Source: Flavobacterium sp. 1
Lineage (GTDB): Bacteria; Bacteroidota; Bacteroidia; Flavobacteriales; Flavobacteriaceae
Length of the DNA stretch: 64,000 nucleotides
Direction of reading: 5' to 3'
Assembly (NCBI RefSeq): GCF_002797935.1
Contig: NZ_PGER01000001.1
Location: 744,001 to 808,000 of the forward strand
The notes under the pieces were generated by a model. The model ran no database searches. It was not told where the DNA came from and saw only the letters and a list, made by a program, of their open reading frames with translations. A program made the translations under genes and the position numbers. Shown piece after piece: positions 1 through 64,000 of this stretch (position 1 is the stretch's first letter; each line of letters begins with the position of its first letter).

Positions 1-614
1 CCAAAATGATGATTGAAGAAGGCGAAGCCTCTTCTATATTAGTGGGCGGAATTGATGAAACTTCCGATTATACCATGTCTTTGTTTAAGTTAGCAGGTTT
101 TGTTAAAAATGAGAATCAAGGAGTTCATTCATTTTTAGAATCTACTTCTAAAGGAGCTGTTCTTGGAGAAGGAGCTACTTTTTTTGTTGTAGAAAACGAA
201 GTGAAAGAAACAACAATAGCTTCCGTTTTGGATATTGAAATTCTGAATAAATTAGAAATTGATGAGGTGGAAAAGAAAGTTGTTACTTTTCTTGCTTCCA
301 ATAATTTAAAACTAACAGATATTGACGCTGTAGTTTTGGGATATAATGGAGATGTAGATTCGGATTTGTATTATAGAAAACTTTCACAAGTTACTTTTAA
401 AAATACACCACAGGTATATTATAAGCATTTAAGCGGCGAGTTTGATACCGCTTCAGCATTTGGATTGTGGGTTGGAACTAAAATTATTCAGACCCAAAAT
501 ATACCTGCAATTGTGAAGATAAATACAATCAATAATGAGGTTTATAAAACGATTTTGTTGTATAATCAACGCAATGGAATAGATCATAGTTTTACCTTAA
601 TTTCAAGCTGTTGA
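1..614 (+). CDS. beta-ketoacyl synthase-like protein, C-terminal part (truncated by window edge)
   Basis: The frame is already open at base 1, so the N-terminal half lies outside the window. About 203 residues remain, against 370-410 for a complete ketosynthase. Visible are a GGIDE segment near the start, GEGATFF (about residue 55), which fits the conserved glycine-rich strand of the thiolase fold, and KHLSGEFDTASAFGL (about residue 140), which fits the C-terminal catalytic His region, although the usual NxHGTGT wording is changed. Flexirubin and aryl-polyene clusters are known to carry several divergent ketosynthases, including chain-length-factor-like ones. The neighbours (FabZ-like dehydratase, MMPL exporter) support that setting. 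Catalytic competence cannot be judged because the active-site Cys would lie upstream. The stop overlaps the next start. Confidence 0.8.
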   Translation, partial: KMMIEEGEASSILVGGIDETSDYTMSLFKLAGFVKNENQGVHSFLESTSKGAVLGEGATFFVVENEVKETTIASVLDIEILNKLEIDEVEKKVVTFLASNNLKLTDIDAVVLGYNGDVDSDLYYRKLSQVTFKNTPQVYYKHLSGEFDTASAFGLWVGTKIIQTQNIPAIVKINTINNEVYKTILLYNQRNGIDHSFTLISSC

Positions 615-1384
615 AGCATATCTTAACAAATATGTTTTTTATTTTACTGCTTTTGCTGCTCGCTTTAGCAAGCTTTTATGCAGTGATCGATATCAAATAT
701 TTTATACTCGTTGGGTGTTTATGGCTTTTGATTGTATTTATCGGATCCTCATTTATTGGCTCTAATTACCATGTAAAAACATATTGCAGTAATCCATTAG
801 TAAAAGACAAAAAAATTGCAATAACATTTGACGATGGTCCCAATGAAATGACAATTGCTGTTTTGGAAGTATTGAAAAAGTATAATGCCAAAGCTGCTTT
901 TTTTTGCATTGGTAAAAATATTGAAACTCATCCTGATATTTTAAAAAAAACAATAAATCATGGACATACGATAGGAAATCATTCGTATAGCCATGCTCCT
1001 TTTTTTGATTTTTACAATAAAAATCAAGTAATTGCCGAAATTGAAAAGACAGATGCTTTGATAGAGAGTGTCTTAGGGAAGAAAACTACTTTATTCAGAC
1101 CGCCTTATGGGGTTACAAATCCTTCCATTCGCAAAGCTTTATCAGTAACGAAACACAAAACAATTGGTTGGAATATTCGGTCATTGGATGGAGTTATTAA
1201 AAATGAAAAATTTTTATTAGACAGAATAATTAAAAGAATTAAACCTGGAGGAATTGTACTTTTGCATGACACATCTGTTGAAACGGTTAATGTGTTAGAG
1301 CAATTGCTCTCTTTTTTAGAAAAAAACAATTACAGTGTTGTTCCTTTGGAAGAACTCTTGAACATAAAAACGTATGAAGACTAA
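611..1384 (+). CDS. polysaccharide deacetylase (NodB family), membrane-anchored
   Basis: About 257 residues. Two hydrophobic segments at the N-terminus (roughly residues 8-50) should anchor the protein in the inner membrane with the catalytic domain outside the cytoplasm. The NodB fold is clear: ITFDDGPN (metal-binding Asp pair), HTIGNHSYSH (metal-binding His pair), FRPPYG and the late GGIVLLHD motif. The family removes N- or O-acyl groups from sugars; the substrate here is unknown. The start used is a TTG that overlaps the preceding stop as TTGA, which suggests coupled translation; an ATG at 632 is the alternative and would keep the second hydrophobic segment. Such a deacetylase is a regular member of flexirubin-type clusters. 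Confidence 0.82.
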   Translation: MKHILTNMFFILLLLLLALASFYAVIDIKYFILVGCLWLLIVFIGSSFIGSNYHVKTYCSNPLVKDKKIAITFDDGPNEMTIAVLEVLKKYNAKAAFFCIGKNIETHPDILKKTINHGHTIGNHSYSHAPFFDFYNKNQVIAEIEKTDALIESVLGKKTTLFRPPYGVTNPSIRKALSVTKHKTIGWNIRSLDGVIKNEKFLLDRIIKRIKPGGIVLLHDTSVETVNVLEQLLSFLEKNNYSVVPLEELLNIKTYED

Positions 1385-2009
1385 AATATTTATAGTATTG
1401 ATTTTTTTGAATGTTTATCAATTCCAATCTTGGGCACAGGATCAGAAAATGACTGACAATGAGATTACTGCTTTTAAGCAATCAGTGGCGTTGGTGTCTA
1501 AAAAAATAAAGACTTTAAGTACTGATTTTGTACAATACAAGCACCTTGATTTTCTATCAAAAGATATTGAAACTTCGGGGAAAATGATTTTCAAAGAACC
1601 AAATTCTTTGCTTTGGCAATATAAAAAGCCATACAGCTATACAATCGTTTTTAAGAATGGAAAAATACTTATTAATGATGAAGGAAAGAAAAGTGCTGTA
1701 GACATTGGAAGCAGTAAATTGTTTGGAAAAATCAATAAACTGATTGTTGGAAGCGTGAGTGGAGATTTATTTGATGATAAAGAATTCACGATTTCGTATT
1801 TTAAAAATAAAGATCAAAACATAGCCAAGTTTATTCCCAAAGATGCCACTCTTAAAAAATATATTAAGCAAATAGATTTAACTTTTGATAAAGAAGATGC
1901 GACTGTGATTCAGGTTAAATTATTAGAATCTTCAGCTGACTATACTCGAATTGTCTTAAAAAATAAAGTAATCAATGCCAAAGTAGATGAAGCTTCTTTT
2001 TCGAATTAG
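1374..2009 (+). CDS. LolA-like outer-membrane lipoprotein carrier protein
   Basis: About 211 residues with an N-terminal signal peptide (hydrophobic stretch to about residue 20, ending SWAQ). The body has the LolA look: alternating beta strands with KTLSTDFVQYKHLDFLSKD, then FKEPNSLLWQYKKPYSYTIV, the usual 'reduce membrane affinity, W/Y-K-P' segment of LolA-family carriers. LolA proteins ferry lipoproteins or other lipids across the periplasm. In aryl-polyene and flexirubin clusters a LolA homologue is thought to help move the pigment lipid to the outer membrane. The gene overlaps both neighbours, so it is co-translated with them. Confidence 0.8.
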   Translation: MKTKIFIVLIFLNVYQFQSWAQDQKMTDNEITAFKQSVALVSKKIKTLSTDFVQYKHLDFLSKDIETSGKMIFKEPNSLLWQYKKPYSYTIVFKNGKILINDEGKKSAVDIGSSKLFGKINKLIVGSVSGDLFDDKEFTISYFKNKDQNIAKFIPKDATLKKYIKQIDLTFDKEDATVIQVKLLESSADYTRIVLKNKVINAKVDEASFSN

Positions 2010-2613
2010 TAGTATTGCTATCTTTTTATTTGCATCATGTGCCAGTAATAAAGTAGTAAAGGATTACAAAGCTGTCCCTTTAGAAACAAGCGCTTTTGAA
2101 GTTCCATATTTTTCAAATCAAGCAATAGATTATGTGTATAAAGCCAATGTTTCGGTTTATGGTAATGAATTAACTGGCATTTTTATTGCCAAAAAAGTAA
2201 ACGACACCACACATAGAGTTGTTTTTACTACTGAATTTGGTAATAAATTACTCGATTTTGAAATTTCTGAAACAGATTATAAAATCAATTTTATTCTGGA
2301 AGAATTGGATAGAAAATTATTGATAAATACTTTGGTAACTGATTTTAGATTGCTTTTGCGAAGTCATTATACCACAAGCAATCAATTTGATAACAGTGGG
2401 GAAAGAATTTATGCGACTTTGGATAAAAATAAAATGAATTATCTTTTTGTTTCAAAAGCAACAAATAAATTAAGTAAAATTGTACATAGCACTAAAAGAA
2501 AAGCAATAATTAACCTCTATTATACTTCTAAAAATGATATTTTTGCCGATAAGATTATCATCGAACATAAAAATATAAAATTAAAAATTGAATTAAATTA
2601 TTTTAACCAATAA
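1987..2613 (+). CDS. hypothetical lipoprotein of the pigment cluster
   Basis: About 208 residues. The N-terminus is a lipoprotein signal: a short basic start, a hydrophobic run and the lipobox FASC (Cys at about residue 18). The rest is predicted mainly beta, with no motif that I recognise. It overlaps the LolA-like gene by 23 bases and precedes the barrel genes, so it probably works at the outer membrane with the LolA-like carrier, perhaps as its LolB-like acceptor. That last point is inference from position and size only. Confidence 0.62.
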   Translation: MKLLFRISSIAIFLFASCASNKVVKDYKAVPLETSAFEVPYFSNQAIDYVYKANVSVYGNELTGIFIAKKVNDTTHRVVFTTEFGNKLLDFEISETDYKINFILEELDRKLLINTLVTDFRLLLRSHYTTSNQFDNSGERIYATLDKNKMNYLFVSKATNKLSKIVHSTKRKAIINLYYTSKNDIFADKIIIEHKNIKLKIELNYFNQ

Positions 2614-2621
2614 CTGAAATT

Positions 2622-3227
2622 ATGAATAAAAAAAATCAAATAAACAAAGGTATACTGGTTCTACTCTTTATTTTTTTTGGAATGTATAATGCTCAAGCTC
2701 AGGTAAGTTTTCAGCCTGGATTTAGAGGAGGAGCTAATTTTTCTCACTTTACAAAAGGAGATTACTATTATTATAATGATCCTATGGATACTAGGAGTGA
2801 TGATAATTATTCTTCAATAACAAATTTTTATATTGGTTTTTATGGTGCTTTGAAATTAACAAGACATTATACTTTACAGCCTGAGATTAATTATTCAGCT
2901 CAAGGTTCTGATTACAGGTCAGCAACAGTTAACAAGAATTTTAAAGTCGATTATTTGTGTTTTCAGATGATGAATAAATTTACATTTACGGATAAGTTTA
3001 ATGTACATTTTGGACCAACACTTGAATTTGTTGTTGATAAAAACTTTGATGTAGATGCTGATGTTGATTTGGCGTTTGTACTTGGTACAGGTATTAATAT
3101 TACTCGTAATTTAGGAATTGAATTAAGAGTCAAAAAAGGAATTGTGCCAGTAATTGATTTTAGTGATAATAGTCACACAAATGTTGTGTTTTCTGTAGGA
3201 GGTACGTATACATTTGATGTAAAATAA
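2622..3227 (+). CDS. PorT-family outer-membrane beta-barrel protein (first of a tandem pair)
   Basis: About 201 residues with a signal peptide ending near AQAQ (residues 24-27). The mature part begins VSFQPGFRGGANFSHF, the hallmark 'G-GANFS' opening of PorT/OMP_b-brl_2 proteins, and ends VFSVGGTYTFDVK, a typical aromatic C-terminal barrel strand. It is an eight-stranded-type barrel by size. The next gene is a paralogue with the same start and end motifs. A role in pigment or glycolipid placement at the outer membrane is inferred from the cluster. Confidence 0.78.
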   Translation: MNKKNQINKGILVLLFIFFGMYNAQAQVSFQPGFRGGANFSHFTKGDYYYYNDPMDTRSDDNYSSITNFYIGFYGALKLTRHYTLQPEINYSAQGSDYRSATVNKNFKVDYLCFQMMNKFTFTDKFNVHFGPTLEFVVDKNFDVDADVDLAFVLGTGINITRNLGIELRVKKGIVPVIDFSDNSHTNVVFSVGGTYTFDVK

Positions 3228-3230
3228 GAC

Positions 3231-3872
3231 ATGAAAATAAGAGTAATTACTATTATTTGTTTTGTATTAATTGGAATTGTACAATCAAATGCGCAAGTAA
3301 CATTTAGGCCAGGTATAAATGTTGGTTTGAATATTTCAAATATACAAAATACAAATTTTGAATCAAAAGAGGGTCTTTACATTGGAGCTTTTGGAGCATT
3401 AAAACTTTCTAAATTTTATACTTTACAAGAAGAACTTACGTATTCAGGTCAAGGCGGTAAAGCGACAATATATGGTTTTTATTACAATCAGAGTTCTCCA
3501 ACTGAAATTAATACAGTATATGAAGCTAGAGATGTTGAAATTTCATTGCAATACTTGTCTTTTGTAACCATGAATAAATTTAATGTTAGTGAAAGTTTTT
3601 ACTTTCTTGCAGGTACTTTTTTTGATATATTAGTTGAGAGTAATTTTAAAATTGATTCAGATAATAATTTTGTTGCAAACATATCAAAAGGGGAAGATGT
3701 TGATTTTGGAATAATTGGTGGTCTCGGATTTAGTTTGCCAAAAGGGTTCTCAATTGAAGGAAGGATTAAAAAAGGGGTTAGGGATGTTTTTGACGATCAT
3801 AATGGGAGTTCAATTGTAAATACCAATTTAGTTTATCAAATAGGAGGAACTTATACATTTAACATAAAATAA
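3231..3872 (+). CDS. PorT-family outer-membrane beta-barrel protein (second of a tandem pair)
   Basis: About 213 residues. Signal peptide to about residue 21 (QSNAQ), then VTFRPGINVGLNISNI, matching the opening of the preceding gene, and a C-terminal strand YQIGGTYTFNIK that is nearly the same as its neighbour's. The two genes are separated by 3 bases and are best read as a tandem duplication that has since diverged. Function beyond outer-membrane barrel is not evident. Confidence 0.77.
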   Translation: MKIRVITIICFVLIGIVQSNAQVTFRPGINVGLNISNIQNTNFESKEGLYIGAFGALKLSKFYTLQEELTYSGQGGKATIYGFYYNQSSPTEINTVYEARDVEISLQYLSFVTMNKFNVSESFYFLAGTFFDILVESNFKIDSDNNFVANISKGEDVDFGIIGGLGFSLPKGFSIEGRIKKGVRDVFDDHNGSSIVNTNLVYQIGGTYTFNIK

Positions 3873-3876
3873 AGCT

Positions 3877-4248
3877 ATGCTTTTAAAAGATTTTTATACA
3901 GTAAAAGTGTTGGAAAACACTGTTGATTCTAAATATAATGCACAAATCACAATCAATGAGAATCATGATGTTTTTCAAGGACATTTTCCAGGAAATCCTA
4001 TTATGCCGGGTGTTTGTATGATGCAGATTATAAAAGAGTTAACGGAGCAGATTACTGCATGCTCTTTATTCATGGAATCTTTGAGTAATGTTAAATTTAT
4101 GGCTTTAATTAATCCATTTATAAATCCTGATTTGCTTTTAGAATTGGATATAATTACAACAGATGATAATTTGGTTAAGGTTAAAAATGTTAGTTATTTT
4201 GACCAAACAGTTGCTTTGAAATTAAGTTGTATTTATAAGAAAGTATAA
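3877..4248 (+). CDS. FabZ-like (3R)-hydroxyacyl-ACP dehydratase, hotdog fold
   Basis: About 123 residues, single hotdog domain. The segment HDVFQGHFPGNPIMPGV contains the FabZ active-site pattern (His followed by FPGxPxxPGV). FabZ-type enzymes dehydrate beta-hydroxyacyl-ACP; in polyene-type pigment clusters such dehydratases make the conjugated double bonds left in the chain. The expected catalytic Glu on the following helix is not obvious (QIIKELTEQ offers a Glu), so a structural or editing role cannot be excluded. It sits 4 bases after the barrel gene and is likely part of the same operon. Confidence 0.8.
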   Translation: MLLKDFYTVKVLENTVDSKYNAQITINENHDVFQGHFPGNPIMPGVCMMQIIKELTEQITACSLFMESLSNVKFMALINPFINPDLLLELDIITTDDNLVKVKNVSYFDQTVALKLSCIYKKV

Positions 4249-4282
4249 TTAAAATGCTGTAAATAATTTTAATTTTAGTGTC

Positions 4283-4765
4283 ATGAAAACTACCTTTCTT
4301 TTTATTTTATTTTATTTCGCTAATCCTTCTGTGACAGAAATCAGAAAGTTATATATGACTGCAGCTACAACTGAAAGCGTTGCAAAAGAGATGGCCGCAA
4401 AACTGTCAGATATTACCAAAGAGGACAATAATAAAGTTTTAGTTGCCTATAAAGGAGCGTCAATAATTATTCTTTCCAAACTGGAAAAAAAAGTAGGAGA
4501 CAAGTCCAAAAAATTCAAAGAAGGAGCAGCCTTATTGGAATATGCCGTAACTGCTGAACCCAACTCGGTGGAGATCCGGATGATTCGCTTGAGCATTCAG
4601 GAAAATGTACCCAAAATAGTCAATTATAGAGGAAATAAGAAAGAGGATAAAAAGTTTTTAATGGATCATTATAAAGAACAAACGGGGGCGTTAAAAGCTT
4701 ATGTAGGTGAATTTATAACACAGTCCAATAGTTTTACTGCTATTGAAAAACAATTGGTTGAATAG
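4283..4765 (+). CDS. conserved hypothetical secreted protein
   Basis: About 160 residues with a hydrophobic N-terminus (TFLFILFYFA) that looks like a signal peptide, although its cleavage site is not clear. The rest is helical and charged, with a central region resembling a helical-hairpin repeat (LLEYAVTAEPNSVEIRMIRL). I do not recognise the family by function; similar small proteins occur in flexirubin-type clusters. It lies 35 bases after the dehydratase and 16 before the glycosyltransferase. Confidence 0.55.
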   Translation: MKTTFLFILFYFANPSVTEIRKLYMTAATTESVAKEMAAKLSDITKEDNNKVLVAYKGASIIILSKLEKKVGDKSKKFKEGAALLEYAVTAEPNSVEIRMIRLSIQENVPKIVNYRGNKKEDKKFLMDHYKEQTGALKAYVGEFITQSNSFTAIEKQLVE

Positions 4766-4780
4766 TTTAAGAATTTAAAA

Positions 4781-5881
4781 ATGAATACTAGTTTTTCAGA
4801 AGCAAAACGTATGGATCAACATAAAGTTTGTGTTATTATTCCAACATATAATAATCATAAAACTTTAAAACGTGTTATAGATTCGGTTTTGCAATATACT
4901 GCTGCTATTATTATTGTAAATGATGGTGCTACAGATAGTACTGTTCAAATTCTGAAAGAATATTCAAACTTGATTCAAATTCACCATTCTAAAAATTCAG
5001 GAAAAGGATTAGCGCTTCGCAATGGTTTTAAAAAAGCTTTAGCATTAGATTATAATTACGCCATTACAATTGATTCTGATGGACAGCATTTTGCTTCCGA
5101 TATTCCAGTTTTTTTAACGGCTTTAGATATGAGCTCAGAAACACTTTTGATTGGAAGCCGCAATATGGTTCAGGAAAATGTTCCTAAAAAAAGCAGTTTC
5201 GGAAATAAATTTTCAAATTTTTGGTTTTGGTTCGAAACTGGAAATAAATTGGAAGACACACAATCAGGTTTTAGATTGTATCCTTTGCGAAAAATTCCAG
5301 TTCATTATTTCACAACCAAGTTTGAGTTCGAAATCGAAGTTATTGTTCGTTCGGCTTGGAAAAATATACCAGTAAAAAATATTCCGATTCAGGTTTTGTA
5401 CGATCCAAAAGAGCGGGTTTCCCATTTTAGACCCTTCAAAGATTTTACCCGAATCAGTATACTTAATACTGTTCTGGTTATTATTGCTTTGATTTATATT
5501 AAGCCGAGAGATTTTTTTAGAAAACTAAAAAAAAAAGGACTTAAACAATTTTTTCTAGAAAATGTGCTTGAAAGTAATGATTCGAATATTCGAAAAGCGG
5601 CTTCAATTGCATTAGGAGTTTTTATTGGAATTTGTCCTTTTTGGGGATTTCAAACCATTTTGGTATTATTTTTGGCTGTTTTGCTAAAGCTTAATAAAGT
5701 CATTGCTTTCGCATTTTCTAATATAAGTTTCCCCCCTTTTATTCCGTTTATTATTTATGGTTCACTCAAGTTAGGAAGCTATTTTATTACCAGCAGCAAA
5801 TCATTGGTATTAAACACGAACATGCCATTTGAGGATATTCAAAAAATATTGCTCAATATCTTGTTGGAAGTTTTATTTTAG
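4781..5881 (+). CDS. GT2 glycosyltransferase with C-terminal DUF2062 membrane domain (frameshifted near the 3' end)
   Basis: The first 230 residues are a family 2 glycosyltransferase of the dolichyl-phosphate-mannose/polyprenol type: CVIIPTYNNHKTL, IIVNDGATD, then TIDSDGQH with the DxD-like nucleotide-sugar site. From about residue 265 follows a DUF2062 membrane domain (SNIRKAASIALGVFIGICPFWGFQT) with hydrophobic helices. The frame stops at 5881 after LLEVLF, but adding one A to the A6 run at 5841-5846 restores a hydrophobic tail that ends at 5961, four bases before the next ATG. The full protein would then be about 393 residues. The probable product glycosylates or flips a lipid-linked intermediate of the cluster. 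Confidence 0.8.
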   Translation: MNTSFSEAKRMDQHKVCVIIPTYNNHKTLKRVIDSVLQYTAAIIIVNDGATDSTVQILKEYSNLIQIHHSKNSGKGLALRNGFKKALALDYNYAITIDSDGQHFASDIPVFLTALDMSSETLLIGSRNMVQENVPKKSSFGNKFSNFWFWFETGNKLEDTQSGFRLYPLRKIPVHYFTTKFEFEIEVIVRSAWKNIPVKNIPIQVLYDPKERVSHFRPFKDFTRISILNTVLVIIALIYIKPRDFFRKLKKKGLKQFFLENVLESNDSNIRKAASIALGVFIGICPFWGFQTILVLFLAVLLKLNKVIAFAFSNISFPPFIPFIIYGSLKLGSYFITSSKSLVLNTNMPFEDIQKILLNILLEVLF

Positions 5882-5961
5882 CGACTTTTATGGCTGTACT
5901 TTTTGGACTTACAAGTTATTTGCTATTGACTTTGGTTGCTAATTTAAAATATAAAAAATAG
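5841..5961 (+). other. frameshifted 3' end of the GT2-DUF2062 gene
   Basis: Reading one frame back from the A6 run gives QKNIAQYLVGSFILATFMAV and a further transmembrane-like run ending at a TAG at 5959-5961. This is the expected C-terminal membrane helix of a DUF2062 protein, and it closes the gap to the next gene. The lesion is a one-base loss, either real or a homopolymer sequencing error. Confidence 0.75.
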
Positions 5962-5965
5962 CTGC

Positions 5966-8900
5966 ATGCAAAAAAAACTATTCGACTTATATACATTCAT
6001 AACTTCCAGAAAATTACTTTCGTTTGGTATGGCAATTGTCATGGTCTTAGTTTTAGGATTCTTAGCTTTCAGAATCTCTTTTCAGGAAAATATAAATCAA
6101 TTAATACCTTCTAATGATCAGTCTGGAATAACTTCAAAAGTATTAGATCAGGTTAATTTTGCTGATAAAATTACAATTATAATTTCCACTAAAGAAAACG
6201 GCTCATCAGAGAATCTGACTGAGTATGCCAATGTTTTTTTAGATAGTCTTGATTCTGCTTGCAAACCCTATATTTCCAAAGTACAGGGTAAAATTGAAGA
6301 AGAAAATATTCAGGAAACTTTTGATTTTGTATATGATAATTTGCCGCTTTTTTTGGATCAAAAGGATTATGAACATATTCAGAATAAACTGCACAAAGAC
6401 AGTATTGCCAATAGTGTTGCGGCCGATTATAAATCCATAATTTCTCCTGCTGGACTAGTATCTAAAGATTTTATTCTTAAAGATCCGCTTGGTGTTTCTT
6501 TTATTGCTTTAAAAAAAATGGAGCAATTAAGCGTGGGTGATGACTTTGCTATCGAAAACGGATTTGTTTTGACCAAAGACAAAAATAATTTATTGCTTTT
6601 TATTACTCCCAAATTAGCGACGAATGAAACGGACAAAAACACTTTTTTTATAAGTAATTTGGATAAAATCAAAGCGAATTTAAATCAACAGTTTAAAGGC
6701 AAAGCTGAGATGACTTATTTTGGAGCTACGCCTGTGGCTGTTGCCAATGCTACACAAATTAAATCGGATGTTCAAAGCACTTCTATATTTGCGGGAGTTG
6801 CCTTGATTTTAATACTTGCTTTTTTTTACAGAAGTATCACTACTCCAATAATTATTTTTATTCCTTCCTTGCTGGGCGCTTTGTTTGCTTTGGCGGTTTT
6901 GTATATCTGCAAAGGGAGCATATCGGCTATTTCTTTAGGAATAAGTTCTATTTTATTGGGAGAAACTACAGATTATTCGATATATGTTTTAACCCATTTG
7001 AGAAATAACAAGAATGTTAAACTGCTTTTCAAAGATATTACACGGCCATTGTTGCTTTGTGGGATAACTACATCAATTACGTTTTTGTGTTTGTTTTTTA
7101 TTAAGTCAGAAGCGTTACAGGATTTGGGTATTTTTGCTGGATTGAGCGTAGTTGCTACTACTGTTTTTTCTTTAATTTTAATTCCGGTTTTGTACAATTT
7201 TAATTCCAAAGTTCTTATTCAAAAACCAAATGTGATTGACAATTTGGGTGCTTATTCGTACCATAAAAATAAATTTTTGATAGGTTTGGTGTTGGCATTA
7301 TTTGTAGTCTCACTTTTTACGTATTCAAAAGTTACTTTTAACAATGATCTTTCAGATTTGAATTTTATGACTCCCGAACTGAGGCTGAATGAGAAGAAAC
7401 TAGATCAAATTGCAAATAACAATGATTCTAAATCTATTTATTTGGCTACTTACGGTAAAAGTTATGATGAAGTTGTAGCCAATAATAATACTCTTTTTAA
7501 AGTATTAGAGAAGGATAAAGCAGGTAAGGATATTTTAAATTTCAGTTCTATTGGTGGAATTGTTTTTTCTGCAGAAGTTCAAAATCAAAAAATCAAGGAA
7601 TGGAATTCTTTTTGGGATTCACAGAAAAAAGAAAATTTGAATAAGACTTTAATTAGCGAAGGAAATCGCTATGGTTTTAAAGCTGATGCTTTTTCTGGTT
7701 TTTTTGAATTGCTTGATAAAGACTTTAAGCCAGTAACTATTGATGACTATTTTAAAATGAAATCTTTTTTTCTTGATGAATTTGCAGCTCAAAAAAATGG
7801 ATTTTTTACTATTTCAACTTTAGTAAAAGTTACTAATGGAAAAAGAGATGTTTTTGTAAATCTAATAAAAAAACAGCCCTATTTGGTTGTAATTGACAGA
7901 CAGGAAACAAATAAGACGTTTTTAGGAACATTAAAAATGAATTTCGAAAACCTTGTTGATTATTCTTTTATTGCGGTTTTTTTAGTCCTGATATTAGCTT
8001 TCAGAAAAATTGAATTGGCTATTATCAGTATTATTCCAATCCTTATAAGCTGGATTTTTACAACTGGACTTATGGGACTGTTTGGATTGCAGTTTAATGT
8101 AGTTAACATTATAGTTTGTACTTTGATTTTTGGAATTGGAGTTGATTACAGCATTTTTATGACTACCGCTTTACAAAAGGAATTTACATACGGGAAAATT
8201 GAATTGCCAAGTTACAGGACTTCAATTATACTATCGGTAGCTACAACAATTTTAGGAATGGGGGTGCTTGTTTTTGCCAAACATCCTGCACTAAAATCTA
8301 TATCATTAATTGCTATTATAGGGATATTTTCGGCACTGATGATAACATTTATTATTCAGCCGCTAATTTTCCATTTTTTTATAACCAATAGAGTGAAAAA
8401 GGGGAAAGCTCCTTATGAAATTAAGAGACTATTGCATTCCGTTATTTCGTTTACCTATTTTGGATTAGGATGTATAGTATTGTCATTAGGAAGTGCCATT
8501 TTGATGGTAATTTTGCCTTTCTCAAAAAAATCAAAACTAAGAGGATTTCATTTTTTGATGTCTAAGTTTATGCATTCAGTCTTGGCAAGTTATCCTTCCG
8601 TAAAAAGGAAAATAAATAATACTTCACAAGAAACCTTTGATAAACCTGCCGTAATTATTGCTAATCATAGTTCGTTCCTCGATATTTTGGCTATTGGAAT
8701 GTTGAGTCCAAAGATTATTTTCTTAGTTAGTGATTGGGTATATAATTCTCCAGTTTTTGGAAAAGGAGTTCGTCTAGCTGGATTTTATCCAGTGTCGAGT
8801 GGTATGGATAATGGTGTAGAACATTTGCGTTCCAAAGTAGAGGAAGGTTTTTCTATAATGGTTTTTCCAGAGGGAACACGATCTGAGGATAATGCGATTA

Positions 8901-9652
8901 AACGATTTCATAAAGGTGCTTTTTATTTGGCTGAACAATTACAATTGGATATAATTCCAGTGCTCATTCACGGATATTCTGAAGTTTTGCCCAAAGGAGA
9001 TTTTGTTATCAATGGAGGAAATACGACGGTGACAATTCTAGATAGAATTTTGTATGACGATACCTCTTTTGGCACTAATGCTGCCGAGAGAACTAAAAAA
9101 ATAAGCAGTTTCTTTAAACTGCAATATAAAAAGCTGCGTTTAGATTTAGAAGGCGTCGATTATTTTAAAGCTAAGCTTATGAATAGTTATGCTTTCAAGG
9201 AAATGCAGATATTGAATGCAGTAAAAGTTAATCTAGAGCAAAATTTGCAGCTATATTATGATTTGAATAAATGGATAGATTCTAAAGCTCGAATACTTCA
9301 TTTTGGAAGTGACTATAGGCAATTGGATATATTATTGGCATTACAAGAACCACTAAGAAAAATTGATTCGGTTATTCTTTTGGAAGAGAATAGAGAAATT
9401 GCCAAAACCAATTATATACTAAAGAAAAGAGCGATTCATTATTTGGATCAAAATGAATTGAATACTCTCAAAAAATATGATGTAGTATTGCTTTCGAATG
9501 AAAATGGAGTAAGCAATTTGGATGCAGTATGCAATTTAGCGAGCACTGTAATTGTATTAAATAATAAAAAATTAAAAGAAACAATAGCGTCATTTGGTTT
9601 TCAAACTGTGCATGAAACAGAAGAAATGATTGTACTAAAGAAAGGGATATGA
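5966..9652 (+). CDS. MMPL/RND-superfamily transporter fused to a PlsC-type acyltransferase
   Basis: About 1228 residues. The N-terminal 815 or so form an MMPL-like RND transporter: one helix near residue 20, a periplasmic domain, a block of helices around 265-420, a second large domain and a second block around 655-810. From about residue 860 the protein becomes an acyltransferase with the PlsC motifs NHSSFLD (about 899) and FPEGTRS (about 967). The last 180 residues look Rossmann-like and are unassigned. Known aryl-polyene and flexirubin clusters carry both an MMPL exporter and one or more acyltransferases, so the fusion probably acylates and exports the lipid-pigment conjugate. The start ATG at 5966 is 4 bases after the restored end of the previous gene. 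Confidence 0.85.
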   Translation: MQKKLFDLYTFITSRKLLSFGMAIVMVLVLGFLAFRISFQENINQLIPSNDQSGITSKVLDQVNFADKITIIISTKENGSSENLTEYANVFLDSLDSACKPYISKVQGKIEEENIQETFDFVYDNLPLFLDQKDYEHIQNKLHKDSIANSVAADYKSIISPAGLVSKDFILKDPLGVSFIALKKMEQLSVGDDFAIENGFVLTKDKNNLLLFITPKLATNETDKNTFFISNLDKIKANLNQQFKGKAEMTYFGATPVAVANATQIKSDVQSTSIFAGVALILILAFFYRSITTPIIIFIPSLLGALFALAVLYICKGSISAISLGISSILLGETTDYSIYVLTHLRNNKNVKLLFKDITRPLLLCGITTSITFLCLFFIKSEALQDLGIFAGLSVVATTVFSLILIPVLYNFNSKVLIQKPNVIDNLGAYSYHKNKFLIGLVLALFVVSLFTYSKVTFNNDLSDLNFMTPELRLNEKKLDQIANNNDSKSIYLATYGKSYDEVVANNNTLFKVLEKDKAGKDILNFSSIGGIVFSAEVQNQKIKEWNSFWDSQKKENLNKTLISEGNRYGFKADAFSGFFELLDKDFKPVTIDDYFKMKSFFLDEFAAQKNGFFTISTLVKVTNGKRDVFVNLIKKQPYLVVIDRQETNKTFLGTLKMNFENLVDYSFIAVFLVLILAFRKIELAIISIIPILISWIFTTGLMGLFGLQFNVVNIIVCTLIFGIGVDYSIFMTTALQKEFTYGKIELPSYRTSIILSVATTILGMGVLVFAKHPALKSISLIAIIGIFSALMITFIIQPLIFHFFITNRVKKGKAPYEIKRLLHSVISFTYFGLGCIVLSLGSAILMVILPFSKKSKLRGFHFLMSKFMHSVLASYPSVKRKINNTSQETFDKPAVIIANHSSFLDILAIGMLSPKIIFLVSDWVYNSPVFGKGVRLAGFYPVSSGMDNGVEHLRSKVEEGFSIMVFPEGTRSEDNAIKRFHKGAFYLAEQLQLDIIPVLIHGYSEVLPKGDFVINGGNTTVTILDRILYDDTSFGTNAAERTKKISSFFKLQYKKLRLDLEGVDYFKAKLMNSYAFKEMQILNAVKVNLEQNLQLYYDLNKWIDSKARILHFGSDYRQLDILLALQEPLRKIDSVILLEENREIAKTNYILKKRAIHYLDQNELNTLKKYDVVLLSNENGVSNLDAVCNLASTVIVLNNKKLKETIASFGFQTVHETEEMIVLKKGI

Positions 9653-11166
9653 TGAAAAAGCATTATGATGTTGTTGTAATCGGAAGTGGATTGGGCGGAC
9701 TCGTTTCGTCTATAATTTTAGCCAAAGAAGGTTATAGCGTTTGTGTGCTGGAAAAAAATAATCAGTTTGGAGGCAATTTGCAAACGTTTGTTCGGGATAA
9801 AACAATTTTCGACACGGGAATTCATTACATTGGAGGATTAGGTGAAGGCCAAAATCTATATCGATATTTCAAATACATTGGTATTATGGATAGTTTGAAT
9901 CTCAAAAAAATGGATGAGGATGGATATGATATAATTTCTTTTGAAGATGTAGACGTGGAATTTCCGCATGCTCAAGGATATGATAATTTTGTGAATCAAT
10001 TGGTTAAATTTTTTCCTGACGAAAGAGAGGCTATAAATAAATATTGTGAAGCAATTATTACCACCTGCGATACATTTCCCCTTTATAATTTAAGAGCAGA
10101 AGGACGCTATGACAACGACATTCTATCTGTAAATGCAAAGAATTTTATTGCAGGATTGACTGATAATAAAATGCTGCAGGCTGTTTTTGCTGGAAGCAAT
10201 TTTTTATATGCTGGAAGCGGAGCTAAATCCCCTTTTTATGTACACGCCCTCACGGTTAATACTTACATGCAAAGTTCATGGCGTTGTATAAATGGAGGCA
10301 GCCAAATTACTAAACAGTTAATTAAACAACTCAAAAAATATGGAGGAGTTGTTTTTAAGTATAAAGATGTTGACCAGTTAATTGTTGAAAATAATGTTAT
10401 TACCACTGCCAAAATGAAAGACGGCACGAGTGTTACTGGAAAATACTTCATTTCGAATATAGACCCTAAAGCTACTTTGAAATTAGTGGGAGAGAACCAT
10501 TTTAGGAAAGCCTTTGTAAATAGGATTTCGAGTTTAGAAGGCAGTATTTCTGCTTTTAGTTTATATATCGTTTTTAAGCCAAAAACGTTTAGGTATTTAA
10601 ATAAGAATTATTACCATTGTAAAAATAGTAGCGAAGTATGGGAAGCTCAAGATTATAACGAGCAAACTTGGCCAAAAGCATTTATGGCATCTATGAATGC
10701 TTCTAAAAAAGAGGATGGTTGGGCAGAAGGAATGACTTTTATTACTTATATGAAGTATTCCGATTTAGAACCATGGAAAGATACATTCAATACTGTGGCC
10801 GATGTTAATAATAGAGGCGAAAGTTATGAGGATTTTAAAGCTCGTAAAACTAATCGTTTTCTAGAAGTAGTAGAAAAAAAATTCCCTGGAATAAAAGATT
10901 GTATTAAATCAGTCCACACTTCTACACCATTGTCGTATAGAGATTATATTGGAGGTTATAATGGTAATATGTATGGTTATGAAAAAGATTCTGATAATCC
11001 AATGAAGACATTTATTCCTTCAAAAACAAAGTTAGATAATCTATACTTAACAGGGCAAAGTGTCAATATGCATGGCGTTTTGGGCGTTACCATTGGAGCA
11101 GTTGTTACTTGTTCTGAAATTTTAGGGAAAGATTATTTGATAAACAAAATTAACCAGACAGCATAG
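9649..11166 (+). CDS. phytoene-desaturase-like FAD-dependent oxidoreductase
   Basis: About 505 residues. The N-terminus has the dinucleotide-binding motif VVIGSGLGGLVSSIILAKEG followed by the second strand ending in Glu (CVLEKN) and GGNLQTF. The C-terminus has NLYLTGQSVNMHGVLG, matching the FAD-binding end of the CrtI/amine-oxidase group. These enzymes oxidise or isomerise polyenes. Flexirubin clusters contain a CrtI-like oxidase assigned to pigment maturation; the exact reaction is inferred. The start overlaps the preceding stop (ATGATG), consistent with one transcription unit. Confidence 0.82.
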   Translation: MMKKHYDVVVIGSGLGGLVSSIILAKEGYSVCVLEKNNQFGGNLQTFVRDKTIFDTGIHYIGGLGEGQNLYRYFKYIGIMDSLNLKKMDEDGYDIISFEDVDVEFPHAQGYDNFVNQLVKFFPDEREAINKYCEAIITTCDTFPLYNLRAEGRYDNDILSVNAKNFIAGLTDNKMLQAVFAGSNFLYAGSGAKSPFYVHALTVNTYMQSSWRCINGGSQITKQLIKQLKKYGGVVFKYKDVDQLIVENNVITTAKMKDGTSVTGKYFISNIDPKATLKLVGENHFRKAFVNRISSLEGSISAFSLYIVFKPKTFRYLNKNYYHCKNSSEVWEAQDYNEQTWPKAFMASMNASKKEDGWAEGMTFITYMKYSDLEPWKDTFNTVADVNNRGESYEDFKARKTNRFLEVVEKKFPGIKDCIKSVHTSTPLSYRDYIGGYNGNMYGYEKDSDNPMKTFIPSKTKLDNLYLTGQSVNMHGVLGVTIGAVVTCSEILGKDYLINKINQTA

Positions 11167-11229
11167 TGGAAATAAACTAAGCATTACTAAAATGTTTATA
11201 GATCAATAGGGAACCAGAAATAGTTGCAT

Positions 11230-12903
11230 ATGAAAAAACAGATTTTATATATTTTTTTCTTTTTCTTTGCTTTATTCATAGCTTCTTGCGGTATCTCAAA
11301 ATCAATGCGTCATCAGCCAGAAATTGCTGCATATAATAATATAAAACCTGTTGTTCAAAAGCAATCTGATACCATTTTTTATACCAGAAATAATTTTTTA
11401 CTTAGAAATAAACAACATTTATGGGAACTATATGCCGAGGGTGATCCATTGGAAAGGGGATTAGCTATTGGTAGTTTGACAGACTCCTTATTAAAAAAAC
11501 AAGAACATATTTTGTTTGATAAAGTAAATGAATTGATTCCTTCGGATTTTAAGAGATCGATACTTCGAAATTTCCTAAAATGGTTCAATCGAAAATTATA
11601 TCTGAATGTTGATAATGAGTTTCAAACTGAAATTTATGGAGTTTCTCAATATGCACCAAAGGATTTAAGCTATATTGCGCCCTCTTTTTTGAGAGATTTA
11701 TACCTGCATGGTGCTCATGATATTGGTCATGCAGTTCAAGATTTAGCAATGGTAGGATGTACGTCATTTGCGGTTTGGGGCAATAAATCGGATGACGGAA
11801 GTTTGATTTTAGGTAGAAATTTTGATTTTTACGCTGGTGATGATTTTGCAAAAGAAAAAATAATCGCTTTTATTAATCCAAAAGATGGGCATCCATTTAT
11901 GATGGTAACCTGGCCAGGAATGATAGGTGTTTGCTCAGGGATGAATGCCGAAGGATTGACAGTAACTATCAATGCTGGTAAATCTAAAATTCCATTAATT
12001 GCCAAAACGCCAATTTCTATTGTAACCCGCGAAATTTTACAGTATGCCAAAACTATTGATGAAGCTATAGCAATCGCAAAAAAAAGAAAAGTATTTGTTT
12101 CCGAATCAATTATGGTTGGCAGTGCCAATGATAATAAAGCTGTTTTGATTGAAATTGCACCAGACAATTTAGATATTTTTGAAGCCCCCAATGGTAATGA
12201 ATTAATTTGTTCCAATCATTTTCAAAGTGAGGCTTTAAAAGATAATAAAAGAAATTTGAATCAAATAAAGAATAGTCATTCCCAATATCGTTTTGATCGA
12301 ATGACAGAATTACTTAATGAAAACCAAAAAATAACACCGCAAATTGCTGTGGATATCCTTAGGAATAAAGATGGAATTAATAATGTGTCATTGGGGTATG
12401 GTAATGAAAAAGCTATTAACCAACTATTAGCCCACCACGGAATCGTTTTTAAGCCAGCTCAGCGGCTGGTTTGGGTATCTGCAAGTCCTTATCAATTAGG
12501 TGAGTTTGTCTGCTACGATTTGAATGCAATTTTTAAAAACAAAAAAGAGAATACTGCCAGTTTTGTTTCATTAGAAAATGAAACAATGAATATTCCGCCC
12601 GATCCGTTTTTAAAATCAGCGGCTTATCAAAACTACATTCAATTTCGCATCGAAGACAAAAAGATGGATGCTGTTTTATCGAATAAAACCAATTTGCCTT
12701 CGGGAAATTATATTGGTTATTATCAATCTTTAAATCCTGATTATTGGGTTGTTTATTATAAAGCAGGATTGTACTTTTATCGAAATAAAAAATATGATTT
12801 AGCTCAAGATCAATTTGAGAAAGCATTGACTAAAGAAGTTACTTCACTTATTGAAAGAGAAAAGATTAGCAGTTACTTAAAAAAAATAAAAAGAAAACGA
12901 TAA
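11230..12903 (+). CDS. C45-family Ntn-hydrolase / acyltransferase-like lipoprotein
   Basis: About 557 residues. I place the start at the ATG at 11230, which gives a clean lipoprotein signal (basic residues, a phenylalanine-rich run, then IASC). The core is a C45 (acyl-CoA:6-APA acyltransferase-like) Ntn-hydrolase: VGCTSFAVWG (about residue 175) supplies the Cys that would become the N-terminal nucleophile, followed by GSLILGRNFDF, and later FMMVTWPGMIGVCSGMNAEG. Such enzymes self-cleave before the Cys and then form or hydrolyse amides. Members sit in flexirubin-type clusters, where attachment of the acyl chain is a plausible but unproven task. The stop overlaps the next start. Confidence 0.78.
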   Translation: MKKQILYIFFFFFALFIASCGISKSMRHQPEIAAYNNIKPVVQKQSDTIFYTRNNFLLRNKQHLWELYAEGDPLERGLAIGSLTDSLLKKQEHILFDKVNELIPSDFKRSILRNFLKWFNRKLYLNVDNEFQTEIYGVSQYAPKDLSYIAPSFLRDLYLHGAHDIGHAVQDLAMVGCTSFAVWGNKSDDGSLILGRNFDFYAGDDFAKEKIIAFINPKDGHPFMMVTWPGMIGVCSGMNAEGLTVTINAGKSKIPLIAKTPISIVTREILQYAKTIDEAIAIAKKRKVFVSESIMVGSANDNKAVLIEIAPDNLDIFEAPNGNELICSNHFQSEALKDNKRNLNQIKNSHSQYRFDRMTELLNENQKITPQIAVDILRNKDGINNVSLGYGNEKAINQLLAHHGIVFKPAQRLVWVSASPYQLGEFVCYDLNAIFKNKKENTASFVSLENETMNIPPDPFLKSAAYQNYIQFRIEDKKMDAVLSNKTNLPSGNYIGYYQSLNPDYWVVYYKAGLYFYRNKKYDLAQDQFEKALTKEVTSLIEREKISSYLKKIKRKR

Positions 12904-14201
12904 TGATTCCAAAAATAGAATTAGATGCCAAAGCCGAAATAAAATCGTTTCAGGAACAAAAGCTGCAGGAAGTGTTACATTATGTTAATACAAATTCACC
13001 CTTTTATAGTTCCTTCTTTGCTAAAAATAATATTGATATTGCCAGTATAAAAACAATTGAGGATTTAACTTTATTACCAGTTACTTCAAAGGAAGATTTA
13101 CAAAAGCATAATGATGATTTTTTATGTGTTCCAAAGAATAAAATTATTGATTATGCTACTACATCAGGCACTTTGGGAGAACCCGTTACATTTGGACTGA
13201 CAGATGATGATTTAGATCGTTTGGCTTACAATGAAGCCATTTCATTTGATTGTGCAGGAATAAAAGAAGGCGATGTCGTACAATTAATGACTACAATTGA
13301 CCGTCGTTTCATGGCGGGATTGGCCTATTTTTTGGGGCTTCGAAAAATGAAAGTTGGAGTGATTCGTGTAGGCGCAGGAATTCCCGAATTACAATGGGAT
13401 TCAATTATGAAGTACAAACCAACGTATTTAATTACTGTTCCATCTTTTTTATTAAAAATGATTGAATATGCTGAACAGCACAATATTGATATTAATAATT
13501 CGAGTGTAAAAGGCGCTATTTGTATTGGAGAGCCTATTCGAAATCAAGATTTTACTAGTAATACTTTGTGTAAAAAGATAACGGATAAATGGAAAATTAA
13601 GTTGTTTTCTACTTATGCTTCGACCGAAATGAGTACTGCTTTTACCGAATGCAGCCATGGAGTAGGAGGGCATCATCATCCGGAATTAATTATTGTCGAA
13701 GTATTGGATGAAAATAATAATCCTGTTTCAAATGGCGAATCAGGAGAATTGACCTTTACTACATTGGGAATAGAAGCGATGCCTTTAATTCGCTTTAAAA
13801 CTGGCGATGTTGTGCAGTTACATACTGATTCTTGTTTATGCGGGCGAAATACATTGCGGGTCGGACCAGTAATTGGAAGAAAACAGCACATGATTAAATA
13901 TAAAGGAACCACATTGTATCCGCCGGCGATGAATGATGTTCTAAATGATTTTACAGCTATCGAAAACTATATTATCGAAATTACGACTAATGATTTGGGT
14001 ACCGATGAGATTTTGATAAAAATTGCAACTCAAAATCCAACAGCCGTGTTTTTGCAAGAATTAAAAGATCATTTTAGAGCCAAGTTGCGTGTTACTCCAA
14101 AAATTGAATTTACTGCCAATGAAGTTTTAATTCCATTAATTTTTAATCCAAACAGCAGAAAGCCAATTCGGTTTTATGATAATAGAAAAAACATACTTTA
14201 A
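12903..14201 (+). CDS. phenylacetate-CoA-ligase-like AMP-forming enzyme
   Basis: About 432 residues. The ANL-superfamily phosphate-binding loop reads YATTSGTLGEPVTFGLT (about residue 85), and later come YASTEMSTAF (about 238) and LIRFKTGDVVQL (about 298), matching the PaaK/CapK branch in length and motif spacing. The enzyme should adenylate a carboxylic acid and pass it to CoA or a carrier protein. In a flexirubin context an aryl starter acid (4-coumarate or similar) is a reasonable substrate, by inference. It is the last gene of the + strand cluster; about 318 bases without a clear gene follow. Confidence 0.8.
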   Translation: MIPKIELDAKAEIKSFQEQKLQEVLHYVNTNSPFYSSFFAKNNIDIASIKTIEDLTLLPVTSKEDLQKHNDDFLCVPKNKIIDYATTSGTLGEPVTFGLTDDDLDRLAYNEAISFDCAGIKEGDVVQLMTTIDRRFMAGLAYFLGLRKMKVGVIRVGAGIPELQWDSIMKYKPTYLITVPSFLLKMIEYAEQHNIDINNSSVKGAICIGEPIRNQDFTSNTLCKKITDKWKIKLFSTYASTEMSTAFTECSHGVGGHHHPELIIVEVLDENNNPVSNGESGELTFTTLGIEAMPLIRFKTGDVVQLHTDSCLCGRNTLRVGPVIGRKQHMIKYKGTTLYPPAMNDVLNDFTAIENYIIEITTNDLGTDEILIKIATQNPTAVFLQELKDHFRAKLRVTPKIEFTANEVLIPLIFNPNSRKPIRFYDNRKNIL

Positions 14202-14519
14202 ACAGAAATTCAATTTAAATGCCTATTTTGTTGCTGTTGATTTTTGAACTTTTAAAATAAACTTCAACATGTCAGCTTTGAGATTAATCATGGAAGAACA
14301 AGCTTAGATGAAAGGCAGGTATTGCATATAGGAACAGATACGAAGCCAGACAACTTTGCGTGGCGTCCAGATAAGATCATTAGCTTGTTCGAGAAGACTT
14401 TGAGAAGCTGGCAGCAGGAATCAGCGTGCTAAGTTTAAATAATGTTTTAAAATCAATACAAAATACAGAATTAATTCAGAATTGAATTCGTACTTTGTAT
14501 TGATTTTAAAACAGTTATA
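14202..14519. other. intergenic region with a possible gene relic
   Basis: No complete gene is visible. On the + strand, bases about 14262-14430 hold an open stretch of some 55 codons without a convincing start that ends SWQQESAC and contains HIGTDTKPDNFAWRP. It is less AT-rich than its surroundings and may be the 3' remnant of a lost gene. I do not recognise the family. The downstream part carries the long inverted repeat listed separately. Confidence 0.35.
14444..14512. repeat. 23-bp inverted repeat upstream of the PAP2 gene
   Basis: Arms 14444-14466 and 14490-14512 match in 22 of 23 positions (arm begins GTTTTAAAATCAATACAAA) with a 23-base AT-rich spacer that is itself partly palindromic (GAATTAATTC). 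It could be a terminator stem for the pigment cluster, an operator for the PAP2 gene 7 bases downstream, or a small mobile-element scar. There is no GC-rich stem or classical U-tract. Confidence 0.7.
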
Positions 14520-15284
14520 ATGAAATGTTTCCGGATATTTGTTGTATTGCTGTCAACTCATTTTTTGACAGCACAAAACAGTGTTACAGCTACTCTTGTG
14601 GTAAAAGATACTGTGCAGAATTTAAAGTTTAACTATAAACAATTAATAATTCCCAGTGTATTAATTGGTTATGGTTTTATTGGTCTTAACAGCGATCAGC
14701 TTAAGAGTTTTAATTCTGAGATTCAGGAAGAAGTGAATGAGCATATTGACGAAAAGCTTACGATTGATGACTTTGCGCAATACGCACCAGCTGCTTCGGT
14801 TTATGTTTTGAATGCATTTGGCGATAAAGGGAAAAATAATCTCAAAGACCGATCCATTATTTTGACCAGTTCCTATCTTATGATGAGTGTTGCGGTTCTT
14901 GCTTTAAAAGACATAACAAAAGAGGAAAGACCTGATGGTTCTTCCAATAATTCATTTCCTTCGGGGCATACTGCAACTGCTTTTGCCGGAGCGGAGTTTC
15001 TTTGGCAGGAATACAAAGATAGGTCCATTTGGTACGGAGTAAGCGGTTATATTATCGCTACTGGAACAGGTGTTTTTAGAATTATCAATAACAGGCACTG
15101 GCTTACCGATGTAGCGGCTGGAGCAGGGATTGGAATTTTAAGCACCAAGGTTGCTTATTGGATTTATCCTTATGTCAATAGAAAACTTTTCAGCACCAAA
15201 GCTAAGGAAAACAAAGTTTCTTCGATGATAATGCCATATTATAATGGAAAACAATTGGGTTGCGGTTTAGTGATGCAATTCTAA
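14520..15284 (+). CDS. PAP2-family phosphatase
   Basis: About 254 residues with a signal peptide (to about residue 18, LTAQ). The three phosphatase motifs are present: KEERPDG (about 137), FPSGHTA (about 147) and RHWLTDVAAG (about 196), giving the Lys-Arg, Ser-Gly-His and Arg-His-Asp residues of the acid phosphatase site. PAP2 enzymes dephosphorylate lipid phosphates such as undecaprenyl or lipid A phosphates, usually on the periplasmic side. It lies close to a two-component system and a large outer-membrane barrel that may be co-regulated envelope functions. Confidence 0.85.
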   Translation: MKCFRIFVVLLSTHFLTAQNSVTATLVVKDTVQNLKFNYKQLIIPSVLIGYGFIGLNSDQLKSFNSEIQEEVNEHIDEKLTIDDFAQYAPAASVYVLNAFGDKGKNNLKDRSIILTSSYLMMSVAVLALKDITKEERPDGSSNNSFPSGHTATAFAGAEFLWQEYKDRSIWYGVSGYIIATGTGVFRIINNRHWLTDVAAGAGIGILSTKVAYWIYPYVNRKLFSTKAKENKVSSMIMPYYNGKQLGCGLVMQF

Positions 15285-15320
15285 TTTTTTTGAGACACTA
15301 TAAAATCTAAAGTTTAATAG

Positions 15321-16070
15321 ATGAAACATTTACCCCAAATAAATCTTTTTTATTGGGCATTAATTATTAGTGCCAATACGATGGGAGAAACGGCAGGAGA
15401 TTTGATTTCCCAAACATTTAATTTAGGTTATGACGGTGGGACAATTGCATTAATTGCACTCTTTTTAATTGCGTTGGCAATTTCAATTTGTTCAAAAACC
15501 CAAAAACCGCTTTTGTATTGGATCGTAATAACTTTGGCAAGTACAGCTGGAACAACAATTTCAGATTTCATAAGCAGGTCATTCTTTCATCTGCAGTTGG
15601 GGTTTACAGAAAATCAAGGATATACTTTCGAAACAATGATATTGATTGTTGCATTGCTATTTACATTTAGTATTTGGAAATACCATTCAACAGCAAACAC
15701 AATAGAAAATGGATTAAACAAACGAACTGAATTTTTATATTGGATCGCAATTTTAACATCAAGCACCTTAGGAACTGCCTTTGGAGATTTATTAGCACAC
15801 AACACATCATTGGGTTTTGACGGCGGAACTCTGCTCTTATTACTATTCCTTGCTGTTGTTGTCGGATTGGTTTATTTGACCAAAACATCAAGAGAACTTT
15901 TGTATTGGTTAGCCATTATTCTCACACACCCGATTGGTGCAACAATGGGTGACTATCTGACCAAACCCGAAGGGATGAATTTTGGAAACATAAAGGCAAG
16001 TTTGCTATTAGCTGCTGTATTTATAGTGGTTATTGCAACTGGACAATTGACCAAAAAACAGATAGCTTAA
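15321..16070 (+). CDS. COG4705-type multi-pass membrane protein
   Basis: About 249 residues and about eight hydrophobic helices in a four-fold internal repeat. Each repeat carries a variant of 'YWALIISANTMGETAGDLIS', for example YWIVITLASTAGTTISDFIS and YWIAILTSSTLGTAFGDLLA. This repeated G-T-x-x-G/S-D-x-x motif is characteristic of the COG4705 membrane protein family, whose function is poorly known. It is 36 bases downstream of the PAP2 gene and may be co-transcribed with it. Confidence 0.75.
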   Translation: MKHLPQINLFYWALIISANTMGETAGDLISQTFNLGYDGGTIALIALFLIALAISICSKTQKPLLYWIVITLASTAGTTISDFISRSFFHLQLGFTENQGYTFETMILIVALLFTFSIWKYHSTANTIENGLNKRTEFLYWIAILTSSTLGTAFGDLLAHNTSLGFDGGTLLLLLFLAVVVGLVYLTKTSRELLYWLAIILTHPIGATMGDYLTKPEGMNFGNIKASLLLAAVFIVVIATGQLTKKQIA

Positions 16071-16087
16071 ATAAAAAAACTAAATTT

Positions 16088-17347
16088 TTAAAATGTAATG
16101 CTAAAGCAGTGCAATTGGTCATTAAAAGTATAATTGATTTTCCATTGATTGATTTCAGTTATTTTTTTAATGATAGCCAGACCAAGTCCGTTGCCTTGTG
16201 AAGCTGAATTTATTTTGGAAAAACGGTTGAATAACTTTTCGATTGCTAATGCAGTCTGTCCGGTATTGGAAAAGGACAATTGATTGTTTTGTATGCGGAT
16301 GATTATTTTTCCGTTTTTTTCATTGTGGCGAATAGCATTCAAAAACAAATTATTGATTAATACTTCTGTTAAGGCTGGATTTCCTGTAATGGAAAGGGCA
16401 GAGGAGAATTCGGTTATAATGCTGCTATTTTTAGCTTCAGCCTGTTCTGTAAAAAAGTCAAGATGTTTTTCGATGTAGTCATTTAAAACAATAGTGCTTT
16501 TCTCAAGATAGCTTTCGTTATCAATTTTAGAAAGCAGTAAAAGATTTTTATTGAGTCTGTTAAGTCTGGAAACATCATTATTTAGTGAACTTACGATAGA
16601 AAGTTGTTCTTTATTGAGTTCCAACTGCAGTAAAGTATCAATTTTAGTTTGAAACAAAGCCAGCGGAGTCTGTAATTCGTGCGCAGCATTTTCTACAAAT
16701 TCTCTTTGGTTTTTATAAATGGCTGTATTTTTTTCGATAAGCTGTTCCAGACTTTTGTTTAGCTGGTTGAATTCATCTATTTCGGTTGGAATGAAATGAG
16801 GAGGCTTATTTTTATCGATTTCAAAATCATGTATTTGTTGAAGTGTATTGTAAAAAGGCTTCCATATTTTAGCTGCCGATGTTTTTGATATCCAAATGAT
16901 TCCGATAAGCAGCATAATGATGATAAACAGAAACATAATGGCAATATTTATTACCATTCCTTCCATTTCTACAAGACTAATCTTTTCAGTGTAGGTATAT
17001 CTCTTGCCATTGATATCAACTGGTGCATAAAGTATGCGGAACGGTTCTTTTTCATTAGCAATAGAATCAAATGACATTTTGCCAACAATGGAATCTTTGG
17101 TTACTCCCATATCGGCAGCAATCATTACATTAAGGTTGTATTTGTTCCAAACTGCAATGTTTTTTTCGGTGAAATTTTTATGGCTTTCCTTTACAAATGC
17201 GCCTTTATGAAAATGTAAAACTTCATCCGTTTCATAAATGTAGAGCCACTCACTAATGTAATAAAACACAGGAGCTGACACTAACAATATGATAATGGCA
17301 AACATAAGAAAGCTGCTTGTGGTTTTATATAATAATTTTTTACTCAT
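16088..17347 (-). CDS. sensor histidine kinase of an OmpR-type two-component system
   Basis: About 419 residues. Two transmembrane helices (roughly residues 12-32 and 135-155) flank a short periplasmic sensor domain. The HisKA motif ENAAHELQTPLA (His about residue 223) is followed by the N box (LFLNAIRHNEKNG) and G box (GNGLGLAIIKKI). It overlaps the response-regulator gene by 8 bases. The signal is unknown; the divergent barrel gene next door is a likely target. Confidence 0.87.
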   Translation of the reverse strand: MSKKLLYKTTSSFLMFAIIILLVSAPVFYYISEWLYIYETDEVLHFHKGAFVKESHKNFTEKNIAVWNKYNLNVMIAADMGVTKDSIVGKMSFDSIANEKEPFRILYAPVDINGKRYTYTEKISLVEMEGMVINIAIMFLFIIIMLLIGIIWISKTSAAKIWKPFYNTLQQIHDFEIDKNKPPHFIPTEIDEFNQLNKSLEQLIEKNTAIYKNQREFVENAAHELQTPLALFQTKIDTLLQLELNKEQLSIVSSLNNDVSRLNRLNKNLLLLSKIDNESYLEKSTIVLNDYIEKHLDFFTEQAEAKNSSIITEFSSALSITGNPALTEVLINNLFLNAIRHNEKNGKIIIRIQNNQLSFSNTGQTALAIEKLFNRFSKINSASQGNGLGLAIIKKITEINQWKINYTFNDQLHCFSITF

Positions 17348-18017
17348 TTTCCCATTTGTATCCTAAACCGTAAATCGTTTTGATGTAATCACCGCTTCCT
17401 GCTGCGTGGAGTTTCTTTTTTAAATTTTTTATATGAGCGTAGATAAAATCGTGATTGTCGAGCATATCGGCCATATCGCCGGAAAGATGCTCAGCAATTG
17501 CACCTTTGGACAAGACTTTATTATTGTTGCCAATTAGAAAAAGCAGTAAATCTATTTCTTTTTTGGTTAGGTCCAGTTTTTGGTTATTGACAGTTATTGT
17601 TTTGGATAAAAGATCAACACTGATTTCATTGAAAACAATAGTATTATTTCCTTGAAAATTCTTGCGTCGGATAAGTGCCTGCATACGCACTAAGAGCTCC
17701 GAAAGATGAAATGGTTTCGTCAGGAAATCATCTGCGCCAAGATTAAAACCTTCAATGCGGGTATCCAAAGTTTCTTTGGCCGAAATAATGATAACGCCTT
17801 CGGATTTGTTTTTGCTTTTTAATTTTTTCAAAATATCAAATCCGTCGCCATCAGGAAGCATTAAATCCAAAATGATACAATCGTAATCGTAATTATCAAT
17901 TTTAGTGCGTGCCAATGCATAATTGCCAGCCGTTTCACATTGAATGCCGTTGGTCTTGAAATAACTTACAATGCTTTGGGCAATTTCCTGCTCGTCTTCT
18001 ATAATTAAAATTTTCAT
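17340..18017 (-). CDS. OmpR/PhoB-family response regulator
   Basis: About 225 residues. The receiver domain begins MKILIIEDEQEIAQS, with the phospho-acceptor Asp in CIILDLMLPDGDGF (about residue 51) and the conserved Lys in DDFLTKPFHLSELL. The C-terminal winged helix contains DLTKKEIDLLLFLIGN and ends IKTIYGLGYKWE, the standard recognition-helix and wing region. It is the first gene of the kinase/regulator pair and is divergent from the barrel gene at 18176, so the 158-base gap probably holds both promoters. Confidence 0.88.
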   Translation of the reverse strand: MKILIIEDEQEIAQSIVSYFKTNGIQCETAGNYALARTKIDNYDYDCIILDLMLPDGDGFDILKKLKSKNKSEGVIIISAKETLDTRIEGFNLGADDFLTKPFHLSELLVRMQALIRRKNFQGNNTIVFNEISVDLLSKTITVNNQKLDLTKKEIDLLLFLIGNNNKVLSKGAIAEHLSGDMADMLDNHDFIYAHIKNLKKKLHAAGSGDYIKTIYGLGYKWENE

Positions 18018-18175
18018 AACGCAATTTACTAATTCAAATTTGAATGAATTTTGAATTTTTTTATTATGAGTAAAAAAAAACAGAATTCAAGCTCCGTAAA
18101 TTTTTATCTTTTAATTGTTGTTTCTTCAGGTTTTCTTCAGATTTAAAATTTAGTTTTACCTCAATAAATTTAATT

Positions 18176-20632
18176 ATGCGCCATACTATTTTATTTTTCG
18201 TATTCTTTTTATCTCTTATTTCAGTTGCACAAACTGCCAAAAACAAAGGAAGTATAACTGCTAAAATTGCTGATTCAGAGACAAAATCACCTATCGAGAT
18301 GGCGATAGTTTCTGTTTTCAAAACAGGTGAAATTAAGCCTTTTGAAGAAGTAACCACCAATCAAAAAGGTGTTTTTATCTTTAGTAATCTTCCAGTTGGG
18401 ACTTATACAATCAATGTTGATTTTATAAGTTATAAAGTGAAAACTATAGAAAAAAGTACTATTACTGTTTCTTCGAATATTATAAATTTAGGAGAGATTT
18501 TGCTGGTTCCGGCATCGAATGAACTTAACGAAGTAAAAATCACTACAAAATCGGCTTCGGTACAAAATAAAATTGATAAAATTATATACAACCCTGTCAA
18601 TGACCTTAGTGCTCAAGGTGGTGCAGCTATCGATGTTTTAAAGAATGTTCCAATGGTAAGCATTGATATTGATGGTAAAGTTGAATTGCAGGGAAATTCA
18701 AGTGTTCGTTTTTTAATTAATGGAAAACCTTCGAGTATTTTTGGAGCCAGTGTTTCTGATGCTTTGCAGTCTATACCGGCCAGCCAAATTAAGAACATAG
18801 AGGTTATCACCAGCCCGGGAGCTAAGTACGACGCCGCAGGAACGGGAGGAATTATAAATATCATTTTAAAAGATAATAAGCTTGAAGGAATTAACAGCAG
18901 TATTAATCTATCGCTGGGAACACGTTTGGAGAATGGCGGTTTTACGTTAAATGTCAAAAAAGGAAATTTTGGGGCAGGTATTTATTTTAATGCCAACAAG
19001 CAGTTAAATACGGTTACTAAAACCAGCAGTGAACGCCAGTCCTATAATACAGCCAGAGATACAGTCAGCATTCTTCATCAAACAGGGGAGAGTCCTTTTG
19101 CAAGAAGCGGGTATCAAACTGGAATAAATTTAAATTGGAGTATTACTGAAAAAGACGATTTGACAGCCACTTTAGGGTTTAATCATTTTCAAAATGATGC
19201 CACTGGTACAACTTTTCAAAATCAGAAGTCATTTTTATCAGATGGAACAGCTTTGTCCATGATTAATAGTGATCGAAATTCGACCAATAATTTTAAAGAA
19301 GAAGCTATAGATTGGAGTGTTCTGTATAAAAAAACGTTCGATAAAAAAGACGAAGAGTTAAATATACTGCTTACTTCGAGTTCAGGGAAAAGCACCAATA
19401 ATTCATCTCAGAAAACGGTAATTGAAGATGACAATTCTTTATCAGGAAATCGAAATCATAATCCAGGGCAGGATCACCAAGTAGATGTATCAGTAGATTA
19501 TACTTATCCACTAGCCGAAGGTTTTACTCTTGAAACCGGAACGAAAGCGAGTTTTGAGAATATTGACAGTCAGGTGGTTTCTGATACCTTATCAGATGAT
19601 AATGCGTATCATAATGATTTAGGACAGAGTTACAGTTTTAAATATAAAAGGAATATTTATGCAGCCTATTTATCAAGTTCGTTTACATTATTTAATAATT
19701 ATTTAGAAGGAAAGGCAGGGCTTCGTTATGAAAGAACCATTACTACAGCTGATTTTGCTGGTGTAAGTATTCCAGATTATGACACTTTTGCGCCTTCTTT
19801 TATTTTGCAGCATAAAATTTCGGATAGTCAATCTGTGAAATTTGCTTATACTTTTCGTATCGAAAGACCAGATTTTGAAGATTTAAATCCTTTTTTCAAT
19901 ATAAGTGATCCACATAATATCAGTACGGGCAACCCCTTTTTGAAACCAGAGAAAGGCAACCGGTATGAACTTGGTTACAGTAAAAAATATGAGAATGATG
20001 CTAATTTCTTTTTCTCGGGGTATTACCGCTATAATACAGAAGATATTCAAAGCCTTACGACTTTTTATAATGAGTTTACTATTGGAGACACCTCATATAC
20101 CGATGTTACTTTAACCCGACGTTACAATATTGGTACAGAAACTACTATTGGAGCAAGTGTTTTTGGTTTACTTCCAATAAATAAAAGTTGTACTGTCAAG
20201 GGGACATTTGATTTTGGAGAACGAAAAAATTCGACTCCCGGTTTTGAAAGCGTAAGCAGTTTTATTTATAGAGCAAATTTAAATGTAACGTATAAATTCA
20301 GCTCTAATATGATGGGTGAAATCGTTGGGAACTATCGTTCTTCTCAGAAAATTATTCAGGGAATCCGTCCTGAGCAATTCTTCTATAACATTGCTTTTAG
20401 AAAACTGTTTTTAAATAAAAAGGCAAGTGTCGGAATCACGATGGCTAATCCTTTTAATAAATATATGAACCAAAAAGCAGCCAGTTATGGAGAAAGTTTT
20501 GATCAGGTAAACTTAAAACAGATACCCGTTCAGTCTTTTGGTATTTCGTTTAGTTATAAATTTGGAAAACTTGACTTCAAAAAAGGAGAATCAGATAAGC
20601 ATGATGATCCTGTTCAGCCTGATATTCAATAA
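18176..20632 (+). CDS. TonB-receptor-like outer-membrane barrel with N-terminal carboxypeptidase-regulatory domain
   Basis: About 818 residues. Signal peptide to about residue 20 (ISVAQ), then a CarboxypepD_reg-like fold (GSITAKIADSETKSPIEMAIVSV, about 25-105), a plug domain with MVSIDIDGKVELQGNSSVRF and the TSPGAKYDAAGTGGIINIIL segment, and a long barrel ending SFSYKFGKL. This is the outer_membrane_beta-barrel (OMP_b-brl_3) group common in flavobacteria. The ligand is unknown. It is divergent from an OmpR-type regulator that may control it. Confidence 0.85.
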   Translation: MRHTILFFVFFLSLISVAQTAKNKGSITAKIADSETKSPIEMAIVSVFKTGEIKPFEEVTTNQKGVFIFSNLPVGTYTINVDFISYKVKTIEKSTITVSSNIINLGEILLVPASNELNEVKITTKSASVQNKIDKIIYNPVNDLSAQGGAAIDVLKNVPMVSIDIDGKVELQGNSSVRFLINGKPSSIFGASVSDALQSIPASQIKNIEVITSPGAKYDAAGTGGIINIILKDNKLEGINSSINLSLGTRLENGGFTLNVKKGNFGAGIYFNANKQLNTVTKTSSERQSYNTARDTVSILHQTGESPFARSGYQTGINLNWSITEKDDLTATLGFNHFQNDATGTTFQNQKSFLSDGTALSMINSDRNSTNNFKEEAIDWSVLYKKTFDKKDEELNILLTSSSGKSTNNSSQKTVIEDDNSLSGNRNHNPGQDHQVDVSVDYTYPLAEGFTLETGTKASFENIDSQVVSDTLSDDNAYHNDLGQSYSFKYKRNIYAAYLSSSFTLFNNYLEGKAGLRYERTITTADFAGVSIPDYDTFAPSFILQHKISDSQSVKFAYTFRIERPDFEDLNPFFNISDPHNISTGNPFLKPEKGNRYELGYSKKYENDANFFFSGYYRYNTEDIQSLTTFYNEFTIGDTSYTDVTLTRRYNIGTETTIGASVFGLLPINKSCTVKGTFDFGERKNSTPGFESVSSFIYRANLNVTYKFSSNMMGEIVGNYRSSQKIIQGIRPEQFFYNIAFRKLFLNKKASVGITMANPFNKYMNQKAASYGESFDQVNLKQIPVQSFGISFSYKFGKLDFKKGESDKHDDPVQPDIQ

Positions 20633-20767
20633 AAAACGAAGGACGAAATCTGGATTTTGAATAATAAAGTCTAAGAGAAAATGATTTTTTGTAAAAAAAA
20701 ACAAGACCTTTCTACCATTTTAATCATTTATTCAACAATATTCAGAAATAATTCAAAATTGAATTGT

Positions 20768-20775
20768 TATTTTTG
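20768..20775 (+). promoter_or_regulatory. candidate -7 box of the LtaS-like gene
   Basis: TATTTTTG fits the Bacteroidota -7 consensus TAnnTTTG and lies 38 bases before the ATG at 20813. A matching -33 TTG is not obvious. The position supports 20813 as the start rather than an upstream in-frame ATG at 20681, which would precede the transcription start. Confidence 0.45.
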
Positions 20776-20812
20776 CCCAAATAATAAAATATTGCCTAGC
20801 ATTCCCCCAAAT

Positions 20813-22741
20813 ATGAAAAAAATTCAGTTCTCAAAACCTCTTATTAATTTTCTTTTAATTGGTTTAATAATTCTTACTGTCAGCCGTTTTGTACTGTTTT
20901 TACTTTTTAGAAGCCGTATTACTGAAACCCCAAATTACGGTTATATTTTTCCCATCGGATTACGGATGGATCTGATAGTTTTGTGCTACCTTCTTTTTTT
21001 GCCGTTGGCTTTAATTGCTTTGGTACCCGATTCTTTTTTGAAGAAAATTCAAAGCTTTTTGACCGTATATTTCATTTTATTTTTGACGCTGATTCTGTTT
21101 ATGGAGCTATCAACGCTCGATTTTATTAAAGAGTATGATACCAGACCCAATAAACTGTTTATAGATTATCTGATTTATCCAAAAGAGGTTGTAGGGACTT
21201 TACTGAAAAGCTATCTTTTGTCCATTTTCGTAACTGTGATTATTTTATCGGGATTTGTATATACGCTGATCCGCTACAGAAAACAGCTTTTTGAAATTAA
21301 AATGACCAGTTATAAAACGAAGTTATTATTCTTTCCTTTGGTTGCTTTTTTTGTTTTTTTCGGTGCAAGGTCTAGCCTGACTTCAAAAAGGCCAATTAAT
21401 GCCAGTAATGCAATTTTTTCTACAGATCATCTTACCAATTCGCTTGGGCTTAATTCGTTTTATACTGTAACATTTGCATTGTATTCAATGAAAAATGAGA
21501 GCAACCCAGAGAAAATGTACGGGAAAATGGATTATAGCGAAGCCATTTCGAGGGTGAAAAAATATATGGATGTAAAACCAAATGCTTTCTCAGACGATTC
21601 TATTCCGTTACTGCATATTCAAAAAACGGACAGCATTATCAAAAGACCTTATAATATTGTGATTATTCTGGAAGAAAGTCTGGGAGCTGAATATGTGGGC
21701 TCGCTTGGCGGACTGCCATTGACTCCCGAATTTGATAAACTGACGAAAGAAGGAACTTTATTTACTAATTTATATTCCACTGGAACTCGAAGCGTGCGCG
21801 GTATCGAGGCTGTTGTTACCGGTTTTCTGCCGTCTCCGTCAGAAAGTGTGGTAAAACTGAATAATTCGCAAACCAATTTCTACACCATAGCATCGCTATT
21901 GAAGCAAAAAGGATATGACACCAGTTTCATTTATGGCGGCATGGCCAATTTTGATAATATGGGATCTTTTTTTAGCGGAAATGGTTTTGACAAAATTATT
22001 GATGAGGATGACTTTGATTCTAAGAAATCTGCTTTTCACGGCACTTGGGGCTGGTCTGACGAAGATGTAATGGCAAAAGCGAATACTTATTTTAAAAATC
22101 TTGGCAGCAAACCTTTTGTTTCATTGGTGTTTTCTTCTTCTAATCACGAGCCTTTTGAATTCCCTGACGGAAGAATTTCCCTTTATAGTAAGGAAAAGAA
22201 TTCAGTTGACAATGCTATGAAATATGCGGATTATTCGATTGGCCAGTTTTTTAAGCAAGCCAAAAAAGAAGCCTATTATAAAAACACCATTTTTCTTGTA
22301 ATTGCCGATCATAATACAAGAACTTATGGAAAACACCTTGTGCCAATAAACAAATTTCATATCCCGGCACTGATTATTGGACCGGGTGTTGCAAAAGGAG
22401 GAAAATACAATAAACTGTGCAGTCAGATTGATATACAGCCTACTGTGCTGGGCAAAATCGGAATGGATATTGAAACGCCAATGGCAGGAAGAAATTTGTT
22501 TGATTTACCTGATTCGTTTCAGGGGCGTGCAATGATGCAGTTTAATGATATCAACGCTTTCCGTGTGGGAAATGAAGTGGTTATTATGCAACCTAATAAG
22601 GATCCTTTGCAGTTTCATGTTCAAAATGACACTATTTTTACTCCTCAAAAACTTAATGAAAATTTAGCCAAAGATGCCCTTGCTCATGTAATTTGCCCTT
22701 TCTATTTATACAATCAGCAAAAATATAAGGTAAAAAAATAA
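20813..22741 (+). CDS. LtaS-like membrane sulfatase / phosphoglycerol transferase
   Basis: About 642 residues from the ATG at 20813. Five hydrophobic segments occupy the first 220 residues, followed by an extracytoplasmic alkaline-phosphatase-fold domain: YNIVIILEESLG (metal Asp replaced by Glu-Glu, as in LtaS), TRSVRGIEAV (the catalytic Thr-containing loop), the FDNMGSFF region, and VIADHNTRTYGKH with the late Asp-His ligands. This is the LTA synthase/sulfatase family, which in Gram-negatives transfers phosphoglycerol or phosphoethanolamine onto envelope glycans or lipid A. A terminator follows directly. Confidence 0.82.
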   Translation: MKKIQFSKPLINFLLIGLIILTVSRFVLFLLFRSRITETPNYGYIFPIGLRMDLIVLCYLLFLPLALIALVPDSFLKKIQSFLTVYFILFLTLILFMELSTLDFIKEYDTRPNKLFIDYLIYPKEVVGTLLKSYLLSIFVTVIILSGFVYTLIRYRKQLFEIKMTSYKTKLLFFPLVAFFVFFGARSSLTSKRPINASNAIFSTDHLTNSLGLNSFYTVTFALYSMKNESNPEKMYGKMDYSEAISRVKKYMDVKPNAFSDDSIPLLHIQKTDSIIKRPYNIVIILEESLGAEYVGSLGGLPLTPEFDKLTKEGTLFTNLYSTGTRSVRGIEAVVTGFLPSPSESVVKLNNSQTNFYTIASLLKQKGYDTSFIYGGMANFDNMGSFFSGNGFDKIIDEDDFDSKKSAFHGTWGWSDEDVMAKANTYFKNLGSKPFVSLVFSSSNHEPFEFPDGRISLYSKEKNSVDNAMKYADYSIGQFFKQAKKEAYYKNTIFLVIADHNTRTYGKHLVPINKFHIPALIIGPGVAKGGKYNKLCSQIDIQPTVLGKIGMDIETPMAGRNLFDLPDSFQGRAMMQFNDINAFRVGNEVVIMQPNKDPLQFHVQNDTIFTPQKLNENLAKDALAHVICPFYLYNQQKYKVKK

Positions 22742-22764
22742 CAGAGTAAATGTTAAACAATAGG

Positions 22765-22796
22765 AACCTAAACATGTTAAGTGTTTAGGTTTTTTT
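22765..22796 (+). terminator. rho-independent terminator after the LtaS-like gene
   Basis: Stem AACCTAAACA / TGTTTAGGTT with a 7-base loop followed by a run of seven T. The stem core (CCTAAACA) is shared with the terminator at 24119-24153. Confidence 0.85.
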
Positions 22797-22827
22797 ATGT
22801 CTTCATCTTAAAAAAAAGTAAAAACAT

Positions 22828-22866
22828 TTGCGAAACTGATTGGTTGCATGTATATTTGCAACCAAT
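22828..22866 (+). promoter_or_regulatory. promoter and autoregulatory operator of the ArsR-type gene
   Basis: A -33 TTG (22828-22830) and a -7 box TATATTTG (22851-22858) lie 20 bases apart, matching the Bacteroidota promoter. A perfect 10-bp inverted repeat, ATTGGTTGCA (22839-22848) / TGCAACCAAT (22857-22866) with an 8-base spacer, covers the -7 box. Its position and symmetry are those of a repressor operator, and the ArsR-type gene 20 bases downstream is the obvious binder. Confidence 0.8.
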
Positions 22867-22886
22867 TGGTTTCTTAATTTTGAAAA

Positions 22887-23207
22887 ATGAGAAGAGATAT
22901 ATTTCAGGCGATAGCAGATCCAACAAGAAGATCCATTATTACGCTCATTGCTTTGCAGGCTATGACGCCTAATGCCATTGCAGAACATTTTGACACCACA
23001 CGACAGGCAGTTTCAAAACATTTGAAAATATTGGCAGAATGTGAGTTAGTGAAGCAAGAACAGCAGGGACGGGAAATTTATTACAGTCTTGAAATTGACA
23101 AAATGAAAGAAATTGACAAATGGCTGGAGCAGTTCAAAAAGATTTGGGAAACCCGTTTTAGCCAATTGGATGATTTATTATTAACAATTAAAAATACAAA
23201 AAAATGA
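22887..23207 (+). CDS. ArsR-family winged-helix repressor
   Basis: About 106 residues. The winged helix is typical: IFQAIADPTRRSIITLIALQ, then MTPNAIAEHFDTTRQAVSKHLKIL with the recognition helix, then CELVKQEQQGREIYYSL. The metal-binding CxC of classical ArsR is absent. This branch commonly precedes an SRPBCC (AHSA1) gene, as here, where the two overlap by 4 bases. The regulator probably binds the 10-bp inverted repeat over its own promoter. Confidence 0.87.
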   Translation: MRRDIFQAIADPTRRSIITLIALQAMTPNAIAEHFDTTRQAVSKHLKILAECELVKQEQQGREIYYSLEIDKMKEIDKWLEQFKKIWETRFSQLDDLLLTIKNTKK

Positions 23208-23725
23208 TGAACAGCAATTTGCAATTTGATTTCCTTGTAGACAAGGAAAAGAATACGATTACAGTAAGAAGAGAATTCCTTGGCAATCAGCAATTGGTTT
23301 GGGATTGTTATACAAAAAAAGAATTATTAGACCAATGGTTTGCACCAAAACCACTATCGACTAAGACCAAATCAATGGATTTCAGTAATGGCGGTCATTG
23401 GCATTATGCAATGGTAGAGCCTAATGGAACTGAATATTGGGGATGGACAACATTTCTGGAAATTAAACCTATTGATTATTACACCTCTACCGATGCTTTT
23501 AGTGATGAAGACGGCAACATAAATACCGATTTGCCGCAAGCGGTATGGCTGGTAAATTTTGGAACTAAAGAGGAGAATACTGTAGTAGAAACAATTGTTA
23601 CTTATAAATCCCTTGAAGATTTGGAAGCAGTCATTCAAATGGGAATGAAAGAAGGATTGACTTCAACATTAGAAAGATTAGATGAATTGTTAGTAACGCT
23701 AAAATTAATTAATAATGAAAAATAA
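23204..23725 (+). CDS. SRPBCC / AHSA1-like domain protein
   Basis: About 173 residues. Features of the SRPBCC (START-like) fold: NTITVRREFLGNQQLVWDCY, KELLDQWFAPKP, FSNGGHWHYAMVEPNGTEYWGW and the C-terminal helix GMKEGLTSTLERLDEL. The fold binds hydrophobic ligands. ArsR-SRPBCC pairs are widespread, but the ligand is generally unknown. It overlaps ArsR upstream and DoxX downstream (11 bases), so the three form one operon. Confidence 0.85.
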   Translation: MMNSNLQFDFLVDKEKNTITVRREFLGNQQLVWDCYTKKELLDQWFAPKPLSTKTKSMDFSNGGHWHYAMVEPNGTEYWGWTTFLEIKPIDYYTSTDAFSDEDGNINTDLPQAVWLVNFGTKEENTVVETIVTYKSLEDLEAVIQMGMKEGLTSTLERLDELLVTLKLINNEK

Positions 23726-24092
23726 AATCATATTCGTTTTAAGCCTTTTATTTGGTTTGATGTTTATCAACGCAGGCCTGAACAAGTTTTTTTATTATAT
23801 GCCAATGCCTGAAAATCTGCCCGAAAAAATGCAGAAAGCGATGAACGCTTTTACCGAAATTGGCTGGATCATGCCACTTGTAGGTGCAGTCGAGGTTTTG
23901 GGCGGTGTATTAATAATCCTGCCAAGATTTAGAGCATTAGGAGCTTTAATCATTTTGCCTGTTATGGTTGGAATTGTCTTGACAAATATTGTGCAGGATA
24001 CCAGCGGATTGCCTTTTGCTTTAGTTTTAAGCGCCATTTTGATTTCGATAATGCATCAGAATAAAGAAAAGTACTTGCCGTTGCTTAAATAA
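23715..24092 (+). CDS. DoxX-family membrane protein
   Basis: About 125 residues with four hydrophobic segments. It opens with LLFGLMFINAGLNKFFYYMP and continues with GWIMPLVGAVEVLGGVLIIL and RFRALGALIILPVMVGI, the usual DoxX/DUF417-like pattern. These proteins are associated with respiratory or redox membrane functions, but the biochemical role is unclear. It is the last gene of the ArsR/SRPBCC/DoxX operon and a terminator follows 27 bases later. Confidence 0.82.
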   Translation: MKNKIIFVLSLLFGLMFINAGLNKFFYYMPMPENLPEKMQKAMNAFTEIGWIMPLVGAVEVLGGVLIILPRFRALGALIILPVMVGIVLTNIVQDTSGLPFALVLSAILISIMHQNKEKYLPLLK

Positions 24093-24118
24093 GAATCAGA
24101 ATTTTTATAAAAAAACTG

Positions 24119-24153
24119 AAGCCCTAAACATTTTTAAGTGTTTAGGGCTTTTT
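24119..24153 (+). terminator. terminator of the ArsR/SRPBCC/DoxX operon
   Basis: AAGCCCTAAACA / TGTTTAGGGCTT, a 12-bp perfect stem with an 8-base loop, followed by T5. Confidence 0.88.
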
Positions 24154-24318
24154 ATGGTTAATTGTCTTAAAATGTGAAAATTATGTAATCAATTGCTGAA
24201 GTGATGTAAATGTTTTAGCCTGCTGCTGTTATACATTTGGAACATTAAAAAAATGAAATTTTGAAAGTAAAGTCACATTCCTAATTTCAAATAGTATAAC
24301 CTGTTAAAATAAAAGAAG

Positions 24319-24741
24319 ATGAAAAAAATTGTATTAATGCTGCTTCTTGCAGCAAGTTCTGCCAGCATTTGGGCACAGACTCCCAAAGTGGTTATCAATG
24401 ATAAAAGCGGATGGCACAAAATTGGAGAAACTATTGTAAGTCTTGATAAAGAGACTGATAAAATTTTAATTGTTGGAGCCAACCGTTTCGCAGCTGTTAA
24501 GATTAAAGTGACAGAGGCACCAATCCGTTTGGAATCATTTGATATTTTTTATAACAATGGCCAAAAGAAAAGTGTTAAGATAGGTCAGGAAATTAAGCAT
24601 GAAGGCGAAACTTCGGTAGTAGATCTTGGCGGTGAAAAAAACATTAAAAAAGTAGAGTTCTATTACCATACAATTGGTCAGGAAAAAGACAAAAAAGCGC
24701 ATGTTGAACTTTGGGGTTTGAAAACAAACACAAATAAATAA
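24319..24741 (+). CDS. conserved hypothetical secreted protein (DUF2541-like)
   Basis: About 140 residues with a clear signal peptide (IVLMLLLAASSASIWAQ). The mature part is a small all-beta domain: HKIGETIVSLDKETDKILIVGANRFAAVKIKV, with a second half EVKFYY-like and AHVELWGL. The pattern resembles DUF2541, a periplasmic family without known function. It stands alone, with its own 226-base upstream gap. Confidence 0.6.
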   Translation: MKKIVLMLLLAASSASIWAQTPKVVINDKSGWHKIGETIVSLDKETDKILIVGANRFAAVKIKVTEAPIRLESFDIFYNNGQKKSVKIGQEIKHEGETSVVDLGGEKNIKKVEFYYHTIGQEKDKKAHVELWGLKTNTNK

Positions 24742-24782
24742 TGGGATAGTCTGTTGATGCTGATAATTTAAAACGAAGTATT

Positions 24783-24980
24783 ATGCCTTGGACTAAAAAA
24801 GATTATCCGCCTGCAATGAAAAATCTTCCTGTCAAAGTACGCAATAAGGCAGTCGAAATTGCCAATGCAATATTGGAAGAAGGAAAAATGGACGAAGGCG
24901 GGGTTATTGCTATCAGTATCAGTAAAGCCAAAGATGCGGTGGATGGCAGCACTAAGAAAAAAGCCGATTCAAAAAAGTAA
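24783..24980 (+). CDS. small basic conserved protein
   Basis: 65 residues beginning MPWTKKDYPPAMKNLPVKVR. Small proteins with this 'W-x-K-x-DYP-x-A-x-K-x-L' opening and an EEGKMDEGG-IAIS-SKA core are widely conserved in Bacteroidota and have a ChaB-like flavour, but no function is established. The C-terminus is lysine-rich. It begins 41 bases after the secreted protein and may be co-transcribed. Confidence 0.65.
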   Translation: MPWTKKDYPPAMKNLPVKVRNKAVEIANAILEEGKMDEGGVIAISISKAKDAVDGSTKKKADSKK

Positions 24981-25326
24981 GTCTTAACTGTTGATATAAA
25001 AGGTAGGGGGTATCTATAAAAATGATCAGTGAAGAATTTATTGGAAAGGCTAATTCCTCCTCTAATTTAAGCAAGTAACATTGTTTTAACAAAGAATGGA
25101 ATTTGGCTTGATAAAATCAAGTCAGTAAAAGGTTCAGGATACTATTCTGAACCTTTTTGCTGTTTAGGTGTTTTGGTCTGACCGTTATTTAGGATTAGAG
25201 TAATAAAAATTATGAAACTTTATGCAGTAATTATATAACGCTTTTAATCAGTAGATTACGAAATTTGAGTATGCCAATCAGATAGTGAAGCAGTATAAAT
25301 TGAGATTATTCTAAAACCATTAAAAA
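24981..25326. other. intergenic region with one terminator
   Basis: No gene is seen. The only structured element is the terminator at 25127-25158, which would end the transcript of the two small genes upstream. The 168 bases before the AraC-like gene must hold its promoter, but I see no clear TAnnTTTG box. Confidence 0.5.
25127..25158 (+). terminator. rho-independent terminator
   Basis: Perfect 11-bp stem AAAAGGTTCAG / CTGAACCTTTT with a 9-base loop and a terminal T5 on the + strand. Confidence 0.85.
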
Positions 25327-26199
25327 ATGAAAAATATTTACTTAAAAGCTGGGAAAACAGAAGATGTTTTTAATGATTTGAAAGATAATTTCAAAGGAAC
25401 ATTAGTAACCAATAATGATGAATTCAATTTGACTTTATCATCCGCCTTTGCCAGAGGAAACATCATTGGGATAACATTTCCAGAAGGAATGACGTATATG
25501 CAGTTTGACTTGGTTTTCCATGATGATGTAAGACTCAGCATGGAATCATTAAAGACATCGCCTATCTTCTTTGCTTATTGTTCTCATGGAAGCATGCAGC
25601 ATAGTTTTGGAGAACTGGGGGAACGAAAAATCATTAAAAAAAAGCATTCAGGAATTCTAAAAAGTGCTTCGAGTGTGAACAGTATCCTGCATTTTGAAAA
25701 ACACGTTCCGATTAAATTTTATGTAATCGAAATAGGAACCGATACAGCCGCAGCCAATGAATACAACAGTAATCTCATTAAGAAATTAAAAAATACATTT
25801 TTCCATATAAAAGAAGACTATCTTAATATTAGTTATCAAAATTCTGAAATTGCTCAGAAAATTGAGGAACTCAGCACAATTACGCATAAAGGCATTGTTC
25901 GTAATTTATTAATAAACTGTATTCTGGAAAATATTCTGGAATTGGAAATCGAACAGCATACCGACGGTTTTTCGGCAATAGCCGAAACGGTTAGCTCTTT
26001 TACATTAAAACAGATAAATGAAATAAAAACAATGTCAAATTTTGTTATGAATCTTTCTTTGGAATTATTCACTACAGACTTTATAGCTCAAAAAACTGTT
26101 CTGTTCGCAAACAGACTTCAGAAAGAATTCAAACTAACATATAGCAGATCGATACAGGATTTACTGGTCTTTATGCGAATAGAGAGAGGCAGAATCTAA
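25327..26199 (+). CDS. AraC-like regulator lacking the second helix-turn-helix
   Basis: About 290 residues. The first 200 are a cupin-like/sensor region without a recognised ligand motif. The C-terminal stretch from about residue 230 (NEIKTMSNFVMNLSLELFTT, then FANRLQKEFKLTYSRSIQDL, VFMRIERGRI) matches the first half of an AraC DNA-binding domain and the start of the connecting helix. The frame then stops, where a normal AraC protein would add about 40 residues for the second HTH. No continuation is visible in the other frames downstream, and a terminator begins 33 bases later. Either a natural one-HTH variant or an old truncation. Confidence 0.65.
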   Translation: MKNIYLKAGKTEDVFNDLKDNFKGTLVTNNDEFNLTLSSAFARGNIIGITFPEGMTYMQFDLVFHDDVRLSMESLKTSPIFFAYCSHGSMQHSFGELGERKIIKKKHSGILKSASSVNSILHFEKHVPIKFYVIEIGTDTAAANEYNSNLIKKLKNTFFHIKEDYLNISYQNSEIAQKIEELSTITHKGIVRNLLINCILENILELEIEQHTDGFSAIAETVSSFTLKQINEIKTMSNFVMNLSLELFTTDFIAQKTVLFANRLQKEFKLTYSRSIQDLLVFMRIERGRI

Positions 26200-26231
26200 A
26201 TTTTAGTTAGCTGATACAGCATGCAATATAT

Positions 26232-26275
26232 AAAGAGGCTGTCTGAAATGTAATTTTCGGACAGCCTCTTTTTTA
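26232..26275. terminator. bidirectional terminator between convergent genes
   Basis: Stem AAGAGGCTGTC-TGAAA / TTTC-GGACAGCCTCTT with a short loop, A-run on the left and T6 on the right. It serves the AraC-like gene on the + strand and the broken gene on the - strand. Confidence 0.85.
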
Positions 26276-26293
26276 TTTGCAGTGATTAGAAAA

Positions 26294-26683
26294 TCATACT
26301 TCTATTTCAGCAGATTTTTCCATTTCGGCAATTACTGTTTTTTCCTTTTTTATGGTCTGTCTCAGTAATGCTAATAAACTAATGTAAATATTAGCAATAA
26401 ATACCAGCGCAAAACCAGCAATCAGATAACCTCTCCAATCCGGCTACAATAATGTATAGTTGCAGACAGCGACAAAAAAAATAGTGACGTAATGACTGAA
26501 ACAGTATTCGCAGGTAAAAAGATAAAAGAATTTGCGGGCAATAACGTTACGTTTATTTTGGGAACATTTAAGGCACCAATCTCTTGGCTCCCTAAATATT
26601 TCTTCGTGTGTAACAGTCCAGCTGATACAGGCAATAGGGATTGCAAGCGTAAAAAGCCATATAAGCTGTGAATGTATGTCCAT
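26294..26683 (-). pseudogene. small membrane protein gene interrupted by an in-frame TAG
   Basis: Reading from the ATG at 26683 gives MDIHSQLIWLFTLAIPIAC and a CxxC-containing segment (DWCLKCSQNKRN), then stops at a TAG at 26444-26446. The same frame continues with PDWRGYLIAGFALVFIANIY and ends at a TGA at 26294-26296. The join is seamless and the downstream part has a transmembrane helix and charged tail, so the original protein was about 129 residues with two helices. One point mutation to TAG explains the break. Function unknown. Confidence 0.8.
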
Positions 26684-26696
26684 CTCTTGATTTTAT

Positions 26697-27131
26697 TTAA
26701 ACTCTTGCATAATCTCCCTTCCAGTGTTCAATCGCTTTTTTTATTTCAATGCTTGACAGTTTTTTATAAAGTGTTTTTTTGATGAGCCCCTCCAGTTCAT
26801 CATCGGGAGCAAAACGTAGAGCATACAATTGTTCATCTTTTAACCGATGTTCAAAATTCTCCAGTCTTTTTCCCGTAAGAGAAAAATAGCGGTATCGAAG
26901 TTCCAGACGCACAATACGGTTCTGTAAAATCAGTGCATAATGCTGACGCATTATAAAAGCAAGAAAAAACAAAACAATAAAAACGGCACTGATAAAACTC
27001 CAAATCAATTGGTCTTGGGATGTGAAAATAAAACACACACTAAAAACCAGCAATGTCATTATAATCGGATAATAAATAAAATGATGAGGTGTATAATATC
27101 GAATGTGATTTTTAAAGGATTGTTTTTTCAT
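26697..27131 (-). CDS. DUF6526-family membrane protein
   Basis: About 144 residues. It opens with KKQSFKNHIRYYTPHHFIYYPII, followed by two transmembrane helices and a cytoplasmic C-terminus with RLELRYRYFSLTGKRLENFE and LKDEQLYALRFAPDDELEGL. This matches the DUF6526 pattern seen across flavobacteria; its role is unknown. It lies just upstream (13 bases) of the broken two-helix membrane gene on the same strand. Confidence 0.7.
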   Translation of the reverse strand: MKKQSFKNHIRYYTPHHFIYYPIIMTLLVFSVCFIFTSQDQLIWSFISAVFIVLFFLAFIMRQHYALILQNRIVRLELRYRYFSLTGKRLENFEHRLKDEQLYALRFAPDDELEGLIKKTLYKKLSSIEIKKAIEHWKGDYARV

Positions 27132-27167
27132 GCTTCAGTTTTTTTATAACGTGCTAAGAGATTTACT

Positions 27168-27353
27168 TTACACATGTACACTCATCAGATTATCAAAAAT
27201 CCCGAATACTTTGAGCAGCCAGATAATTACAAAGATTACAACAACGATGTTAAAGATATTTTTGATTTTAGAATCCATAGGGATATAGGTGTTAACAAGC
27301 CAAAGAAGGACGCCTATAACAATTAATACTAGCAATACGGTAACTAACGGCAT
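27168..27353 (-). CDS. Thivi_2564-like small membrane protein
   Basis: 61 residues from the ATG at 27353. Two hydrophobic helices: MPLVTVLLVLIVIGVLLWLV, then NIVVVIFVIIWLLKVFGIF. The 'N-x-YIPMD-x-KIK-x-I' linker is typical of the Thivi_2564 family of small membrane proteins, found in many phyla without known function. A longer form starting from an upstream TTG is unlikely. Confidence 0.65.
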   Translation of the reverse strand: MPLVTVLLVLIVIGVLLWLVNTYIPMDSKIKNIFNIVVVIFVIIWLLKVFGIFDNLMSVHV

Positions 27354-27488
27354 AAAATGAAGTTTTAGAGTTATGCTCAAATATATTTCACTTTTTATGG
27401 AATTGCTTTACATAATTCTTTAAAACAGTTACATAATTCAAGCCTTTGCTATTTATGTTTTTTGATAATTATTTCTAAAAACTAAATG

Positions 27489-27523
27489 AAAAAAAAACGC
27501 TGTAAAACCGAAGTCTTACAGCG
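27489..27523 (-). terminator. terminator downstream of the small membrane genes' intergenic region / OYE side
   Basis: Stem CGCTGTAA / TTACAGCG with a 10-base loop. The + strand A8 run at the left end is the U-tract when read on the - strand, so it terminates transcription of the Old Yellow Enzyme gene, whose stop lies at 27606. Confidence 0.8.
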
Positions 27524-27605
27524 TCCATCAAATTAAATAATAAAAAAAGGGTATTTTTAGCCAGCTCCCACTAAGATGCTGAAACAGTTTGTTTGTCTGT
27601 AAAAT

Positions 27606-28712
27606 TTATTCTAAAATCAATTCACTCAAAGCTTCTTTACTGAATCCTACAAGCTGATCAGTTTTTCCGGATTTTATTTTTGCAGTCCAATTTGGGTCAG
27701 AAAGTAAAGGTCTTCCGACGGCAACTAAATCAAAATCGCCTCTATCGAAACGTCTTGTCAGTTCATCCAAAGAGGCAGGCTCTGAACTTTCGCCGGCAAA
27801 AGCACCAAAGAAATCACCAGAAAGTCCAACAGAACCAACGGTAATGGTCGGAGTTCCAGTTACTTTTTTTGCCCATCCCGCAAAATTTAAATCCGATTTT
27901 TCAAATTCGGGTTCCCAGAAACGGCGCTGTGAACAATGCAGAATATCAACTCCGGCATCCACAAGAGGCGTAAGCCAGGCATCTAATTCCTGAGGTGTTT
28001 TCGCTAGTTTATAATTGTAATCAGAAGGTTTGAATTGAGAGAAACGCATAATCACAGCAAAATCGTTTCCTACTTGTTTTCTGATTTCTTTCACTACTTC
28101 AATTGCAAAACGACTGCGTTCCTTCAATGTTTTTCCGCCATAAATATCCGTGCGTAAATTGGTTTCAGGATTAAAGAACTGGTCAATTAAATAACCGTGC
28201 GCACCGTGAATTTCGATAGTATCAAAACCTAATCTTTTAGCGTCAGCAGCTGCTTTTCCGAAAGCAATAATAGTGTCTTCAATAGCTTTTTCAGACATTG
28301 TATTACCGTTATTGAAATCAGATTTGTATAATCCAGATGGGCCTTCAAAAGGAACTGGAGGAACCCAGCCCGAATGATGATTAGCCATAATTCCCATGTG
28401 CCAGATTTGCGGTCCCATTTGACCTCCGCCAGTATGAACTTCATCGATTACTTTTTTCCACCCTTTTAGTGCTTCATCGCCATAAAAGTGAGGAACATTG
28501 GCATCATTGGATGATGAAGGCCTGTCTATAACAGTCCCTTCAGATAATATTAAGCCAACTTCACCTTCGGCTCTTTTTTGATAGTAAGAAGCTACTTCAT
28601 CAGTAGGAATTCCGTTTGGAGAAAAGGAACGCGTCATAGGCGCCATTACAATTCTATTTTTAAGATTTAGCGTCTTAAGGTGGAAAGGCGTAAATAAATT
28701 AGTTGTACTCAT
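27606..28712 (-). CDS. Old Yellow Enzyme-family alkene reductase (NADH:flavin oxidoreductase)
   Basis: About 368 residues, full length for the family. FMN-barrel features are clear: PFHLKTLNLKNRIVMAPMTR, QIWHMG with the barrel Trp/His, IEIHGAHGYLIDQFFNP with the catalytic His-x-x-His/Asn pattern and Tyr region, then VGSVGLSGDFF and VAVGRPLLSDPNW near the end, which bind the FMN phosphate. The enzyme reduces activated alkenes, such as enones and nitro compounds, with NAD(P)H and acts in detoxification. It appears to be monocistronic. Confidence 0.88.
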   Translation of the reverse strand: MSTTNLFTPFHLKTLNLKNRIVMAPMTRSFSPNGIPTDEVASYYQKRAEGEVGLILSEGTVIDRPSSSNDANVPHFYGDEALKGWKKVIDEVHTGGGQMGPQIWHMGIMANHHSGWVPPVPFEGPSGLYKSDFNNGNTMSEKAIEDTIIAFGKAAADAKRLGFDTIEIHGAHGYLIDQFFNPETNLRTDIYGGKTLKERSRFAIEVVKEIRKQVGNDFAVIMRFSQFKPSDYNYKLAKTPQELDAWLTPLVDAGVDILHCSQRRFWEPEFEKSDLNFAGWAKKVTGTPTITVGSVGLSGDFFGAFAGESSEPASLDELTRRFDRGDFDLVAVGRPLLSDPNWTAKIKSGKTDQLVGFSKEALSELILE

Positions 28713-28869
28713 AACTGTTTATATTTTAGATTGTTAATTTGTTTCGTGAATTTAAAATCTGAACTTTATTATTAATTTTTAGGAGCAGAAACATTTGATA
28801 TTTTATCAACAGTTGTCCCGCTTTCCGTTACAAACGAAGTTCACTGAACTCATATGAAAATAAAAGTAT

Positions 28870-28919
28870 AGTGAAGTAATCTTTGTGGGCTGAACTCCAG
28901 CCCACAAAGGATTTTCACT
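28870..28919. repeat. imperfect inverted repeat, terminator-like
   Basis: Core stem CTTTGTGGGCT / AGCCCACAAAG (28881-28891 / 28899-28909) is perfect and extends outward as AGTGAA / TTCACT with mismatches between. It lies between the efflux operon end and the OYE start, both on the - strand. It may terminate efflux-operon transcription. Confidence 0.6.
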
Positions 28920-29000
28920 TCTATCGGGGCTAAAAGGAAACATTTTGCTTTTTTGCCATCATTCAAAAAATAATAATAAACGAGTTTATGTTTAGAAATA

Positions 29001-30419
29001 TTATCTCCAGCCTCCGCCCAATGCACGATATAATTCGGTATTGGCAGAAAGTTGTTCTCTTTTTATGTTGGCCAGTTCTAATTCGCTTTGCAGTAAATTG
29101 GCCTGTGCAGACAGCACTTCCAAATACTCTGCCATTCCGTTTTTGAATAGCATTTTAGCATTTTTAATGGCTAGTTGCAAAGTCTTTACACGTTCCTGTA
29201 AAAACGATTCTTGTTGCTGCAGTTTTTCTACTTTTACCAATGCATCAGATACTTCACTAACTGCTACTAAAACCGATTGTCTGAAATTTAAAACTGCTTT
29301 TTCTCTTTCGGCTACAGCAATATTGTATTGCGTTTTTAGCTTTTTATTATTCAATAAAGGCTGTGTTAAACCTCCCGCAACAGTTCCGAATAAGGAAGCA
29401 GGAATATTGAACCAATTGCTTGTTTCAAACGAATTTAAACCGCCTTGAGCTGTTATTCTTAATGCAGGATACAAATCGGCTTTTGTAATTCCAACATTTG
29501 CATTCGCAGTTTTCAGAGCCAATTCAGCGCTTTTCACATCAGGTCTTCTGCTTACTATTGAAGAAGGAATTCCAATTGAAGCATTATTTTTCACTTCAAC
29601 TGCACTAAGAGCAATGTTTCTTTTTTTCGAATTTGGGAATGAACCCGTTAATACGCTCAAAGCATTCTCCTGAATTGCAATGTTTTGTTCCAATAAAGGA
29701 ACCAACTGAGCCGCATTTAATTTCTGCGCCTCCGATTGCTGAATTGCTAATGAAGTTACCTGTCCGGCATCAAATTTCAATTTGATGATAGTGGTGGTAC
29801 TGTCAATTAACTGCACGTTTTTCTTGGCGATTTCTAATTGAGCGTCCAGCATCAAAAGATTGTAATAGCCATTTGAAACATTCGCCACAACAGTCGTCTG
29901 CAATGCTTTTTTCACTTCTTCCGATTGAAGATAACTAGCGAAAGCTCCTTTTTTCTGGCTTCTGATTTTACCCCAGATATCAGCTTCCCAGGAAAGTGAA
30001 ACTCCTGTTGAATAATCTTCAATATGTTTTTGGCCTAAAGCCTGATTCAGGTTCATTCCGGTAAAACTATTGTCTGACGGATTGCTCGTACTGGCATTCA
30101 CAAATAAATTAGCTTGCGGTACATTTCCCCATTTGGATTGTGTGAATCTGTATTGCGCAATTTCAATGTTTTTAGTAGCGATCTGCAAATCGTTATTTCT
30201 GACCACAGCGCTGTCAATCAGCTGAATAATATCTTTTTCTGTAAAGAAATTTTTCCACTCCAAATCACCGATGCTTGCAGTATCTTTTGAAACCGATGCA
30301 TTCCTGAAATTCTCAGGAAATGCATCTTTTGGTGTTTCAATATCCTTAGAAACAGTACAGGATATTATTGTGGTGATCAAAATGGCGATCATCACGATTT
30401 TGGTTATATAATTTTTCAT
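29001..30419 (-). CDS. RND efflux outer-membrane factor, NodT family lipoprotein
   Basis: About 472 residues from the ATG at 30419. The lipobox IISC follows a short hydrophobic signal. Two outer-membrane-efflux repeats are visible: LEWKNFFTEKDIIQLIDSAV, VSLSWEADIWGKIRSQKKGA, the second repeat RRPDVKSAELALKTANANVG, and the closing VSEVSDALVKVEKLQQQE region. These proteins form the TolC-like channel of tripartite pumps. It is the third gene of the efflux operon, after the adaptor and the pump. Confidence 0.87.
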   Translation of the reverse strand: MKNYITKIVMIAILITTIISCTVSKDIETPKDAFPENFRNASVSKDTASIGDLEWKNFFTEKDIIQLIDSAVVRNNDLQIATKNIEIAQYRFTQSKWGNVPQANLFVNASTSNPSDNSFTGMNLNQALGQKHIEDYSTGVSLSWEADIWGKIRSQKKGAFASYLQSEEVKKALQTTVVANVSNGYYNLLMLDAQLEIAKKNVQLIDSTTTIIKLKFDAGQVTSLAIQQSEAQKLNAAQLVPLLEQNIAIQENALSVLTGSFPNSKKRNIALSAVEVKNNASIGIPSSIVSRRPDVKSAELALKTANANVGITKADLYPALRITAQGGLNSFETSNWFNIPASLFGTVAGGLTQPLLNNKKLKTQYNIAVAEREKAVLNFRQSVLVAVSEVSDALVKVEKLQQQESFLQERVKTLQLAIKNAKMLFKNGMAEYLEVLSAQANLLQSELELANIKREQLSANTELYRALGGGWR

Positions 30420-30450
30420 TTTTACTTTTTCGTAATTAAATTTATTTTTA

Positions 30451-30592
30451 AACACATAGAAACATAGAATTTATAGGGATTAAAAAGAGTCTAATAGACG
30501 CTCCACTTCTCACATAGTCCGTCTATGTGAAAAATAGTGCTATTTCTATTCATTCTTTATGCTCGTCATTAAATCTATGTGTCTATGTGGTT
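30451..30592. repeat. inverted-repeat element inside the efflux operon
   Basis: Outer arms ACACATAGAAACATAGA (about 30452-30468) and TCTATGTGTCTATGTGG (30574-30590) are near-complementary. An inner perfect hairpin CACATAG / CTATGTG sits at 30511-30529. The element is about 140 bp and lies between the pump and the channel gene, so it is transcribed with the operon. It resembles a MITE or REP-like element; no target duplication was found. Confidence 0.6.
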
Positions 30593-30699
30593 CATTTTTC
30601 ATTTGTATAGAATCATACTCAACGGGTTAGTTGTAATCTTGATTTTATTATTAAATTTCTGGACAGGTATCTTTTTTACTTTCAAGATCTTTTGACACT

Positions 30700-33600
30700 T
30701 TATACGCTATGTACGTGAGGCTGATGATTATTGTCACCAGAATTGTTGTGATGTAATTTTCCATTTTTATTTTCGTAGTTATGAGTCACAGCTACTGGTT
30801 TTCCAGTAACTTTTTCTTGTAAATATTGGAATACGATGAATAAAACCGGGATGATTAACAATCCTAGAATTACTCCCGAAACCATTCCTCCGGCGGCACC
30901 AATACTAATAGAGTGGTTACCCTGAGCCGATGGACCTGTGGCGTACATCATTGGAATTAATCCAACTACGAAAGCCAGTGATGTCATGATAATTGGTCGT
31001 AAACGCAGTTTTGCAGCGTCTATTGATGCTTTGACTAATGGCTGTCCTGATTTTCTTTTTTGAACTGCAAACTCTACAATCAGAATCGCATTCTTGGCGA
31101 GCAGTCCGATAAGCATTACCAAGGCAACCTGCACATAAATGTTATTTTCGATTCCAGTCAAGCCAATGGCTACAAATACTCCAAAGATTCCAGCTGGAAT
31201 GGAGAAGATTACTGCCAAAGGCAAAATGTAACTCTCGTACTGTGCGGCAAGCAGGAAGTAAATGAATATCAAACACAATAGGAAAATCGTAGTTGATTGT
31301 CCTCCTGAAGAAATCTCTTCGCGGGTTTGTCCTGAGAATTCATAACTGTAACCTGCAGGTAGTTGCTGTTTTGCAACTTCCTCGATCGCTTTGATGGCGT
31401 CTCCAGAACTAAATCCAGGTTTCGGAATCGCATTCACCGAAATAGAATTGAACAAATTGTATCTTGAAGCGGTTTCAGAGCCATAAATACGGCTTAGTTT
31501 TACCAAAGTATTTATCGGAACCATTTCGCCGTTTTTGTTTTTTACAAATACGCGGTCAATAGCTGTCGGATCTGCTCTGTCGGCAATATCTGCCTGGACA
31601 ACCACTCTGTAATATTTCCCAAATCGGTTAAAGTCGGATGCTTGAGCACTACCAAAATAAGCCTGCATAGTCTGCAGTATGTCTTTTACTTTTACGCCCA
31701 ATTGATCAGCTTTCTCGTCATTAATGTCTAATTGCAATTGTGGATAATCAGCTTTGAAACTGGTAAAGGCGACAGCAATTTCTGGGCGTTTCATTAATTC
31801 TCCGATGAATGTCTGCGAAATTCCGCTGAACTTATCCAGTTTACCGCCTGTTTTATCCTGTAATACTAAATCCAATGCCTCAACATTACTAAAACCGGGT
31901 ACTGTTGGGAAACTAAATACAAAGAAACTGCCTTCAGAAATCGCGCCTAATTTGCCACGAACCTGATTCATTATTTCATCAATATTTTTAATGCTGCCGC
32001 GTTCTTCATTTGGTTTAAGCAATACAAAAACCACTGCCGATGACGGGCTTGTAGAATTTGTCAATAAGTTGAAACCTGAAATAGCAGTCACAAATCTTGA
32101 AGATTCCAAACCTCTTAAAGTATTTTCAGCTTTAGTCATTACTTTTTGAGTTCCGTCTAGAGAAGTTCCCGAAGGAGTGTTCACTGCAATGGCAATAAAT
32201 CCTTGATCTTCTGTTGGGATAAATCCTGAAGGAGTTGTTTTTACCATTACAATAGTTGCAATTGTAATTAAAGCCAATCCACCTAAACTAACCCATTTAT
32301 TACGAATTAAGAATTTTAGTCCGCCAACGTAACGGTTGGTTAACGATTCAAAACTATTATTGAATCCGGTAAAGAATTTTTCTTTAAATCCTTTTTTCTC
32401 ATAAAGAGTTTCCCCGTTAGCGTGATTGTCTTTCAAAAACAAAGCGGCTAGGGCAGGACTCAATGTCAAAGCGTTTACAGCTGAAATTACAATCGCAATT
32501 GCCATAGTGAACGCAAACTGACGATAGAAAACCCCTGTTGAACCTTCCATAAAACCAACCGGCAGGAATACCGCAGCCATTACGAGCGTAATCGAAATAA
32601 TCGCTCCGGTAATTTCGTGCATCGCCTCGTGTGTTGCTATTTTTGGAGACAGATGTTTATGTTCCATTTTGGCATGTACGGCTTCGACGACGACAATGGC
32701 ATCATCGACCACAATACCAATGGCCAAGATTAAAGCGAAAAGCGTTAAAAGGTTTATCGAAAATCCGAATAACTGCATGAAGAAGAACGTTCCTAGAATC
32801 GCTACCGGAACAGCAATTGCAGGGATTAAAGTCGATCTAAAATCCTGAAGAAAGATAAATACAACGATAAATACCAATATAAAAGCTTCAAGCAAAGTAT
32901 GCTCCACCTGTTCAATGGACTGATCCAGAGAAACTTTTGTGCTGTAGAAAATATTGTGTTTTATTCCAGCAGGAAAATCTTTGGAGGCTTTAACCATCAA
33001 TTTGTTAATCGCAATCTGAATATCATTCGAATTAGAACCCGCCAGCTGAATCACACCAATTACGATTCCTTTTTTACCATTTAAACGCGTTAAACTGTTG
33101 TAGGAGTAGGCGCCAAGTTCAACTCTTGCGACATCTTTTAATCGAAGTATAGAACCGTCAGCATTGGAACGGATGGCAATATTCTGATAATCTTCAGGTT
33201 TGGTCAGTTTTCCTTTGTATTTAATTACATATTCGAAAACTTCGGTACTTCTTTCTCCAAATTTACCAGGAGCAGCTTCCAAACTTTTGTCCTGAATCGC
33301 TGCCATAACTTCATTTGGCGTCACATTATGAGTGGACATTTGAGTTGGATTCAGCCAAACGCGCATAGAGTAATCTTTTACACCTCCAAAAATACTGGCA
33401 GCACCAACACCCGGAATACGCTTGATTTCTGGAATAATATTAATTTGGGCATAATTGGCAACAAACGTCTGGTCGTATTTGGACTCATCTTCGGTAAACA
33501 TACCGATTGCCATGATAAAACTGTTTTGCTGTTTGGCAGTAATAACACCTTGCTGTATCACTTCGGCAGGCAATTGGCTTGTTGCCTGAGCCACTCTGTT

Positions 33601-33924
33601 CTGCACATTAACAGCTGCCTGATCGGCATCAGTTCCCAATTTAAAGAAAACTGTAATCGCTAAAGTTCCGTCATTACTGGCCGTGGAGCTCATGTAAGTC
33701 ATATTCTCCACACCATTTATAGATTCTTCCAGCGATGGTGCAACAGAACGCAAAACCGTTTCTGCGTTGGCTCCCGGATAAACCGCCGTGACCAAAACCG
33801 ATGGAGGCGCAATATCGGGAAACTGTTGTAAAGGCAATTTCGTAAGTCCAAGTACACCTAATATCACCAGCAGAATGGAGATAACGGTTGCCAGTACGGG
33901 TCTTTGTATAAATATTTTGAACAT
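30700..33924 (-). CDS. HAE1-family RND multidrug efflux pump, inner-membrane subunit
   Basis: About 1074 residues, the usual length of AcrB/MexB homologues. Motifs: FIQRPVLATVISILLVILG at the N-terminus, GIVVDDAIVVVEAVHAKMEH in TM4 with the proton-relay Asp pair, SPALAALFLK, the porter-domain repeats, and the second half LLAKNAILIVEFA and GLIPMMYATGPSAQGNHSIS. The C-terminal tail is His/Asn rich. It pumps hydrophobic compounds from the periplasm or inner leaflet out through the NodT channel, driven by protons. Confidence 0.92.
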   Translation of the reverse strand: MFKIFIQRPVLATVISILLVILGVLGLTKLPLQQFPDIAPPSVLVTAVYPGANAETVLRSVAPSLEESINGVENMTYMSSTASNDGTLAITVFFKLGTDADQAAVNVQNRVAQATSQLPAEVIQQGVITAKQQNSFIMAIGMFTEDESKYDQTFVANYAQINIIPEIKRIPGVGAASIFGGVKDYSMRVWLNPTQMSTHNVTPNEVMAAIQDKSLEAAPGKFGERSTEVFEYVIKYKGKLTKPEDYQNIAIRSNADGSILRLKDVARVELGAYSYNSLTRLNGKKGIVIGVIQLAGSNSNDIQIAINKLMVKASKDFPAGIKHNIFYSTKVSLDQSIEQVEHTLLEAFILVFIVVFIFLQDFRSTLIPAIAVPVAILGTFFFMQLFGFSINLLTLFALILAIGIVVDDAIVVVEAVHAKMEHKHLSPKIATHEAMHEITGAIISITLVMAAVFLPVGFMEGSTGVFYRQFAFTMAIAIVISAVNALTLSPALAALFLKDNHANGETLYEKKGFKEKFFTGFNNSFESLTNRYVGGLKFLIRNKWVSLGGLALITIATIVMVKTTPSGFIPTEDQGFIAIAVNTPSGTSLDGTQKVMTKAENTLRGLESSRFVTAISGFNLLTNSTSPSSAVVFVLLKPNEERGSIKNIDEIMNQVRGKLGAISEGSFFVFSFPTVPGFSNVEALDLVLQDKTGGKLDKFSGISQTFIGELMKRPEIAVAFTSFKADYPQLQLDINDEKADQLGVKVKDILQTMQAYFGSAQASDFNRFGKYYRVVVQADIADRADPTAIDRVFVKNKNGEMVPINTLVKLSRIYGSETASRYNLFNSISVNAIPKPGFSSGDAIKAIEEVAKQQLPAGYSYEFSGQTREEISSGGQSTTIFLLCLIFIYFLLAAQYESYILPLAVIFSIPAGIFGVFVAIGLTGIENNIYVQVALVMLIGLLAKNAILIVEFAVQKRKSGQPLVKASIDAAKLRLRPIIMTSLAFVVGLIPMMYATGPSAQGNHSISIGAAGGMVSGVILGLLIIPVLFIVFQYLQEKVTGKPVAVTHNYENKNGKLHHNNSGDNNHQPHVHSV

Positions 33925-33933
33925 CTGTGAAAA

Positions 33934-35076
33934 TTATTTTTTGTTAATGATTTGAGCAATTTTAGTTGCTGATTTTTCAGGCTGAATTAATTGCCCTTCC
34001 TGAAGTTTGTCGATACCGCTTAATACGATTTGGTCTCCCGATTTTACGCCGTCTTTGATGAGGTAGTTAGCACCGCTTTTACCAATAACTGTGATAGGCA
34101 TTTTGGTAACCTTGTTTTCTTTGCTAACGGTAAAGACAAAAACTTTATCCTGCATTTCTATGGTAGCCGATTGCGGAACCAAAATCGCATCATCATGCTC
34201 CAATCCTAAACGGATTTTCCCTGTATTTCCCGAACGCAAAGTTTTGTATGGATTGGAGAATTTTGCTCTTACAGTAATAGCTCCAGTGGTTTTGTCAAAT
34301 TGTCCATCCACCATATCGATTTTCCCTGTTTGCGGATAAGCGCTGTTATCAGCTAATATCAAAGTAACCGGAGGCAGTTTTTTTATTTTGTCGCCAATGC
34401 TGTTTCCTGCATATTTTGATTTAAATTGGATGAAGTCAGTTTCACTCAGCGAAAAATAAGCATACACTTCCTGAACATCCGAAAGGGTTGTTAGTGCGTC
34501 AATATCTGTTGCAGAAACCAAGCTTCCTTGTTTTTTCGGCAATCTTCCGATGTAGCCATTTACGGGAGCTGTAATATTGGTATATCCTAAATTGATTTTT
34601 GCTGATGCAGCAATTGCTTTGGCCTGTTCGATATTGGCAGCAGCAATTTTTTGAGAAGCTTTAGCCGATTTCAACTGATAATCAGAAACCACTTTGTTTT
34701 GAACCAAAGGAGTAAGTTTATCAACCTCAAGCTGTGCGTTGATATAAGACGCTTCGGCCGCATGAAGACTGGCCAAAGCATTGTTTAATTGCTCAAGGTA
34801 AGGACGTTCGTTTATTTTGAATAAAGTCTGCCCTTTAGCAACATAAGCACCTTCATCAACCAAAACGCGGTCTAAATTTCCGCTTACCTGCGGACGGATT
34901 TCCACATCCACAGTTCCTTGTATAGCGGCAGGATATTCGGTATCGGTAGTAGTGGTTTCGGTAGTTATTGCCATAACAGGCAGGAGGGGAGCGGGTGCAG
35001 CAGCAGGTGCCTGCTGTTTATCGGCACAGCTGATTAAAAATACAGCCATTAAGCTTAAAAGTGTGATTTTTTTCAT
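33934..35076 (-). CDS. RND efflux periplasmic adaptor (membrane-fusion protein)
   Basis: About 380 residues from the ATG at 35076. Lipobox ISCADK near residue 15. Then the lipoyl half-motif IRPQVSGNLDRVLVDEGAYV, a coiled-coil hairpin (about 90-150), the second lipoyl half ITAPVNGYIGRLPKKQGSLV, and the beta-barrel domain with VRAKFSNPYKTLRSGNTGKI. It bridges the pump and channel. An upstream in-frame extension runs through the TetR-type operator, which argues against the longer form. Confidence 0.9.
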   Translation of the reverse strand: MKKITLLSLMAVFLISCADKQQAPAAAPAPLLPVMAITTETTTTDTEYPAAIQGTVDVEIRPQVSGNLDRVLVDEGAYVAKGQTLFKINERPYLEQLNNALASLHAAEASYINAQLEVDKLTPLVQNKVVSDYQLKSAKASQKIAAANIEQAKAIAASAKINLGYTNITAPVNGYIGRLPKKQGSLVSATDIDALTTLSDVQEVYAYFSLSETDFIQFKSKYAGNSIGDKIKKLPPVTLILADNSAYPQTGKIDMVDGQFDKTTGAITVRAKFSNPYKTLRSGNTGKIRLGLEHDDAILVPQSATIEMQDKVFVFTVSKENKVTKMPITVIGKSGANYLIKDGVKSGDQIVLSGIDKLQEGQLIQPEKSATKIAQIINKK

Positions 35077-35115
35077 GGTTATAATTTGATTTAAATTGGT
35101 CTTGGATATTGCGCT

Positions 35116-35138
35116 TTTTGGAATAATCGTTTCAGAAT
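35116..35138. promoter_or_regulatory. TetR-type operator, copy 1 (efflux operon side)
   Basis: TTTTGGAATAATCGTTTCAGAAT, imperfect palindrome (T/C-TGRAA n6 TTTCAGAAT). It is 40-62 bases before the adaptor start. Confidence 0.7.
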
Positions 35139-35183
35139 TCATCGTGTTTTTTATTAAAAGGTTATTGTTTTAGCGAAGCATTA

Positions 35184-35207
35184 ATTCTGGAATAATCGTT
35201 TCAGAAT
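35184..35207. promoter_or_regulatory. TetR-type operator, copy 2
   Basis: Palindrome with arms ATTCTGGAA and TTTCAGAAT around TAATCG. It lies in the gap between the adaptor and repressor genes. Confidence 0.75.
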
Positions 35208-35250
35208 CAATGCTGTAATTTAAAAATAGGTATGCTTATTGTGTATTGTT

Positions 35251-35273
35251 TTCTGAAATAAACGTTTCAGAAT
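35251..35273. promoter_or_regulatory. TetR-type operator, copy 3
   Basis: TTCTGAAA TAAACG TTTCAGAA, a perfect 8-bp inverted repeat with a 6-base spacer. It is 18 bases after the repressor's stop codon. Confidence 0.78.
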
Positions 35274-35290
35274 TTAGGTAAAAAAAAGCG

Positions 35291-35869
35291 TTATTTAAAT
35301 ATATTTTTAATCAGGAATTCTGACATTTTTTTAATTTTTATAGGATTTCCATGAAGAATATACGATTGCTTCCAGCCAGTAAAAGAGGTTGCAATGTATT
35401 CAGCCATTAATGAAGCATCTTCTGTATCGTCCATTTCGCCGTCATCCATTACTTTTTGAACTATGGAAGCCATATATTCAATGAAAATATCATTGTTTTT
35501 GCTCATTACGTTTCGGACAATGCAGTCATCAGGAGCAATTTCAAAAATCGTTTTCATACCCAAACAGCCTTTGTCGCAGGAAATGATCCAATCCGCTTTA
35601 TCAGTAATAACTTTGATAAGTGCTGCTTTGGCAGATGTTTCCTTGGCTACTTTTTCTTTTATTTCCTGCATCGCATTATCAAAATAATTGCCAATGCATT
35701 TCATAAATAATTGGTGTTTGTCGCCAATGGTATTGTATAAACTGCTTCTGTTGATCTGCATAGCATCCACTAAGTCCTGCATTGAAGTAGCATTATATCC
35801 TTTTTCCCAAAAGACATTCATTGCTTTTTCAATTTTTTCGACCTCGTTAAATTCTACACAGCGAGCCAT
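35291..35869 (-). CDS. TetR/AcrR-family repressor of the efflux operon
   Basis: About 192 residues. N-terminal HTH: EKIEKAMNVFWEKGYNATSM, QDLVDAMQINRSSLYNTIGDK, the standard TetR recognition region. The C-terminal half carries CDKGCLGMKTIFE, equivalent to the GCLLxN motif of the YxaF/NemR-like branch, including two Cys that could be redox-sensitive. It lies directly upstream of the adaptor gene on the same strand, and four copies of a matching palindrome surround the two genes. Confidence 0.88.
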   Translation of the reverse strand: MARCVEFNEVEKIEKAMNVFWEKGYNATSMQDLVDAMQINRSSLYNTIGDKHQLFMKCIGNYFDNAMQEIKEKVAKETSAKAALIKVITDKADWIISCDKGCLGMKTIFEIAPDDCIVRNVMSKNNDIFIEYMASIVQKVMDDGEMDDTEDASLMAEYIATSFTGWKQSYILHGNPIKIKKMSEFLIKNIFK

Positions 35870-35889
35870 AAGACTTAAATATTATTTTG

Positions 35890-35927
35890 CAAATGTAAAA
35901 CTATTTTTGAAACAAGCGTTTCAGAAT
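35890..35927 (-). promoter_or_regulatory. promoter and operator (copy 4) of the TetR-type gene
   Basis: On the - strand TACATTTG (35890-35897) is a -7 box. The palindrome TTTTGAAACAAGCGTTTCAGAAT (35905-35927; core TGAAAC n4 GTTTCA) covers the -33 region. The arrangement predicts autorepression. Confidence 0.75.
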
Positions 35928-36103
35928 CGATGTTTTTTTAATTTTTTTTTAAAAGAGCCATTTTTTGAACATGTTTTAATCCAAATTAGTATTCTATTTG
36001 GTGCAGAATTGGTGGAGTTTATATGTTTGTCAACCATTAGAAGCTCCTAATTTAGTTAACCGCGTTGCAAACGCTGCAATTTGGTTTCTAATTTAAGTAG
36101 GTC

Positions 36104-36256
36104 TGGAAAAAAACCGAGAGAAAGAGAAAGAATCTCATACGATTGGACGTTAACCAAGACCATGCCTATGCTTGGAGCAGAACGAGGAAAGGCGGTTGGG
36201 CAGTTGCATAGAGTACTATTTTAAGCACAACCATTACCTTGAAACGCTTAAAACAA
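36104..36256 (+). pseudogene. group II intron reverse transcriptase/maturase, C-terminal relic
   Basis: In one frame the + strand reads WKKTERKRKNLIRLDVNQ, then DHAYAWSRTRKGGWAVA, a stop, then STILSTTITLKRLKQ. This is the maturase (domain X and DNA-binding) end of LtrA-type proteins, where 'AYxWxxTRKGxW' and 'SxILxTTITxxRL' are conserved. There is an internal stop, the reverse-transcriptase domain is missing upstream, and the frame is cut at 36256 by an IS1595 insertion. Across the insertion the same frame resumes at 37308. Some degraded RT sequence may extend left to about 36045. Confidence 0.8.
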
Positions 36257-37299
36257 CATGACTATCCGTAACTAATACCAAGTTGTTTCTAAGGCAGCAA
36301 TCATAAGCCTCTGAGATAGTCTATCTCCAAAATATCTTCTGTTAAATTTGTAACAGAACTCGTCGAGATAATTTTGTACATATTGTTGATTTATACAATT
36401 GTGGTGGATTCCTAAAATCACTTTCTTTGCATTACTGATTGTTCTATTTACCCAAGGAAAAACTTTTGCAGATTTCTTCTTGTCAGGCTCTACAACAACC
36501 TGATGTTTTGCTATTACTTCTTTTAGTTTAGAATATCCTGTATAGCCATCGGAGAGTACAGAAGCTGTTTTTTCTACTGACTTCTGAACCTCTTTATTAA
36601 TTGTTTCGGACTTCAAATCCTCCATGACAACCATTTTCAAGTAGCCTACTTTCCTGTTTGGTTTTCCTTTTTTTGGCGCAGAAATACTAGGTTCAGATTC
36701 TACCATCACTAGCACTTTTGCTTGTCTTTCACTCCCACGACCTCTTTTGCCTTGTTTAGGATTGTCACCATTGTTATCATCTTTGTCGTCTATAACATCT
36801 TTGTTGTCAACTCTTTCAAAGAATCCTTCGTCAAATTCAATGCAACCCTCCAATTTATATTTCTCATCACGTTTACTCATTACTCTGCGTATTTTGTGCA
36901 TCATTAACCAAATTGGTTCATAACGCTTGTGCCCCAAGATACGTTGCATTTCTAATGCTGAAAAACTCTTTTTTGAGAGCGTCATAAGTTCAATGCAAAG
37001 CATCCAATATTGGAAAGGTAAATTCGAATTTTCCATTACCGTTCCTGAGCGAAGACTAATTCGGCTACCACACTTTTTACATTGAAATTTTAAATCAGTT
37101 TTACGAAAAGAATGCTCTGTGTGTTGGCATTTTTTGCAGACAATACCCATTTCAAGACGTTTTTTCTTGAAGCCTTCAATACAAGAAGCTTCATCAGGAT
37201 ATTTTTCAAAGAATTTACGCAAATTCATAACTGTTTAGTTTTTATTCTGCCACGAATATAAGGTAATTAAACAAAAGGTACAAGTTGCGGATAGTCATA
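36257..37299 (-). mobile_element. IS1595-family insertion sequence, complete
   Basis: A 1043-bp element with terminal inverted repeats CATGACTATCCGTAACT (left) and TATGACTATCCGCAACT (right, reverse complement), one intact transposase gene and an exact 8-bp target duplication. The clean duplication indicates a relatively recent insertion. It landed in the maturase relic of a group II intron. Confidence 0.88.
36272..37228 (-). CDS. IS1595-family (ISXO2-like) transposase
   Basis: About 318 residues. An N-terminal zinc ribbon, CKKCQHTEHSF and CKKCGSRISLRSGTVMENS, is followed by the ISXO2-like DDE domain: EFDEGFFERV (first acidic residue), LSDGYTGYSKLK (second), and the C-terminal LDEFCYKFNRRYFGDR, the 'EFxxRxNRR' signature of this family with its Asn/Glu catalytic position. 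The domain order and length match complete members, so the enzyme is probably functional. Confidence 0.9.
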   Translation of the reverse strand: MNLRKFFEKYPDEASCIEGFKKKRLEMGIVCKKCQHTEHSFRKTDLKFQCKKCGSRISLRSGTVMENSNLPFQYWMLCIELMTLSKKSFSALEMQRILGHKRYEPIWLMMHKIRRVMSKRDEKYKLEGCIEFDEGFFERVDNKDVIDDKDDNNGDNPKQGKRGRGSERQAKVLVMVESEPSISAPKKGKPNRKVGYLKMVVMEDLKSETINKEVQKSVEKTASVLSDGYTGYSKLKEVIAKHQVVVEPDKKKSAKVFPWVNRTISNAKKVILGIHHNCINQQYVQNYLDEFCYKFNRRYFGDRLSQRLMIAALETTWY

Positions 37300-37307
37300 T
37301 AAAACAA

Positions 37308-37444
37308 GAGGCTATCAATCATCAACCGATGTTTACATCGAACTTAATCCATCTTTTTGCGAACCGCCGAGTACGTGACCCGTACGCTCGGTGGTGTGAG
37401 AGGCGCACTCCGTTCCGTTGGGAGCGGAGCCGTCTACTCGATTA
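37308..37444 (+). ncRNA. 3' end of a group II intron (end of ORF, domains V and VI)
   Basis: After the IS, about 37363-37394 folds as a domain-V-like hairpin (ACCGCCGAGTACG, loop, CGTACGCTCGGTGGT), followed by GTGAGAGG and a domain-VI-like stem ending CTACTCGAT with the bulged-A neighbourhood. This is the familiar 3' end of bacterial group II introns with maturase ORFs. The 5' half of the intron is not present, so the element is dead. Its last bases abut the predicted attC of the next cassette. Confidence 0.75.
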
Positions 37445-37466
37445 CCAGTCGTTGATTTACATTCAC

Positions 37467-37843
37467 TTATTTGGTTTTTATCATTTTGGATTTCATTTGT
37501 TTCCCATCACCTTTAGCAAAGTACGTTATAGTATCGTTTTGAATATTGGTAATTGTGACTTCAACTTTTTTTCCAATCATATTCTGTAATTTGGGATGAC
37601 TAGTTTTAATGTAAATTAATTCATATTCACAATCAGATTTCCATTTGACAGAACCTACTACTGTTATTCCATTTGTAATGTTGGTTTCTATTTGTAAAGT
37701 ATCATTTCTAGTAACTTTCCAATCTGAAATTTTTTTTTGTCAACATATGTGAAGTTACCTGTTTTGAAATCTAAACATTTTTTGTCTGGTTTACAGCTCA
37801 GAAATGATGTGATAGCGATTATTGTGCAAATTATAGTTTTCAT
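37467..37843 (-). pseudogene. small lipoprotein gene with a one-base frameshift (cassette 5)
   Basis: From the ATG at 37843: MKTIICTIIAITSFLSCKPD, a lipoprotein signal with lipobox FLSC. The frame fails in a run of nine A (T run 37730-37738 on +). With one added base it continues ISDWKVTRNDTLQIETNITN and ends MIKTK at the stop 37467-37469, total about 125 residues. The length 377 is one short of a multiple of three. It occupies its own cassette between an attC and the group II intron. Function unknown. Confidence 0.75.
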
Positions 37844-37891
37844 TCAATGTTGTTATTTTGCTTTGTGGGTGTTTTCAATGACTGGTAACGT

Positions 37892-38000
37892 CAGTCTGTG
37901 AAAAAACTAAAATCTGCCTCCTGAGAATCTCATATTTGAGTTTTTTCTTTGGTAGCCCTCCGAATACTTTCTAAATTTGAAGAGGTTTTTTCACAGACTG
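37892..38000. repeat. 109-bp MITE in attC4 (copy 1)
   Basis: Terminal inverted repeats CAGTCTGTGAAAAAAC / GTTTTTTCACAGACTG (16 bp perfect), flanked by the 4-base duplication ACGT at 37888-37891 and 38001-38004. There is no coding capacity. It sits exactly at the cassette boundary, between the first bases of cassette 5 and the rest of the attC. Confidence 0.75.
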
Positions 38001-38006
38001 ACGTTC

Positions 38007-38015
38007 TGGTACTAC
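38007..38015 (+). other. left attC half abutting IS110 copy 1 (predicted left target)
   Basis: TGGTACTAC is the last attC sequence before the IS. It is identical to nine bases in the target loop of the element's predicted bridge RNA (38082-38090). Confidence 0.7.
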
Positions 38016-38054
38016 CTTTAGATTTGCATAATAAATTATTCGTAAATTTAAATT

Positions 38055-38210
38055 AACAGCCAAACTGACAAAGTACACCATTGGTACTACAAAGTTTTTA
38101 GACTTATCCGCTGATTAGGACTTTGTCAGTTTATATTGAACAAGCATCAAATAGTAATTCAGGTTTTAAGGCCTATTATCAAGGTTACGAGTGTGTTCAA
38201 TAATTTGGTT
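38055..38210 (+). ncRNA. predicted bridge RNA of IS110 copy 1
   Basis: Two long hairpins lie in the left non-coding end. Target loop: stem AAACTGACAAAGT / ACTTTGTCAGTTT (38062-38074 / 38120-38132) enclosing TGGTACTAC (38082-38090), identical to the left flank of the IS, and CCGCTG (38108-38113), complementary to the right flank CAGCGG (CAGTGG here, a G-U pair). Donor loop: stem ATTGAACA / TGTTCAAT (38135-38142 / 38194-38201) enclosing ATAGTAAT (38151-38158), identical to the last 8 bases of the IS, and AAGG (38168-38171), complementary to CCTT at the left end. This is the layout known for IS110 bridge RNAs. RNA ends are approximate. Confidence 0.75.
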
Positions 38211-38233
38211 GCTAATCCTTAAAATCTTTTCTT

Positions 38234-39235
38234 ATGAGCAAATTTAAACATTTTTTAGGTGTTGATGTGTCAAAAGAATATTTTGATGCCGTAGTAATTT
38301 TGGATAGAAATAAAGAAAAATCAATTCACAGCCAGTTTGTAAATGATTACAAAGGAATCAAGTCCCTTTGCAAATGGCTCAAGGAACAAGGTTCCACGTT
38401 TGAAAACACGCTTGTTTGTTTAGAACACACAGGAATGTACGGCAAGTTAATAATCAAATGTCTAATGATTGAAAAGTTCTCACTTTGGGTCGAAATGTCA
38501 CTGAAAATTATTCGCAGCATTGGGGTTCAAAGAGGCAAAAACGACAAAGTTGATGCCCAAAGAATTGCTTTTTATGCCATGAAAAATGTGGAGGAAGCAG
38601 TTATTTTTAATGCTCCGAGAATGGAAATCAACAAAATGAGAAATCTTTTGTCCCTGCGGGAAAAATTAGTTGCAACAAAAGCTTCTTTGTTGCGAAATGT
38701 AAAAGAACTCAAAGCCTTTGATTTGGAAGTAGCCAGACTTTCTGAAAAACTACAGAAAAGCACCATCAAGGGAATTGATTTGGGTCTAAAAAACATTGAA
38801 AAACAATTGGACAAAACAATAAATGACGATGAAAATATTTCTAGAATTTTCACTCTTGTCACATCTGTTATTGGCATCGGAAAAGTAACGGCTTTGTTTT
38901 TGATTTGTTTTACAAACGAATTTACAATGTATAGAACTCCTCGCCAACTGGCTTGTTATGCAGGTGTTGTACCTTTTGAACATACCTCGGGGAAAAGTAT
39001 TCGCTCAAAACCAAAAGTCCATTATGTGGCTAACAAAAAATTAAAAAAACAGCTTCATATGTGTGCCTTGTCAGCAATTACCAGTGATCCTGAATTAAAA
39101 AATTATTTTAATCGAAAGGTGGAAGAAGGTAAAAACAAGATGCTTATCATAAACAATGTTAGGAACAAACTTGTACATAGAGTATGTGCATGCATAAGAG
39201 AAAACAAAATGTTTGAAAAAAGACAAGTAGCGTAA
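38234..39235 (+). CDS. IS110-family transposase (DEDD recombinase), copy 1
   Basis: 333 residues. N-terminal RuvC-like DEDD domain: FLGVDVSKEYFDAVV (Asp), LVCLEHTGMYG (Glu), RGKNDKVDAQRIA (Asp-Asp). A coiled-coil linker (about 135-185) leads to the Tnp_20 domain: SVIGIGKVTALFLIC, RQLACYAGVVPFEHTSGKS with the catalytic Ser, and KKLKKQLHMCALSAI. Such recombinases use a bridge RNA to choose target and donor. Three residues differ from the second copy (for example Gly versus Asp in DLxLKN). Confidence 0.92.
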   Translation: MSKFKHFLGVDVSKEYFDAVVILDRNKEKSIHSQFVNDYKGIKSLCKWLKEQGSTFENTLVCLEHTGMYGKLIIKCLMIEKFSLWVEMSLKIIRSIGVQRGKNDKVDAQRIAFYAMKNVEEAVIFNAPRMEINKMRNLLSLREKLVATKASLLRNVKELKAFDLEVARLSEKLQKSTIKGIDLGLKNIEKQLDKTINDDENISRIFTLVTSVIGIGKVTALFLICFTNEFTMYRTPRQLACYAGVVPFEHTSGKSIRSKPKVHYVANKKLKKQLHMCALSAITSDPELKNYFNRKVEEGKNKMLIINNVRNKLVHRVCACIRENKMFEKRQVA

Positions 39236-39391
39236 AAAAAACATTAAATAAAATTTCTTTTGAAAGGAAAGAGAAAAAAATGCTCTTCCCCTTCGCAAGA
39301 CTTTTTTGTTTTTCCTAAACCAAAGTTATTAATTATTCGCAAAAAATAGATGGCTTTTTTACGAATTTTTATTTGGTAATGCCATAGTAAT

Positions 39392-39505
39392 CAGTGGGTT
39401 TGGGGTTAAATTAAGCCCATTCTTCGGATTTGCCAAATCATCCCAAATACAAAACCATCTTTCTATTAAGCCAATTGCTCAAATCCGTTGTACCTGTTAG
39501 CAGTA
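39392..39505 (-). other. attC4, main part, ending cassette 4 (interrupted by IS110 copy 1)
   Basis: The - strand reads TACTGCTAAC (39505-39496), complementary to the first ten bases of cassette 4 (GTTAGCAGTA, 40143-40134), then the same 110-base body as the intact attC1, up to CCACTG, where the IS enters. The missing 12 bases lie at 38004-38015. Confidence 0.78.
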
Positions 39506-39516
39506 GCTTTTTTTAT

Positions 39517-39816
39517 TTATTCCGCTAATCGGTTTTCAATATCCATTCTTTCGTGTAAAACTCTAACGACTTCAATTTCATTTGTTTTATCTTTTTTAAA
39601 GAAAATTAAATGTGATTTTACTTTTGAGTATCGATATGATTTTCTAACTTTTCCAAAGTCATGAGCCATATCTAAATTATCGACAATATATTCAATTTCG
39701 TCAATGATTAAGTTATAATATCGATCTGCTTGTTCAACAGACCAATTTTCCGCCGTATAAATCCAAATGTTATTAATATCTTCTAATGCCTTTTCACTAA
39801 TTATATACTTTGGCAT
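39517..39816 (-). CDS. parE: ParE/RelE-superfamily toxin
   Basis: 99 residues. The ParE pattern is clear: YIISEKALEDINNIWIYTAENW, QADRYYNLIIDEIEYIVDN, YRYSKVKSHLIFFKKDK and VVRVLHERMDIENRL. ParE toxins inhibit DNA gyrase; related RelE folds cut mRNA, so the exact target is open. It overlaps the antitoxin gene by one base and forms cassette 4 with it. Such pairs stabilise integron arrays in other bacteria. Confidence 0.88.
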   Translation of the reverse strand: MPKYIISEKALEDINNIWIYTAENWSVEQADRYYNLIIDEIEYIVDNLDMAHDFGKVRKSYRYSKVKSHLIFFKKDKTNEIEVVRVLHERMDIENRLAE

Positions 39817-40061
39817 TATTTTTGAAAATTAGCTTTTAGCATTTCAAGATTTTTATTACGGTCAAAATTTCTGATTTTACTACTCTTTTCACCAATTTTT
39901 AGTTCATTGATTAGAGATTTTGTTTTAGTTTCTTCTTGCTCAAAAACTCTTAAAGCAGTTCTAACAACTTCACTTACTGAACTATATTTCCCTGTAGATA
40001 TTTGTTCATTAATAAAGTTTTCAAAATAGTCTCCTAATAATATTGATGTATTACGTGCCAT
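39816..40061 (-). CDS. parD: ParD-like ribbon-helix-helix antitoxin
   Basis: 81 residues from the ATG at 40061. It begins MARNTSILLGDYFENFINEQ and continues GKYSSVSEVVRTALRVFEQEE, the classical ParD/CopG-type ribbon-helix-helix N-terminus, followed by the toxin-neutralising tail. A perfect palindrome just upstream is its likely operator. The order antitoxin-toxin with a one-base overlap is standard. Confidence 0.87.
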   Translation of the reverse strand: MARNTSILLGDYFENFINEQISTGKYSSVSEVVRTALRVFEQEETKTKSLINELKIGEKSSKIRNFDRNKNLEMLKANFQK

Positions 40062-40081
40062 GATTTTTATTTTTACCAAAG

Positions 40082-40098
40082 ATACCAATAATTGGTAT
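40082..40098 (-). promoter_or_regulatory. palindromic operator of the parDE pair
   Basis: ATACCAAT-A-ATTGGTAT, a perfect 17-base palindrome, begins 21 bases before the antitoxin start. It is within the cassette, so the pair can carry its own promoter. Confidence 0.75.
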
Positions 40099-40145
40099 TA
40101 AATTCAAATTTTTTCGATTTTTTGAGCAAAAGTTACTGCTAACGT

Positions 40146-40254
40146 CAGTCTGTGAAAAAACTAAAATCTGCCTCCTGAGAATCTCATATTTGAGTTTTTT
40201 CTTTGACAGCCCTCCGAATACTTTCTAAATTTAAAGTAGTTTTTTCACAGCCTG
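40146..40254. repeat. 109-bp MITE in attC3 (copy 2)
   Basis: Same length, position and ACGT flanks (40142-40145 and 40255-40258) as the copy at 37892-38000, with a handful of substitutions, including one in the right inverted repeat. Confidence 0.72.
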
Positions 40255-40308
40255 ACGTTCTGATACTACCTTTAGATTTGCATAATAAATTATTCGTAAA
40301 TTTAAATT

Positions 40309-40464
40309 AACAGCCAAACTGACAAAGTACACCATTGGTACTACAAAGTTTTTAGACTTATCCGCTGATTAGGACTTTGTCAGTTTATATTGAACAAGCA
40401 TCAAATAGTAATTCAGGTTTTAAGGCCTATTATCAAGGTTACGAGTGTGTTCAATAATTTGGTT
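40309..40464 (+). ncRNA. predicted bridge RNA of IS110 copy 2
   Basis: Identical loops to copy 1: stem AAACTGACAAAGT / ACTTTGTCAGTTT from 40316, target guides TGGTACTAC and CCGCTG, donor guide ATAGTAAT. The right guide pairs perfectly with the flank CAGCGG; the left guide has one mismatch to the flank TGATACTAC. Confidence 0.73.
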
Positions 40465-40487
40465 GCTAATCCTTAAAATCTTTTCTT

Positions 40488-41489
40488 ATGAGCAAATTTA
40501 AACATTTTTTAGGTATCGATGTGTCAAAAGAATATTTTGATGCCGTAGTAATTTTGGATAGAAATAAAGAAAAATCAATTCACAGCCAGTTTGTAAATGA
40601 TTACAAAGGAATCAAGTCCCTTTGCAAATGGCTCAAGGAACAAGGTTCCACGTTTGAAAACACGCTTGTTTGTTTAGAACACACAGGAATGTACGGCAAG
40701 TTAATAATCAAATGTCTAATGATTGAAAAGTTCTCACTTTGGGTCGAAATGTCACTGAAAATTATTCGCAGCATTGGGGTTCAAAGAGGCAAAAACGACA
40801 AAGTTGATGCCCAAAGAATTGCTTTTTATGCCATGAAAAATGTGGAGGAAGCAGTTATTTTTAATGCTCCCAGAATGGAAATCAACAAAATGAGAAATCT
40901 TTTGTCCCTGCGGGAAAAATTAGTTGCAACAAAAGCTTCTTTGTTGCGAAATGTAAAAGAACTCAAAGCCTTTGATTTGGAAGTAGCCAGACTTTCTGAA
41001 AAACTACAGAAAAGCACCATCAAGGGAATTGATTTGGATCTAAAAAACATTGAAAAACAATTGGACAAAACAATAAATGACGATGAAAATATTTCTAGAA
41101 TTTTCACTCTTGTCACATCTGTTATTGGCATCGGAAAAGTAACGGCTTTGTTTTTGATTTGTTTTACAAACGAATTTACAATGTATACAACTCCTCGCCA
41201 ACTGGCTTGTTATGCAGGTGTTGTACCTTTTGAACATACCTCGGGGAAAAGTATTCGCTCAAAACCAAAAGTCCATTATGTGGCTAACAAAAAATTAAAA
41301 AAACAGCTTCATATGTGTGCCTTGTCAGCAATTACCAGTGATCCTGAATTAAAAAATTATTTTAATCGAAAGGTGGAAGAAGGTAAAAACAAGATGCTTA
41401 TCATAAACAATGTTAGGAACAAACTTGTACATAGAGTATGTGCATGCATAAGAGAAAACAAAATGTTTGAAAAAAGACAAGTAGCGTAA
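40488..41489 (+). CDS. IS110-family transposase (DEDD recombinase), copy 2
   Basis: 333 residues with the same DEDD and Tnp_20 motifs as copy 1; residues 10 (Ile for Val), one in DLDLKN and one in MYTTP differ. The frame is intact, so both copies may be active. The gene runs opposite to the cassette genes around it. Confidence 0.92.
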   Translation: MSKFKHFLGIDVSKEYFDAVVILDRNKEKSIHSQFVNDYKGIKSLCKWLKEQGSTFENTLVCLEHTGMYGKLIIKCLMIEKFSLWVEMSLKIIRSIGVQRGKNDKVDAQRIAFYAMKNVEEAVIFNAPRMEINKMRNLLSLREKLVATKASLLRNVKELKAFDLEVARLSEKLQKSTIKGIDLDLKNIEKQLDKTINDDENISRIFTLVTSVIGIGKVTALFLICFTNEFTMYTTPRQLACYAGVVPFEHTSGKSIRSKPKVHYVANKKLKKQLHMCALSAITSDPELKNYFNRKVEEGKNKMLIINNVRNKLVHRVCACIRENKMFEKRQVA

Positions 41490-41645
41490 AAAAAACATTA
41501 AATAAAATTTCTTTTGAAAGGAAAGAGAAAAAAATGCTCTTCCCCTTCGCAAGACTTTTTTGTTTTTCCTAAATCAAAGTTATTAATTATTCGCAAAAAA
41601 TAGATGGCTTTTTTACGAATTTTTATTTGGTAATGCCATAGTAAT

Positions 41646-41762
41646 CAGCGGGTTTGGGACTAAATTAAGCCCATTCTTCGGATTTGCCAAATCATCACAA
41701 ATACAAAACCAACTTTCCATTAAGACAATTGCCCAAATCCGTTGTAGTAGCTGTTGTATGCT
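41646..41762 (-). other. attC3, main part, ending cassette 3 (interrupted by IS110 copy 2)
   Basis: The - strand begins AGCATACAAC (41762-41753), the complement of cassette 3's first ten bases GTTGTATGCT (42354-42345), and then follows the attC body to CCCGCTG at the IS junction. The remaining attC bases are at 40258-40269, next to the MITE. Confidence 0.8.
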
Positions 41763-41764
41763 GT

Positions 41765-42328
41765 TTATTTTCGCCCAATAGTTTTATGTCTCCAAACTTC
41801 ATATAGATAACAATCTGCGTGATGTTCTTCGGGATTATTTTTAATCAGTTCAATTTGAACTTTTTTTGCTTTATTGTAATCTGAAATTAGTCCGTATTGA
41901 TTTAGTTCTTGAGGTAAAAATGTTTCATCAAAACCTCCACAATTTGTCAACGCACTAACATCTCCATCTTTTTCGACCAAATCATAACCTATAAAATCAT
42001 ATTCAGAATTCAAATTAGCATTCTCGCTTTTAGGCTCTTTAATGACCGCCAATAAATTAAAATATTTTAAGTCTTTTACTTTTTCCAAAACGTAATCAAC
42101 AGAATTGAAAAATACAGTAACCACATTTTGGTCAGTAACAATATATTTCCATTCAGTTTCAGAATCAAAATCTGGCATAAAGGATAAATCATTTAAAATC
42201 CCATCTAATGAAACTAATTCTTTCAGTTGATAAAGTTTAGACCATTCCAAATAGTTTTGCCAACTGAATCCTGAATTATATTCTGAATCGTATGTATTTC
42301 TTGCTGTAAATAAAATTTCTCTTTCCAT
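41765..42328 (-). CDS. hypothetical protein of cassette 3
   Basis: 187 residues, acidic and probably cytoplasmic. Distinct segments are NTYDSEYNSGFSWQNYLEWS near the start and LTNCGGFDETFLPQELNQYG, then HHADCYLYEVWRHKTIGR at the end. I do not recognise the family. It fills cassette 3 almost completely, with 26 bases from the cassette start to the ATG and the stop next to the attC, as is usual for integron cassettes. Confidence 0.72.
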   Translation of the reverse strand: MEREILFTARNTYDSEYNSGFSWQNYLEWSKLYQLKELVSLDGILNDLSFMPDFDSETEWKYIVTDQNVVTVFFNSVDYVLEKVKDLKYFNLLAVIKEPKSENANLNSEYDFIGYDLVEKDGDVSALTNCGGFDETFLPQELNQYGLISDYNKAKKVQIELIKNNPEEHHADCYLYEVWRHKTIGRK

Positions 42329-42347
42329 TCAGGTTCTTATAAATAGC

Positions 42348-42482
42348 ATACAACGTCCCCGCGCTACAAGAAGTTTGGGGCTAAATCAGCGTAATCTTTC
42401 GGATTTGCCAAATCTTTCAAATACAAACCAATTTTTCCATTAATCCAAATGCCCAAATTGCTTGTAGCGTGTGTTATGCCTA
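42348..42482 (-). other. attC2, intact attC-like site between cassettes 2 and 3
   Basis: The - strand opens with TAGGCATAAC (42482-42473), exactly complementary to cassette 2's first ten bases (GTTATGCCTA, 44918-44909), and closes at GTTGTATG, the start of cassette 3. Between them CGCTACAAGCAATTTGGG pairs with CCCCAAACTTCTTGTAGCG, giving a long imperfect stem. The architecture (R''-L''-loop-L'-R') is that of an integron attC site. Confidence 0.82.
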
Positions 42483-42490
42483 GTGCTTTT

Positions 42491-42865
42491 TTATTTATCG
42501 GTATATGAAAATGATTGTGGAGCTGTTAAACCATATTTTTCCATAATATTATAGGTTTTATTATATCGTTTAAAGTTCTTAATCTTTATAGCGTACCCTT
42601 TTTCTTTATTTGCAAAATATTCATCAAAAAAACTTTTATCAACAGCATTAAATTCTTTTGTTTTTTTCCAAAGTGTTGTAATTTCTTCGTGAATTATTCC
42701 ATCAATTTCAAATTCTCCAATTATTCTACTAATTGGAGAAGACGCATATATAATCACGGTTTTTATATTGGGAACTTTAAATATTGATTTTCTAAGTTCA
42801 TATGTCTTTTCTCCATTTAGGATTTTTTCTGCATAGTAAGGTTTAATCGACAATATAACTTTCAT
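42491..42865 (-). CDS. ASCH-domain protein
   Basis: 124 residues. The ASCH fold is marked by VILSIKPYYAEKILNGEKTY, ELRKS, and IIGEFEIDGIIHEE. ASCH domains are PUA-like RNA-binding modules, sometimes with amidohydrolase activity. The gene overlaps the upstream PIN-GNAT gene by 23 bases and is the last gene of cassette 2. Its partner also ends in a PUA-like domain, so RNA or modified nucleotides may be the shared substrate. Confidence 0.78.
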   Translation of the reverse strand: MKVILSIKPYYAEKILNGEKTYELRKSIFKVPNIKTVIIYASSPISRIIGEFEIDGIIHEEITTLWKKTKEFNAVDKSFFDEYFANKEKGYAIKIKNFKRYNKTYNIMEKYGLTAPQSFSYTDK

Positions 42866-44351
42866 TTGCTTTTGCTTCTTTTAAAAATTCTTCAAATTTA
42901 ATCTTTTCAATTTGAACGAAACCTCTTGGTACATCATTAATTGATTTTATGATCCCTAATTCAATTAGTTTATCTAAATTAATTTTTGGTTTTGGAAATG
43001 AATCAACGTAGAGAAAATTTACAATAAAAGGTCTGCTATATCTATTATAATTCCACCATTTTTTTAATTCATTATCATCAAATACGCTTCTCTTTCTACA
43101 TAATCTGATGAAATCTTCTTCATTCGATATATTTAATATCACATTTTCAACAACACCAATTGTAGATAGAACCCCTGCATATCTACCACCAGTTCTATAA
43201 AATAAAATTATATCTCCGGGTTTCAAATCTCTAGTATAAGACCGAGATATATAAACTTTTTTTAAAGCATTTCTATGTGGTTCATTTTCTATATAATCCT
43301 GTGGGGATTCATTATTAAGTATCGAATCGGGAAATAATTCTGTATGATAATCAGGCCATATCGGATTTATAAATACTCGTGATTTTCGGTCAATAAAAGG
43401 AAAACATTCTCTTGGATTTTCTAATATGGTTTTTGAAAAATCCCTGACATAAACATTTTCAATTCCATTTGTTGTATCTTTTGTTCCCCAATATTTGAAG
43501 CCCCATTCCTCTAAAAGACTAACCAGTCTTTGTTGTTCTTCTCTTTTGTCAAAAATTGTAACATATATTTCATCAACTTTATTTACTAGCGCATTATCAA
43601 AAATTACCTTTAAGAATCTTTCACCTAACTTATAACCAGTAGATGTAACTTTGAATGTTCCGATTTTTAATCTTTTCTTTGATGAGAAAGCAGGAATTAT
43701 ATCTCTGTAGTTTTCATCTGAATTTTCTATTTTTAAAAACAAAAATGCTTTTACTTCGTTTTCTACTAGACAAATATAGGATTCCTTATCAGCTTTTGAA
43801 TTAAACCACTTCTCAAATTCAGCATAATCTTCTTTAAAAGAATTGAAAAAATCATCTTTAAGATTTATATTTCCAAAGTATTCTTTCTTAACTGAAAGTA
43901 CTTTGTAGTCGGAAAGACCTGGATTTTCAAAAACTAATTTTTCAATGAAAGAGTCTATTTTGTAAACTTTATCAGAAATACCTAGTTCTTTTGCCTTTCT
44001 ATGAAGGCCTTTATCTTCTGTTATTAGGTAATTTACCCGATTATTTACTAATTCATTTAAAATTGAGGTGTCGTTCGTGTCATTAATTGATTTGTCACTT
44101 AACCTTAATTGTGTAATTACTTCTGAATCTGGAGAAATAGTTTTTAAAACATTATAGTTTTCAATTTTAACTTTCATTGTATTGACTACATCCTCATCTT
44201 TATAAGTTGAAATTTCATCAATAGATACTGGATGAACGCATTTTTCAAAGTGCATTTTGTCAAGCCAATTAAATAGTAATCCAATATCTTGATTATATAT
44301 TTTACTGGCTTCTCTATGTACAATAATATTAGTATCTAAAAGTATTCTCAT
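42843..44351 (-). CDS. PIN-GNAT-EVE/PUA-like multidomain protein
   Basis: 502 residues in three parts. Residues 1-140: PIN nuclease-like domain (RILLDTNIIVHRE; TNDTSILNELV; NYLITEDKGLHRKAKELG) with the acidic residues of the metal site. About 150-310: GNAT-acetyltransferase-like region (ICLVENEVKAFLFLKI, KRLKIGTFKVTSTGYKLGER, LLEEWGFKYWG). About 320-500: EVE/PUA-like domain (SRSYTRDLKPGDIILFYRTG, YAGVLSTIGVVENVI). The order suggests a toxin- or defence-like protein acting on RNA. It overlaps both neighbours by 4 and 23 bases. Confidence 0.75.
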   Translation of the reverse strand: MRILLDTNIIVHREASKIYNQDIGLLFNWLDKMHFEKCVHPVSIDEISTYKDEDVVNTMKVKIENYNVLKTISPDSEVITQLRLSDKSINDTNDTSILNELVNNRVNYLITEDKGLHRKAKELGISDKVYKIDSFIEKLVFENPGLSDYKVLSVKKEYFGNINLKDDFFNSFKEDYAEFEKWFNSKADKESYICLVENEVKAFLFLKIENSDENYRDIIPAFSSKKRLKIGTFKVTSTGYKLGERFLKVIFDNALVNKVDEIYVTIFDKREEQQRLVSLLEEWGFKYWGTKDTTNGIENVYVRDFSKTILENPRECFPFIDRKSRVFINPIWPDYHTELFPDSILNNESPQDYIENEPHRNALKKVYISRSYTRDLKPGDIILFYRTGGRYAGVLSTIGVVENVILNISNEEDFIRLCRKRSVFDDNELKKWWNYNRYSRPFIVNFLYVDSFPKPKINLDKLIELGIIKSINDVPRGFVQIEKIKFEEFLKEAKANESYIVD

Positions 44352-44866
44352 TTCAAAAAATATAAAAGGGTTTCTATTTCTAATTGTTCACTATTTATTA
44401 TATGAAGTGGGATTTCTAAAATCTCGCTTATATCTGTTGCAAAGTTTATTTCTAGATTTTGAAACTCCTCAATTATATCAATGTCATATGTCTTTGCATC
44501 TCTTTTTTCAAGACGTTTTTTAATTGTTTCTGGATTAGCAATAACAAGAATTAATTTTTTTGGATTAATATCTTTAAAAGTTTGGATAGGAATTTTTTCG
44601 GGTTTTCCATGATTGTTTAATAAGCAATAATGACCGTCTAATAAATATGTTTTATTTTCTTCAACTATTTTATTTAAGTTGATTACAAGTCGATTTTGAG
44701 TTTCATTAATATTTGTTACTAATTTTTCTTCTTTGGTACTTAATTCATTCCACTTTAAAACTTCGCTAGCCGTTAAATGTATTAAATCTATTTTGTTTTT
44801 CAGAGTTTCGCAGATTGTTCCTTTTCCACTTCCGTGAATTCCTCCTATGAATATAATATTTTTCAT
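44348..44866 (-). CDS. AAA-family / adenylate-kinase-like ATPase
   Basis: 172 residues with a Walker A motif IFIGGIHGSGKGTICETL at the N-terminus, then LLDGHYCLL and KLILVIANPETIKKRLEKRD, matching the P-loop small-molecule kinase fold (AAA_33/ADK-like). It is the first gene of the three-gene cassette 2, with its ATG 52 bases inside the cassette start. The substrate is unknown. The kinase, PIN-GNAT-EVE and ASCH genes overlap in series and should work together. Confidence 0.75.
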   Translation of the reverse strand: MKNIIFIGGIHGSGKGTICETLKNKIDLIHLTASEVLKWNELSTKEEKLVTNINETQNRLVINLNKIVEENKTYLLDGHYCLLNNHGKPEKIPIQTFKDINPKKLILVIANPETIKKRLEKRDAKTYDIDIIEEFQNLEINFATDISEILEIPLHIINSEQLEIETLLYFLK

Positions 44867-44911
44867 TTGTTACGATAGGTTATTGAATCCTCTGATTTTT
44901 TTTAGCATTAG

Positions 44912-45046
44912 GCATAACGTTCTGGCACTACAGCGGGTTTGGGACTAAATTAAGCCCTATTTTCGGATTTGCCAAATCATCCCAAATACAAAACCAACTT
45001 TCCATTAAGCCTAATGCCCAAATCCGTTGTAGTGGCTGTTGGCGGT
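44912..45046 (-). other. attC1, intact attC-like site between cassettes 1 and 2
   Basis: The - strand begins ACCGCCAAC (45046-45038), complementary to the first nine bases of cassette 1 (GTTGGCGGT, 45580-45572). Then CACTACAACGGATTTGGG pairs with CCCAAACCCGCTGTAGTG across a loop of about 75 bases, and the site closes AGAAC-GTTATGCC at the start of cassette 2. This is the best-preserved copy and serves as the reference for the interrupted ones. Confidence 0.85.
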
Positions 45047-45054
45047 TCGGTTTT

Positions 45055-45528
45055 TTATTCAGTTACTATTTTCACGTTTGTTCCGTCTGGTAGATCTTTA
45101 ATTTGCTTGTGAATTTGTCCGCTTAATTCAAAATGGACTTCTATATCAGTTAATTCAAAATTTTCAGGTTCATATTCTCCGCCTAAAACAGGAAGTTTTT
45201 TATAGCCATAAAGATTATTTTCGGTTAATTCCATTCCCGCTTTTTTTAGCTCCGCGACAAGTTCAACTAAAAACCATTCATTTACAATTTCGTTATCGGT
45301 TAGTTTCTCTTTAAATTCAGTTTTGTTTTCAGCAACTTTTTCAAGTATTCCCTCTCCAACATTTAACCAATAACACTTTTCATTTCTGTCTTCGAGAAAT
45401 ATATCTCCAATACTCGAAACTAAAATTGGAGTTTTGTCATTTCCAATTAGCCAATCCCAACTTTCTATTAATCTTTTTAAATCGATATGTGTAAAATCAA
45501 CTTTTAAATCGTTCCAAGTAATTTTCAT
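45055..45528 (-). CDS. DUF1851 / Tdi1-like immunity-domain protein (cassette 1)
   Basis: 157 residues from the ATG at 45528 (an upstream in-frame TTG would start inside the recombination site). The core NDKTPILVSSIGDIFLEDRN, CYWLNVGEGILEKVAENKTE resembles the DUF1851/T6SS-immunity Tdi1 C-terminal domain, with the 'G-D-x-F ... YWLN-x-G' pattern. Such proteins occur as immunity factors or as SMI1/KNR4-like singles. It is the first cassette next to the integrase and the one most likely to be expressed from an array promoter. Confidence 0.65.
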   Translation of the reverse strand: MKITWNDLKVDFTHIDLKRLIESWDWLIGNDKTPILVSSIGDIFLEDRNEKCYWLNVGEGILEKVAENKTEFKEKLTDNEIVNEWFLVELVAELKKAGMELTENNLYGYKKLPVLGGEYEPENFELTDIEVHFELSGQIHKQIKDLPDGTNVKIVTE

Positions 45529-45580
45529 ATTTGATATATTATGTTTGGTTATCGTTGTGTTCGGTAAACTGACCGCCAAC

Positions 45581-45651
45581 TAGTATATATGTGTGACTCC
45601 GTCACACATATCCACCCAAAATCGGGTGTATGAGTGTGATAAAATACACAC
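45581..45651 (-). promoter_or_regulatory. candidate attI site / hairpin cluster between integrase and first cassette
   Basis: Immediately upstream of cassette 1 lie three inverted repeats: ATATGTGTGAC / GTCACACATAT (45587-45611, perfect 11-bp arms, 3-base loop), CACCC / GGGTG (45613-45628) and GTGTAT / ATACAC (45626-45649). The position, between a recombinase gene and the first cassette boundary GTTGGCGG at 45580, is that of an attI. One hairpin could equally be the integrase terminator. Confidence 0.5.
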
Positions 45652-45682
45652 TTTTCTCAAAACCAAATATACATATTAATCC

Positions 45683-46726
45683 TTACAAATCATCAAAGGG
45701 ACTTTTTATTAGTTGGATGCTTTTCGTACTAACGTGAGTGTAGATTTCTGTTGTTTTGCTGCTGTTGTGTCCCAATAGTTCTTGAATGTAGCGCAAATCG
45801 GTGCCGTTTTCCAGTAAGTGTGTGGCAAAACTGTGACGTAGCCAATGTAGTGTGACAGGTTTGGTTATTCCTACTTTATCTAGGGCTTGTTTCAAAACAC
45901 TTTGTAAGCTGTATTCTGAGTATGGCTCACCACCAAATTTCCCTTCAAATAAATAGGTAGTAGGTTTGTGGGCAACATAATAGTCCCGAAGCATGGCTAA
46001 GATTTTATTTGATAGCGGCGCAATCCGGTCTTTCTTTCCCTTGCTTTGTCTTATAATTACGATCCCTCTTTTGGAGTCAATATCTGTGGGTTTTAAATGT
46101 AAGAGTTCGCTTCGGCGCAATCCACAAGCATAAATTAAACTCAACATCGTTTTGTGTTTGAGGTTGCTGTGTGCATTCAATATCAGTTTTACTTCCTCTT
46201 TGCTCAAAACATTGGGGAGTAATTTTTCTCGTTTCGGACGGTGAATTTTGTCTATTTCTATTTTTGTTTCCCTAATGGTAGAGAAAAATAATTTTATGGA
46301 ATTGACGATTTGGTTTTGATAGGAACCAGATAATTTATTGCTTAAAATATATTCGTTATTGTATCGAATGACATCGTTATTGTTAATTTCGGCAACTGCT
46401 TTGTCGTTGTAAAAAGTCAGAAAGGTTTTTAAAGCTTCGGTATAGGTAGTTATGGTGCTATTGCTGTAACGTCTTGATAATAGCCAGTGCTTGAATTTTT
46501 CTATTTGTGCAATTCCTTCTGCCGAAGGACGCTTGATTGGTGCTTCGGTAATTTGAAATAATATTCTGTTTTCAAAGGTGTCCGGCAAATGCCAAACTCC
46601 TAATGTTTGACTCCATCTTGAGCCTTCTTGTTGTTTGATGCGATCAATCCAATCGTAGTTTTTTTCAAAATAAATGGCAATTCGGCTCTCTCCATTGCGT
46701 TTGATGAGTTGTGCTTTCCAGTTCAT
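45683..46726 (-). CDS. integron-integrase-like / Xer-type tyrosine recombinase
   Basis: 347 residues from the ATG at 46726. Residues 1-70 are an extra N-terminal region (IAIYFEKNYDWIDRIKQQEG, RWSQTLGVWHLPDT), then a SAM-like core-binding domain and the catalytic domain. All catalytic residues are visible: Arg in CGLRRSELLHL, Lys in GKKDR, HWLRHSFATHLLENG (HxxR), LLGHNS, and the Tyr in TTEIYTHVS. It ends SPFDDL, similar to the SPLD end of IntI proteins. The extra helix insertion before the HxxR motif that marks classical IntI is not evident. It is upstream of, and parallel to, the cassettes. Confidence 0.85.
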   Translation of the reverse strand: MNWKAQLIKRNGESRIAIYFEKNYDWIDRIKQQEGSRWSQTLGVWHLPDTFENRILFQITEAPIKRPSAEGIAQIEKFKHWLLSRRYSNSTITTYTEALKTFLTFYNDKAVAEINNNDVIRYNNEYILSNKLSGSYQNQIVNSIKLFFSTIRETKIEIDKIHRPKREKLLPNVLSKEEVKLILNAHSNLKHKTMLSLIYACGLRRSELLHLKPTDIDSKRGIVIIRQSKGKKDRIAPLSNKILAMLRDYYVAHKPTTYLFEGKFGGEPYSEYSLQSVLKQALDKVGITKPVTLHWLRHSFATHLLENGTDLRYIQELLGHNSSKTTEIYTHVSTKSIQLIKSPFDDL

Positions 46727-46950
46727 AAGGCGTATAATTATTGTAAAGGCATATAGTTGAATTATAAAGATAAGGAAAAGATTTGAGATTGTAGAAAACA
46801 GAAAGTTCAAGGGATAAGTTTAATTTAAAGAATTGACATAAAGTTTCAATATAAAGAATTCTTCAATTTTTGTCTTCCTGAGAGAGGAAGGATCTTTGCA
46901 AGAATATCGAGAGGAATTGGATTGAAGAAATAGATTTTTTATTGATTTTT

Positions 46951-46998
46951 GCCATTGAAATTGCCATTGAAATTACTATTGAAATTGCTATTGAATTT
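46951..46998. repeat. four tandem 12-bp repeats
   Basis: Units GCCATTGAAATT, GCCATTGAAATT, ACTATTGAAATT and GCTATTGAATTT in a row. Any function is unknown; the length suggests slippage-prone DNA. Confidence 0.75.
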
Positions 46999-47041
46999 TG
47001 CTCTTGAAATCTAAGAAATACTGTTGTGAAGCAGTCATATT

Positions 47042-47163
47042 TGCGTGAGGGGGAGGAGTAAGCTACCGAAGTAGCACGGATCACCCGACAGCATAGAGGA
47101 AAGGAGCCGACTCACCGTTGCTGATGAATTGGCTCCTTTTCTTTATGGTGTCACGCCCAAATG
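47042..47163 (-). repeat. dispersed flavobacterial repeat, copy R1
   Basis: On the - strand: TTGGGCGTGACACC, a hairpin (AAAGGAGCC / GGCTCCTTT at 47100-47139), GTCGGGTGATCCGTGCTAC and CTCACGCAAATA. The ends match the copies at 52698-52830 and 62808-62963. The hairpin can serve as a terminator for the gene ending at 47195. Confidence 0.7.
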
Positions 47164-47194
47164 ATCTTTAGTGAACTGGCGAGGTGAATTTTGG

Positions 47195-48622
47195 TTATAC
47201 TTTGGCTTCTGTCAATGTGATAAAACTGCTTTTTGGTGCTTCGCATAATGAACAGCAGTAATCGGCTGGGAGATTCTCGAATAGTGTGCCTTTTTCGATT
47301 CCCTGTATCACATCGCCGTAATCCGAATTATAGACTGTTAAACATTCTTGGCATTGATGAATGTCGAGTGCTTTTTTCTCTTTTTTCGTAGCGGTGTTTT
47401 GGAATTCGAGTACGCTGGTACCCAATTCTTCAAAGTATTTTTTACTCAACTCGATAAGGATATTGGGTAATTCCAGTTTATCGACATCTTGTGTGTGTAC
47501 AATGTATTCGCGCGTATTTGGGTCGAAATTTTTGGCATGCAGTACATTAAAGGTATCTCGTATTTTAATCGATTCGAGATCTTTTGGCGGATCATTTTTT
47601 TCGATTACTATCGAAGTGAAATAATGCCCTTCACGATTATAGTCGGATAACCCGAAGGTAAGCCCGTAAGTGCTGATGTCGAACTGGTCGAGGGTGCGCA
47701 CGAGAAAGGTTTTGAGGTTCAAAGCCCATTCCATCGCTACCGGCAAGTGCCAGTTGAGTTCGAGCAGTGAGTGGCGTACGTTGATTCCTTTTTTGCCTAG
47801 AAATTTTTCCCAATCGAGTTTGCGCGCTTTTGGGATTCCTTTTACGATAAAGGATTTCCAAGGGGTGATGCATATTTTTCCGATTTTGCAGTCAAAACAC
47901 AAATCACACATTTCTTTTAGAAACTGCAGGTCGTACAGGTTGTTGCGCCAGTAGAGTCCGAGCCAGTATTGGTCGATTCCGAGCCTGTTCATTCCTTCAT
48001 AATACGGGAATGGATAAAATGAAATGTTTAGTGGCTGATCGATAGTTCTGTTATTGGTGTCCAAATCACTAATGAGCTGGAAAATCATGTCAATTGTATC
48101 GGGTTCTTCCTGAAGTATTTTTTCTATTTCGTAATAGATTTTGCCAATGTCCCAGCTGTAAATTAATACAGGGAAAAGTTCCATTTTGTCCCATTTTGGC
48201 AAGCGTATGTACAAAAACCAATAGTCTTCGTGGTGTGAGGCTATAAAGTTGATGTGTCCCGTGAACAGGGGAACGATTTGCTGTTTAGGATCTGTTATAT
48301 TAACCTTGAGTTTAGGATTTTCTTTGAATTGCTCGAGGATATAAAGGAATTTATTTCCGGTAAGCCAAGGCGTATTGCTAAAAATATCGGTCGCTACGTA
48401 GGAAGAAACGATATTGTTGCCGCTTTTTTCGTTGGGATATACAAAATGATGCTTGCCAATTTTTTCGGCAGTATTACTTTGGAATCCTTTTGGGAATATA
48501 ATGTCTTGTCTGGAACCAAAAGAGATGGCGTCTAGACCTTGCTCCAATGCCATATTTACAATTTCTCGTAATTCCCCAGGAGATATTACTCCGCCTTTTA
48601 CTATGAGTCTTGTTAATTCCAT
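47195..48622 (-). CDS. sulfite/nitrite-reductase-like protein with C-terminal rubredoxin domain
   Basis: 475 residues. The N-terminal part (LIVKGGVISPGELREIVNMA, LDAISFGSRQDIIFP) resembles the ferredoxin-like half-domain of siroheme nitrite/sulfite reductases, but the four siroheme/4Fe-4S Cys ligands are not evident in the usual pattern. A Cys cluster CDLCFDCKIGKIC occurs at about 240-252. The C-terminus is a rubredoxin fold: CQECLTVYNSDYGD, LPADYCCSLCEAPKS, with both CxxC pairs. It is the last gene of the nitrate cluster, so electron delivery to nitrate or nitrite reductase is plausible. Confidence 0.72.
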   Translation of the reverse strand: MELTRLIVKGGVISPGELREIVNMALEQGLDAISFGSRQDIIFPKGFQSNTAEKIGKHHFVYPNEKSGNNIVSSYVATDIFSNTPWLTGNKFLYILEQFKENPKLKVNITDPKQQIVPLFTGHINFIASHHEDYWFLYIRLPKWDKMELFPVLIYSWDIGKIYYEIEKILQEEPDTIDMIFQLISDLDTNNRTIDQPLNISFYPFPYYEGMNRLGIDQYWLGLYWRNNLYDLQFLKEMCDLCFDCKIGKICITPWKSFIVKGIPKARKLDWEKFLGKKGINVRHSLLELNWHLPVAMEWALNLKTFLVRTLDQFDISTYGLTFGLSDYNREGHYFTSIVIEKNDPPKDLESIKIRDTFNVLHAKNFDPNTREYIVHTQDVDKLELPNILIELSKKYFEELGTSVLEFQNTATKKEKKALDIHQCQECLTVYNSDYGDVIQGIEKGTLFENLPADYCCSLCEAPKSSFITLTEAKV

Positions 48623-48753
48623 TTTTTTTGAATTATAAATTATCTGTTTTCTGCTAGCTGAAATCTGTTATCTAATTGGATTTCTCTATAAAAATTGTAT
48701 CGTTGAATTCTTCGTTGTTGTAACAGAGATTGCACTGCAACGTTTCTTTGATT

Positions 48754-48781
48754 GTAGAGATGCACTGCAGTGTATCTCTAC
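48754..48781. repeat. 28-base near-perfect palindrome
   Basis: GTAGAGAT G CACTGCAGTG T ATCTCTAC. It lies in the 269-base gap between the rubredoxin gene and the nitrate reductase gene, with a related half just upstream (GCACTGCAACG at about 48732). It may be a terminator or a REP-like element; no gene is seen in this gap. Confidence 0.65.
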
Positions 48782-48891
48782 GGTTATGCGTATTTGATTT
48801 ATCTTAAATTTCTAATGCTCGATAAAAATCAATTTCTGTTTTTTAAATCTTTACTATTGCAATCTGAATTCTAAAACCTGCCATCTGCAGC

Positions 48892-51800
48892 CTACTTGAC
48901 TTTCGCCAATATTTCTTTCACTTCGGTTTTGCAGCTGCCGCAACCGAGTCCGGCTCCGGTAGTTTTACAAAGTTCGGTAAAGTTGGTAACGCCGCTTTTG
49001 ATGCAGTCTTCAATATTTCCGCTTCCTACCTGACTGCAGGAACAAACGAGTTTTCCTAGTACTGGTTTGGCTTCAGATCCGCTTCCTCTTAATAAAGTGT
49101 TGCGTTTGTCGGCCAATTCGATTTTGCTTTCGATCATAGTTTTGAATTCGGCAAACTCATTTTTATCGCCCATCAGGATAGCGCCTATGAGCAGGTCGTT
49201 CTTGACGATGCATTTTTTATAATAGCGTTTTCCTAAATCGGCAAAAACAATTTCTTCGTAGGAATCATCGTTTTCCGGCACTTCGATTTCACCAATAGAA
49301 CAAAGATTGATGTCTTCTAGTTTTAGGATATTCATTAGCACTGATCCTTTGTAAAAACTGCTGATGTCACCGGCTATAAAGTTAGCCAGCACATCGGCCT
49401 GTTCTTCGGCTGCAGAAGTGATTCCGAATAACATATTGTTGAATTCGGCAATTTCACCTATCGCAAAAATATCCGGGTTGGATGTCTGCAGGTACTGATT
49501 TACTTTTACACCGCGTCCACAAGCCAATCCTGTTTCTTTTGCTAATTCTATGTTCGGAATAGTTCCAATGGTGTAAACAATAGCATTGGCAGTAATGATT
49601 CTGCCACTTTTAAGAGCGATTTCCAGTTCGTTTGCATTTTCAGTTTCGAATACGGTACTTACTTCATTATCAAAATAGATCTGAATATCTCTCAGCTGTA
49701 CTTCTTCGGCCAATAATTTGCTGGAAATACGATCCAGCTGTCGCTCCATCAATCGGGAAGCTCGTTGTATGATTGTTATTTTTACTTTTTTGTGTTTAAG
49801 CGCGGCAGCTAGTTCAAGTCCCAATAAACCGCCGCCAACAATTACTACGTGCTGTTCTTCGGCTGGCAGATTGGTTCCTTCTAAGTAGTCTTTTAATCGG
49901 TCAGCATCATTTTTCTTTCTTATGGTAAAACGCCCTGGCAAATGCAGCTGAGCATTTTCGGGTATGAAAGGACGGCTTCCGGTAGCCATAATCAAGGTGT
50001 CAAATTGATGGGTTTTACCTTGGCTGTCGGTTATGATTTTATCAGTTGCGTTGACGTTTTCAATAGCTACACCCGATTTCATTGTGATGTTCAATTGTCT
50101 CAAAGCGTCATCTTTTATTTTTAAAAGACTTTCCCATGACAGTTCGGCTGTAACATATTCAGGTAATAAAACACGGTTGTAAAATGGGTTTTCCTCGTTT
50201 GAGAATACAATGATTTCATCGAGAGTATTGATTTCACGATAATTCTGAATGAAACGGAAAGCCGCTGCTCCAGCGCCAATTACAGCAATTTTTTGGAACG
50301 GCTTGACATACTTTGTTACTGAAACAGTGGTGTATTTAAAATCTGGTTCTTTGGAGGTCGGGTCTACAATGGTATTGGTCAGATTATTAGTTCTATTCAA
50401 ATCATTGTCCAATTGTTTTCCCCAGTGCATTGGCAAAAACAAAACACTTTCTTTGATCGTATCTGTTACTTTGGCTTTGACGCGCACTTCACCGTTTTTA
50501 CTGGCTACTACAACAATATCCCCATTTTTGATTTTTGCTTTGTAAGCATCAATAGGGTTTATTTCAAGGACTGGGCTGGGAGTATGCGTCATTAATCGGG
50601 ACACTTTCCCTGTTTTGGTCATCGTGTGCCATTGATCGCGAATACGACCGGTGGTCAATATAAATGGATATTGCTGCGAAGGTTCTTCCGAAGTGTTTTT
50701 GATGCTCGTCGGAATATTGAAAATTGCTTTTTGCGAAGGCGTAAAGAATTTTTTATCCGAAAATAAACGGGGTGTTCCCGGATGTCCGTAATCAGGAACT
50801 GGCCATTGAAAAGTTCCTTCGTTTTTTAGTCTGGAATAATTTAAATACGAAACATCGATGTTAGTGCCTTTTGTCATTAGGCAATATTCTTTATAAATAG
50901 CTTCGGTATTGTTGAAGTTGAAACCAGAGAATTTCATTTTTTTAGCAAAATTCAGCAAAATTTCAACATCCGATAAAGCTTCTCCAGGAGGGTTGATTCC
51001 TTTTGGCAGATACGATATGCGACGTTCCGAGTTGGTCATTGTACCTTCTTTTTCTAACCAGCCGGCTGCGGGCAATAATAAATCGGCAAATTTTGCGGTA
51101 TCTGCATTATGAGAAATGTCCTGAACGACAACAAATTTGGCATTTTGCAATGCTTTCTCTACTCTGCGGGAATCAGGTAAGCTTACCATTGGATTGGTGC
51201 AGATAATCCAAACCGCTTTCATTTTGCCGGATTCTAAAGCATCAAACATTTCGGTTGCAGTAAGTCCCGGTTTTTCCGAAATAGATTCTACTCCCCAAAA
51301 ATCAGCTACTTCTTTACGATGCTCAGGGTTATTTAATTCTTTATGAACCGCCAATAAGTTTGCCATTCCGCCCACTTCACGGCCTCCCATGGCATTGGGC
51401 TGTCCAGTTAAGGAGAAAGGTCCAGATCCAGGTTTTCCTATTTGGCCTGTGACTAGTGAAAGGTTCAATAAAGCGGTATTTTTGTCAACACCAATAGCGC
51501 TTTGGTTCAGTCCCATAGCCCACATAGAAATAAATCCTTTGGCTCTGCCAATCATTTCTGCAGCTAAGTGAATATCATTTACCGAAACACCGCATACTTT
51601 GGATGCATTTTCGTAGGAACTATTAGAAACCAAGTCTTTGTATGACTTATAGTTTTCGGTATGGTTTTTTACGAAATCCGAATCAACATACCCTTTCTCG
51701 ATTAATCGTTTTGCAATGGCATGGTATAAAACAATATCAGTCCCGGGAAGAATCTGCAAGTGCAAATCGGCTGCAATGGCTGAGTCAGTTCTTCTTGGAT

Positions 51801-52407
51801 CGACAACTATTATTTTTACTTTTGGATTTTTTTCTTTGTGCTGCTCCAATCTTCTAAAAAGAATTGGATGGCAAAAAGCTGGGTTTGCACCGGTTATCAT
51901 GAAAGTGTCAGCCAGTTCAATATCAGCATAAGCAATTGGAACTGAGTCTTCACCAAATGTTTTCTTGTAGCCAGCCACCGCCGAACTCATGCAGAGTCTG
52001 GAGTTGGTATCTATATTGTTAGTTTTTAGAAAGCCTTTTACTAATTTGTTAACCAGATAATATTCCTCGGTCAAGCATTGTCCTGAGATATAGAAGCCTA
52101 CACTGTCTGGTCCGTGTTTTTTTATGATGGAAGAAAAAACAGCGGCCGCGCGATCCAAAGCCGCATCCCAGCTTACTCTTTCTTTTGGATGTGATTTACT
52201 CCATCTCATTTCGGGATACAAAATCCTGTCCGAAGTGTCATTGACTACATAATGTAAGTTCATCCCTTTAGAACAAAGCATTCCTTTGTTTACGGGATGA
52301 TCTTTGTCGCCGGTAACCGTCACTCCATTTTTAGAATCATTTTTTACAATAATTCCGCATCCTACTCCACAATAGGAACACGTAGTTTTGATTTCTGTAT
52401 TTTGCAT
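48892..52407 (-). CDS. nasA: assimilatory nitrate reductase fused to FAD/NAD-binding and BFD [2Fe-2S] modules
   Basis: 1171 residues from the ATG at 52407. Residues 1-690 are a molybdopterin oxidoreductase of the NasA/NarB type: CSYCGVGCGIIV and MLCSKG bind a [4Fe-4S] cluster, SAVAGYKKTFGEDSVP, and the C-terminal molydopterin-dinucleotide-binding domain LTTGRIRDQWHTMT. From about 715 follows a NirB-like FAD/NAD(P) reductase (IAVIGAGAAAFRF, VVIVGGGLLGLELAAALKHK). The last 60 residues are a BFD domain (VCSCSQVGSGNIEDC, GLGCGSC). The fusion puts electron input and nitrate reduction on one chain. Confidence 0.9.
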   Translation of the reverse strand: MQNTEIKTTCSYCGVGCGIIVKNDSKNGVTVTGDKDHPVNKGMLCSKGMNLHYVVNDTSDRILYPEMRWSKSHPKERVSWDAALDRAAAVFSSIIKKHGPDSVGFYISGQCLTEEYYLVNKLVKGFLKTNNIDTNSRLCMSSAVAGYKKTFGEDSVPIAYADIELADTFMITGANPAFCHPILFRRLEQHKEKNPKVKIIVVDPRRTDSAIAADLHLQILPGTDIVLYHAIAKRLIEKGYVDSDFVKNHTENYKSYKDLVSNSSYENASKVCGVSVNDIHLAAEMIGRAKGFISMWAMGLNQSAIGVDKNTALLNLSLVTGQIGKPGSGPFSLTGQPNAMGGREVGGMANLLAVHKELNNPEHRKEVADFWGVESISEKPGLTATEMFDALESGKMKAVWIICTNPMVSLPDSRRVEKALQNAKFVVVQDISHNADTAKFADLLLPAAGWLEKEGTMTNSERRISYLPKGINPPGEALSDVEILLNFAKKMKFSGFNFNNTEAIYKEYCLMTKGTNIDVSYLNYSRLKNEGTFQWPVPDYGHPGTPRLFSDKKFFTPSQKAIFNIPTSIKNTSEEPSQQYPFILTTGRIRDQWHTMTKTGKVSRLMTHTPSPVLEINPIDAYKAKIKNGDIVVVASKNGEVRVKAKVTDTIKESVLFLPMHWGKQLDNDLNRTNNLTNTIVDPTSKEPDFKYTTVSVTKYVKPFQKIAVIGAGAAAFRFIQNYREINTLDEIIVFSNEENPFYNRVLLPEYVTAELSWESLLKIKDDALRQLNITMKSGVAIENVNATDKIITDSQGKTHQFDTLIMATGSRPFIPENAQLHLPGRFTIRKKNDADRLKDYLEGTNLPAEEQHVVIVGGGLLGLELAAALKHKKVKITIIQRASRLMERQLDRISSKLLAEEVQLRDIQIYFDNEVSTVFETENANELEIALKSGRIITANAIVYTIGTIPNIELAKETGLACGRGVKVNQYLQTSNPDIFAIGEIAEFNNMLFGITSAAEEQADVLANFIAGDISSFYKGSVLMNILKLEDINLCSIGEIEVPENDDSYEEIVFADLGKRYYKKCIVKNDLLIGAILMGDKNEFAEFKTMIESKIELADKRNTLLRGSGSEAKPVLGKLVCSCSQVGSGNIEDCIKSGVTNFTELCKTTGAGLGCGSCKTEVKEILAKVK

Positions 52408-52466
52408 TATGTATATCTTTGTTTTGAAAGTAGTCATGTAAGGATCGTATGTACGCTGTACATAGA

Positions 52467-52499
52467 CAAAAGTAAGTAATAATTAAGTATTAATACGTA
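52467..52499 (-). promoter_or_regulatory. promoter and 7-2-7 operator of the nitrate reductase gene
   Basis: On the - strand a -7 box TACTTTTG (52467-52474) lies 60 bases before the ATG. Nine bases upstream is the palindrome TAAGTAT-TA-ATACGTA (52484-52499). The same 16-base palindrome occurs before narK and nirB. Half-sites of seven bases in inverted order with a 2-base spacer are the binding geometry of NarL/FixJ-family regulators. Confidence 0.75.
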
Positions 52500-52697
52500 T
52501 AAAATGGATTTTATTTTGATGTTTGTATTCAATATAATTAGAATGCTAAAAATAGGTTCAATATTTTGAATTATTAGAAGAATTGGGTACTGTTTTACGC
52601 AGTATTTTTGATTACTATAAAAATCAACGTTTTTTTAGGCTGAAAACTAAATGAAAACTCCAATCTGCAACCTTCAATCTAAAATCTTCAATTTTAT

Positions 52698-52830
52698 TTT
52701 GGGCGTGCCCCTACGTAAAAACTTCGGGTCGTGCTGTACGTTTCCGCTTTTTTTCTGTTCAATTACCCCGGATTTGGACCCGAGGTAATTGAACAGAAAA
52801 AAGAGCTCCACTGCCATCACTCACGCAAAT
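52698..52830 (+). repeat. dispersed flavobacterial repeat, copy R2, with a very long hairpin
   Basis: Opens TTTGGGCGTGCCC and closes CTCACGCAAAT, as in the other copies. Inside is a 19-20-bp hairpin (arms 52748-52767 and 52784-52803, arm core CTGTTCAATTACC) with T-rich and A-rich ends, suitable as a bidirectional terminator. It separates the NrtA-like gene from the nitrate reductase promoter. Apart from this and the operator nothing else is seen between 52438 and 52981. Confidence 0.75.
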
Positions 52831-52981
52831 TTTAACCAATTCAGTTAATCTGTGTAATTTTAGGAAAATAACCACAAAAAAACCTGAAGCATCAGTAAAG
52901 ACACATCAGGCATTTTAAAGAATAAAAATTTGTTTTTGGTGGTATTGTTTTCTTTGTATTTGTAAAGGGAGAGAAACAGAA

Positions 52982-54397
52982 TTAATTTTTTAAGCCAATT
53001 TTAAATCCGTTAATATATTCAACAGGTTTTCTTCCATCATAATACATTTCGTCAATGAATTCATTTGTTGCTGGCTTGAATCCATCTGTAGTTGGAATGT
53101 CAGATTCAGTAATAAAACCTTCTTCCAGTAATAATTTTGCAGCTTGGAACCAAATTTCAGGTTTGTAAACTTCTTTGATTTTGCTGATGTACCAATCGTT
53201 AGTTTTTGGTTCAGCTATTTGCCCCCAGCGTTTCATTTGGGTCATGAACCAAATTCCATCCGAATAATAAGGGTAGGTTGCATTATATCTGAAGAAAACA
53301 TTAAAATCTGGTACTAACCGCACATCACCTTTTTCAAATTCAAAAGTACCTAACATCGAATTGTCAATTACTCGTTTACTGCCGTCTACATAAGCTGATT
53401 TGGATAAAATGCGGGTAGCTTCTTTTCGGTTTTCGGGATTATCCAGCCATTTTCCAGCTTTTATTAATGCTTTTGTGATTGCAGTGGCTGTGTTAGGGTA
53501 TTTGGTAACAAATTCTTTAGTCATTACAAACACTTTTTCGGGATGATTTTTCCAAATCTCTTTGCTGGTTACTATTGGAACGCCTATGCTTTCTTCAACA
53601 GCCTGCTGGTTCCAAGGCTCTCCAACGCAATACCCATTGATGGTGCCTGCTCTTAGTGTTTCGGGCATTTGCGGAGGCGCTGTAATATTCAACTGTACAT
53701 CAGCACCAGCATTTCCTTTGCTTCCCTGAATATTGTTGTTGCTGTAAAATCCAGGATTTATGCCGCCTGCAGCAAGCCAGTACCGCAACTGATAATTGTG
53801 TGTTGAATAAGTACCAACAATACCAAATGTAAAAGGTTTGTTTGCATGTTTATAGAAATTCAAAATAGGTTTCAAAGCTTGAGCAGGAATCGGGTGAACT
53901 GGTTTTCCGTATTCTACAGGGATGCTGTCTTTCATTTTTGCCCAAGCTTCATTTGATACTGTAATGGCATTTCCATTCAAATCCATAGAATAGGAAGTAA
54001 CAAGTTGCGCTTGCCGTCCGCATCCTACTGCGGCTGCTATTGGCTGTCCAGCCAGCATTTGTGCACCATCGAGCTGATTGTCTATTACTTTGTCTAAAAT
54101 ATCTCTCCAATTGGCTTGAGCTTCCAAGTTTACAGTAAGTCCTTCTTCTTCAAAATAACCTAAGAATTTTGCAATAGCTAACGGAGCCATATCGGTAAGC
54201 TTTATAAAACCAATGGTAAGAATGGCTTTTTCAACAGGCAGTTTTTTTGTTTTTGGAGGATTTACCTCGTCAGTTCGTTTACGCTCGGATGTAATTCTAT
54301 TTTTTAAAATAGGTTTGATTGGATTCGGGCTTTTAAAAGCGGTAACAGTAAAGACTATTATCAAAAGCGCAATTAAGTTTGAGGTTAGTTTTCTCAT
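52982..54397 (-). CDS. nrtA: NrtA/CmpA-like nitrate-binding protein
   Basis: 471 residues. One N-terminal hydrophobic helix (LIALLIIVFTVTAF) is a signal or anchor. The binding domain has the NrtA pattern: LTIGFIKLTDMAPLAIAKFLG, GAQMLAGQPIAAAVGCG, FGIVGTYSTHNYQLRYWLAA, YCVGEPWNQQAV and KEIWKNHPEKVF. These proteins bind nitrate, nitrite or bicarbonate for an ABC importer. No ABC permease or ATPase is in the window; the next gene is an MFS transporter instead. The protein may deliver nitrate to that transporter or to the sensor kinase. Confidence 0.85.
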   Translation of the reverse strand: MRKLTSNLIALLIIVFTVTAFKSPNPIKPILKNRITSERKRTDEVNPPKTKKLPVEKAILTIGFIKLTDMAPLAIAKFLGYFEEEGLTVNLEAQANWRDILDKVIDNQLDGAQMLAGQPIAAAVGCGRQAQLVTSYSMDLNGNAITVSNEAWAKMKDSIPVEYGKPVHPIPAQALKPILNFYKHANKPFTFGIVGTYSTHNYQLRYWLAAGGINPGFYSNNNIQGSKGNAGADVQLNITAPPQMPETLRAGTINGYCVGEPWNQQAVEESIGVPIVTSKEIWKNHPEKVFVMTKEFVTKYPNTATAITKALIKAGKWLDNPENRKEATRILSKSAYVDGSKRVIDNSMLGTFEFEKGDVRLVPDFNVFFRYNATYPYYSDGIWFMTQMKRWGQIAEPKTNDWYISKIKEVYKPEIWFQAAKLLLEEGFITESDIPTTDGFKPATNEFIDEMYYDGRKPVEYINGFKIGLKN

Positions 54398-54433
54398 GGT
54401 CTTTTGGTTTGGCGGTTAATAGTTTGGTTCGAT

Positions 54434-54440
54434 TAAGTAT
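54434..54440 (-). promoter_or_regulatory. single NarL-like half-site upstream of the NrtA-like gene
   Basis: TAAGTAT occurs 37 bases before the start without its partner half. It is noted only because this heptamer forms the operators at the three neighbouring promoters. Confidence 0.35.
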
Positions 54441-54580
54441 GCTCAATAATTTTTAAAATTTAATTTGGTTACGTATTTTGATTGTTTCTTTTTGAAGAGA
54501 TTAAATGATTTCTGCTTTTGTCAGACATTTAATTTTATTTTTCTGCTCCAAAATTTATAATCAAGAAGTATTGGTTAAAA

Positions 54581-54619
54581 TAAAAACTGCTCTCCAGATT
54601 AGAGGTAAGGAGAGCAGTT
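54581..54619 (-). terminator. terminator of narK
   Basis: Perfect 11-bp stem AACTGCTCTCC / GGAGAGCAGTT with a 13-base loop; the A-run at its left end is the U-tract on the - strand. It begins 25 bases after the narK stop. Confidence 0.85.
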
Positions 54620-54643
54620 ATACAACAAGTTATTAAAAAGGCA

Positions 54644-56125
54644 TTATTTTTTTCTATCCATTTCTTTGGATAGAACAGGCTGTTTTTCGTTCATGATTTT
54701 GGTTACTGTAATGTGCATCCAAATTAAACAGGCAGCGGATAACAGTAAAATGAAAATCCAAGAGCTTGACCATATTCCTGTGGTAGTCAATAAATATCCA
54801 AAGATGATTGGTCCGAAGAATCCTCCAAGACCTCCTATCATTCCTACCATTCCGCCTACAACTCCTACTTCGGTTGGGAAGTATTCCGGGATGTGTTTGT
54901 AAACTGCAGCTTTGCCAATTCCCCATGAAATCCCAATAAGGATTACCAGTATTAGATATACCCACATGTTGGCGCTAAAATGAATAGCTGTAACTCCTTT
55001 TGCAATAAGTTCTTTTTTCTTTACTTCCTGATTTTGGTTTACAACCACTTCCTGCCATGAATTTCGGGTTGGGAATACTGTATTTTTGAGTGGTTTATTA
55101 ACTTTTAAATTGATTGGAAATTCTTTTTCCCCAACTTTTACAAGTGTATTGGAAACAGCGGTGATGATTCCTTTTTTAGTTGCCATAACACCAGGTCCTG
55201 AAGTAGTAATATCCATTTTCGGAATCATTAATAGTGAGCTTAAGATTACTGATGATCCCAGTACCCAATACATTACTTTTCTAGCTCCAAATTTATCTGA
55301 TAAATAGCCACCAAAAGCTCGGATTACACCTGATGGCAAGCTGAACATAGTGGCAAACATGCCGCCCATTACTAAACTCGTTTGATAAACGTTCATAAAA
55401 TTGGGTAATAACCATTGTGAATACGCCACAAAACATCCAAATACCAAGAAATAATAGGCTCCAAATCTCCAAACTCTAGTGTTTTTTAGGGACTGCAGCA
55501 TTTGAGGAACGCTTTTGGTTTGATTTTCTATTTTTTTGTTTTTTGTGAATAGTAAAAATACAATGCCTATTACAACTAATGCAGTTCCATATATAATTGG
55601 CAACAGTTTCCAGCCATTTTGGGGATCATCTATTGAGAATTCATTTAATAAGGATGGAGCCATAAATGTTGTTATGGCAGCACCTGCGTTGCCCATTCCA
55701 AAAATTCCTAAAGCTCTTCCTTGCCATTCTTTTGGATACCAAATAGAAGTAAAACCAATACCAACCGCAAAACTGGTTCCAACCATGCCAAAGAAAAAAC
55801 TTAGTAATGCAAACATAAAGAAACTGTCTGCATACGGCAATAGAAACAATGGAATAGAGCAGAGGAGGAGTAAAAGCGAAAATACATATTTTCCTCCAAA
55901 TTTATCGGTTAACATGCCTATTGGCAAGCGCATAACAGATCCTGTTAGAATTGGAATTCCTAAAAGCCATCCTACTTGGACAACATCCCATTTGAAGATT
56001 CCGTTATCTACTAAAAAGGTTACCAGAACTCCATTAAGAGTCCAACAGGCAAAACACACGGTGAAAGCTAAAGTATTTAAAAATAGAATTCGGTGTGATA
56101 GTGAAAGGGAGTTTGTTGCTGACAT
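54644..56125 (-). CDS. narK: NarK-type MFS nitrate/nitrite transporter
   Basis: 493 residues from the ATG at 56125, about twelve transmembrane helices. Family signs: GWLLGIPILTGSVMRLPIGM, TDKFGGKYVF, the nitrate signature FFGMVGTSFAVGIGFTSIWY with GxAGNxG-like FGMGNAGAAITTF, and the second signature IGKAAVYKHIPEYFPTEVG, VGMIGGLGGFFGPI. An unusual insert of about 90 residues (about 315-400) with a soluble, K-rich composition lies between two helices in the second half. It should import nitrate or exchange it for nitrite. Confidence 0.88.
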   Translation of the reverse strand: MSATNSLSLSHRILFLNTLAFTVCFACWTLNGVLVTFLVDNGIFKWDVVQVGWLLGIPILTGSVMRLPIGMLTDKFGGKYVFSLLLLLCSIPLFLLPYADSFFMFALLSFFFGMVGTSFAVGIGFTSIWYPKEWQGRALGIFGMGNAGAAITTFMAPSLLNEFSIDDPQNGWKLLPIIYGTALVVIGIVFLLFTKNKKIENQTKSVPQMLQSLKNTRVWRFGAYYFLVFGCFVAYSQWLLPNFMNVYQTSLVMGGMFATMFSLPSGVIRAFGGYLSDKFGARKVMYWVLGSSVILSSLLMIPKMDITTSGPGVMATKKGIITAVSNTLVKVGEKEFPINLKVNKPLKNTVFPTRNSWQEVVVNQNQEVKKKELIAKGVTAIHFSANMWVYLILVILIGISWGIGKAAVYKHIPEYFPTEVGVVGGMVGMIGGLGGFFGPIIFGYLLTTTGIWSSSWIFILLLSAACLIWMHITVTKIMNEKQPVLSKEMDRKK

Positions 56126-56146
56126 AATACTTGTTATTTTTTTATA

Positions 56147-56154
56147 CAAAACTA
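56147..56154 (-). promoter_or_regulatory. -7 box of narK
   Basis: TAGTTTTG on the - strand, 22 bases before the ATG, fits TAnnTTTG. The two palindromes listed next lie upstream of it. Confidence 0.55.
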
Positions 56155-56168
56155 AGTAGTATATCGTA

Positions 56169-56198
56169 TTTAAAAACTGCGTTTTCGCAGTTTTTAAA
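56169..56198. promoter_or_regulatory. second palindrome in the narK promoter
   Basis: Perfect 13-bp inverted repeat TTTAAAAACTGCG / CGCAGTTTTTAAA with a 4-base centre. It covers the place where the -33 element should be, so it may be an operator for a second regulator rather than a terminator. Confidence 0.65.
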
Positions 56199-56205
56199 AA
56201 ATAAT

Positions 56206-56221
56206 TAAGTATTTATACGTA
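56206..56221 (-). promoter_or_regulatory. 7-2-7 operator of narK
   Basis: TAAGTAT-TT-ATACGTA, the same palindrome as at the nitrate reductase and nirB promoters; 52 bases upstream of the -7 box. Confidence 0.72.
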
Positions 56222-56335
56222 TTTTTTAAAATAAGTTGCTAAGTTTCTGGGATTCTAAGGCACTAAGCTTCTAGAAGTTTGGTAATTTAAAAATCTTAGA
56301 AGCTTAGAATTTAAGGAAGTTAGTGTTTCAAAGTG

Positions 56336-56995
56336 CTACAAAAGAGCGTATTCTGTTGCCTTATTTGAAAGCTCCATCAGGTTTTTAACTTTTAGTTTTT
56401 TCATCAGATTAAAGCGGTGTACTTCGGCAGTTCTTTTGCTAATGTCTAATGCTTCGGCGATTTCTTTGTTTCCTTTTCCGCTAAGAAGTAGTTTCAGGAT
56501 CTCTTTTTCCCTTTTGGTAATTACTTGTTCTTCTCCCAATGATTGTTTAGGTTCGGAAATATGTGAAGGATTGGTAAGCTGTCCAATCAATATTGAGGAG
56601 ATGTCGCCACTGAAATATTTTCCGCCATTTGAAACCGTATGAACTGCTTTTAAAAATTCTTCTTTGCTTGATCCTTTAAGTAGGTATCCGTCAGCTCCTG
56701 CCTGGATAGATTTTAATACGTATTCCTCAGATTCGTGCATTGAAAGCATTACAATTTTTACAAAATTGTTTTTGCTTCTCAGTTGTTCTACGACTTCTAT
56801 ACCGGTCATATTCGGCATCCTGATGTCAAGAATTAATAAATCTGGTTTTAGTTCGTCTATTAATGTTAGTGCCTCAAGACCGTCTGTAGCTTCTCCTACG
56901 ACAGTAATGTTGACTTCGTTTTCCAATAATGATTTTATGCCATCTCTCACAAATACATGGTCGTCTGCAAGAACTACTCGAATTTTATCACTCAT
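56336..56995 (-). CDS. NarL/FixJ-family response regulator
   Basis: 219 residues. Receiver domain IRVVLADDHVFVRDGIKSLL with the phospho-acceptor Asp in LLILDIRMPNMTGIE (about residue 54) and the Lys in YLLKGSSKEEF. The C-terminal LuxR-type HTH reads TKREKEILKLLLSGKGNKEI, AEALDISKRTAEVHRFNLMKKL. It sits next to its kinase and within the nitrate genes, and the shared 7-2-7 palindromes match the geometry this family binds. Confidence 0.9.
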   Translation of the reverse strand: MSDKIRVVLADDHVFVRDGIKSLLENEVNITVVGEATDGLEALTLIDELKPDLLILDIRMPNMTGIEVVEQLRSKNNFVKIVMLSMHESEEYVLKSIQAGADGYLLKGSSKEEFLKAVHTVSNGGKYFSGDISSILIGQLTNPSHISEPKQSLGEEQVITKREKEILKLLLSGKGNKEIAEALDISKRTAEVHRFNLMKKLKVKNLMELSNKATEYALL

Positions 56996-57139
56996 AATGT
57001 ACTTATTATTCTTTAAGTATATTCATCTAATTTATTGGCTAAGATACGTAATTTTTGAATTTCTATCGAAAATAATTTCAATGACAAAAAACAATAGCAA
57101 ATATCAATTACAATATTAAATTCCACTGACATTAAAATT

Positions 57140-58948
57140 TTAAATAGGAATATTAAACGTAATTCTCGTTCCTTCATTTGGAATGGAATTAAAGAAAACG
57201 CGGCCATTAATGTATTGGATTCGCTCTTTCATAAAAAGCATGCCCATTCCGGATTCGCTGTTTCTCTTTTTCTCTACTGCATTGATGTCAAATCCTTTTC
57301 CATTATCATCAACGGTGATGCTTAAAAGGGTAGCGCTGTGAGAAAGCTGTACGATAATATGAGTAGAATCGGCATATTTAATGGCATTATTGATAGCTTC
57401 CTGTGTTAACCGATAAATGTTTATTTCTATTAAAGAGTCCAGTCGGGCATTGAAATCGGTTTTGTTGTAAAACAAAATGTTTTTTCCTGTGAGTTTGGAA
57501 AGTTCCAAAGTGAGTTTGGAAAGTGCTGGATTTATTCCGTGATCGCTTAACTCCGGTGGCATCAAGTTGAAAGTGGCTGTACGTACACCTTTTATGATAT
57601 CGAGAGATAACTTCTTTAGGTAATCTATTTTTATGGCAGCTTTTTCTTTATCGTCTAAGTTTATGCTTTCGAGGCTGAATTTTAATCCCGTCAGCATTTG
57701 TCCTATTCCGTCATGTATTTCTCTGGCAATCCTGTTTTGTTCGTTTTCTTGGTTTTCGACAATTTTACTCGAAATTATTTTTTGCTGGTTTAATTTGTTT
57801 TCAATATTAGCTGTGTTCAAGCGCTCTACTTCCTGAACTGCTTTTTTGCGTTCGGTAATATCAAAACAAATTATTAAAAGTTCCGATTCATCTTTTTTTA
57901 TCGTTACAGGAATCATTGATAAATCCAGCCAGAGTGACTGCTCGGCCCGAGTGGTAATGTTTAGTTCTCCCTGCCAGCCTCTGCGGTTATTTTGGAGTAC
58001 AATGCGGTCAATTATCAGTTGTTCTTTTTCAATAGGAGTAAGGACTTCGCCAAATTTCGTTTCGGTATTGAAAGGATTGTACTGTAATAGTTTTGAGAAT
58101 TTTTCGCCAATATGAATAATGGTTCCATCGGTTGCGATTCGGCAATAGAGCAGGGTATTCTCCATCGCATAATTGAGCGATTTTAATTCTTTGACTGAGT
58201 TTTCTTTGGCCTCGCTGATAATTTCAGTATCCTGTGCCAGTTTTAATGCTTTTTTTTCTGAATATAGCAGGTTGGAAATAAGTGATTCGATTTTTTTGGT
58301 GGTAGGCTTGAAAATGAATAAAAATTCCAGCAGTAAAACGAATAAAGTAAAAGCTAGAATAATGTACTCTGTTTTGCGCTGCAGTGTTACCTTTTCCAGT
58401 GCTTCGTTGTCGTATTCACTAACAATTTGATTCATTTCCGAAAGAAATATCTTTTCGTTGACCAGTAAAGTCTGCACGAGTTTTATATTTTCGTGTTCAT
58501 TTTTATTTTCTTTTTTGTTAGCCAAAAAAGTATTTGTAACCTTAATTATGGTATCAAAATTAGGTTTTATGTTTTTGAAATATCGGGTAAGAATCGAGTT
58601 TTTTTCTTTAGGAAAACCAAGCTGGGCACTGCCATTCACTAAGGAATAATGGTTTAATTCCCAAAGAGAAATGGTTTTGGAAATCTTCTCGATTTGCTCT
58701 TTCTTCTGCAGGGAATCAGTTATGAAATTGAGTACCAAAATTTCTTTTGTCAATTTCTGGCTGAGCATTCTTTGCTTTCCGGATATGTTTATGATTCTGG
58801 AATCACTGAGTTGACTGTAGAGATTGTATTGAATAAGAAGCTGACTCAGAATTACAGTTATAGCAATAGTAATTAAGGCGAAGATGTACATTCGCCTTAA
58901 TTTTTTAAAAGAAATTTTATCAAAAGATACCTTGGATTTTTTTTTCAT
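57140..58948 (-). CDS. NarX-like sensor histidine kinase with PilJ-type and PAS domains
   Basis: 602 residues. TM1 at about 17-37, then a periplasmic type IV pili/NarX-like domain with ISGKQRMLSQKLTKEIL, TM2 at about 192-210, a PAS/PAC region (about 265-375, LLQYNPFNTETKFGEVL) and a HisKA_3/HATPase pair: REIHDGIGQMLTGLKF with the phosphorylated His, and GKGFDINAVE, GMGMLFMKERI. The periplasmic helix pair with the repeated Q-R-M-L-S-Q motif is what NarX/NarQ use to sense nitrate. Gap of 144 bases to the regulator gene. Confidence 0.85.
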   Translation of the reverse strand: MKKKSKVSFDKISFKKLRRMYIFALITIAITVILSQLLIQYNLYSQLSDSRIINISGKQRMLSQKLTKEILVLNFITDSLQKKEQIEKISKTISLWELNHYSLVNGSAQLGFPKEKNSILTRYFKNIKPNFDTIIKVTNTFLANKKENKNEHENIKLVQTLLVNEKIFLSEMNQIVSEYDNEALEKVTLQRKTEYIILAFTLFVLLLEFLFIFKPTTKKIESLISNLLYSEKKALKLAQDTEIISEAKENSVKELKSLNYAMENTLLYCRIATDGTIIHIGEKFSKLLQYNPFNTETKFGEVLTPIEKEQLIIDRIVLQNNRRGWQGELNITTRAEQSLWLDLSMIPVTIKKDESELLIICFDITERKKAVQEVERLNTANIENKLNQQKIISSKIVENQENEQNRIAREIHDGIGQMLTGLKFSLESINLDDKEKAAIKIDYLKKLSLDIIKGVRTATFNLMPPELSDHGINPALSKLTLELSKLTGKNILFYNKTDFNARLDSLIEINIYRLTQEAINNAIKYADSTHIIVQLSHSATLLSITVDDNGKGFDINAVEKKRNSESGMGMLFMKERIQYINGRVFFNSIPNEGTRITFNIPI

Positions 58949-59020
58949 AGAAGAAAAGTATCACCAATTTATAACTGATTTTTCAGGTTAGGGATGTGTA
59001 ATCAAAATCATTAAATCGAT

Positions 59021-59608
59021 TTATAATCCCAAAGCGTCTTTTATCAATTGAAGATTTTCTGGAGTGTAGTCAATTTTTAACGCTTCCTGATGTCCTTTGT
59101 CAGACATTTTATTCCAAGTTTTCAGAATAATATTTTTTAATTTTTCCTCATCGTGTTTGTGTACGAATGGATCCAGATAAAATTCTAAGAAAACCAGACA
59201 GATTACATCTTCTAAAAGTTGTGTTTCTTCGTCTTTTTTAAGTAACTTTTTTTCAATCAAAAAAGATACACGATCTATAAACTTGTCTTCATAGCCTGCT
59301 TTTTTTAAGATTTCGGCTGTTGTTTTGGCGTGGAATTTTTTTAAATCTTCCCTCCATTTTAAATATCCCACACGATCCATTGGATACGATTCTCTGGCTA
59401 CTTTCCAACGGCAGATGTGCTGTGCTTTGGCTGCTATCTGAACAGCTTCGGAAGCGTTGGGTTCAAAAATCATTAGCCTTTCGTACATTCTGTCCGAATA
59501 TAATAATTCCTTTGGATAGGTTATGTCTTGGAATATTTCACTGTTTGGATCGGCTTCGTTTTCGGCATCAATCCACGCGCTTGCGTTTAAAAAAGGCATT
59601 GTTTTCAT
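59021..59608 (-). CDS. DUF4202-family protein
   Basis: 195 residues. The family signature includes AWIDAENEADPNSE, YPKELLYSDRMYERL, EAVQIAAKAQHICRWKVARE, SYPMDRVGYLKWREDLKKFH and DVICLVFLEFYLDPF. The conserved His, Glu and Asp suggest an HD-like metal hydrolase fold. DUF4202 genes are regularly found beside nitrate/sulfate assimilation genes; the reaction is unknown. The start may be the second Met at residue 4. Confidence 0.78.
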   Translation of the reverse strand: MKTMPFLNASAWIDAENEADPNSEIFQDITYPKELLYSDRMYERLMIFEPNASEAVQIAAKAQHICRWKVARESYPMDRVGYLKWREDLKKFHAKTTAEILKKAGYEDKFIDRVSFLIEKKLLKKDEETQLLEDVICLVFLEFYLDPFVHKHDEEKLKNIILKTWNKMSDKGHQEALKIDYTPENLQLIKDALGL

Positions 59609-59686
59609 TTGAAAAAAGTATAGATTCAGTAGATACTTAAAAGGCAGTACCGCATTTATGTTATGCTAATTTCAAAGATACATACA

Positions 59687-60064
59687 TTATTCTAAAAACC
59701 CAACGAATACTTCATTCCCTTCTACTTTTACTGGGTAAGTAGCAATTTTAAAATCATCACCATTTAAATTAGAGCCATCAACAAGTGAAAAAGTTTTTTT
59801 ATGCATCGGACAGGCGATTTTTGGAATACCATCTGTAGAACCAGTCATTCCTCTGGATAAAACCATTTCCATTTTGTGCGGGCAGGCATTTTGGCAGGCA
59901 TACCATTCGTTTCTTCTTTCGAAGTTAAAAACAGCGATCTGTTTGTTTTTATATTTAATGCATCCACCTCTATTACTAGGGAAATCTTTGATATCTCCTG
60001 CTTTGAACCAAACTTTTACATCACTTAAGTTTACGGTTTCGTATTGGTTTAATAGTCCTTCCAT
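59687..60064 (-). CDS. nirD: nitrite reductase small subunit NirD (Rieske-type)
   Basis: 125 residues. A Rieske-like fold with the ligand pairs CPH (in CQNACPHKMEMVLSRG) and CPMH (in IACPMHKKTFSL), so a [2Fe-2S] cluster can bind; many NirD proteins have lost these ligands. The start MEGLLNQYETVNLSDVKVWF matches the family. It is 100 bases downstream of nirB and belongs to the same unit. Confidence 0.88.
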   Translation of the reverse strand: MEGLLNQYETVNLSDVKVWFKAGDIKDFPSNRGGCIKYKNKQIAVFNFERRNEWYACQNACPHKMEMVLSRGMTGSTDGIPKIACPMHKKTFSLVDGSNLNGDDFKIATYPVKVEGNEVFVGFLE

Positions 60065-60164
60065 GGGATTTAGTTTTGTTTTCTGATCCCAGCCCCACTT
60101 ATGAGGATAGCGGAGCCAAGATTAGAAAGGTTGTATGTTTTTATAATTTAAGATTCAGTTTGGA

Positions 60165-62672
60165 TTACCAAGGTCTTGGCATTTTTTGATCTCTTAGCGG
60201 TACATATTCGATGTTATCATCTTTTTCATCTGAATTAACGAAGTGGCTGAAACGTTTCATCAATCTTGGTTTTTCAAGTACTTGTTTCCATTCACATTCA
60301 AAAGTTCCTACCAATTTTTCCATTTCAGCTTCCAATGTTTCGCAGATTCCGATGCGGTCATGGATGATTACTTCTTTTAAATAATCCAATCCGCCGTCTA
60401 ATTTTTCCAGCCAGGTAGAAGTTCGAACCAATGGTCCAGCGGTACGGATATAATACATAAGGAAACGATCCATATATTTGAAAACAGTTTCTTTGTTTAT
60501 TTGCTCAGCTAAAAGTACAGCGTGTTTCGGATTAGCACCGCCATTTCCGCAGATGTAAAGATTCCAACCGCCTTCTACAGCAATTACTCCAAAATCTTTT
60601 CCTCTTGCTTCGGCACATTCTCTAATACAGGCTGAAACTCCTCCTTTTAATTTATGCGGAGAGCGAATCCCTCTGTAACGGTTCTCTAATTCGATGGCAA
60701 AGGTTGTACTGTCATCCATTCCATAGCGACACCAAGTATTACCCACACAGCTTTTTACGGCTCTTAAAGATTTTCCGTAAGCGTGTCCGCTTTCAAAACC
60801 ATTATCGATTAATATTTTCCAGATTTTTGGTAAGTCATCTAATTGAGCACCAAATAAATCGACACGCTGTGCTCCGGTTATTTTGGTGTATAAATCAAAT
60901 TGTTTGGCAACTTCTCCAATTACAATTAATTTTTCAGGAGTGATTTCACCGCCAGCAATTCTTGGTACAACAGAATAAGTTCCGTTTCTTTGAATATTAG
61001 CTAGGTATCTGTCATTTGTATCCTGTGTAGTTACGTGTTTATTGGCAGTGTCATTATAAATACTGGAGAAAATAGAAGCAACAACTGGTTTGCAGATTTC
61101 GCAGCCATCTCCGTTTCCGTGATGGTCGATTACTTCATAGTAGTTTGTGTATTTATTGATTTTTACGAGATCAAATAATTCTTGTCTTGTATAATTAAAG
61201 TGCTCACAAATACTTTCTTTTACTTCTTTACCAATAGATTTTTGAGCTGCTTTTACTAAGTCAGCTACCATTGGTTTACAGCCTCCGCAACCTGAAGTTG
61301 CTTTGGTAAGTTTTACTACATCGCCAAATGTATTTGCAGTTCCGTCAAGAATCGAACAGCAGATAGCGCCTTTGGTAACGTTCTCACAAGAACAGATTAC
61401 GGCAGTATCCGGCAAATCGGAGGCACTTCCTAAAGTTGATGATTCGCCACCGCGGGAACCTAGAATTAAATCTTCTGGATTTGCAGGCAATGCCATTGCG
61501 TTGGCGTAAATTTGAAATAATCCGTTGTAATCAGATGAATCCCCTACAAGGATTCCTCCCAATAATGTTTTTCCGTCTTTGGTGACATTAATTCTTTTAT
61601 AAATACCGCTGAATTTGTTTTCGTAAACAATTGCAGTAACATTTTCATTTTCAATAAAAGGATCACCAAAACTTGCAACTTCAACTCCAATCAATTTCAA
61701 TTGAGTAGACATATCGATGGTTTCTCTCATCGTTTTATCTCCTTTTAGGATTTGCTCGGCGGCAACATCGGCCATTTCGTAACCAGGAGCTACAAGTCCG
61801 TATATCATTTGATTGTATAAGGCAACCTCACCAATGGCAAAAATATTAGGATCTGATGTCTGCATTTTATTGTTTACCACGATGCCGCCTCTAACGCCTA
61901 CTTCAAGTCCGGAAACTCTTCCTAGTTCGTCGCGGGGCTTTATCCCAGCCGATATAACCAACATATCTACTTTTAACAGCTCATCATTTGCAAACATCAT
62001 TCCTTTTATGCTGTCTTCGCCATCTATGAATTGTGTCGCTTTATTCAGGTGTATTCCTATATTCAATTCCTCTATTTTAGATTGAAGCATATCACTAGCG
62101 CCCTGATCTAACTGTCTTGGCATCAAGCGGGGTGCAAATTCAACCACATGTGCATTCAAGTCCAAATCACGTACTGCTTTGGCAGCTTCAAGTCCTAATA
62201 AACCACCTCCAAGAACAGCAGCTTCGGTAGCACCGTTAGCTTTTATTTTTTTGGCGTAAGTCATAATGGCATCTAAGTCCTCTATGGTTCTGTAAACAAA
62301 AACACCTTCTTTTTCCACCCCGTCAATTGGCGGTACAAAAGCAGCAGATCCTGTAGCCAAAACTAAGTAATCATACTCGTATGTTTTCTCTAAGTGAGTG
62401 TGTATTGTTTTTTGTTCTCTGTTAATATCTGTAATTAACTCCGAAGTGTTTAATATAATATTGTTTTCTTCATACCAATTAGCTGTTGACATAGATAAGT
62501 CATCAGCCGTCTTTCCTGCAAAGTATTCACTAAGGTGAACTCTGTCATAAGCGCGTCTTGGTTCTTCCCCAAATACTGTAATTTGATAATTTTCCTGCCC
62601 AGATTTCGAAATGAATTTCTCGCAAAATTTATAACCTACCATGCCGTTTCCGACTACTATTACATTAATCAT
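60165..62672 (-). CDS. nirB: nitrite reductase [NAD(P)H] large subunit NirB
   Basis: 835 residues, full length. Domains in order: FAD/NAD-binding (VIVVGNGMVGYKFCEKFI; AAVLGGGLLGLEAAKAV), two BFD-like [2Fe-2S] parts (VICSCENVTKGAIC and SGCGGCKP; CEICKPVVAS), and the nitrite/sulfite reductase ferredoxin-like and 4Fe-4S/siroheme domains, with ligands in SCVGNTWCRYG and ACIRECAEARG. It reduces nitrite to ammonium with NirD in the cytoplasm. It is the first gene of the large - strand run, with its own operator-containing promoter. Confidence 0.93.
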   Translation of the reverse strand: MINVIVVGNGMVGYKFCEKFISKSGQENYQITVFGEEPRRAYDRVHLSEYFAGKTADDLSMSTANWYEENNIILNTSELITDINREQKTIHTHLEKTYEYDYLVLATGSAAFVPPIDGVEKEGVFVYRTIEDLDAIMTYAKKIKANGATEAAVLGGGLLGLEAAKAVRDLDLNAHVVEFAPRLMPRQLDQGASDMLQSKIEELNIGIHLNKATQFIDGEDSIKGMMFANDELLKVDMLVISAGIKPRDELGRVSGLEVGVRGGIVVNNKMQTSDPNIFAIGEVALYNQMIYGLVAPGYEMADVAAEQILKGDKTMRETIDMSTQLKLIGVEVASFGDPFIENENVTAIVYENKFSGIYKRINVTKDGKTLLGGILVGDSSDYNGLFQIYANAMALPANPEDLILGSRGGESSTLGSASDLPDTAVICSCENVTKGAICCSILDGTANTFGDVVKLTKATSGCGGCKPMVADLVKAAQKSIGKEVKESICEHFNYTRQELFDLVKINKYTNYYEVIDHHGNGDGCEICKPVVASIFSSIYNDTANKHVTTQDTNDRYLANIQRNGTYSVVPRIAGGEITPEKLIVIGEVAKQFDLYTKITGAQRVDLFGAQLDDLPKIWKILIDNGFESGHAYGKSLRAVKSCVGNTWCRYGMDDSTTFAIELENRYRGIRSPHKLKGGVSACIRECAEARGKDFGVIAVEGGWNLYICGNGGANPKHAVLLAEQINKETVFKYMDRFLMYYIRTAGPLVRTSTWLEKLDGGLDYLKEVIIHDRIGICETLEAEMEKLVGTFECEWKQVLEKPRLMKRFSHFVNSDEKDDNIEYVPLRDQKMPRPW

Positions 62673-62683
62673 AATCTGTTAAT

Positions 62684-62719
62684 TAAGTATTACTACGCAA
62701 ACATACGTATAAATACTTA
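62684..62719 (-). promoter_or_regulatory. nirB promoter with tandem 7-2-7 sites
   Basis: On the - strand the palindrome TAAGTAT-TT-ATACGTA (62719-62704) runs directly into the -7 box TATGTTTG (62705-62698). A second, degenerate copy (TAAGTAT-TA-CTACGCA, 62684-62699 on the + strand) lies on the other side. There is no -33 TTG at the right distance, which suggests an activated promoter. Confidence 0.72.
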
Positions 62720-62807
62720 ATTTAAGTACTTATTTTTTTGTTTTTTTTCTAAATTAGAATGATTTTTAATAATGAGTAATGCGATTCTGAATAAATACAT
62801 AGCCAAA

Positions 62808-62963
62808 TTTGGGCGTGCCCTCGTTGCACAACATTCTGGTTTTTAAGGATATTGTGATAGCAACGAGGTCAGGCTGTCCGCTGTATTCCCGATTAACAAA
62901 AACTACGGCAAAAAAGCCTTGTTTTTCTAAATCGGGAGATGCCACTTCCATCCTTCACGCAAG
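62808..62963 (+). repeat. dispersed flavobacterial repeat, copy R3
   Basis: TTTGGGCGTGCCC, then GTCAGGCTGTCCGCTGTAT, an inner hairpin (GGCAAAAAAGCC-like), GATGCCACTTCCATCC and TTCACGCAAG. The ends and inner blocks match R1 and R2. It lies in the 392-base gap between nirB and the PhzF gene; nothing else is seen there apart from the nirB promoter. Confidence 0.72.
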
Positions 62964-63064
62964 AAAGTGCATAAAAGTAGATTTTGGAATTAAAATAGTG
63001 TGGAATACTTATAAGTAACTAAGTAGAAAGTAATGGGAGTAAGAAGTTTTGCCTTCGAACATAC

Positions 63065-63862
63065 TTATAAAATAAATTGTCCTTCTAATACTGTTACGGC
63101 TTCGCCATAAATGAAAACTTTATCCTGAATGATTTCTGTGCTCATTATTCCAGTTCTTGATGAAGATTGATAAGCGTTTAATTTTGTTTTATTCAATTTT
63201 GCAGCCCAGTATTTTGTCAAAAAAGTTTGAATCCCGCCTGTTACAGGATCTTCATTAGTTCCTGCCCAAGGCCAAAAATATCTGTAATGGAAATCAAAAT
63301 TTTCGCTGTCTGAAATAGCAGTCACCAAAACGCCATTGATTCCGGTATGCGAATTAATTAATGCCGTAAAATCAGGTTTTAAATTAGCTAACTCAAGCGC
63401 ACTTTTAATTTCAATCAGGATAATTTTATTTTTAGGGCTGTATCTTTTATTTACAATTTCAGAAATTCCAAGTGCGTCCAGCATTTTTTGAGGCACTTCA
63501 GTTTCTTCTGTATCGTAAACAGGAAACTGCATTTTGATTTTATTGGCTGCTTTTTCAATAAACAGTTCAATATTGTCACAATTGATAAAGGTTATATTGT
63601 CAAAAGTAGTTGTATCGAAAATGATTTTTGACGAAGCCAATGTAGCATGACCGCATAATGGAATTTCAATCTTTGGCGTAAAAAACCGGATGCTATACCT
63701 ATTGTCCGTGATGTGTTTTACAAATGCAGTTTCAGAAAAACCAATTTCTGCTGCAATTTTCTGCATTGTGTCAATGTCTAAATTATTGTCAGGAAAACAA
63801 ACCGCGGCAGGGTTTCCTTTAAATTTTTCGTTTGTAAAAGAGTCTACAAAATACGTTTTCAT
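63065..63862 (-). CDS. PhzF-family isomerase/epimerase-like protein
   Basis: 265 residues. PhzF motifs: TYFVDSFTNEKFKGNPAAVC (with the catalytic-region Asp-Ser and Asn-Pro-Ala), GFSETAFVK, CGHATLASSKI (Gly-His-Ala), and near the end SSRTGIMSTE, RYFWPWAGTNEDPVTGG. The family isomerises or epimerises small molecules through an acid-base Glu; the substrate here is unknown. It follows the partial gene at 63880 with 17 bases between, so the two may be co-transcribed. Confidence 0.85.
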   Translation of the reverse strand: MKTYFVDSFTNEKFKGNPAAVCFPDNNLDIDTMQKIAAEIGFSETAFVKHITDNRYSIRFFTPKIEIPLCGHATLASSKIIFDTTTFDNITFINCDNIELFIEKAANKIKMQFPVYDTEETEVPQKMLDALGISEIVNKRYSPKNKIILIEIKSALELANLKPDFTALINSHTGINGVLVTAISDSENFDFHYRYFWPWAGTNEDPVTGGIQTFLTKYWAAKLNKTKLNAYQSSSRTGIMSTEIIQDKVFIYGEAVTVLEGQFIL

Positions 63863-63879
63863 TTTTTATTTCTTTGAGT

Positions 63880-64000
63880 TTATGATTGGTTTATCCACCA
63901 AGCATTTGTTTTCGAGCAATTAGAATCGAATAATCCGCCTATTTGAGGTAAACAATAGTTACGATTTTTGGCTTTAGCTTCTTGAATAAAGCGTTCAGCT
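63880..64000 (-). CDS. 3' end of an unidentified gene (truncated by window edge)
   Basis: The last 40 codons are visible on the - strand: AERFIQEAKAKNRNYCLPQI, then GGLFDSNCSKTNAWWINQS and a TAA at 63880-63882. The frame is open to the window edge. Too little remains to name a family. Confidence 0.55.
   Translation of the reverse strand, partial: AERFIQEAKAKNRNYCLPQIGGLFDSNCSKTNAWWINQS

Follow-up and report, generated by a model that had tools for sequence, protein, structure and literature searches.

A predicted bridge RNA that likely guides a Flavobacterium IS110-group element to attC-like sites

In the published account of IS621 and the IS110 group, these elements combine a DEDD transposase with a longer left non-coding end that carries a target loop and a donor loop, with the left guide preceding the right guide (PMC11208160). 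IS110 elements are described as forming a promoter where their two ends are joined (PMC11208160, PMC11187229) and as placing the bottom-strand match 5′ of the top-strand match (PMC11187229), and in the TIGR-Tas paper the bridge RNA of IS110 is one unit with two stems (PMC12045711). Insertion at attC sites has been described for the IS1111 branch, in which an RNA guides ISKpn4, ISPst6, and ISPa25 into one end of attC sites (PMC11187229). We analyzed a 64,000-nucleotide stretch of a Flavobacterium genome (the window; bases 744001-808000 of genome G000, a single 5.35-Mb contig) that contains an IS110-group insertion sequence. We consider it highly probable that the left end of this element, predicted to be a bridge RNA, pairs both with attC-like sites and with the joined ends of the element itself, directing the DEDD transposase there. 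Steering by a bridge RNA is likely because the guides match both flanks and because relatives with other guides mostly sit at correspondingly different sites. The mechanism itself is already known, and by its sequence the window element joins the IS110 bridge-RNA elements. A search of the open-licence full-text literature found no IS110-branch element at attC, a weak negative with subscription papers and ISfinder outside its scope.

The element is present twice in the window. Copy A spans 38016..39391 on the plus strand (1,376 bp), with one C that is common to both junctions and can be assigned to 38015 or 39392. Copy B, of the same length and with the same guides, spans 40270..41645 on the plus strand between the flanks TGATACTAC and CAGCGG. 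Scoring of all 10 candidates in G000 gave five near-identical copies and one partial copy. The partial copy L006 (G000:C1:519865-520233) is 75-78% identical, and its guides and left flank differ from those of the window element. Both window copies encode a 333-aa transposase with DEDD_Tnp_IS110 and Transposase_20 Pfam domains; in copy A, the gene lies at 38234..39235 (plus strand). The copy A protein scores 144.3 bits against NF033542, "IS110 family RNA-guided transposase" (NCBI cut-off 140), and its sole significant relatives among solved structures are IS621 (86 bits) and ISCro4. Residues D11, E64, D104, D107, and S255 align with IS621 residues, and we take these D, E, D, D, and Ser positions to have catalytic roles.

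The architecture of the element separates it from the known attC-targeting branch. In IS1111 elements, the RNA is described as lying downstream of the transposase gene; the guide order is reversed, and the subterminal inverted repeats are longer, at 7-17 bp (PMC11187229). In the window element, by contrast, the two-loop structure and guides lie upstream, in the left end that we folded, rather than in a downstream RNA region; the guides follow the IS110 order; and no conserved long repeat was seen in the 20 of 32 types checked. One 9-bp subterminal inverted repeat was found in this element, with 13 of 200 shuffles giving one as long, and was dropped because it is unconserved among those relatives. 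The non-coding ends are unequal (218 bases on the left, 156 on the right). The left-end RNA, guide order, and unequal ends therefore place the element in the IS110 group and not in IS1111, which bears out the distinction drawn in an earlier, sequence-only reading of this locus. Compared with IS621 as published (PMC11208160), the window element differs in having an attC-like target, a core of one C instead of CT, and a predicted Bacteroidota-type promoter instead of a sigma-70 promoter.

The left-end non-coding region (38016..38233, plus strand) is predicted to be the bridge RNA from its fold and covariation. It forms a target-binding hairpin (38062..38132, plus strand), with compensatory changes in the outer stem and a small apical hairpin, and a donor-binding hairpin (38134..38202, plus strand) that likewise rests on fold and covariation. 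The sequence-only reading had proposed two hairpin loops here and a check by folding and covariation over homologues, and in 15 homologues both are conserved with a signal above shuffles. The fold has a z of -2.5, with 3 of 200 shuffles as good. A 40-pair structure derived from one of the 15 aligned left ends is paired in 88.5% of the alignment's cells, compared with 81.7 in shuffles, and 17 of its 40 pairs change on both sides (shuffled mean 8.8, 0/500 as high; slid controls, 3-7). Further pair types number 23, fewer than in shuffles (mean 27.7), and the closing stem is weak: both sides change in 1 of its 10 pairs, and seven depart by unpaired cells alone. A covariance model from a mixed hairpin alignment was set aside because its 3′ arm was misaligned by one base. 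At Rfam gathering thresholds, no bridge-RNA family matched; the one match was Flavo-1 RNA (52723-52831, minus strand), above its gathering score.

Both hairpins carry sequences that correspond to the DNA they would bind. The predicted guides for the target lie in an internal loop, the left guide (bottom-strand match) 5′ of the right guide (top-strand match). The left target guide TGGTACTAC (38082..38090, plus strand) equals the left flank of copy A (38007..38015, plus strand), as had been read from the sequence. The right target guide CCGCTG (38108..38113, plus strand) complements the right flank. The guide is where the sequence-only reading saw it, but the flank of copy A is CAGTGG and not the CAGCGG named there, so CCGCTG pairs at this copy with one G-U wobble; CAGCGG is exact in 11 of the 12 same-guide copies, copy B included. 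The left donor guide ATAGTAAT (38151..38158, plus strand) is a copy of the last eight bases of the element (39384..39391, plus strand), again in agreement with the earlier reading. The second loop's AAGG is also complementary to the left-end CCTT, as claimed, but AAGG occurs twice in that loop. The meaningful copy is the right donor guide at 38181..38184 (plus strand), invariant in 15 of 15 left ends, and the other (38168-38171) falls within a small variable hairpin. Since AAGG/CCTT never varies across these aligned ends, it is not usable for covariation. Mean entropy is 1.47 bits at the 13 guide positions compared with 0.55 elsewhere in the left end (P 6e-8), and of the 20 left-end positions that vary most, just 6 belong to the guides.

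What are the sites to which this RNA would direct the element? An IntI-like/XerA-like tyrosine recombinase, identified by profile matches (45683..46810, minus strand), heads an array on the minus strand. It is followed by genes (39517-45579, minus strand) for a Tdi1-type T6SS immunity domain, an AAA kinase-like, PIN-like (below the Pfam cut-off), and ASCH group, an unassigned 187-aa product, and ParD-ParE. An IS1595-family transposase adjoins the array (36272-37228, minus strand). The first cassette starts directly after the recombinase gene, and all four cassettes examined by eye have complementary ends of 8-10 bases placed where attC theory expects (GTTGGCGG/CCGCCAAC, GTTATGCC/GGCATAAC, GTTGTATGC/GCATACAAC, and GTTAGCAGTA/TACTGCTAAC). 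As judged from these ends, the repeats follow integron cassette logic. The sequence-only reading had called the target an integron attC, and the cassette logic stands; the neighboring recombinase, however, lacks the IntI-specific insert. Model positions 177-238 are unmatched, and between the two aligned parts there are 60 residues in IntI4 compared with 18 in the window recombinase. The insert is presented as a defining integron trait in a paper that also reports integrons in Bacteroidota (PMC9668308). We therefore write "attC-like" and "integron-like".

These observations bear on the possibility that the repeats are ordinary dispersed palindromes rather than cassette recombination sites, so that "attC" would be a misnomer. 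Such a reading would fit the missing insert and the recombinase score of 209 bits against an integron-integrase cut-off of 265, as well as the location of some repeats far from any integrase-like match and the DNA fold of the empty site, which gave no signal above shuffles (z -0.15). It fits poorly with the complementary ends of four out of four cassettes, the first of them beginning just past the recombinase gene, and with a recombinase that scores above the cut-off of NF040815, "site-specific tyrosine recombinase/integron integrase". Moreover, the three best-scoring integrase-like genes of G000 adjoin repeats; two of them lie near 4.81 Mb, and one has an internal stop codon. On balance, we regard this possibility as unlikely, and we treat the repeats as attC-like in what follows.

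The 12 full-length copies with the same guides all sit at one position of the attC-like repeat, (T/C)ACTAC-CAG(C/T)GGG, where the hyphen marks the junction. Five are in G000 and seven in G259, where all 13 candidates were scored. The site rule was made on ten copies, and L163 and L164 were read after it had been fixed. At the L164 junction, CACTAA replaces CACTAC, so the shared C is not universal. The insertion point falls within one arm of the predicted cassette hairpin and is 14 bases away from where the cassettes presumably cross over. The sequence-only reading had named the same loops at unrelated sites as evidence against it; in these 12 copies, the same loops go with the same site.

Unoccupied repeats provide a comparison. 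In G000, 40 of 75 candidates for the attC-like repeat were scored, giving at least 40 matches; 30 of these were given loci, and after removal of one false match, 27 unoccupied sites were obtained. Nine of them fit the guides (score ≥12 of 14) and 18 do not, including two that are one base shorter (TGGTACTC-AGCGG) and were classed as non-fitting. The commonest non-fitting form is CGCGCTAC-AAGCAG, and a guide-mismatched cassette site reads TCGCGCTAC-AAGCAG. The window holds the attC-like body to the right of copy A (CAGTGGGTTTGGGG..., 39392..39502, plus strand), the unoccupied site TGGCACTAC-AGCGGG (44905..45050, minus strand), and an unoccupied site of the non-matching class (42366..42480, minus strand). 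In G000, 5 of 14 guide-fitting sites are occupied compared with 0 of 18 non-fitting sites (Fisher P 0.01, at a threshold chosen after the scores were known). A guide match is insufficient for insertion, since nine matching attC-like sites are empty.

If the left end is a guide RNA, then guides and targets should change together. Loci were drawn from 398 genus-sample genomes (68 with a match at 1e-20), in which loci were taken for the best-matching genomes alone and weaker relatives were left out, and from 397 family-sample genomes (12 at 1e-60), the two samples partly overlapping; two named contigs and 20 hand-chosen copies were added. The sources of the named relatives are a Flavobacteriia MAG, a Flavobacterium MAG, and a Flavobacterium plasmid. 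From 72 oriented loci, 15 were dropped because an end was unrecognized or too close to the contig end, and the 57 with both ends fell into 32 types by left-end similarity. Left flanks match their own left end at a mean of 7.53 of 9 positions (cross-comparisons, 5.93) and right flanks at 6.13 of 7 (4.92), values that 0 of 20,000 permutations reached on either side. When the best match anywhere in the element's own left end is taken, the left flank reaches 8-9 of 9 in 19 of 32 types and the right flank 7 of 7 in 13 of 32. For example, L046 has flanks TTTGTGGGC and CACAGAA and guides TTTGTGGGC and TTCTGTG; L049 has flanks CTTCTATC and CAGGGC and guides CTTCTATC and GCCCTG; and L053 has flanks GTAGGGGC and CGAATTA and guides GTAGGGGC and TAATTCG. 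A plasmid match was rejected as an independent site because it is the same element with the same flanks as L046. Loops that failed to covary with targets had been named as the result that would count against the target-loop/donor-loop reading, and the permutations instead support it: different loops go with different sites.

The correspondence is not perfect, as about a quarter of the 32 types match poorly on one side, and all of these were retained in the permutation test. The left flank scores at most 6 of 9 in nine types (L074, L048, L047, L084, L055, L086, L058, L106, and L073) and the right flank at most 5 of 7 in eight (L001, L048, L084, L086, L102, L082, L092, and L070); L048, L084, and L086 are poor on both sides. 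In L074, L047, and L055, the right side fits and the left fits partly, as if one base were looped out. L054 scores 7 and 6, yet off the guide slots, and the low right score of L001 arises because its representative carries the CAGTGG variant. A left-end DNA search of 295 relatives of G259 gave matches in five genomes, broken copies among them, and none of these entered the test. The left flank of the broken relative L141, also outside the test, does not fit its guide; the left flanks of the broken copies L144 and L146 end in GGCAAT and TGCAAT, and their guides end in GGCAAT. A pattern search of viral contigs returned 11 stretches, and none had the left-end hairpin after filtering.

The closest pair shows how few changes accompany a new site. 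The L074 transposase is 90% identical to that of the window element, and across the 219-base left end the two differ at 17 positions, seven of which fall among the 15 guide bases (P 2e-5). The flanks of L074 differ from those in the window: the right flank is CGGGG, as its guide CCCCCG requires, and the left fits in part. Natural reprogramming between relatives of IS110 type has also been described for ISEc21 and ISMch6, in which the target is linear and lies in IS3 elements and the transposases are 72% identical (PMC11187229).

The donor side behaves similarly. The left donor guide tracks the right-end variants ATAGTAAT, ATAGTTAT, ATAGAAAT, ATAGAAT, and ATAGGAT, with a mean match of 7.34 of 8 to the element's own end compared with 6.48 in cross-comparisons (0/20,000 permutations as high; several match at 7 of 8). 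This test is not fully independent because the right-end patterns were compiled after the ends had been read. The right end of L055 (ATAGTTGT) matches its own donor loop inexactly. L057, outside the donor test, has CCGTT at its left end and AACGG in its donor loop, in place of the CCTTT and AAAGG of its relatives; as read from these sequences, it is a single instance of the right donor guide changing in step with the left end.

Could the transposase protein alone read the folded cassette site, with the left-end matches playing no part? Integron integrases recognize structure through protein, and the target here lies within one arm of a predicted hairpin. Under such a mechanism, however, relatives with other guides would not be expected at different sites that by and large fit their guides, nor insertions confined to the guide-matching class of site, and the DNA of the site itself folds no better than shuffles. 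We therefore think recognition by protein alone very unlikely. Less credible still is that the loops arose by chance or were captured from flanking DNA. Matches of 6-9 bases do arise by chance, and the window has 13 occurrences of TGGTACTAC (≤1 mismatch) where 5.1 are expected; five of the 13 are accounted for by the guides and flanks of the two elements and by the empty site. The matches, however, lie mostly in fixed slots of a covarying hairpin, are specific to their own flanks, and cover both target strands in the order reported for IS110, and the flank permutation test counts against this reading so long as the ends were called correctly.

We therefore return to guidance by a left-end bridge RNA, for which the following sequence of events can be proposed. 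The element would excise as a circle, and its joined ends would assemble a Bacteroidota-type promoter, comprising TTTG (39372..39375, plus strand, predicted -33 half), 20 bases, and TAGATTTG (38019..38026, plus strand, predicted -7 half), that would be complete in the circle only and is classed as Bacteroidota-type by its consensus. In 28 of 32 types, the circle junction has a TTG that precedes a TAnTTTG/TAnnTTTG motif by 19-21 bases. These conserved ends could instead serve transposase binding. The junction promoter would drive the RNA and the transposase, the bridge RNA would pair with both strands of an attC-like site, and the RNA-transposase complex would exchange strands around the shared C, between TGGYACTA and AGCGGG. 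Insertion would then split the promoter again and so limit further jumps.

Targeting of attC-like sites may not be confined to this lineage. Two loci of a distant IS110 lineage (L071 and L072; 34-35% identical) sit at AACGTTTTGC and AACGTTCCGC and carry the guides AAACGTTTTGT and AAAACGTTCCGT. Judged by eye, their site, AACGTTYYGC, appears to be the crossover core in a different sequence class of attC-like sites. The left guides differ as their two targets differ, and the right flanks fit less well. Both loci were outside the permutation test, as their right ends were unrecognized. From these sequences, attC tropism is likely, rather than certain, to have originated a second time.

Some relatives have more than one target hairpin. 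At five loci in three lineages defined by identity (L075; L057; L098-L100), two or three target hairpins stand in tandem before one donor hairpin, in left ends of approximately 350-450 bases. The tandem hairpins carry similar guides, and the folds range in z from -0.5 to -4.0, not all better than shuffles. Folding was applied to named hairpins in place of a regex search for hairpin repeats, whose output was too noisy. The arrangement suggests a possible multi-guide bridge RNA. TIGR-Tas systems are described with a related RNA-binding domain and tandem guide logic, to which these relatives with two or three target hairpins are alike; TIGR-Tas does not transpose, and the window element has a single target hairpin (PMC12045711).

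Taken together, these loci lead us to a tentative proposal that we think has something over one chance in three: flavobacterial IS110 elements may have been programmed onto attC at least twice, independently of IS1111, once onto the stem arm seen here and once, in the 35%-identical lineage, onto the core AACGTTYYGC. They may retarget by swapping or duplicating whole target hairpins, with arrays of two or three before one donor hairpin acting as a multi-guide bridge RNA. Near-identical transposases with few guide changes and new sites offer a natural reprogramming series, at sites that are themselves recombination machinery. Two ideas become testable: that bridge-RNA elements evolve to sit in cassette arrays, where insertions may do little harm and copies might be carried along on cassettes, and that attC targeting arose separately in the IS110 and IS1111 branches. 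The series further draws attention to Bacteroidota recombinases whose guides can be read, and to multi-hairpin relatives.

Two further repeats were seen in the vicinity of attC-like sites. A 118-bp palindromic unit (GTCAGTCTGTG...CAGACTGAC) lies beside attC-like sites at 37884-38003 and 40138-40257, upstream of both copies. We rejected it as proof of a common ancestral insertion because G000 contains 26 matches to it, of which 19 are near full length and some are arranged in tandem. From their sequence, these units would be either gene-less cassettes or a small mobile repeat. Finally, another IS110 type (L065 and L088-L091; 37% identity) sits at CACCCGAGC-GATAG, a short repeat found within some attC-like sites and elsewhere.
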